Shown piece by piece: positions 1-25,888 of a stretch of DNA of 25,888 bases. The position numbers were made by a program, and so were the translations under genes. The stretch's first letter is position 1, and each line of letters starts with the position of its first letter. Under the pieces are notes generated by a model, which did not search any database, was not told the origin of the DNA, and was given only the letters and a program-made list of their open reading frames with translations. This DNA is from a virus, in the IMG/VR virus record IMGVR_UViG_3300022214_000017, positions 1 through 25,888 of that record; one strand, 5' to 3'.

Positions 1-2360
1 ACGAAACACTTGTACCTTATCACAGGCCAATTGAATGGGCAGTCGAAAGGATCAAAACAGGAAAGAATAAGGATCTAATCTTAAAGATCAGGAAAGAAAA
101 GTCTAAGGAGAAGAGAGATGAGATGAAGAAGAAGCTTCCTTCCTATCTCTTTCAAGGTAAATTTAACCATAGAGCAAAGTCAGGGATAGAAGAATTCACA
201 GGACTTATTGCTATGGACTTTGATCATATTGGAAATGAATCTGAAGTGAATGAATTCAAGGAAGAGATAAAGAAGAATCCATTTACATTCCTTGCTTTCG
301 TTTCTCCTTCAGGAGATGGGCTGAAAGTCTATTTCAGAGTTCCAGATAATGACTTGGAGAATTATGTGAACTACTTCACAGCAATAGAGAATGAATTTAA
401 GAGCGAGTTTTGGGATCCTGTAGTAAAGGATTTCTCTAGGGTTTGTTTTGAGTCCTATGATCCTGAAGTATACTATAATCCGGATGCTGAGATATGGACC
501 GAAAAAGAGATTCAAGAAGTAGATGATCTCGGAACAGTTAATCCATTACTCGCTGTAACTTCAGAGAATAGAATCATCACTAATCTTCTTACCTGGTTTA
601 ATAGAAAGTATCCAATGGCTTCAGGTCAAAGGAATGCGAATCTCTTTAAGCTTGCAGCTGCTCTGAATGATTTCGGTATCAATAAGACTGAAGCTCTCAA
701 TGTATGCCTTCAGTTTGAATCTAAGGACTTTTCTATAAAGGAGATAGAGCAAACTATCAATTCGGCCTATAAAGCACAGCATAAGCATGGAACTAAGTTC
801 TTTGAGGATGTAGATGCCAGGCAACAAATCGAGAAGCAGATAAGAGATGGGAAGAGTGATGATGAGATTTTCCACGAACAGGATGGATTTGATCGCAGAG
901 AGATAAAAAAAGTATTGTCATCAATCAGAAAAGAGATCACTGTTGATGACTTTTGGGATATATCATCTAAAGGAAAGGTCTCAGTAATACCTCATAAGTA
1001 TAAATATTGGCTTGAGTCTAAAGGATTTTATAAGTTCTATCCTGAATCAGGCTCCGGGAGTACATTCGTACAGAAGGATCAGAATCTTTTATCACTTACT
1101 GATGAGGATAGGATCAAGGATTACGTTTTAAACTACCTTCTGATTAGGTCTGACATTGGATACCTTCCTTACGATCATATGGCTAACTCTCCAAGATACT
1201 TCAAATCTGATTACCTTCAGTTCCTGGATACCATAAACCTGGAGATCAAAAAAGATACTAAAGAAAAATGTTTCTTATACTATCAGAATGGAGTAGTATC
1301 TATCTCAGATGATAAGATGGAGCTGATTGATTATGTAGATATCGATGGATTTGTTTGGAAGGATCAGATTATAGATAGAGAGTATCTTCCATTCGCTGAA
1401 GATGGAGACTTCAAGAGATTCATCCAGCTGATATCTTCTGAACAGGAGAATAGATATAATTCCCTGAGATCGGTTATCGGTTACCTATGCCATTCTCACA
1501 AGACATCCGCTCAGAATAAAGCTATAATTATCAATGATGAGACGATATCAGAGAATCCAAATGGAAGAAGTGGGAAGGGATTACTTACTCAGGCAGTAGG
1601 TAAGATTAGAAACCTTGCTGCTATAGATGGAAAGAGCTTCTCATTCGATAAGAGTTTTCCATATCAGACTGTTAAAGTAGATACTCAGGTAATGGTCTTC
1701 GATGATGTGAGGAAAAACTTTCAATTTGAGAATCTATTCTCCTTAATTACTGAGGGGATTACATTGGAATACAAGAATCAACAAGCTATAAAGCTGCCTG
1801 TTTCAAAGAGTCCGAAGATAGTTATCACAACGAATTACACTATCGGAGGAGTAGGAGGGTCTTTTGAGGGTAGAAAGTTTGAAATAGAGCTATCCGATTA
1901 CTTCAGCTATAAGCATACTCCATTCGATGAGTTTGGAAAGATGATGTTCGATGAGTGGGATGCTAATGAATGGAAGAGATTTGATAATTTTATGATAGGT
2001 TGCATCCAGGTATATCTTGGGATGGGGCTCATCAAGCACGAATTCAATAATCTTGAGGTCCGTAAATTCATCAAGGAGACTTCATATGAGTTCTATGAAT
2101 ATATTACTGAAGGGAATCTTCCTGTTAACACAAGGATAAAGAGGAAGGAGAAGTTTGAAGAGTTCGTCGAGGAGTATCCGGATACTAAAAAATGGTTAAC
2201 TCAGAAAAGGTTTGGCAGTTGGTTTGAGATATACGCTGAGTACAAACAGATCAAGATCGTTAAAGGGAAAACTAATGGAGATAGATGGGTAACCTATGAA
2301 GATGAAAGCTCTCCGATTATAGAGGATGAATTTGAAGCAATAACTAAAACACCATTTTAA
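1..2360 (+). CDS. DNA primase-helicase (VirE_N-type primase plus SF3-like ATPase), 5' end cut by window
   Basis: Likely makes primers and unwinds DNA at the phage replication fork. The reading frame is open to the left edge (first full codon at base 3), so the Met at 123 is probably internal and the true start lies upstream. Counting from 123, an AEP-like N-terminal domain of the BT4734/VirE_N type has MDFDHI (acidic D32 and D34) and the SPSGDGLKVYF loop at about 61-71. A PriCT-like helical segment follows at about 150-225. The C-terminal half is a helicase-type ATPase with the P-loop NPNGRSGKG (K485; G replaces the usual S/T) and Walker B VMVFDDV (527-528), then KIVITTNY as a sensor-like motif. 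Domain order is seen in the sequence; family assignment is from memory. Confident as primase-helicase, less sure of the exact family. Confidence 0.85.
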   Translation, partial: ETLVPYHRPIEWAVERIKTGKNKDLILKIRKEKSKEKRDEMKKKLPSYLFQGKFNHRAKSGIEEFTGLIAMDFDHIGNESEVNEFKEEIKKNPFTFLAFVSPSGDGLKVYFRVPDNDLENYVNYFTAIENEFKSEFWDPVVKDFSRVCFESYDPEVYYNPDAEIWTEKEIQEVDDLGTVNPLLAVTSENRIITNLLTWFNRKYPMASGQRNANLFKLAAALNDFGINKTEALNVCLQFESKDFSIKEIEQTINSAYKAQHKHGTKFFEDVDARQQIEKQIRDGKSDDEIFHEQDGFDRREIKKVLSSIRKEITVDDFWDISSKGKVSVIPHKYKYWLESKGFYKFYPESGSGSTFVQKDQNLLSLTDEDRIKDYVLNYLLIRSDIGYLPYDHMANSPRYFKSDYLQFLDTINLEIKKDTKEKCFLYYQNGVVSISDDKMELIDYVDIDGFVWKDQIIDREYLPFAEDGDFKRFIQLISSEQENRYNSLRSVIGYLCHSHKTSAQNKAIIINDETISENPNGRSGKGLLTQAVGKIRNLAAIDGKSFSFDKSFPYQTVKVDTQVMVFDDVRKNFQFENLFSLITEGITLEYKNQQAIKLPVSKSPKIVITTNYTIGGVGGSFEGRKFEIELSDYFSYKHTPFDEFGKMMFDEWDANEWKRFDNFMIGCIQVYLGMGLIKHEFNNLEVRKFIKETSYEFYEYITEGNLPVNTRIKRKEKFEEFVEEYPDTKKWLTQKRFGSWFEIYAEYKQIKIVKGKTNGDRWVTYEDESSPIIEDEFEAITKTPF

Positions 2361-2361
2361 A

Positions 2362-2616
2362 ATGACAAACAAAGCGAAATTACTAGCAGCTACATCAAAG
2401 CTCCCAGTCCTTGCTGATTTACTTGAGGATTGCATTGATGCAAAGCTGATCAGGTTTACAGCTAAACAGGAAGCAACGAAGATAATAAACCATATCAGAG
2501 AAATGGATAAGCTGTTTATGGATACAGCATCTGAAGAAGATGTACAGCAACAGAATAATATACAGTTAGCGTTTAGGCAATGGATGAATGAATCATATAA
2601 AGAAGAGGAAGAATGA
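2362..2616 (+). CDS. small hypothetical protein, 84 aa
   Basis: Function not recognised. The 84-residue product is helical and charged, with no membrane segment, and ends in an acidic KEEEE tail. It begins one base after the primase stop and its own stop overlaps the next start (ATGA), so it is translationally coupled inside the replication operon. Position suggests an accessory replication or host-takeover protein; that is inference only. Confidence 0.7.
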   Translation: MTNKAKLLAATSKLPVLADLLEDCIDAKLIRFTAKQEATKIINHIREMDKLFMDTASEEDVQQQNNIQLAFRQWMNESYKEEEE

Positions 2617-2843
2617 AAAAGACAGCAGTAGAATGGTTATTTGATGAATTACCTAAGATAAAAGAACTTCCATTTGATGAACAAGCAAATGCAATTTTAA
2701 ACTTTTTTGATAAAGCCAAGCAAATGGAGAAGGAACAGATAGTTGAAAGTTATTGTCAAGGATGTCTTGATATAAGTAAAAATGAAAATATTTTTCCAAG
2801 AGAAACAAGTGAACAATACTACAACGAAACCTTTAAAAAATGA
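2613..2843 (+). CDS. small phage protein of the KKTAVEW family, copy 1
   Basis: Function unknown. The 76-aa product starts MKKTAVEWLFDEL, then has a helical stretch KQMEKEQIVESYCQGCLD and ends SEQYYNETFKK. I recall this pattern (TA-EW start, EKEQI middle, YYxxxF end) from many small proteins in Bacteroidota phages and prophages, none with an assigned role. A second, diverged copy sits at 4774-5040. ATGA overlaps at both ends tie it to its neighbours. It could be a small regulatory or DNA-metabolism accessory protein. Confidence 0.75.
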   Translation: MKKTAVEWLFDELPKIKELPFDEQANAILNFFDKAKQMEKEQIVESYCQGCLDISKNENIFPRETSEQYYNETFKK

Positions 2844-3307
2844 AAAGAGAAAACAAACAGATACTATTGAAGTTAGAGCGAGAGATGCAGAGGATAAAGT
2901 ATCCATCTATTCCGGAATATGCTTTAGCTGCCACGAATTGGCAAGATAACTCAGCGAATGCTCTCACTAAGTCAATCGTCGGATTCCTCAATCTGTCAGG
3001 TCACTTCGCAGAGCGGATAAATACTCAAGGAACTTATAGAGCCGGGAGGAAGATTCCTGTCGGAGAATCCTTTAGGATGACTCCAGGTAAGTATGTCCCC
3101 ACTACAGGAGTGAAAGGATCAGCTGATATCTCAGCAACTGTTAAAGGAAGATCTGTTAAGATCGAAGTCAAATATGGGAAGGATCGAATGTCGGAGCATC
3201 AGAAGAGCTATCAGGAACAAACTGAGAGAGCCGGAGGTATCTATTACATTGCTAGAGACTTCGATTCATTTATTGAATGGTATAATGTATTGATTCAAAG
3301 TATATGA
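2840..3307 (+). CDS. VRR-NUC-like phage endonuclease (PD-(D/E)XK fold)
   Basis: Probable nuclease acting on recombination or replication intermediates. The 155-aa product shows a compact PD-(D/E)XK core: E59 in a helix (FAER), GSADIS with D96, then KIEVKYGKDRMSEHQ carrying E109, K111 and Q121, followed by GGIYYIARDFDSFIEWY, the closing strand and helix usual for VRR-NUC proteins. Length fits the stand-alone phage VRR-NUC class. ATGA overlaps link it to genes on both sides, and the ssDNA-binding protein lies one gene downstream, which fits a role in DNA replication or repair. A Holliday-junction resolvase or another structure-specific nuclease is possible; sequence alone does not settle the substrate. 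Confidence 0.75.
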   Translation: MKRENKQILLKLEREMQRIKYPSIPEYALAATNWQDNSANALTKSIVGFLNLSGHFAERINTQGTYRAGRKIPVGESFRMTPGKYVPTTGVKGSADISATVKGRSVKIEVKYGKDRMSEHQKSYQEQTERAGGIYYIARDFDSFIEWYNVLIQSI

Positions 3308-3549
3308 TTGAAGCTCTTCCATCTATTGAATTCATTATCAAAGGGGATCGATGGAGGTGCATCGGTACAGCTACAACGGATGAAGGAGTGATTGATACTA
3401 TAAAGAACCTTACTAATAATGAGATTAGAGAAGTAGAAAGGAATAAATTAGTCACATATCTACAAAAAAATAAGTCAAAAGAGAATATAATTAAAAAAGA
3501 AAGTATATATTTGTACTCAAGTAATAACCAAACAAAAATTAATTTATGA
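3304..3549 (+). CDS. small hypothetical protein, 81 aa
   Basis: No family recognised. The first ~50 residues look like an ordinary folded protein (IIKGDRWRCIGTATTDEG). The last ~30 codons are very AT-rich and Lys/Asn-rich, and overlap a candidate promoter at 3506-3513 for the ssDNA-binding gene. ATGA overlaps at both ends support it as a real coupled gene. The tail may do double duty as leader DNA for the next gene. Confidence 0.6.
   Translation: MIEALPSIEFIIKGDRWRCIGTATTDEGVIDTIKNLTNNEIREVERNKLVTYLQKNKSKENIIKKESIYLYSSNNQTKINL
3506..3513 (+). promoter_or_regulatory. candidate Bacteroidota-type -7 promoter element
   Basis: TATATTTG exactly matches the TAnnTTTG -7 consensus of Bacteroidota housekeeping sigma factors and lies 32 bp before the ssDNA-binding gene, followed by an A-rich leader. 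No clear TTTG -33 element is visible, and such octamers occur by chance in AT-rich DNA, so this is tentative. Confidence 0.35.
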
Positions 3550-4268
3550 GAAAGTCAGAATTTGTTACAGTTACAGAAAAACCTGCTGCTAAGTATTTAG
3601 AGTGGGCATCGGAACAGGGAAAGTTTAAGTATTATGACAAGGACAAAAAAGAGAATGTTCTTATTGATATCCCTCGTTTTCTAGTATTAATGCAGTTCCA
3701 TACTGTCAAGGGTTGGAATGATGCATCTCAATCAGCTGTCTATTCAAATGAGGTAAAGATAATCGGAACTCAGGAGATGGAAGTTAAGTCTTTCAAAGGT
3801 GGCCCAATTGCTAAAGGTCTCTATAAAGACATCAAAGAGAAGATTGTTCAGGCTGGAGGTCACTATACTAAGTCAGTTTATATCATGACTGAGTCAGGTG
3901 ATGTATGGAATCTTCAAATGAAAGGAGCAGTTGTTCAGGAGTGGGGTGAGGCATTCAATAAATGTCAAGGAAGATTTGCTGATGAGTGGGTAAAACTTGA
4001 TAAAGTTGATAAGCGTAAGAAAGGAAGGGTTGAATATACTGTGCCTATGTTTAAATTCGATGGCGTGACATCTGATAGTGAATCAGCTTTAGCGGATAAG
4101 TCTTATGATGCACTTGCTGAAAGGTTACAGATTAGAGATGATGAGAGAGAGAAGTTACCAGCTGATCCAATTGATTTGAAATCAAAACAGATGGGTAATA
4201 TCGAAAGTAACTTTTTAGAGGATGCGATATCTGATATGGCTCCTGATGATGATGATCTTCCTTTCTGA
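3546..4268 (+). CDS. single-stranded DNA-binding protein with acidic C-terminal tip
   Basis: Likely coats ssDNA during phage replication and recruits partners through its C-terminus. The 240-aa product has an N-terminal region predicted to be mainly beta (about 1-150, including HYTKSVYIMTESGDVWNLQMKG), a charged linker, and ends DDDDLPF, very close to the DDDIPF tip of bacterial SSB that binds repair and replication proteins. It is longer than cellular SSB and shows no classical SSB OB-fold signature, so the call leans on the tip and on its place among primase, nuclease and HTH genes. An A-rich leader and a candidate promoter at 3506 precede it, hinting at extra expression. A phage recombination mediator is the main alternative. 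Confidence 0.75.
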   Translation: MRKSEFVTVTEKPAAKYLEWASEQGKFKYYDKDKKENVLIDIPRFLVLMQFHTVKGWNDASQSAVYSNEVKIIGTQEMEVKSFKGGPIAKGLYKDIKEKIVQAGGHYTKSVYIMTESGDVWNLQMKGAVVQEWGEAFNKCQGRFADEWVKLDKVDKRKKGRVEYTVPMFKFDGVTSDSESALADKSYDALAERLQIRDDEREKLPADPIDLKSKQMGNIESNFLEDAISDMAPDDDDLPF

Positions 4269-4269
4269 T

Positions 4270-4542
4270 ATGGGAGCGAATGCAAATACATTCCTTCATC
4301 TTAGAGATGCTGAGATGAATGCTGAGATGAATCACATTGAGCAGCCCAAGTATTCTGCAATCGACATGGCAACACTTTACCGGACCAGTTCCGGTAAGGT
4401 TGTTATGGTAAAGCAAAAGAGAGGGCGAGTTATTTGGTGCAGATATCCTAATTCAGATAATATCTATCCATTCAATAAGAATGATCTCAATCTGATTTAC
4501 AATCAAGAAGAAAAAGTTAAAGAATTTAAACTGTTTAAGTAA
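4270..4542 (+). CDS. small hypothetical protein, 90 aa
   Basis: No family recognised. I place the start at the ATG at 4270, one base after the ssDNA-binding stop. The open frame extends back to 4222, but that extra stretch (MRYLIWLLMMMIFLSD) is just the shifted reading of the neighbour's acidic tail and would mimic a signal peptide. The C-terminal part (SSGKVVMVKQKRGRVIWCRYP) looks like a small beta domain, perhaps nucleic-acid binding. The stop overlaps the next start (TAATG). Confidence 0.6.
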   Translation: MGANANTFLHLRDAEMNAEMNHIEQPKYSAIDMATLYRTSSGKVVMVKQKRGRVIWCRYPNSDNIYPFNKNDLNLIYNQEEKVKEFKLFK

Positions 4543-4793
4543 TGGCATATAATATAAAAGAACCTAGTGGAGTAATGATTCAGCAATCGTTAACTGAATT
4601 CACGAAGAAATCTATAAACTATCACCTGGATTATTCAGGTCAAGGGATAACGGAGTTTAGTCATCAGGTAGGGATTCAAAGCATTCGGATACAAGCATTC
4701 CTAAAGGATGCATCTTCCTTCCGATTGGATACAGCAGATAAGATTTTAAAGTATATTAATCAATACAAGAGAGATGAAACAAACAGCAATTGA
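4542..4793 (+). CDS. small helix-turn-helix DNA-binding protein
   Basis: Probable phage regulator or Cro-like protein of 83 aa. The segment at about 34-70 reads as a lambda-repressor-type HTH: GITEFSHQVGIQSIRIQAFL (helices 2 and 3) followed by DTADKILKYINQY, the usual last helix. No effector or dimerisation domain is present. It lies between the ssDNA-binding block and a small KxTAxEW protein whose start overlaps it by 20 bp. Being embedded in the operon rather than divergently transcribed argues against a classical lysogeny repressor; an early-gene regulator is more likely. HTH call is fairly sure, target unknown. Confidence 0.65.
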   Translation: MAYNIKEPSGVMIQQSLTEFTKKSINYHLDYSGQGITEFSHQVGIQSIRIQAFLKDASSFRLDTADKILKYINQYKRDETNSN

Positions 4794-5040
4794 ATGGATG
4801 CTTGAGATGCTTCATGAGAATGGCTTTATAGGAGTATTCTGTACTAATGAGGAAGCTGAACAGAAAGGTAAACAGCTTCAACTTATAATTGATAAATCAA
4901 TGTCCTTTGAGAAGCAACAGATTATTAATTCTTATGTAAGGGGCTGTCAAGATTCCTATGGTGAAGATGCTATGACTCAGGAAGTGGATGAATGCTATGG
5001 AGCAGATTACTACTATGAGCAATTTGTAAAGCCTGAATAA
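4774..5040 (+). CDS. small phage protein of the KKTAVEW family, copy 2
   Basis: Function unknown. The 88-aa product starts MKQTAIEWMLEML, contains FEKQQIINSYVRGCQDS and ends YYYEQFVKPE, the same three landmarks as the 76-aa protein at 2613-2843, including the Tyr-x-x-Gly-Cys turn. The two are diverged paralogues, differing most in the middle (this copy has a longer FIGVFCTNEEAEQKGK section). The start overlaps the HTH gene by 20 bp. It is the last gene before the methyltransferase insert. Confidence 0.7.
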   Translation: MKQTAIEWMLEMLHENGFIGVFCTNEEAEQKGKQLQLIIDKSMSFEKQQIINSYVRGCQDSYGEDAMTQEVDECYGADYYYEQFVKPE

Positions 5041-5050
5041 CGATTTGCAG

Positions 5051-5154
5051 ATTACAGCAGGTGGGGCTTTACACCACAAAATATGAACTGAAAAACTAAA
5101 TCTGATATGAATACAAATGTTGATACAAAAACGGAAATACCCACTTGCTGTAAT
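5051..5154 (+). promoter_or_regulatory. 15-bp inverted repeat enclosing the methyltransferase start
   Basis: Bases 5051-5065 (ATTACAGCAGGTGGG) are complementary to 5140-5154 (CCCACTTGCTGTAAT), with a single G-U pair. The start codon at 5107 lies in the 74-base interval. Two smaller pairings lie in or next to it: GTGG/CCAC at 5061-5077, and GTGCT-GTT-AGCAC at 5155-5167, directly after the right arm. In RNA this could fold into a stem that controls translation of the methyltransferase; in DNA it could be a protein-binding or cassette-end structure. The repeat is seen directly; its role is inferred. Confidence 0.55.
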
Positions 5155-5826
5155 GTGCTGTTAGCACCAGTACGGGTTCTTAATCTATACGCTTGTTTAG
5201 GTGGTAATCGTTTGCTTTGGGAAAATTGCGAAGTTACAGCGGTTGAACTTGACCCGGAATTAGCAAGATTATATAAAGAGAGATTTCCAAATGATAACGT
5301 AATAATTGCAGATGCACATCAATATCTCCTGGACCACTATAAAGAGTTTGATTTTATTTGGAGTTCGCCCCCTTGTCCGAGCCATTCAAGAGCAAGATAT
5401 TGGAGTAGTTCAAATTATGATACAACAACCGAAGCGATTTATCCTGATATGAAATTGTATGAAGAAATATTGTTTTTACAGCATTATTACAGAACGGGTA
5501 AATATGTAGTTGAAAACGTGATACCATATTACGAACCATTAATACCAGCGAAAAAACGAGGAAGACATTTATATTGGACAAACTTTAATTTACCAAGTGA
5601 TTTAGGAGATAGAAGAATACAGATTGGAGCAGGAACAGACGAATTAAAAAGGCTTTGTGAATTTCATAAGATTGATATTTCAACTTATAAAGGCGAACAA
5701 AGTATGATAAAAGTTGCTCGTAATTTAGTGGACTTTGAAGCAGGGAAAACAATTTACAATACAGCAATGAATATATTACAAGCATCAACTACAAAACAAA
5801 ATAGTCTTTTCGGAGATGGGTTTTAG
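5107..5826 (+). CDS. DNA cytosine-C5 methyltransferase
   Basis: Transfers methyl from SAM to C5 of cytosine in DNA, most likely protecting phage DNA from host restriction. Visible motifs: I, VLNLYACLGGN (24-34); IV, SSPPCPSHSRAR with catalytic C90; VI, ENV (136-138); VIII, KKRGRHLYW (149-157); IX-like, KVARNLV; X-like, NTAMNIL. At 239 aa it is short for the family: only ~40 residues separate motifs VIII and IX, leaving a minimal target-recognition domain. The first ~22 residues are unlike MTase and are encoded across an inverted repeat. Codon choice looks more A/T-ending than in neighbouring genes, there is non-coding DNA on both sides in an otherwise packed region, and its own hairpin follows. 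No restriction enzyme is next to it, so it is an orphan MTase and probably acquired. Confidence 0.88.
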   Translation: MNTNVDTKTEIPTCCNVLLAPVRVLNLYACLGGNRLLWENCEVTAVELDPELARLYKERFPNDNVIIADAHQYLLDHYKEFDFIWSSPPCPSHSRARYWSSSNYDTTTEAIYPDMKLYEEILFLQHYYRTGKYVVENVIPYYEPLIPAKKRGRHLYWTNFNLPSDLGDRRIQIGAGTDELKRLCEFHKIDISTYKGEQSMIKVARNLVDFEAGKTIYNTAMNILQASTTKQNSLFGDGF

Positions 5827-5834
5827 TATTGGTC

Positions 5835-5882
5835 ATAACAGTTATGCAGCGGAACGTTTTAATGTCTGCTGCATTTTGTTAT
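5835..5882 (+). terminator. hairpin terminator after the methyltransferase
   Basis: ATGCAGCGGA (5844-5853) pairs with TCTGCTGCAT (5865-5874) around an 11-base loop with one G-U pair. The outer arms ATAACA (5835-5840) and TGTTAT (5877-5882) also pair, giving a long imperfect stem followed by T-rich ATTATTTT. CATAAC-A-GTTATG (5834-5846) is an extra small palindrome. It fits an intrinsic terminator insulating the methyltransferase, though the stem is long and the T tract imperfect. Confidence 0.55.
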
Positions 5883-5905
5883 ATTATTTTCATTAAATTA
5901 GCGGA

Positions 5906-6043
5906 ATGACCAGAGCCGACCAAATAGAAGAACAGATTAAAGCACTCAAAACAAAGGAATGCCTGACTGAGTGGGAACATGAAGAAACTCTAGAGATGAT
6001 TGAGCAACTTCAAGAAGAATTGTTCGTCATTGAAAATAGCTAA
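5906..6043 (+). CDS. tiny acidic helical protein, 45 aa
   Basis: Unrecognised. The ATG at 5906 opens 45 codons (MTRADQIEEQIKALK... ending LFVIENS). The stop overlaps the next gene's start as TAATG at 6041-6045, which is the main support for translation. It is almost all helix-forming with alternating acidic and hydrophobic residues, so a short coiled coil is likely. It is the first gene after the methyltransferase terminator. Confidence 0.6.
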   Translation: MTRADQIEEQIKALKTKECLTEWEHEETLEMIEQLQEELFVIENS

Positions 6044-6501
6044 TGTACCTAACAAACGAACAGATTAAGAAATATTACGGCTATGCTCATTCAATAGCTG
6101 GATCTCTTTACATGGATCTGTTCCATCATGTTTACCTAGAACTACCTGATAACATAAAGCACCCGGATGCGTATATATACAGATCAATGTTCAATGCTTA
6201 CACAAACAAGAAAAGTACATTTAATAAACTGTATTCCATTACAGATAATGAACCATGCGATTCGTTGCCCATTACAATATCATCTCATTCTAAATATGAC
6301 TCTTTCCTACTTCATAAGATACTACTAGAGCTTGAATTGGATGGATTCGATAGAGAAGTGATGGTATATAAAGAGGTTAAATTCACATCTAACATTGTAG
6401 AATTCAGTAAGAAAGTGAATATTAATCGCAGAACTATTTCAAAAATTATTAATTTTATAGATAATGAAATCCGTAACAGATATAATGAACATAACTCCTG
6501 A
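6043..6501 (+). CDS. sigma-70-like transcription regulator
   Basis: Possible phage sigma-like factor for late genes. In the 152-aa product, the N-terminal part (KKYYGYAHSIAGSLYMDLFHHVYLEL, then DAYIYRSMFNAY) resembles region 2 of small ECF-type sigma factors. The end (DREVMVYKEV, then VEFSKKVNINRRTISKIINF) reads as a region-4-like HTH, with the linker expected between. It sits directly before the packaging and morphogenesis genes, a common place for a late activator. Similarity is at the level of pattern, so a generic HTH protein remains possible. Confidence 0.5.
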   Translation: MYLTNEQIKKYYGYAHSIAGSLYMDLFHHVYLELPDNIKHPDAYIYRSMFNAYTNKKSTFNKLYSITDNEPCDSLPITISSHSKYDSFLLHKILLELELDGFDREVMVYKEVKFTSNIVEFSKKVNINRRTISKIINFIDNEIRNRYNEHNS

Positions 6502-6724
6502 GCTGGTTGTAATAGGTTGGTTTATAGCTTACCTACTTACTCATGAGTTAAACGTTTCTTTCAGAATCAAACAGTTTTTAAGTATTCCTCACACAGAATA
6601 TATAAAAATCCTAGACTGCGCTCCATGCATAACATGGTGGTTCACATTGATACTATCACTTGAGCCGATAACAGCAGCGGCAGCTTATTTAATTGCAACT
6701 ATAATTGATAAATTAGAATCATGA
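6485..6724 (+). CDS. small membrane protein with CAPC-x-TWW motif
   Basis: A 79-aa protein with two likely membrane segments, LVVIGWFIAYLLTH near the N-terminus and WWFTLILSLEPITAAAAYLI in the second half. They are separated by a polar loop holding DCAPCITWW, a Cys pair next to aromatic residues. I start it at the ATG at 6485 (17-bp overlap with the upstream gene); the open frame also offers an ATG at 6464. Role unknown: a holin-like or superinfection-exclusion membrane protein is possible, but no lysis gene is nearby. Confidence 0.6.
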   Translation: MNITPELVVIGWFIAYLLTHELNVSFRIKQFLSIPHTEYIKILDCAPCITWWFTLILSLEPITAAAAYLIATIIDKLES

Positions 6725-7119
6725 CACTATCACAATCAGCAAATGAAGCTCTCAAAAGAATAGAGCCAAAGGTAAAAATCAAAGCATACGATTTCAATAA
6801 GAAAGAACTAGTAGATTTATCTATCGTTTACTTTGAAATAACTCAGCAATCAAGAAGCAAAGGGTTAGTTCTTAACATGGGCTGTGGTTCATGTATTCCT
6901 CCAGCTGTGAATATAGTTTACAACTACCTACAGAAGCAAATACCGGAGCCTGAAGTAACACAGATAACTGTTACAATCGATTCGTGGGATGATTTAACTA
7001 AGGCAGAGCTTTGGGAACAGATTAGAGATAGAGGAATCGAAGCACCAAAGACAGCTAACAAAACAAAGCTAATCGAATTAATTACTGAATATGAGAAAGC
7101 TAATCCAACGAATAACTAA
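6721..7119 (+). CDS. CGSC-motif protein with C-terminal HeH/SAP-like domain
   Basis: The 132-aa product has an N-terminal part with GLVLNMGCGSCIPPAVNIVY (two Cys in CGSC) and a C-terminal ~45 residues, SWDDLTKAELWEQIRDRG then NKTKLIELI, which read as the HeH/LEM/SAP helix-extended-helix found at the ends of many phage proteins and thought to bind nucleic acid. The ATGA overlap couples it to the membrane protein upstream. Exact job unknown. Confidence 0.6.
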   Translation: MTLSQSANEALKRIEPKVKIKAYDFNKKELVDLSIVYFEITQQSRSKGLVLNMGCGSCIPPAVNIVYNYLQKQIPEPEVTQITVTIDSWDDLTKAELWEQIRDRGIEAPKTANKTKLIELITEYEKANPTNN

Positions 7120-7306
7120 TATCTTCAATAAAAAGAAGAAAGAATCAAATAAAGAGTTCTTTGCAACAGTTGGATACTCTTATATAGTAGAGTGCAAACG
7201 TAATCGTGAATTCAGACGTAAGATGGAGAAAACCGATTTCGGAAAAGCGACAAAGAAATACCTTATTGATACATTTGGAGAAGATGCCAACACCGAAAAA
7301 GACTGA
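7091..7306 (+). CDS. small basic hypothetical protein, 71 aa
   Basis: Unrecognised. Very basic N-terminus (MRKLIQRITNIFNKKKKESNK) with a short amphipathic stretch, then a helical body ending DTFGEDANTEKD. It overlaps the upstream gene by 29 bp and the HAD gene downstream by 23 bp, typical of packed phage genes. The basic amphipathic start could bind nucleic acid or membrane. Confidence 0.5.
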   Translation: MRKLIQRITNIFNKKKKESNKEFFATVGYSYIVECKRNREFRRKMEKTDFGKATKKYLIDTFGEDANTEKD

Positions 7307-7709
7307 GACTAGAGAAGAATGGATTGACAGATGCATGAGTGATCAGGAAAGTATTGATACTTATCCTGAAGAGACTCAACGATTCGCTGTCTGTTCCTAT
7401 AAATGGGAGCAATTTGAACCTATTAGACATATATCGTTTGATTATGATGGGGTTCTAACTTCAAAGAAAGGAATGGATTTAGCTTTAAAGATGAGGAATA
7501 AAGGCCATGTGCTATACATCATTTCAGCTAGACAGTCAAAGATTCTTATGAAGCATAAAGCAGAGATTCTCGGTATCCCAATGTCTAAGGTATATGCTAC
7601 GGGATCAAATGCTGCAAAGGTTCAGACAGTGTTAAAGCTGAAGACAATGCACTACGATAATAATCAAGCTGTAGTTCGTGAGTTAGGTAAATTTGGAAAG
7701 TTACTATAA
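7284..7709 (+). CDS. HAD-superfamily phosphatase with phage RCMSD-type N-terminal motif
   Basis: Likely a small metal-dependent phosphatase. Residues 1-36 carry PKKTETREEWIDRCMSD and RFAVC, a motif recalled from the N-termini of several phage structural proteins (usually P-x-P-x-x-x-E-x-x-x-x-F-I-x-R-C-M). Residues 49-141 form a HAD core: DYDGVLT (nucleophile D53, acid D55), IISA as motif II, a conserved-type Lys near 112 and HYDNN (D125) as motif IV. No cap domain fits at 141 aa. I start at the ATG at 7284, which begins at the motif, rather than the open frame's 7206. It lies one base before terminase small subunit, so it may act on DNA ends or nucleotides; substrate unknown. Confidence 0.65.
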   Translation: MPTPKKTETREEWIDRCMSDQESIDTYPEETQRFAVCSYKWEQFEPIRHISFDYDGVLTSKKGMDLALKMRNKGHVLYIISARQSKILMKHKAEILGIPMSKVYATGSNAAKVQTVLKLKTMHYDNNQAVVRELGKFGKLL

Positions 7710-7710
7710 G

Positions 7711-8115
7711 ATGAATAAACATAGAAATATTGATACAGATAGACTGACTGAAATAGCTTTAGAGTATTGTGATGAATGTATTGAAAATCATAATGAAGTA
7801 GCTACAGGATCAGGAAAGATAGTTCAGGTTAGAGATAGACATATCCCTACTATAAAGTATTTCTTGCTCCATTGGATTAGAAGAACTCACCCTGAATTCT
7901 ATATGCTTAAAAGAACTCAATTTTATGGAGCTTTAAGGGATGAAAACCATCCTTTATCGAACACTATAAAAAGCCTTGATGAAGATTTTAAGGCATTAGC
8001 AGAGGATATTGTAGCGAATGAAGGCAAGGGTATATTTTATGCGAAGAATCGTTTAGGAATGCATGACAGGCAGCAGCTTGAAACGAAGAATGTAGAGAAG
8101 TTCGATTTTGAATGA
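7711..8115 (+). CDS. terminase small subunit
   Basis: Probably recognises phage DNA and loads the packaging motor. The 134-aa product has a helical N-terminal half with RDRHIPTIKYFLLHWIRRTHPEF (DNA-binding-like) and a C-terminal FYAKNRLGMHDRQQLETKN, an ending I associate with Bacteroidota phage small terminases. Strongest support is position: an ATGA overlap with the large subunit. The ATG at 7711, one base after the HAD stop, is preferred over 7693, which would overlap the upstream gene. Confidence 0.75.
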   Translation: MNKHRNIDTDRLTEIALEYCDECIENHNEVATGSGKIVQVRDRHIPTIKYFLLHWIRRTHPEFYMLKRTQFYGALRDENHPLSNTIKSLDEDFKALAEDIVANEGKGIFYAKNRLGMHDRQQLETKNVEKFDFE

Positions 8116-9311
8116 GTACAATAAAGGGATATAAGCCCCATGATAATCAGCGCTTAATTCATAACAGCATCAATTCAGACGATGCTAAGTATTATGTTCT
8201 TTGCATTGGTCGACAGTTTGGTAAGACAATGCTCTGTATTAATCAGAATCTATATTGGGCCATAAATGATAAAGGGTCTAATATTGGATGGGTATCTCCT
8301 ATTTATAAGCAATCAAAAAGGGTTTACTCTGAACTAAAGAAAGCAACTTTAAGAAGTGGTCTATTTACCTACAATGATTCAGAGCTAATGATTAGAGGAT
8401 TCGATTCCACTATCACATTCTTTTCGGCTGAACGGCCTGATAATATCAGAGGTAATACCTTCGATTATTTGGTATGCGATGAGTTCGACTTCATGAAGGC
8501 CAATATTTGGGAAGAGATCCTTCAGCCAACTGTACTAGTCAAGGGCAAGAAGGTGGTATTTATCTCAACTCCTAAAGGAAAGCGCATGATGTACAGGCTA
8601 TCCTTGCTTAGACATCAAGATGATCGGTACAGATACTTCAAATTTACTTCCTACGATAACCCAATGATTGATCCCAGAGAGATTGATTCCATTAAATCAA
8701 CTGTACCTGACCACATCTTTAGACAGGAATACCTAGCTGAGTTCATCGATGGAGCTTCCGGGCTATTTAAGAACATCAGGGAATCAATTGGAACAGCTGA
8801 GCAAAGAGGTAAGATTTATGGAGGCCTCGATATAGGTAGAGCGGATGACTATACTGTACTAACCATTGGAACAAAGGAAGGCGGTATCTTGACAGTTCAA
8901 CGCTGGAGGCATGACGAATGGAGTAGTATCATTGATAAGGTAGCTAAAGTGATAAAGGAATATGGAGCTGTTACCTATGTCGAGGTGAATAATCAAGGGG
9001 ATGTATTTTATGAGATGCTCAGAAAGAAGGTGGGTAACCTTATAGAGCCATTCACCACTACATCGAAGAGCAAGCCTATAATGATAGAGGATCTAGCTGT
9101 ATCGTTTGAACAGTTCGAGCTATTAATCCCAAATGAGGAATACCTGATAGATGAGCTTGAAGCGTTTACCTATGTGTTTGATCCTAAAACTCGCCATGTA
9201 AAGTATTCAGCTCCTGAAGGTATTCACGATGACTGCGTTATGAGCATGGCATTATATAACCAAGCCAGGAAGCATTTAGCTATGAGAGGTAGATACTTTG
9301 CTAGTATATAA
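8112..9311 (+). CDS. terL: terminase large subunit (packaging ATPase and nuclease)
   Basis: Pumps DNA into the prohead and cuts it. ATPase domain: Walker A CIGRQFGKT (31-39), Walker B YLVCDEFDF (D123, E124) and the coupling motif STPKG (152-156). Nuclease domain: GGLDIGRADD (D240), YVEVNN (E291) and HDDCVMSMAL (D373, D374), the three acidic clusters of the RNase H-like fold. Length 399 aa is near the short end for TerL but all motifs are present. Coupled by ATGA to the small subunit. Confidence 0.95.
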   Translation: MSTIKGYKPHDNQRLIHNSINSDDAKYYVLCIGRQFGKTMLCINQNLYWAINDKGSNIGWVSPIYKQSKRVYSELKKATLRSGLFTYNDSELMIRGFDSTITFFSAERPDNIRGNTFDYLVCDEFDFMKANIWEEILQPTVLVKGKKVVFISTPKGKRMMYRLSLLRHQDDRYRYFKFTSYDNPMIDPREIDSIKSTVPDHIFRQEYLAEFIDGASGLFKNIRESIGTAEQRGKIYGGLDIGRADDYTVLTIGTKEGGILTVQRWRHDEWSSIIDKVAKVIKEYGAVTYVEVNNQGDVFYEMLRKKVGNLIEPFTTTSKSKPIMIEDLAVSFEQFELLIPNEEYLIDELEAFTYVFDPKTRHVKYSAPEGIHDDCVMSMALYNQARKHLAMRGRYFASI

Positions 9312-9363
9312 TTAGTATATTTAAAAAAGAATAATAATAAAAGTAATAATAAAGAAGAATAAG

Positions 9364-9381
9364 TACTAAACCGATTTAGTA
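9364..9381 (+). promoter_or_regulatory. hairpin directly before a start codon in an AT-rich spacer
   Basis: TACTAAA-CCGA-TTTAGTA is a perfect 7-bp stem with a 4-base loop ending one base before the ATG at 9382, so it occludes the ribosome entry region. It closes a 70-bp spacer (9312-9381) of simple AAT/AAG-rich DNA after terL, one of the longer gaps here. Role unknown; translational control or an operator are options. Confidence 0.4.
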
Positions 9382-10026
9382 ATGGAATATAAACTCCCAA
9401 AGAAAGCTATTGATTTAAGAATTAATCATTTTAATCATATGGTTAATGTGGACCTTGAAAGGTTGGTCACTCCAATAGATAGAGCTGATTTCGTCGCTGA
9501 CTTTCTAGGTATCTCAAGAAAGAAGGCCTATACCTTTGATGCTAAATCAATCATTGAGATGTCTAATCACATCATCGATTTATACGCTGATATTCATGTG
9601 GGTAATCCTCCAAAGGAGATAACGTTAAACGGTACTATCTACGAGCTTGTGAATCCTGAGAAGGTAGGGGTTGGATGGCATGCTGACTTCTCAAAGATGG
9701 ATATCAATAGAGATCCCATTCAATTAGCTTGTATGTTCTATTTTCCAAAGGGTGCAATATATGGAGATGTCGATGAGAATGATAATCTAATCAATCCTAT
9801 TAAAAGTAGATATAACGATATTGGAGATCATATGCCATTGCAAGTATTTTTGGAGGCGTCTGCTTTTTTTTTGCGAAAAATAGAGCAATCGATGAGGCTA
9901 TCAATGGTAAAAAGAAAGTCGATGGAAAGAACAATAAAGATACTAAGCCGAATAGGTTTGCGTGGGAAGAGACCTTCGACCTTATCGCAAAAGAATACTA
10001 TGGAGGAGACTGGAATAAAGCAATGA
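9382..10026 (+). CDS. putative tail-assembly chaperone, unshifted frame (short form)
   Basis: Zero-frame reading of 214 aa. The first 164 codons, through LEASAFF at the T9 run, look like a normal folded protein (PPKEITLNGTIYELVNPEK, then DINRDPIQLACMFYFPKG, then GDHMPLQVFLEASAFF). That layout suggests a gpG-like tail-assembly chaperone that would fold around the tape-measure protein. After the run, the zero frame carries on for 50 codons with unusual codons (CGA, TCG, CTA, AGC) and no sensible protein pattern before a stop at 10024. The main coding frame therefore switches here. If the frame changes only part of the time, this is the major short product with a meaningless tail. Confidence 0.6.
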   Translation: MEYKLPKKAIDLRINHFNHMVNVDLERLVTPIDRADFVADFLGISRKKAYTFDAKSIIEMSNHIIDLYADIHVGNPPKEITLNGTIYELVNPEKVGVGWHADFSKMDINRDPIQLACMFYFPKGAIYGDVDENDNLINPIKSRYNDIGDHMPLQVFLEASAFFLRKIEQSMRLSMVKRKSMERTIKILSRIGLRGKRPSTLSQKNTMEETGIKQ

Positions 10027-10115
10027 GATTAAACATTTATGCATTCAGTCACCGGATGAAGTTCATTACACATAAGACAAAGAAGGAACTCACACAAGTA
10101 AAGAGGAGAAGATGA
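9382..10115 (+). CDS. putative tail-assembly chaperone, -1 frameshifted long form
   Basis: Composite of 9382-9873 in frame and 9873-10115 after a -1 shift, about 244 aa. The shifted part reads AKNRAIDEAINGKKK, a linker, then FAWEETFDLIAKEYYGGDWN and AFSHRMKFITHKTKKE, with ordinary codon use and no stop until TGA at 10113-10115, which overlaps the next start as ATGA. That overlap and the codon use show the shifted frame is genuinely coding. A gpG/gpGT pair is the best analogy: a short chaperone plus a frameshifted version with a C-terminal extension. The gene is not next to the tape measure here, which is unusual. A sequencing error in the T run is the main alternative; in that case this is simply the one true product. 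Confidence 0.65.
9864..9873 (+). other. slippery run (T9 then G) for -1 frameshift or polymerase slippage
   Basis: Nine T (9864-9872) then G. In the zero frame it reads GCT TTT TTT TTG, so T-TTT-TTT and T-TTT-TTG are both X-XXY-YYZ heptamers that permit a -1 slip. Nine identical bases would also allow RNA polymerase slippage. The reading frame changes by exactly -1 here. Confidence 0.6.
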
Positions 10116-10309
10116 GATACTATATTATTCATATAGGTAAAAATATGGAGGGATTAGCTAGAATATGCGCTGCTGATATCTCAGCTGAAGGTGACTCTTA
10201 TATAATGTATTACAACGATGATCCTTACTACTTAAGCATTGAGGAAGTAGACTATGATATCTTTGTTAATAATCATGTTATAGCATCAAATAAAATAAAT
10301 TTCAATTGA
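10112..10309 (+). CDS. small hypothetical protein, 65 aa
   Basis: Unrecognised. Acidic and Tyr-rich (IMYYNDDPYYLSIEEVDYD), probably a small beta protein. Its ATG overlaps the stop of the frameshifted chaperone form and its stop overlaps the next start (TTGA), so it is coupled both ways. Position suggests a head-tail or tail assembly part. Confidence 0.65.
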   Translation: MRYYIIHIGKNMEGLARICAADISAEGDSYIMYYNDDPYYLSIEEVDYDIFVNNHVIASNKINFN

Positions 10310-10881
10310 CTGAGGCTGAAATCATAGCGAAGGTTTCCAATTTAGGTACAGCGAAGGATATTCTTGAGGGTGATCCTTCCTCTCCATTGGCCACATTGCT
10401 TCAGGACTTGATTCAGGATGTAACCGATCAGCTTGTACAGAGTTTGGCCGATTACGATGTCATGGCAAGTGGTAACTTGATGCAGAGCATTAAACCAACG
10501 GATGCAGCATATCTGGAGGGTGATGTTTTATCAGTTCATATTACAGCTCCATTCTATTGGAAGTTTGTTAATGAAGGGGTTAATGGTACTGAGGTAAACA
10601 GAGGCGCACCTTCATGGGGGCAACAAGCTCCACAGGATAGATCATTTCATGTCAATATTATGGATTGGGTAAGAAATAGAGGTATTACTTTACCTGAGCA
10701 GTTTCAAACTTATGATTCTTTTGCATGGGCCATAATGAAGAACATCGAAAAGAAAGGTCAGCAGAAGAGGCCATTCTTTACAGATGTGGTAAATGATAAG
10801 CTATTTGATGCACTTACAGCACCCATCTCTACTCTAATAGGTAGAGCAATAACTATTAAAATAATTGAACCTTACAAATAA
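10306..10881 (+). CDS. HK97 gp10-like neck / tail-completion protein
   Basis: Likely joins the head connector to the tail. The 191-aa product contains ASGNLMQSI, then YWKFVNEGVNGTEVNRGAPSWG, DWVRNRGI, DSFAWAIMKNIEKKG and KRPFFTDV. This order is typical of HK97-gp10-like/virion morphogenesis proteins: an N-terminal helix pair, a YxxFVExG-type strand, then the RPFF closing motif. The start is TTG at 10306, forming a TTGA overlap with the upstream stop; the next in-frame ATG is about 150 bases on and would remove the N-terminal helices. Confidence 0.75.
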   Translation: MTEAEIIAKVSNLGTAKDILEGDPSSPLATLLQDLIQDVTDQLVQSLADYDVMASGNLMQSIKPTDAAYLEGDVLSVHITAPFYWKFVNEGVNGTEVNRGAPSWGQQAPQDRSFHVNIMDWVRNRGITLPEQFQTYDSFAWAIMKNIEKKGQQKRPFFTDVVNDKLFDALTAPISTLIGRAITIKIIEPYK

Positions 10882-12032
10882 TGGCGGTAAGTATAACACA
10901 ATTTCCTGGAGACTATTCATTTAGTGATAATCCGATTACTTATGTATTCTCATCAACTCAAACAGCTCAGGCCAATTTCAGCTTCATTGTTAAGACTTAT
11001 TATAATGATTCGATAGTATCTGAAGATAGAGTATTCCCTGAAAGTGGTACATCTGGCCACATTGATATCAGCCCGATCATAAAGAATCTATTGAATAAGC
11101 CCGTTATAAATAATTCAATCTATTCGGAAGCTGGTATATCAGGCAATGTAAAAATTAACGTAACTGAGAATTATGGTAATCCTCCTGTGAATCAGGCTAC
11201 ATTGACCAGTACTAATATTCCAATAATCAAAGGATGCCTATCTGACCGTTCATTCATTGACTATCAGACTTCACCAAGTGAGTATATTGTAACTACATTT
11301 GGAGCAAATTTCATGACTCCATTACATGACTTACAAACATCGTTTAAGGTATATAAGGAAAGAAATGCTCCGTTTATACTGCAAGGCATTCAAGGCAATG
11401 TAGCTGCTGATTTAACTATTGAGCTATGCGATTCAGTTGGTGTAATAGATACCTTTACAGATACTCAAACTTATAAGATAGCTCAGATAAATATAACTGA
11501 TTCATTGCTTGAGACAGATTGCGGATTTGATCCATTGGATATACAAGCTGCCGAGTATGTAGTGGTAACTTTAGAAAATGCAATCTTTACTGTTTACCTT
11601 TATGATCAGGACTGCTCAGACTATCCTTCGACTCTTCAATGGATAAATGAATTCGGGAGCTGGGATAGCTTTATCTTTGCTCATAACCTAATCAAGTCTG
11701 GAGATGTAACTGAGCGTACCTATACAAAGAAGTTCGGTCAATGGGATAGTTCCGATTACATTTATGATTTAAATGATTCAGGTAATATCAGAGTAGGAAC
11801 TCAGCAGATTGACAAGATGACAATCTATACTGATTGGATAACTGAAGATCAGCAGCACTTCCTTACCACATTATATAAATCCCCTCGCCATTTCTTATAT
11901 TTGGGTACAGATGTATTCAATGTAAAGCTGAATAGTAATCAGTTTACCTTTGCTCAACAGAGATATGAGGAAGAGGTAACAGAAGCGGTTGAGCTTCAGA
12001 TAGTGAATAACAATAACGGCATATCGTTATGA
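10881..12032 (+). CDS. tail / baseplate structural protein, 383 aa
   Basis: Probable tail-tip component. The product is beta-rich and has TLQWINEFGSWDSFIF (about residues 250-265), a Trp/Phe-rich motif recalled from Bacteroidota phage and prophage structural proteins; later DWITEDQQHFLTTLYKSP is helical. No transmembrane or enzymatic motif. It starts by a one-base overlap (TAATG) and is coupled by ATGA to an even larger tail protein, so the two likely build one assembly. Distal-tail (Dit-like) is a reasonable guess, not proven. Confidence 0.6.
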   Translation: MAVSITQFPGDYSFSDNPITYVFSSTQTAQANFSFIVKTYYNDSIVSEDRVFPESGTSGHIDISPIIKNLLNKPVINNSIYSEAGISGNVKINVTENYGNPPVNQATLTSTNIPIIKGCLSDRSFIDYQTSPSEYIVTTFGANFMTPLHDLQTSFKVYKERNAPFILQGIQGNVAADLTIELCDSVGVIDTFTDTQTYKIAQINITDSLLETDCGFDPLDIQAAEYVVVTLENAIFTVYLYDQDCSDYPSTLQWINEFGSWDSFIFAHNLIKSGDVTERTYTKKFGQWDSSDYIYDLNDSGNIRVGTQQIDKMTIYTDWITEDQQHFLTTLYKSPRHFLYLGTDVFNVKLNSNQFTFAQQRYEEEVTEAVELQIVNNNNGISL

Positions 12033-14299
12033 CAGATGAACTGAAAACATATGATGGATTTTCGCTTGATTTGTTTGAGGCCATTCCTGTTCCGATATCA
12101 TTTTCTATCTCAGATATAAAAGATCCGACAAAGAGAAAGCAATCATTCAGTAAGCAAGTAGATCTCCCAGATACGATGAACAACAATGCATTCTTTCAGG
12201 GTGTATTCTCAATGACATCTACAGATAACGCTATCAACTTTGATGCTACAGCGAAAGCTCCTATCAGGCTATTCAAAAGAGGTGTTCAGGTATTGGATGG
12301 GGTAATGAAGCTCAACAAGGTATCAGCTATAAATGGTATTTTAAAATATAATGTAACTATCCTATCTGATAATGCTGATATATTTCAGCTTCTTACTCAG
12401 GTGAGTTTGAATGAGCTTGACTGGTCAGCTTATAACCATACATTAACGAGGACCAATATAAAAAATTCATGGGTATCAACAGCCGGAACGGGATACTACT
12501 ATCCACTAATTGAGAGAGGGTTAGGGAGGCCGGGTAACTTGATATGGAGAACTATTGATTTTGTGCCTTATGTTTACCTTTACGAATGCCTGGAGAAATG
12601 TTTTGAGTATATCGGCATCACATGGGAGAGTAACTTTTTAGAAAGCTCTCGATTCAAGAATATACTTTTCGGCTTTGGTGGCGGTGACATTAAAAGCGTA
12701 GCTCCATCTGTACTGAATCAGAGATTGATTAACTTAGATAATGGTATATATACAGAAGTTATAAACTATGTTTATTTCGGCACTCAATTTTATCAGTTAA
12801 ATGTATTAAATCCCTTTAATGATAGCACATTTACTTACACTATGTCTCAGGATTTGTTAAGCCAATGGGATGATGGAACTATTACTATTGCTGAGAGTGG
12901 AGCTTATAATCTAACCATAACGGGGATTCTTGATTATGTGGTAAATTATGGATCAATGACTTTTCAACAAGTTCAGAATCCTTATATTTTCGTTTACAAG
13001 AATGGGGTATTTATTCAATCAATAAAGACTGCATCCCAATGGTCAACAGTTGATAACGGAGTATTCAATTATAATACTGATAACTCTTTTAATTTTAATG
13101 CTCAAAGTGGGGATTTAATTACATTTAGATTATTTTCAGGAAGTGTTTTAGCTCAATTTGGGAATGAGCCTGATCCAGTTACCTTAGATTTAACAACGAA
13201 TACTAATTTCACTATTGATCTCAATTGCATTGATACAATGATTAGTGATGGAGATACAGTTGATTTAACTGTATTTGTGCCTCAGATGCGCTGTGATGAA
13301 TTCCTATTATCATGTATCCGACAATTTAATCTATATGTAGGTGAAATTGATTCAGATAACAGCGTGAGAATTGAGCCATTAATAGATTACTACCTACAAA
13401 CAAATCAATCTACTGATATAACTCCATTGGTTGATCATAGTAAGACAATTGAAACTAAACCAACAGCGAATGATTACGCTAAAAAACTGACTTGGAAGTT
13501 TAAAGATGTCAATGATTATGACAATGAAAAGTATATCCAAAAATGGGAGGAGCCTTATGGGGATTATTCATTCATTCAGGGAAGCTATTATGCCAAAGGT
13601 GAGCAGAAAACAGAACTAGCATGGGGTACAGTTATCCCTTATCAGTTAGCTCCGGGTATCTTAGCTCCTCGATTCATTAAGATAGATGGGGGAATAATCA
13701 AACCAAATACAGGACCAGCTAGAATAATGTTTCGTAATGGGCAAAAGCCAGGAAGCATTGTACTTAGAGATACAGATACAACAACATCTGAAACAGTTAC
13801 TTCCTATCCTTGTGTTCATCACTTTGACGATTGGGAAGATCCTGATATGGATTTAAATTTCAAGCTAGTTAATGAAGTATTTTATACAGCCACAGTTGCT
13901 ACAACTACTAACAGCTATTCAGAGTATTATTCTCAGTTCATTACCGAGATGACATCTCCAGCTGGAGCTATTTGGATGCTATCTGTTAAGTGGGATGAGT
14001 ACGATGTAAAGAATAGAGACTGGAGAAGGTTGCTGATGATCGATGGAGCTTTGTTCAGATTGAATGAGATAAAGGAATTCTCAGCAGATGTATCCCCGAC
14101 AACTGAGATAGAGTTAGTTAAGGTACTGAGAGCTAATAAGCGAAGCACAATTAAAGTAATAACGGATAGACTTCCTCCGGGAATAATATTTGATGATCCT
14201 CCAATAGCATCCCCTCCAGGTAATACAGCTCCTGATGTGGGAGTAATAGGATCACCGCCAAGAAATAAAGGATTATATACATCAATAATAAGAGGATAA
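12029..14299 (+). CDS. large tail / baseplate hub-like protein, 756 aa
   Basis: Probable tail-tip or baseplate hub protein. The N-terminal ~120 residues, with VPISFSISDIKDPTKRKQ, FSKQVDLPDT, then APIRLFKRGVQVLDG and YNVTILSDNADIF, form a block I recall as conserved in large tail proteins of Bacteroidota phages. The middle is beta-rich with many Asn/Ser/Thr. The end is Pro-rich (PPGIIFDDPPIASPPGN, then GSPPRNKG), possibly a flexible tether. No hydrolase motif was seen. Coupled by ATGA to the upstream tail gene. Confidence 0.6.
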   Translation: MTDELKTYDGFSLDLFEAIPVPISFSISDIKDPTKRKQSFSKQVDLPDTMNNNAFFQGVFSMTSTDNAINFDATAKAPIRLFKRGVQVLDGVMKLNKVSAINGILKYNVTILSDNADIFQLLTQVSLNELDWSAYNHTLTRTNIKNSWVSTAGTGYYYPLIERGLGRPGNLIWRTIDFVPYVYLYECLEKCFEYIGITWESNFLESSRFKNILFGFGGGDIKSVAPSVLNQRLINLDNGIYTEVINYVYFGTQFYQLNVLNPFNDSTFTYTMSQDLLSQWDDGTITIAESGAYNLTITGILDYVVNYGSMTFQQVQNPYIFVYKNGVFIQSIKTASQWSTVDNGVFNYNTDNSFNFNAQSGDLITFRLFSGSVLAQFGNEPDPVTLDLTTNTNFTIDLNCIDTMISDGDTVDLTVFVPQMRCDEFLLSCIRQFNLYVGEIDSDNSVRIEPLIDYYLQTNQSTDITPLVDHSKTIETKPTANDYAKKLTWKFKDVNDYDNEKYIQKWEEPYGDYSFIQGSYYAKGEQKTELAWGTVIPYQLAPGILAPRFIKIDGGIIKPNTGPARIMFRNGQKPGSIVLRDTDTTTSETVTSYPCVHHFDDWEDPDMDLNFKLVNEVFYTATVATTTNSYSEYYSQFITEMTSPAGAIWMLSVKWDEYDVKNRDWRRLLMIDGALFRLNEIKEFSADVSPTTEIELVKVLRANKRSTIKVITDRLPPGIIFDDPPIASPPGNTAPDVGVIGSPPRNKGLYTSIIRG

Positions 14300-14302
14300 A
14301 TT

Positions 14303-14806
14303 ATGAGCTGCGATAGATATGCTAGAATGATTATTAAAACAGGGCAAGGATTACCAACTATTCCAGTATCTGCTGACCATAGAAATGGAGATTGGATAGA
14401 TACTGATATATACGAAGGTGAGCAGTATCAAGATACAGATACGGGATTGGTTTATACTAGATGGTTTACAGATATTGTATTGGTAGGTAGCTCTTCAAAT
14501 ATTTCTACTCAACATTTATTAGTTAGTCAGACTTCGACCAATGCGCCAACTGCGACACAATTTGAGGACAATATAGGAGGAGGTACTTGGGCCTATATAG
14601 GTGTAGGAAGTTACACTCTCACAAATGTAGGAGCTTTTCCATCAGGTAAGACTTCTTTAATAGTCAATAATGGAATTAAAAATGGTTGGATAAGAGCTTA
14701 CAGAGCATCTGATGATGTGATTACAGTACTTACTTTCAATACTTCATTTGTTGCTTCAGATGGAGTTCTTGATCAAACTGCTTTAATAATTAAAGTAATT
14801 CCTTGA
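14303..14806 (+). CDS. tail-associated protein, 167 aa
   Basis: Possible tail-tip or receptor-contact protein. The N-terminal block DHRNGDWIDTDIYEGEQYQD then TDTGLVYTR matches a short module I associate with Bacteroidota phage tail-fibre starts. The rest is Gly/Ser/Thr-rich beta sequence (GGGTWAYIGVGSYTLTNVG), like a fibre domain. It follows the hub-like gene by three bases and precedes the tape measure, consistent with a tail-tip part. Confidence 0.55.
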   Translation: MSCDRYARMIIKTGQGLPTIPVSADHRNGDWIDTDIYEGEQYQDTDTGLVYTRWFTDIVLVGSSSNISTQHLLVSQTSTNAPTATQFEDNIGGGTWAYIGVGSYTLTNVGAFPSGKTSLIVNNGIKNGWIRAYRASDDVITVLTFNTSFVASDGVLDQTALIIKVIP

Positions 14807-14809
14807 TAA

Positions 14810-17029
14810 ATGGCTGCTGAAGAAATAATATTTAAAGTTGGGGTCGATACGGGTAATTCCGTTAATGATTTGTCGAAGGTTGAAAAGGGCCTGAATAATA
14901 TTGACAAATCAGCTGAATCTATTGGTACTGATGCTGCTTCTAGATTTGAAGCATTGAATAAGAAAGTTTCTTCAGGTACTATGACCATGAGGGAAAGTAC
15001 CAAAGCAATAAAGGAATATCAAACTATTGCTTTACAAGCTGGAAGAACTAGCCCAATCGGACAGGAGGCTATTGCTAGAGCTGCTGCATTACAGGATGAA
15101 ATTGCCGATTTAAGAAATGAAGTAACAAGGGCATCACATGATGGAGCTAATATGCAAGCAGCCCTACAATTAGGGTCAGGTATTGCAGCTGGTTACGGAG
15201 CTATGCAAGGAACGATGGCTTTGTTAGGAAGTGAAAGTGGAGCATTAGCTGAATCAATGCAAAAGCTCATGGCTGTTCAGACTGTACTTCAATCAATCGA
15301 ACAGATAAGAGCTATTCTTGAAAAGGAATCATTCTTAATGCAGAAAGCTAAAACGGCAGCTACATTTATTCAAACGGCAGCTACATCAGGACTAGCAGCT
15401 GCAACGGGTGGAGCTACGGGTGCAATGGCAGCTTTAAATTCAATAATGTTAGCTAATCCTGTTATGCTTATTGTGGCTGGAATTGCTGCACTTGTAGCTG
15501 GTATTGCATGGTTGGTATCAGAGGAGGAGAAAGCTGAAGCTCAGAATAATGCCATTACTAAATCCTATGAGCGAATGACTAGAGCAGCAGAGAATGCCTC
15601 TGCGAAGAGAAGGGAAGGAGCAGATACAGCTATTGAATTAGCTAGAATACAAGGTAAGAGCATCGAAGATATACATGATCTTGAAAGAAAAAATATTTTG
15701 GATACTGAGGATGAGAGAAAAAATACAATGAAGCGTGAGCGAGATACAATAAACCAAAGAAAGCAAGCGTATAAAAGAGCATTAGAAGAGGGTAACGAAG
15801 ATTTAGCTAAACAAATAAAGGATGAGATTAATCAGCACAGAGATAAATATAGGAATCTAGCTGCTCAAAATGGATCTTATAAAAATGAATTGAAGGTATT
15901 GGATGCACAATTCAATGAGGACCAAATCAAAGCTGATGAGGATGCAGAAAAGAAGAGAGAGGAGGCAGCTGAAAAGGCTAAAAAGAGAAGGGAGGATGCA
16001 GCCAAAAAGAGATTAGAACAAGCTCGATTGCTTGAGGATTTGATAATAGCAAATATTGAAAATGCTGACCAGAGAGCTTTAGCGCAAATGAATCTAAAGC
16101 ATGAGCGTGAGAGGGAAGAGATTATTACTAAGTATGGAAAGCAATCTCAATTAATAGCAGAGCTAGAAAAGAGCCAACAATCTGAGATGTTCAAGCTCAT
16201 GGAAGAGCAAGACAAAGCAGCCGATGCAAAACAAAAGGAGCAAGATGACAAAGCATCCGCTGAAGCGAAAGCGAAGCTAGATAAAGAACTAGCTGATCAG
16301 AAAGCTGGAGCCGAATTAAAGCTGTTACAAGCTGAAGAGAATTTCTACGCTGAACAAGAAGCAAAGAAGGAACTTGCTCTAATAGAGATGCAACAAGCTC
16401 TGAACAATACTGATCTTACTGAGAATCAAAAGCTACTTATCAAGGAGCAATATGCTGATAAAATAAAAGCTATTGATGACGATGTAACAAAGCATGAGCA
16501 AGATAATGCGAAGATGTTGAGTGATGCGAAGATGAAGATAGCTCAGGATTCATTACAGTTGATTCAGAATATTACTGAGCTATTTGGTAAGAAGAATGAG
16601 AAAGCTGCAAAGGTTGCATTTAACATTGATAAAGCTGCAAAGGTTGCATCTGCAACTATGGCCGGTATAGAAGGAGCAATCAATGCCTATAAAACAGCTC
16701 AGGGATCACCTATTACTGCATTACTTCCAGCTTATCCGGCTATTCAGGCTGGACTAGCAGCAGCATTTGCAGCGACTAATATCGCAAAGATTGCATCCGC
16801 TAAATTCCAATCCTCTGGAGGCGGTGGTGCATCAGCTGCTGCTGTATCTGCTCCATCACAAGCTGCTCCATCTGTACCTACTCCTGAAGCATCCACTACC
16901 TTAACGGCTAATCTTCCAGGAGGGGGGAATACAGGAGGCGGTAGCAAGGTGTATGTATTGGATTCTGATATTACAGCACAGCAAACCATGAGTCAAAAGG
17001 TGGAATCATTAGCTACATTTGGAGGCTAA
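14810..17029 (+). CDS. tape-measure protein, 739 aa
   Basis: Sets tail length and is probably ejected with the DNA. It shows N-terminal helices, two hydrophobic stretches (GSGIAAGYGAMQGTMALLG near 121-140 and ANPVMLIVAGIAALVAGIAW near 214-233), and a long charged coiled coil at about 240-600 rich in Ala/Glu/Lys. A Gly-rich link at about 665 leads to a C-terminal KVYVLDSDITAQQTMSQKVE, recalled from Bacteroidota tape measures. At the usual ~1.5 Angstrom per residue, the tail would be near 110 nm. It lies before, not after, the capsid genes. Confidence 0.88.
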   Translation: MAAEEIIFKVGVDTGNSVNDLSKVEKGLNNIDKSAESIGTDAASRFEALNKKVSSGTMTMRESTKAIKEYQTIALQAGRTSPIGQEAIARAAALQDEIADLRNEVTRASHDGANMQAALQLGSGIAAGYGAMQGTMALLGSESGALAESMQKLMAVQTVLQSIEQIRAILEKESFLMQKAKTAATFIQTAATSGLAAATGGATGAMAALNSIMLANPVMLIVAGIAALVAGIAWLVSEEEKAEAQNNAITKSYERMTRAAENASAKRREGADTAIELARIQGKSIEDIHDLERKNILDTEDERKNTMKRERDTINQRKQAYKRALEEGNEDLAKQIKDEINQHRDKYRNLAAQNGSYKNELKVLDAQFNEDQIKADEDAEKKREEAAEKAKKRREDAAKKRLEQARLLEDLIIANIENADQRALAQMNLKHEREREEIITKYGKQSQLIAELEKSQQSEMFKLMEEQDKAADAKQKEQDDKASAEAKAKLDKELADQKAGAELKLLQAEENFYAEQEAKKELALIEMQQALNNTDLTENQKLLIKEQYADKIKAIDDDVTKHEQDNAKMLSDAKMKIAQDSLQLIQNITELFGKKNEKAAKVAFNIDKAAKVASATMAGIEGAINAYKTAQGSPITALLPAYPAIQAGLAAAFAATNIAKIASAKFQSSGGGGASAAAVSAPSQAAPSVPTPEASTTLTANLPGGGNTGGGSKVYVLDSDITAQQTMSQKVESLATFGG

Positions 17030-17066
17030 TAATGCACATATTTTTACAATTTACTCTAATAGTTAT

Positions 17067-18140
17067 ATGGCGCAGTATTTTTGGATAGGAGTTAATGAGA
17101 ATGATGAAACGGGGATTGATTTCAATTCCTTTGTAGACATTCCAGCTCACATGAAAGGAATGATCCATTTCTCAAAGGAAGCTGTACGTTATTCATTCAA
17201 TGATGAGAAGCGTATGGTAACGGGTGTAATGATTGCAGCTAACCAACCGATCTATAGATGGTCCCCAGAGCTGGGAGATCATTACGTTATTTTCAAGGCA
17301 GATACAATTGATCTTATTCGCAGAAAATTTTTCAAGAATGGATACAATAACAACTTGAATTTGATGCATGATCCGAAGCAAGTTCAGAAAGGGGTTACAT
17401 TAGTTGATTCTTATATCGTTTCTTCGACTGATCCAAAGCTGCCTAATGTACCTGAAGCACTTTCAGCAATGAATTTACAGGATGGATCATGGATAGCTTC
17501 CTACTTTGTTGAGAATGATGAGCTATGGAGCCAAGTAAAAGAGGGTAAATTCGGAGGATTCTCTGTTGAGGGATGGTTTGAAAAAGTAAAAATTAACACG
17601 AAAAATAAAATGAACAAGCAAAAAAAGAGCATTTGGGATCTTTTCAGAGGAGAAGATGCACAAGTAGCGGAGAAATTTGCTGAAGCTGTAACGGCTGAAG
17701 GGGTTGCTGTGTTTTATGATGGTGAGTTAGCTGAAGGTACTGCGGTATTTGTAGAGCTTGAAGGGGAACAAATCCCAGCACCGGAAGGAGAGCATGAGTT
17801 AACTTTGGAGGATGGAACAGTTAAGGTAATTACTCTAAACAGTGATGGCGTTATTACTGCTGTTGCAGATGTTGAAGCGGAAGCTGATACAACTGAAGTT
17901 GAAGTTGAAATGGAATCATCTGATGAGATGAGATCTGAAGTAGCTGAAGCTATGAGAAAGCAAACATCAGAGATTCATGAAAGATTCTCAGCACTTGAGG
18001 CAAGATTCTCAGCATTAGAGAAAGAGAATCAAACATTAAAAAGCGAGATTCAAACAATCTCAAATGGTGAGAAATTTGGAGCAGCTCCGAAAGCGGTAGC
18101 TTCTCAGGTATCTTCTTACCGTGATCTATTAAACAAGTAA
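17067..18140 (+). CDS. XkdF-like prohead protease fused to scaffold
   Basis: Matures the prohead and carries its own scaffold. From the ATG at 17067 the product is 357 aa. Residues 1-172 are the XkdF-type (S78_2) serine protease: GIDFNSFVDIPA, DEKRMVTGVMIAANQPIYR, NLMHD (H101) and GGFSVEGWF (S166), the His and Ser expected of the family. After a Lys/Asn-rich link, residues 182-357 are acidic, then a coiled coil with a heptad repeat (RFSALEARFSALEKE), typical of scaffold. The frame also opens at a TTG at 17019 inside the tape-measure end; I prefer 17067 because the intervening DNA is AT-rich leader-like and the family fold begins soon after it. Directly upstream of the capsid gene. Confidence 0.8.
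   Translation: MAQYFWIGVNENDETGIDFNSFVDIPAHMKGMIHFSKEAVRYSFNDEKRMVTGVMIAANQPIYRWSPELGDHYVIFKADTIDLIRRKFFKNGYNNNLNLMHDPKQVQKGVTLVDSYIVSSTDPKLPNVPEALSAMNLQDGSWIASYFVENDELWSQVKEGKFGGFSVEGWFEKVKINTKNKMNKQKKSIWDLFRGEDAQVAEKFAEAVTAEGVAVFYDGELAEGTAVFVELEGEQIPAPEGEHELTLEDGTVKVITLNSDGVITAVADVEAEADTTEVEVEMESSDEMRSEVAEAMRKQTSEIHERFSALEARFSALEKENQTLKSEIQTISNGEKFGAAPKAVASQVSSYRDLLNK
17610..18140 (+). CDS. likely separate scaffold protein from an internal start
   Basis: In-frame ATG at 17610 (residue 182 of the protease fusion) preceded by A-rich CACGAAAAATAAA, close to the leader of the capsid gene (TTAAAAAAAGTAAA at 18146-18159). It would make a 176-aa scaffold alone: MNKQKKSIWDLFRG, an acidic middle and a C-terminal coiled coil. 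A nested scaffold inside a protease gene is known in other phages (lambda C/Nu3). The start is inferred from leader likeness and domain border; no direct evidence. Confidence 0.5.
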   Translation: MNKQKKSIWDLFRGEDAQVAEKFAEAVTAEGVAVFYDGELAEGTAVFVELEGEQIPAPEGEHELTLEDGTVKVITLNSDGVITAVADVEAEADTTEVEVEMESSDEMRSEVAEAMRKQTSEIHERFSALEARFSALEKENQTLKSEIQTISNGEKFGAAPKAVASQVSSYRDLLNK

Positions 18141-18159
18141 ACAAATTAAAAAAAGTAAA

Positions 18160-19134
18160 ATGAAAAGATTAAATCAATTAGTTAAAGATCGTTTCGACTA
18201 TGATGTTGAAGCGTTGGCTCCGTACACGGATGCACAATCAACTCAAATGTTGACAGACCTAGTTTATGCATCAGGCTTGACTGGTCGCATCTCTGTAATG
18301 GAGAACGTTAAAGGATCTGAAGAGATCAAATTATTAACATCTGATCCAGCTCTTCAGGCTGCAACAGCTTGTGGATGGACTCCTTCAGGAGGTGTTATCC
18401 TTACAAATGAAACTATGACTACTAAGCGAGTTAAGATTCAGGAGGATTACTGTAATGAAGATTTGAATGGAACATGGGCGCAATTGATGAATGCAGCTGG
18501 TGCAAATGTACAAGATACTGAAGCTCCTTTCGCTGACATCATGGCAGCTTACTACATCAAGAAGGCAGCTAAGAAGAATCAAGATTTGATGTTCAACGGA
18601 GATACTACTTCTTTGAATCCTGATCTAGCTCATTACGATGGATTCGTTAATCTTTGGGATAACGATGGAGATCTAGTTGATGCTAACTCTTTGGAGACTT
18701 CAATCACTTCAGCTAACGCTTTGGATATTGCTTTGGAAGTTTACGAAGCTATCCCTTCTGTATTGATGGATAACGATGTTAACGTTGAGATTATCTGTGG
18801 CCGTGAGACTTTCCGTAAGATTATCGCACAGAACTTCAATGATAACAAGTATCATTTCCCTATCTCTGAGGAAGCAGGAACTGAGCCTTCTTTCATTCTT
18901 CCAACTACAAATGTTCGTGTACGTTCTTACTCTCAATTGAACGGAACAGAGAAGATGTATGCTGTACCTTACAACTATATGTTCTTCGGTACTGATTTAG
19001 CTGGTGACTACGAAGGGTTTGAGTTCAAGTATGATGATACTGACGAGAAGCTACGTTTCGGAGTTAAGTGGAGATCAGGAGTTTCTTATGTATTCCCTGA
19101 ATACTTCGTTAAGTTGGTTCTTGCTGAGGCATAA
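18160..19134 (+). CDS. major capsid protein (HK97-fold type), 324 aa
   Basis: Builds the head shell. Position right after the protease-scaffold and a strong A-rich leader (ATTAAAAAAAGTAAA) fit the most expressed gene of the phage. The sequence has no N-terminal scaffold arm of its own, in line with the separate scaffold. Features include TSDPALQAATACGWTPSGG, MFNGDT, ICGRETFRKI and a closing WRSGVSYVFPEYFVKL, like capsid E/P-domain ends. Codon use is visibly tuned (many GCT, GAT, GTT, TTC, AAC). A UUCG-loop hairpin follows. Confidence 0.85.
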   Translation: MKRLNQLVKDRFDYDVEALAPYTDAQSTQMLTDLVYASGLTGRISVMENVKGSEEIKLLTSDPALQAATACGWTPSGGVILTNETMTTKRVKIQEDYCNEDLNGTWAQLMNAAGANVQDTEAPFADIMAAYYIKKAAKKNQDLMFNGDTTSLNPDLAHYDGFVNLWDNDGDLVDANSLETSITSANALDIALEVYEAIPSVLMDNDVNVEIICGRETFRKIIAQNFNDNKYHFPISEEAGTEPSFILPTTNVRVRSYSQLNGTEKMYAVPYNYMFFGTDLAGDYEGFEFKYDDTDEKLRFGVKWRSGVSYVFPEYFVKLVLAEA

Positions 19135-19148
19135 TTATTAATCAAATT

Positions 19149-19168
19149 GGGAGGGCTTCGGCTCTCCC
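19149..19168 (+). terminator. UUCG-tetraloop hairpin after the capsid gene
   Basis: GGGAGGGC-TTCG-GCTCTCCC folds into an 8-bp stem (one G-U) with a very stable cUUCGg loop. It is followed by TTCATAAAAAAT, a poor T tract, so it may be a partial terminator or a 3'-end protector of capsid mRNA rather than a full stop. Confidence 0.65.
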
Positions 19169-19189
19169 TTCATAAAAAATATAAATAAA

Positions 19190-19714
19190 ATGGCGTGTGA
19201 AATAACAAGCGGATATGACCTAGTATGTGATGCACCCGGTGGTGTAGATACATGGTATGCTTTCGCCGTGAAGGATAGTAACGGTGCGAGTAACTACGCA
19301 ACTCTAACCTATGAGGATGGAGAAGTTACAGCTTTAACATTAGGAGCAGGAAAGTATGCATGGCCTTTGAATGTTGAGATTGAAACATCTACTTTCACAG
19401 ATACAGCAGTTGGAGAAAGAGCAAACGCTTCTTATGGTCGAAGCCAATCAGCTACAGTTGTATTGCATGGCAATACTGCTGATATGATTGTACAGATCGA
19501 AGCATTTGCAACAGGCCGTCATGCTCTTATCGCAAAGTTGAATGATGGAACTTATGAATTGTTGTTCATGGAGAATGGCGCAAAGGTAACGGATGAAAGA
19601 ACTCCGGGGACTGCGTTTGAAGATATGAACGGGAATACTTTGACATTCACAGGAAAAGAAAGATTAAAAGCAATGAAGATTAGCAGCACGATTGTAAATG
19701 CTCTTCTTGATTAA
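19190..19714 (+). CDS. probable major tail-tube protein, 174 aa
   Basis: Likely the tube subunit. The small, beta-rich, mildly acidic sequence includes DAPGGVDTWYAFAVKD, GKYAWPLNVEIETSTFTD, then ASYGRSQSATVVLHGNTADM and TPGTAFEDMNGNTLTFTGKE. That pattern fits Bacteroidota phage tail-tube/structural proteins as I recall them. It lies between two hairpins as its own short transcription unit after the capsid gene, in line with high copy number. A head decoration protein is the alternative. Confidence 0.65.
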   Translation: MACEITSGYDLVCDAPGGVDTWYAFAVKDSNGASNYATLTYEDGEVTALTLGAGKYAWPLNVEIETSTFTDTAVGERANASYGRSQSATVVLHGNTADMIVQIEAFATGRHALIAKLNDGTYELLFMENGAKVTDERTPGTAFEDMNGNTLTFTGKERLKAMKISSTIVNALLD

Positions 19715-19727
19715 TTTTTCTATCTTA

Positions 19728-19735
19728 TAATTTTG
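19728..19735 (+). promoter_or_regulatory. candidate -7 element with upstream TTG
   Basis: TAATTTTG matches TAnnTTTG, and a TTG lies 18 bp before it (19707-19709), close to the spacing of Bacteroidota promoters. Transcription would then begin at or within the terminator hairpin, which is odd, so chance is a real possibility. Confidence 0.25.
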
Positions 19736-19743
19736 TAAATTAG

Positions 19744-19768
19744 GGGGAGGTTAAAGCCTCCCCTTTTT
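19744..19768 (+). terminator. intrinsic terminator after the tail-tube gene
   Basis: GGGGAGG (19744-19750), loop TTAAAG, CCTCCCC (19757-19763), then TTTTT. A perfect 7-bp GC-rich stem followed by a T tract is a textbook rho-independent terminator. Confidence 0.88.
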
Positions 19769-19781
19769 CAAATGTGCTATT

Positions 19782-19967
19782 ATGGCTAAAGGTTTTTTTA
19801 TAAAAGGATTCGGTTTTATCCAAGATAATGATAAAAATAAGGATTTATTAATTGCAAAGGGATTAATCCCTAGTGATAAACCAAAAAGAAAAAAGAAGCA
19901 AGATGATACTATTGCAGCAGAACACAACGAATCAGATAGTAGTAACTCTGAACGAGCTGAAGAGTGA
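19782..19967 (+). CDS. small head/tail-associated protein, 61 aa
   Basis: Unrecognised. Starts MAKGFFIKGFGFIQDN and DLLIAKGLIP, then becomes Lys-rich (KPKRKKKQDD) and ends acidic (SDSSNSERAEE). The acidic end overlaps another reading frame with an ATG at 19903 (see next gene), so its tail may be constrained by two frames. First gene after the terminator. Confidence 0.6.
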   Translation: MAKGFFIKGFGFIQDNDKNKDLLIAKGLIPSDKPKRKKKQDDTIAAEHNESDSSNSERAEE

Positions 19968-19982
19968 TCTATTGCCTGAGAA

Positions 19983-20291
19983 TTGCTCTTTAGATTTGTT
20001 TTGGATCAGGATGATTTCTATGAATACCTGATTTATTTAACAGATTTAAGCGTTGCCCTAGCTAGATATAATCTATTTGAACTTGAAGAAGGTGTAGATG
20101 TAGATTTTAAGTTTGTTGGGGACTATTTATATGAAGTTTATCAGATGCCTGAAGGGGACTCTGTAGATTATACACTAGGGGTAAAAGTTGAAAATGGAAA
20201 GATGCGACTTTTAGAGGGTGAAGTAATCCCTACTCCTACATTTGAACCGAATACTGAAACACCAATATATGATCCGAACGATATTCCGTGA
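19983..20291 (+). CDS. small structural protein, likely needing a frame change or TTG start
   Basis: Unrecognised; likely a head part because the portal follows. As one frame it must start at a TTG at 19983, since a stop lies at 19977, giving LLFRFVLDQDDFYEYL, a long helix and a Pro/Thr-rich tail. A different frame starting with ATG at 19903 reads MILLQQNTTNQIVVTLNELK then SDLLPENCSLDLFW and stops at 20031. Joining the two near 19990-20003 gives one smooth N-terminus (PENCSL, then FVLDQDDFYEY), as a -1 change. So the true gene may be 19903-20291 with a frameshift or a sequencing indel. The 3' end overlaps the portal start by 23 bp. Confidence 0.5.
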   Translation: MLFRFVLDQDDFYEYLIYLTDLSVALARYNLFELEEGVDVDFKFVGDYLYEVYQMPEGDSVDYTLGVKVENGKMRLLEGEVIPTPTFEPNTETPIYDPNDIP

Positions 20292-22140
20292 AGCTAAGCA
20301 GCCTCAACCAGTTGAAAAAGTAGATAATAAGAGTGGCCGTATTAATTGGGGCGAGGACAATTTATATGGACAATTCCTTGTTGGTTTGTATCAAGACAAT
20401 CCAGTCCATTCGGGTATAGTTAACCAAAAAGTTAAGTTCATCACAGCTGGAGGTATTGAAGTGAATACTGAGGAGCAGATGGATAATGGTAGGTCACCTT
20501 ATAATTTAAAAGAGGTGGTGGATATTATCTGCCGTGATAATGAGATAGCTGATGCTTATGCTGTACTATTTAAGAAGGATTTAGTAACTGGAAGATGGGC
20601 AGCGTTTCCTGTAGATTTTGAGCTAGTAAGACAAACGGAAAGCGGAGTATATTTTGAGGTATCTGAGGATTGGTCCAAGCCAAAGCAAGATCCAATTAAA
20701 ACGGGCTTTAGAAAATATAAGAACATCCTCAGGATGAATGCGGAGGATACTGAGGTATTGATGTACAATATCACAAGGCCAAAGCAAAGAAAGATTAGTG
20801 GAAAGAAGGAGCTTACTGCTAACTATTATGCTATACCTGGTTATTCAGGAGCTATTACTTCCATCATGGCCGGTATTGAAATGGATTATTTCACTTACTC
20901 TGAGGTAGTAAACAGCTACAAAGGAGGAGCTGTTATAGCTTTAAACAATGGAGTACCTGAAACGGAAGAGGAAGAAGATAAGATCATCAGCAGAATCAAA
21001 AGAGATGCTACAGATAGAAACCTTCAGGGTGGATTATCTATCTTATTTAGTGAGGGTAAAGATCAAGCTCCAGAGATTCATCAGTTAAATGGTAACGATC
21101 TTGATAAAAGATACATTGAATCGAATAAAGAGATCCTTCGCAAGATAATGATAGCTCATTCAGTTATTTCTCCGGCATTGTTTGGGGTGATGTCTGAAAG
21201 TTTATTCGGATCAAAGGAAGAGATGGAGGTAGCTTATAAACTATTCCAAGAAAACTACGCTAAGTATCGTCAGGAAAAGATTTCTGAGGAGTTTAATTGG
21301 GCATGGCAACGATTGAACAGAGAAGAGTTAGGAATGAAATTTAACGATTATATCCTTAACCTAGAGCAGAACATCGAAGAAACTAATAAGACAACAGCAG
21401 CATTAAATAAAATGTCTCCTGATTTAGCGAATAAGGTACTTGAGAATCTAACAATTAACGAGATTAGAACGTTAGCACAGTTAGCTCCGTTGCCGAATGG
21501 TGATATTATCCCATCTCAGGCGGTTGCTCCAGCTGCATTCAGCGAAGAAGACCCTGTGCTAGTTGAATTCTCAAAGGTTGGAATCAGTAAAGAAGATGTT
21601 ATTATTTTAGACTCAAGGGAATATACATCATTTGAAGATAACGAAGAGGATTTCAAGAGGTCATTCTTTAAGGATCGTCATGCTATGACTGTAACAGATG
21701 ACGATAGAAATATCTTACAGATGATAAAGAATGGCGAGAGCTATGATTCAATCAGTAAGGCCATTGGTAAAGGTGGAGTATATCTATCGAAGAGATTATT
21801 CCTATTGAAGGATAATGGATTTGTAGATGGATGGGAATTAACTGAGAAAGGATTAAGAGAATCTACTGTAATAACTGAGATAGAGGTATTATATTCCTAT
21901 GAAAAGAAACCCGGTATATCAGGTCCTGATGTGTTACCTGATGGAAGGACTAGACCATTTTGCAAGGTTCTAGTTGAAACAAATAAGCTATATAGCAGAG
22001 CAGAGATAGATCAAATCAGTTCAAATGTTGAGCGTGATGTATGGCTATATAGAGGCGGTTGGTATCGTAACCCAACAACTGAAAGAAATACTCCTTCATG
22101 TCGACATATTTGGAAACAGAATATAGTTACTAGACGATGA
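20269..22140 (+). CDS. portal protein fused to winged-helix and minor-head C-terminal domains
   Basis: Forms the DNA entry ring. Start at ATG 20269 (623 aa); the open frame reaches a TTG at 20242. Residues 1 to ~400 are portal: WGEDNLYGQFLVGLYQDNPV, AYAVLFKKD, EMDYFTYSEVVNSYKGG, NKEILRKIMIAHSVISPALF and SLFGSKEEMEVAYKLF. About 474-535 looks like a winged helix (DDRNILQMIKNGESYDSISK, then LKDNGFVDGWELTEKG). The end (about 551-615), PDGRTRPFCKVLV, YSRAEIDQIS, DVWLYRGGWYRNP and TPSCRHIW, is the MuF-type minor-head end module, with Cys/His that could bind metal. These are usually separate genes. Coupled by ATGA to the fibre gene. Confidence 0.8.
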   Translation: MIRTIFREAKQPQPVEKVDNKSGRINWGEDNLYGQFLVGLYQDNPVHSGIVNQKVKFITAGGIEVNTEEQMDNGRSPYNLKEVVDIICRDNEIADAYAVLFKKDLVTGRWAAFPVDFELVRQTESGVYFEVSEDWSKPKQDPIKTGFRKYKNILRMNAEDTEVLMYNITRPKQRKISGKKELTANYYAIPGYSGAITSIMAGIEMDYFTYSEVVNSYKGGAVIALNNGVPETEEEEDKIISRIKRDATDRNLQGGLSILFSEGKDQAPEIHQLNGNDLDKRYIESNKEILRKIMIAHSVISPALFGVMSESLFGSKEEMEVAYKLFQENYAKYRQEKISEEFNWAWQRLNREELGMKFNDYILNLEQNIEETNKTTAALNKMSPDLANKVLENLTINEIRTLAQLAPLPNGDIIPSQAVAPAAFSEEDPVLVEFSKVGISKEDVIILDSREYTSFEDNEEDFKRSFFKDRHAMTVTDDDRNILQMIKNGESYDSISKAIGKGGVYLSKRLFLLKDNGFVDGWELTEKGLRESTVITEIEVLYSYEKKPGISGPDVLPDGRTRPFCKVLVETNKLYSRAEIDQISSNVERDVWLYRGGWYRNPTTERNTPSCRHIWKQNIVTRR

Positions 22141-23045
22141 TTTCACAGATAAGGAAGCTCATTCAGGATAAGCTGATAAGTGGTATCAACATTAAGACCA
22201 TCAATGGAGCTGATATACTTGGGCCTGGTAACTTAACTGTTACGGGAAGCGGTGTAAGTGATGGTGATTATGGAGATATAACTGTCAGCGGTTCGGGTGC
22301 AACTTGGACTATTGATGACGATACAATAGGGCTTGATGAACTGAGCGCAACGGGGACACCTACGGCATCAAACTTTCTTCGTGGTGATAACACTTGGGCT
22401 ACACCTACGGCTTCTGTAGCGGATGGAGATAAGGGAGATATAACCGTTTCATCTTCGGGGACTGTTTGGGAGATTGATGCTGCAACTGTTGGAGTAACTG
22501 AGTTAAGCGCAACGGGTACGGCAGACAATACCACATTTCTTCGTGGTGATAACACTTGGGCTACACCTGCATCAACAGATCCTGCAGGGTGGACTACTAT
22601 CGTAAAGAGTGCAAATCAGGATGTAACTAATAGCATTACACTTGTAGATGATACAGATTTGCAGTTTAGTGTTGTTGCTGGTGGTCAATATATGGTTGAG
22701 TTGGATATTGCAACAGCTGGAAACAGTACAGCAGCAGATTATAAATTTGCATTTTTAGTTAGCAGCGGAACAATGAAGCTGAGAGGGTTAGCGTTACTTA
22801 TAACTGGTGGCGGAAGTATTGGAAATGTTTTAATAAGCGCAGCAGGAACAGCTACAACAACGGCAGTATCTTCTGCTATATTGAATAATGATTTTCAATA
22901 CATACAACCTATGATGTTTAAAATACAATTTACAGCTACTTCAAATGCTACTTTTAGTTTTCAGTTTGCAAATAATACAGCTGCAATAGGACAAACATCA
23001 CGAACGATGAAAGGATCAATTTTAAAATACAAAAAAATAAACTAA
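22137..23045 (+). CDS. repeat-containing fibre protein, 302 aa
   Basis: Probable head or tail fibre involved in host contact. It has a short helical start (MISQIRKLIQDKLIS), the INGADILGPGNLTV motif common in phage fibres, two tandem 54-residue repeats ending FLRGDNTWATP, and a Ser/Thr/Ala-rich beta tip ending MKGSILKYKKIN. The gene follows the portal by ATGA, so a head fibre or neck whisker is possible as well as a tail fibre. Confidence 0.7.
   Translation: MISQIRKLIQDKLISGINIKTINGADILGPGNLTVTGSGVSDGDYGDITVSGSGATWTIDDDTIGLDELSATGTPTASNFLRGDNTWATPTASVADGDKGDITVSSSGTVWEIDAATVGVTELSATGTADNTTFLRGDNTWATPASTDPAGWTTIVKSANQDVTNSITLVDDTDLQFSVVAGGQYMVELDIATAGNSTAADYKFAFLVSSGTMKLRGLALLITGGGSIGNVLISAAGTATTTAVSSAILNNDFQYIQPMMFKIQFTATSNATFSFQFANNTAAIGQTSRTMKGSILKYKKIN
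22254..22577 (+). repeat. two tandem 162-bp repeats inside the fibre gene
   Basis: Units 22254-22415 and 22416-22577 each encode 54 residues starting V-x-D-G-D-x-G-D-I-T-V and ending FLRGDNTWATP. Across units, 33 bases are identical (22374-22406 and 22536-22568). Repeat number could vary by recombination and change fibre length. Confidence 0.85.
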
Positions 23046-23395
23046 TGGGATTACTACTAAGCAAGGGAGCAGACAAGGTTCTGACAAATGAGGAAGGGCA
23101 AGAATATACAGTTCAAGGGAAAGACATCTTCATAAAGGGTACTGATATAATCCTCCCGAATGTATATGCTAGAATGCAGTTCACAGCTAACCCTGATGGG
23201 AGAACTATTATAGCATCGTTTAAGACGTATCTAAATCATGATAAGTTTACTGAAGGAAAAGAGATAGATACTACTATTCATGTATTAAATTTCGACTTTT
23301 CTATACTTGAAACAGAGGTTCAGTCTTTGGAGGTGGCCTTGAATTATTCGATTCAGAAATTCATTGATTTAGGATATAACGCTGAGATTATTTAA
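23045..23395 (+). CDS. small structural protein, 116 aa
   Basis: Not recognised. Beta-rich with NEEGQEYTVQGKDIFIKGTD early and a helical C-terminus (LEVALNYSIQKFIDLGY). Overlaps the fibre stop by one base (TAATG). Lying among head-tail genes it could be an attachment or assembly partner of the fibre. Confidence 0.6.
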   Translation: MGLLLSKGADKVLTNEEGQEYTVQGKDIFIKGTDIILPNVYARMQFTANPDGRTIIASFKTYLNHDKFTEGKEIDTTIHVLNFDFSILETEVQSLEVALNYSIQKFIDLGYNAEII

Positions 23396-23428
23396 TACGC
23401 ATTTTCACTTACTTTAACTCTAATAGAT

Positions 23429-23935
23429 ATGACCAGCTTCCTTGTTGATATAGCAACTATAAAGAAAATAGGATTCGTAAATAAAAACGTTGATGATCCG
23501 ATTATTTCTGTAACTTTGAGAAGGGTACAGGATACAGTAATGAAGCCTATTCTGGGGACATCATTCTATAATAGACTGATTGAAGGTATATCTAATGAGG
23601 ATTTGAACTCTGATGAAACCGATCTTTTGAATAACTATATTACTCCTTGTATAGTAGCAGCTGTAGATTATAGGATAATTAATGCTTTGACTTATGAAAC
23701 TAGATCCAAAACAGTGGGAACTAGCAGAGATGAGCATATGAATCCTGTAACTATTGAAGAGAAGCATATCAGAGAAGAGGATTTAAAGCGTGATTTTGAA
23801 GTATATCGAAAGGCTTTAGTTGGTTTCTTGTGTGATAATGACAATCTCTTTCCTGAATACAAGGATTTCTCAACAGATGATGGATTCCTTGCACCCGATA
23901 AAGGTAAAACAAGAAATAGAATTAGATTCAAATGA
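23429..23935 (+). CDS. head-tail adaptor-like protein, 168 aa
   Basis: Likely an HK97 gp6-like connector under the portal. It shows KKIGFVNKNVDDPIISVTLR and VQDTVMKPILGTSFYNRL, helical and with the PxLGxxFY turn seen in Bacteroidota adaptor proteins (DUF6712-type, from memory), then NNYITPCIVAAVDYRI and a charged tail KGKTRNRIRFK. A gap of 33 bases precedes it and ATGA follows. Confidence 0.65.
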   Translation: MTSFLVDIATIKKIGFVNKNVDDPIISVTLRRVQDTVMKPILGTSFYNRLIEGISNEDLNSDETDLLNNYITPCIVAAVDYRIINALTYETRSKTVGTSRDEHMNPVTIEEKHIREEDLKRDFEVYRKALVGFLCDNDNLFPEYKDFSTDDGFLAPDKGKTRNRIRFK

Positions 23936-24048
23936 TTAAGCTGAGTAAAAAAACAAGGGAAAAAATAGATAATTACTATGCTCAACAGCGTAAATCAGAT
24001 AAGAGTAGAACTTCAGGAGATCGCAAACGCACATCTTCAGATAAATAA
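23932..24048 (+). CDS. possible 38-aa basic protein overlapping the next gene
   Basis: ATG at 23932 overlaps the adaptor stop (ATGA) and opens 38 codons: MIKLSKKTREKIDNYYAQQR, then a Lys/Arg/Ser-rich tail ending SDK. It overlaps the next gene in another frame by 71 bp. The natural-looking start and overlap favour a real small protein or a coupling leader, but it is short and basic, so support is limited. Confidence 0.35.
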   Translation: MIKLSKKTREKIDNYYAQQRKSDKSRTSGDRKRTSSDK

Positions 24049-25456
24049 CTTCTTTTGGGGTGACTTTTTAAGGGCCTATAAGGAAGATACGGAACTCAAT
24101 TATGTTCTAATGGGATGCTTTTATCCAACTGCATCACTACTAAACAATCAAACTCAGTTAACGCTTACCATTTACATCTGCGATAGAGTTTATAAAGACT
24201 ATTCAAACTTGAATGATGTCGAATCAGATACTCTTCAGATTTGCAGAGACGTATATAACGTTATCAATTCATCATTTAGATGGAAGAGAATAGGTAAAGT
24301 TCAATCAGCACAAGCTCAAAAGTTCATTGAGCGAGGAGGTGATGAGGTTGCCGGGCATACATTAACGATTCAATTCTTACTCAGAGATGTATCCGGTATC
24401 TGTGAGCTTCCTATGCAAGATTATGACTTCGATCAACCTGCACCCATACCGGGAGAATGTGATCCAGCTGAATTATTAATATTGGATAGTGAAGGCGGTG
24501 AATTATATAACCTTACTTTACTTTCAGGAACGCAAGCTACTCAGAATATATCAGATAGCACAGCGGTATTAAAAGATACAGCAGATAACTTATTAAGCAC
24601 TACTTCAATACTTGCTGAAGGTAGCGCTGATATCATTGCACCGGATGCAGCTTTGAATATAAAGAAAGAAAATGATGGAAATATAACAAATTTAACGTTG
24701 TTAAGCGGTTCATCAACTCAGTATATTGTAGATAATAACGACATCTCAGTAAATGGTGTATTGGAATTCGATATTCACGCAACTGAAGCGTTAGATATTA
24801 GGCTAAGAGATGAATCAAATAATGTTATAACTCCTGTAAGCGTAACAGATTCAGGCAATCATGCGACTATTGTACTACCAAATGCTCCCGCACAGATTAC
24901 CACAGCTACTCTAATGAAAACTGGACAGACTACTTCTTATCGAACAGGAGACGATGGTGATTTGGAAGCAGGAAGAGCAACGGACTTTTTTACTTTGGCT
25001 TCGAATAACCCTTTTGGAAATACAGACAGATTCACGGATGAGCTAGGTGGTCAGACTTACACGAATGACATCGTAATTGATTGGAGCACTTATGATGGAG
25101 CTACGGTTTTGGGGTGGTATAGGGTGAGAAATGGCTTAAATGTAACTTGGAATGTAGCTATAGATGATGCTTTATTGGTTAGTGTAGGCTCATTCACATC
25201 AGGATGGAGATTGCCTAATATTTATGAGTTGAATAATATATTTAATTTTGGCATTGCGACTACATTGAGTTATTCTCCTTTTGCAATAGGTTTGAGCCCC
25301 ACAATTGGTATTTGGTGTTCAACCACTAATCCTACTACTACCACAGCAGCGTTTAGAGTTGCAAATCTAAATGTATTTACATCAGCGGCAAAAACAGGAA
25401 GTGCTAATTGGATACCTTGCCGAACATTCACAGTAACAGGAACAACACTTACTTAA
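23978..25456 (+). CDS. tail-terminator-like protein fused to DUF1566/lectin-like domain
   Basis: 492-aa two-part protein. Residues 1 to ~150 (VELQEIANAHLQINNFFWGD, LNYVLMGCFYP, DVESDTLQICRDVYNVINSS, HTLTIQFLLRDVSG) fit a tail-terminator/neck fold with the length and secondary-structure pattern expected. After a Pro link, two similar beta modules occur (YNLTLLSG at 177-184 and TNLTLLSG at 237-244). The end, 315-485, is DUF1566/Lcl-like: DIVIDWSTYDG, SGWRLPNIYELNNI, WCSTT and PCR. DUF1566 resembles a C-type-lectin fold and is often host-binding. Such a fusion on a terminator is unusual. The function assignment of the first part is by analogy. Confidence 0.6.
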   Translation: MLNSVNQIRVELQEIANAHLQINNFFWGDFLRAYKEDTELNYVLMGCFYPTASLLNNQTQLTLTIYICDRVYKDYSNLNDVESDTLQICRDVYNVINSSFRWKRIGKVQSAQAQKFIERGGDEVAGHTLTIQFLLRDVSGICELPMQDYDFDQPAPIPGECDPAELLILDSEGGELYNLTLLSGTQATQNISDSTAVLKDTADNLLSTTSILAEGSADIIAPDAALNIKKENDGNITNLTLLSGSSTQYIVDNNDISVNGVLEFDIHATEALDIRLRDESNNVITPVSVTDSGNHATIVLPNAPAQITTATLMKTGQTTSYRTGDDGDLEAGRATDFFTLASNNPFGNTDRFTDELGGQTYTNDIVIDWSTYDGATVLGWYRVRNGLNVTWNVAIDDALLVSVGSFTSGWRLPNIYELNNIFNFGIATTLSYSPFAIGLSPTIGIWCSTTNPTTTTAAFRVANLNVFTSAAKTGSANWIPCRTFTVTGTTLT

Positions 25457-25457
25457 T

Positions 25458-25691
25458 ATGACTTATAAATTTCCACAGTTTAACGTTGAGATTGAAAACC
25501 CTACCACAGAAATCAATCTTAACACGATAGGCGACAAAGCACTATCTAAGCAACTTTCAGTTGACGTATTATTAACTACCGATTCTGCATCATTCGGAGT
25601 AAGGGCTGAAGATATGCCATACTCAGATACTTGGAATGATGAAGATATCCCTGTAATGGTTGCAGAATGGTTAACACAGTTTGAGGTATGA
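25458..25691 (+). CDS. small hypothetical structural protein, 77 aa
   Basis: Not recognised. Beta-like start MTYKFPQFNVEIENPTTEIN, then DVLLTTDSASFGVRAEDMPY, ending acidic and helical. Starts two bases after the DUF1566 fusion and is coupled by ATGA to the next gene, so probably a partner of one of them. Confidence 0.6.
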   Translation: MTYKFPQFNVEIENPTTEINLNTIGDKALSKQLSVDVLLTTDSASFGVRAEDMPYSDTWNDEDIPVMVAEWLTQFEV

Positions 25692-25888
25692 ATCCGGAGA
25701 GAGTATTAGACTATTCGATAAAGTTTGGAGTTCTTCCTTTCATGCTTTGGCAGCTTTACGCTTATAGAGCTGACCTTGATAAGACTAAGGCAGATGTAAA
25801 GGAGCTGCAAGCTCTATTGATTGACTGCTATAGGGATCAACTCAGAACCATTCCAATGGATAGAACATCAAAGAATATTATTGAATCG
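25688..25888 (+). CDS. membrane-anchored coiled-coil (holin-like?) protein, 3' end cut by window
   Basis: Open to the right edge (67 codons visible). Starts MNPERVLDYSIKFGVLPFML with a single short membrane segment, followed by a helical, charged stretch YRADLDKTKADVKELQALL. This layout resembles small phage holin- or spanin-associated membrane proteins; the end is not in the window, so the call is tentative. Confidence 0.55.
   Translation, partial: MNPERVLDYSIKFGVLPFMLWQLYAYRADLDKTKADVKELQALLIDCYRDQLRTIPMDRTSKNIIES

Follow-up and report, generated by a model that had tools for sequence, protein, structure and literature searches.

The window, meaning the whole stretch of DNA analysed, is a 25,888-base IMG/VR record in which the gene for the terminase large subunit (TerL) is followed by an open reading frame with an internal frame break; the features described in this paragraph lie on the plus strand. 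TerL occupies positions 8112–9311 and matches phrog_2 (E 8e-45) and Terminase_6N (E 5e-17). The zero-frame ORF behind it (9382–10026) predicts a short product of 214 aa, whose last 51 codons form a tail that is less conserved than the -1 frame. At 9864–9872 this ORF runs through nine consecutive T, the putative recoding site, where the zero frame reads GCT TTT TTT TTG CGA (...ASA FF L RKIEQ...) and the -1 frame reads TTT TTT TTT GCG AAA. Upstream lies a 163-aa N domain (9382–9870) that would be common to both products, ends with the second Phe of the slip site, and is recognisable from its conservation in relatives, its AlphaFold model and its homology to a second clade described below. From 9870 the -1 frame continues as FAKNRAIDEA...KRRR to a TGA at 10113–10115 and encodes an 81-aa C domain (9870–10115) comprising a helix, a disordered linker and a three-helix region with a conserved Trp; it is kept in relatives, was modelled, and bears a weak likeness to its counterpart in the second clade. 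A -1 shift would thus yield a long product of 244 aa (9382–10115; ...ASA FFF AKNR...). As an earlier reading of the sequence alone had noted, the stop of the shifted frame overlaps the start of the next gene (10112–10309) as ATGA, with the ATG at 10112. Further downstream, the tape measure protein (14810–17029) was identified by several tape-measure PHROGs, with E values down to 7e-6.

The nine-T run is the only run of at least eight T or A in the window, in whose genes the two Phe codons are about equally frequent (TTT 154 vs TTC 138). One added T (T10) would fuse the two frames. The sequence-only reading had expected a continuous gene from either T8 or T10; this applies to T10 only, since T8 leads into the +1 frame, which in the window stops after three codons.

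In relatives of the window gene the frame break recurs in the same position. Among IMG/VR relatives with an N part of 76–91% identity, 12 out of 12 contained GCTTTTTTTTTGCGAAAA together with the -1 domain. We then widened this set, hereafter clade 1, by a TerL search and subsequently by a profile of distant N domains. Exactly nine T in the register NNT TTT TTT TTN were found in all 167 clade-1 loci with the site, which represent 96 distinct 120-nt sequences around it, some contigs having been fetched more than once. The -1 domain was complete in 162 of the 167, and the other five contigs end inside or just after it. While the codon preceding the run varies between Ala, Ser, Gly and Asn, its third base is always T. 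In an alignment of 49 diverse N domains, an invariant third base occurred in 3 of 160 ungapped codon columns, namely the three run codons; in the C region, read in the -1 frame, no third base is invariant except the ninth T and that of one Trp codon. Elsewhere in 529 kb of related DNA, with the site itself excluded, we counted one T9 and two A9. The frame break is beyond chance, because T9 is kept at the same place in related loci.

Two loci from metagenome 3300008114 were irregular, probably owing to an assembly fault or a deletion: L013 has an additional frame break in the N domain (at about 4340), and in L057 (3680–4256) a stretch from the last part of the N domain through the T run into the first part of the C domain is missing. 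In some relatives (L026, L027, L035–L040 and L046), TerL and the recoded gene are separated by 0.4–2.3 kb. The stretch past terL in L027 (2704–4130) contains two ORFs, the second one resembling a methyltransferase on visual inspection, and the DNA between the two genes is possibly an insertion hot spot.

Structure comparison led to a second, very distant clade. In BFVD, the AlphaFold N-domain model matched protein I6R9M9 of Nonlabens phage P12024S (E 2e-6), and the C-domain model gave a weak match to I6S6N6 from that phage (E 1.3). In P12024S (JQ823122), gp38 begins where TerL ends, with gp39 in the -1 frame relative to it; nine T stand at 23578–23586, and upstream the gp39 frame has no stop as far as 23570. 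The two gene parts (phrog_32199 and phrog_38404, both of unknown function) are annotated as separate hypothetical genes in the cultured flavobacterial phages P12024S/L, which belong to this clade. The annotated start of gp39 (23663–23830 in L195) is probably artificial, given that the frame is open to the T9 at 23578. Gp38/gp39 is a homologous gene in the same place, with T9 and a C part in the -1 frame; it differs from the window gene in its annotation as two genes and in the register of its run, which is one base off.

Among the 63 clade-2 loci fetched with gp38, the run was T9 in 62 and T10 in one (L207), which has the same frame break as the rest of the clade. All 63 share the register NTT TTT TTT TAY CAT TTA G. 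In 59 of them the -1 domain (KWGWY...) is present in full; in the remaining four it is truncated by the contig end. Over their whole length the N domains of the two clades are homologous (hhalign 98.5%, E 2e-15), and both end in FF at the slip; the C domains are weakly similar. The register of the run thus differs by one base between the clades while its length stays nine. Window and P12024S also share the same circular gene order of primase, VRR-NUC, HK97 gp10-like protein, protease, capsid, tail tube-like protein and portal, the names HK97 gp10-like and tail tube-like being our own reading of the sequences. The window's portal gene (20242–22140; 632 aa) has a long extension at its C terminus, with a weak match to a transcriptional-regulator PHROG (E 0.056), and may be a fusion. 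The phage group is large and mostly uncultured, and its two cultured members infect a flavobacterium. Searching INPHARED by tblastn with N domains from the window and from clade 1 gave no match; among genome contigs no relatives of the N domain were found, TerL matches reached 26–33% identity, and no prophage or host was identified.

Given that homopolymers are error-prone and that one extra T fuses the frames, we considered an undercalled T10 in a truly continuous gene. This is exceedingly improbable and is refuted as far as assemblies can refute it: T9 was present in 167 + 62 loci from many metagenomes as well as in cultured P12024S, the position of the zero-frame stop is kept within subclades, and T10 with the flank of the window was absent from IMG/VR when searched as a DNA pattern (T10 after GC, or T9 after GCA, GCC or GCG). 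A decayed gene, or phase variation at the DNA level through slipped-strand mispairing, is also very improbable. Runs of nine T are mutable in principle, but the fused T10 state was seen in 0 of 230 loci, the sole T10 (L207) keeps its frame break, and both gene parts are under selection as protein. The frame break itself is real and conserved, and selection acts on the run as well as on the -1 frame.

Among relatives, conservation is higher in the -1 frame than in the zero-frame tail. The overlap shows the coding position pattern of the -1 frame, with partly constrained third positions (pairwise difference 0.17–0.30 vs 0.32–0.44 upstream). The tail stays free of stops for somewhat longer than expected from synonymous shuffling (P 0.005–0.29, depending on lineage), a weak hint that selection keeps it open. 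Dual coding found mild support at best, and the tail is therefore treated as mostly filler. In clade 1, the 30 nt past the run (9873–9902 in the window) vary little at all codon positions, beyond what protein coding needs, and may be a regulatory element.

The N and C halves were modelled separately. The N-domain model was confident (pLDDT 92.4, pTM 0.85); that of the C domain (pLDDT 73) shows a helix, a disordered linker, which is acidic in many relatives, and a small helical region. Searches of Pfam, PHROGs, NCBIfam and PDB gave no informative match for the recoded gene, nor did a PDB structure search return a match, and chaperone matches in BFVD were weak (E 0.48 for the N domain, E 6–9 for the C domain). 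A profile search of PDB with the N alignment hit clostridial toxin A repeat regions over some 33 residues that form a hairpin-like motif; this was judged a chance similarity to repeats. A 243-aa BFVD entry matching both halves (A0A6J7WJY4) was dropped as a candidate one-frame version, because its length also fits clade-2 zero-frame ORFs.

Together, these observations strongly indicate that 9382–10115 is a programmed recoding gene. The 214-aa zero-frame protein would make up the bulk of expression, and a fraction would be shifted to the -1 frame at T9 to give a 244-aa protein with a different, conserved helical C-terminal domain. Because even very distant relatives retain the nine-T run, synthesis of a short and a long protein by programmed slip is almost certain. 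We infer from sequence that both proteins are made, and likewise the level of the slip, the ratio of the products and their role; that the long form is in the minority is our assumption. The sequence-only reading had proposed such a short/long pair from a -1 frame change. Its own check, looking for the break in related phages, came out positive in both clades, and T9 and the -1 domain there strongly support the proposal.

Two levels of slippage could produce this pair. In the first, RNA polymerase would add one U, so that a U10 mRNA joins the frames; in the second, the ribosome would slip by -1 on U_UUU_UUU, as the main alternative or as a contributor. Both signatures can be read from the sequence. 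An uninterrupted run of about nine A/T followed by a conserved extension in the shifted frame is as predicted for transcriptional slippage, and selection against A/T runs appears at length nine in many bacteria (PMC1088944). A zero-frame heptamer of the X_XXY_YYZ type, as used in ribosomal frameshifting, is also present: T_TTT_TTT (9864–9870), on which tandem re-pairing of both tRNAs after a -1 shift could be perfect, stands in the zero frame of both clades. The heptamer initially proposed, T_TTT_TTG, is indeed in frame at 9867–9873; it does not occur in clade 2, where TAT follows.

Stimulators, either a downstream structure or an upstream Shine-Dalgarno (SD) sequence, are usual though not obligatory in programmed -1 ribosomal frameshifting. 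No pseudoknot-free downstream RNA structure was found (mean z -0.21 ± 0.21 for 41 sequences and -0.08 ± 0.38 for 11), and no conserved upstream SD-like element was found, SD-like 4-mers occurring in 14 of 97 and 4 of 63 sequences. Since these tests gave no structure signal and no conserved SD-like element, all nine T are kept, and the register moves while the length stays, we lean toward the view that the slip comes from RNA polymerase adding one U. The fixed ninth T of clade 1 is a further point for polymerase slippage; it doubles as second base of a Leu or Phe codon in the zero frame, which counts against the argument from run length. In clade 2, the extra T could stem from hydrophobic (NTT) and Tyr (TAT) codons instead of run length.

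Ribosomal frameshifting on U_UUU_UUU, with U_UUU_UUG in addition in the window clade and no contribution from polymerase, is a serious possibility that we hold to be somewhat doubtful. It would give the same products with the same role, and as T_TTT_TTT is in frame in both clades, it would account for the core claim, too. The well-known recoding of tail chaperones is ribosomal (PMC5009743), and the very low variation in the 30 nt past the run in clade 1 could mark a stimulator. Against this, seven T would suffice for the ribosome, yet nine are kept in two registers; neither a pseudoknot-free structure nor a conserved SD-like element was detected; and heptamers without stimulators frameshift just 2–10 times above background in E. 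coli (PMC4066793). Hence, although the sequence-only reading had assumed a ribosomal slip and in-frame heptamers do exist, the data do not show one and lean toward a transcriptional event.

Polymerase slippage of this kind has parallels. In Shigella flexneri mxiE, two overlapping ORFs are joined by one non-templated nucleotide inserted at a run of U, which gives a longer product (PMC1088944); mxiE is a plasmid-borne activator gene and not a phage gene, and slippage in the window is predicted from sequence. Thermus dnaX and IS elements likewise obtain two products from a nine-base A or T run (PMC1088944), but these are cellular or IS genes, and slippage in dnaX yields the shorter product.

With regard to function, the pair would act like gpG/gpGT, with the common N domain in excess and a minority long form carrying a second binding domain. 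By analogy, we regard a role as tail assembly chaperones as fairly probable. In lambda, gpG and gpGT are a short/long pair with a shared N domain, encoded upstream of the tape measure gene (PMC5009743). The window gene resembles them as a late gene for a short protein and a -1 extended one with an added small domain. At the sequence level it would likewise make two products sharing an N domain via a programmed frameshift, the C domain being small, helical and set behind a linker, in a late operon ahead of the tape measure. It differs in its T9 slip site, which is not the lambda heptamer, in its long zero-frame tail and in the lack of detectable homology: in low-power single-sequence tests, neither lambda gpG/gpT nor T4 gp26/gp51 showed sequence homology, and Pfam, PHROGs and NCBIfam linked it to no known chaperone. 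With no homology to known tail chaperones found, the chaperone role is an inferred one, and as no family or structure match was obtained, the gene is not classed as a member. The gpG/gpGT-like role suggested by the sequence-only reading thus fits in architecture but could not be backed by homology.

The position of the gene is a further difference from lambda. It does not lie directly between tail tube and tape measure, but follows terL several genes before the tape measure, which begins 4.9 kb further on; the probable gene for the tail tube comes after that for the capsid, at 19190. This unusual place, already remarked on at the outset, is a trait of the phage group, although in some relatives 0.2–2.3 kb of other DNA come after terL. 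The position next to terL, together with the missing homology to known tail chaperones in the low-power tests, would suit a real recoded pair that serves head assembly or packaging and not the tail. We consider this unlikely. Other DNA separates the gene from terL in some relatives, and the two therefore form no fixed packaging pair; moreover, pairs of a short form and a form lengthened by a small helical extension are typical of tail chaperones.

Taken as a whole, this reading of the locus as a recoded gene, with polymerase slippage and a chaperone-like pair as its more tentative parts, is quite probable. Tentatively, and with a good deal of doubt, we further propose that this phage group sets its short/long tail chaperone ratio by RNA-polymerase slippage at a fixed T9, using a chaperone family unrelated in sequence to known ones.

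Phage tail assembly is controlled by short/long protein ratios that result from recoding, which in the well-known cases is ribosomal. Among the open-access papers we searched, none reported recoding in this phage group, in which the nine-T run persists across relatives with N domains less than 20% identical. The finding would also correct annotation: in P12024S the -1 domain stands as a hypothetical gene of its own, and elsewhere gene callers would overlook it. If it is true that RNA polymerase slips at the run, these phages would have a second route to the same assembly control.
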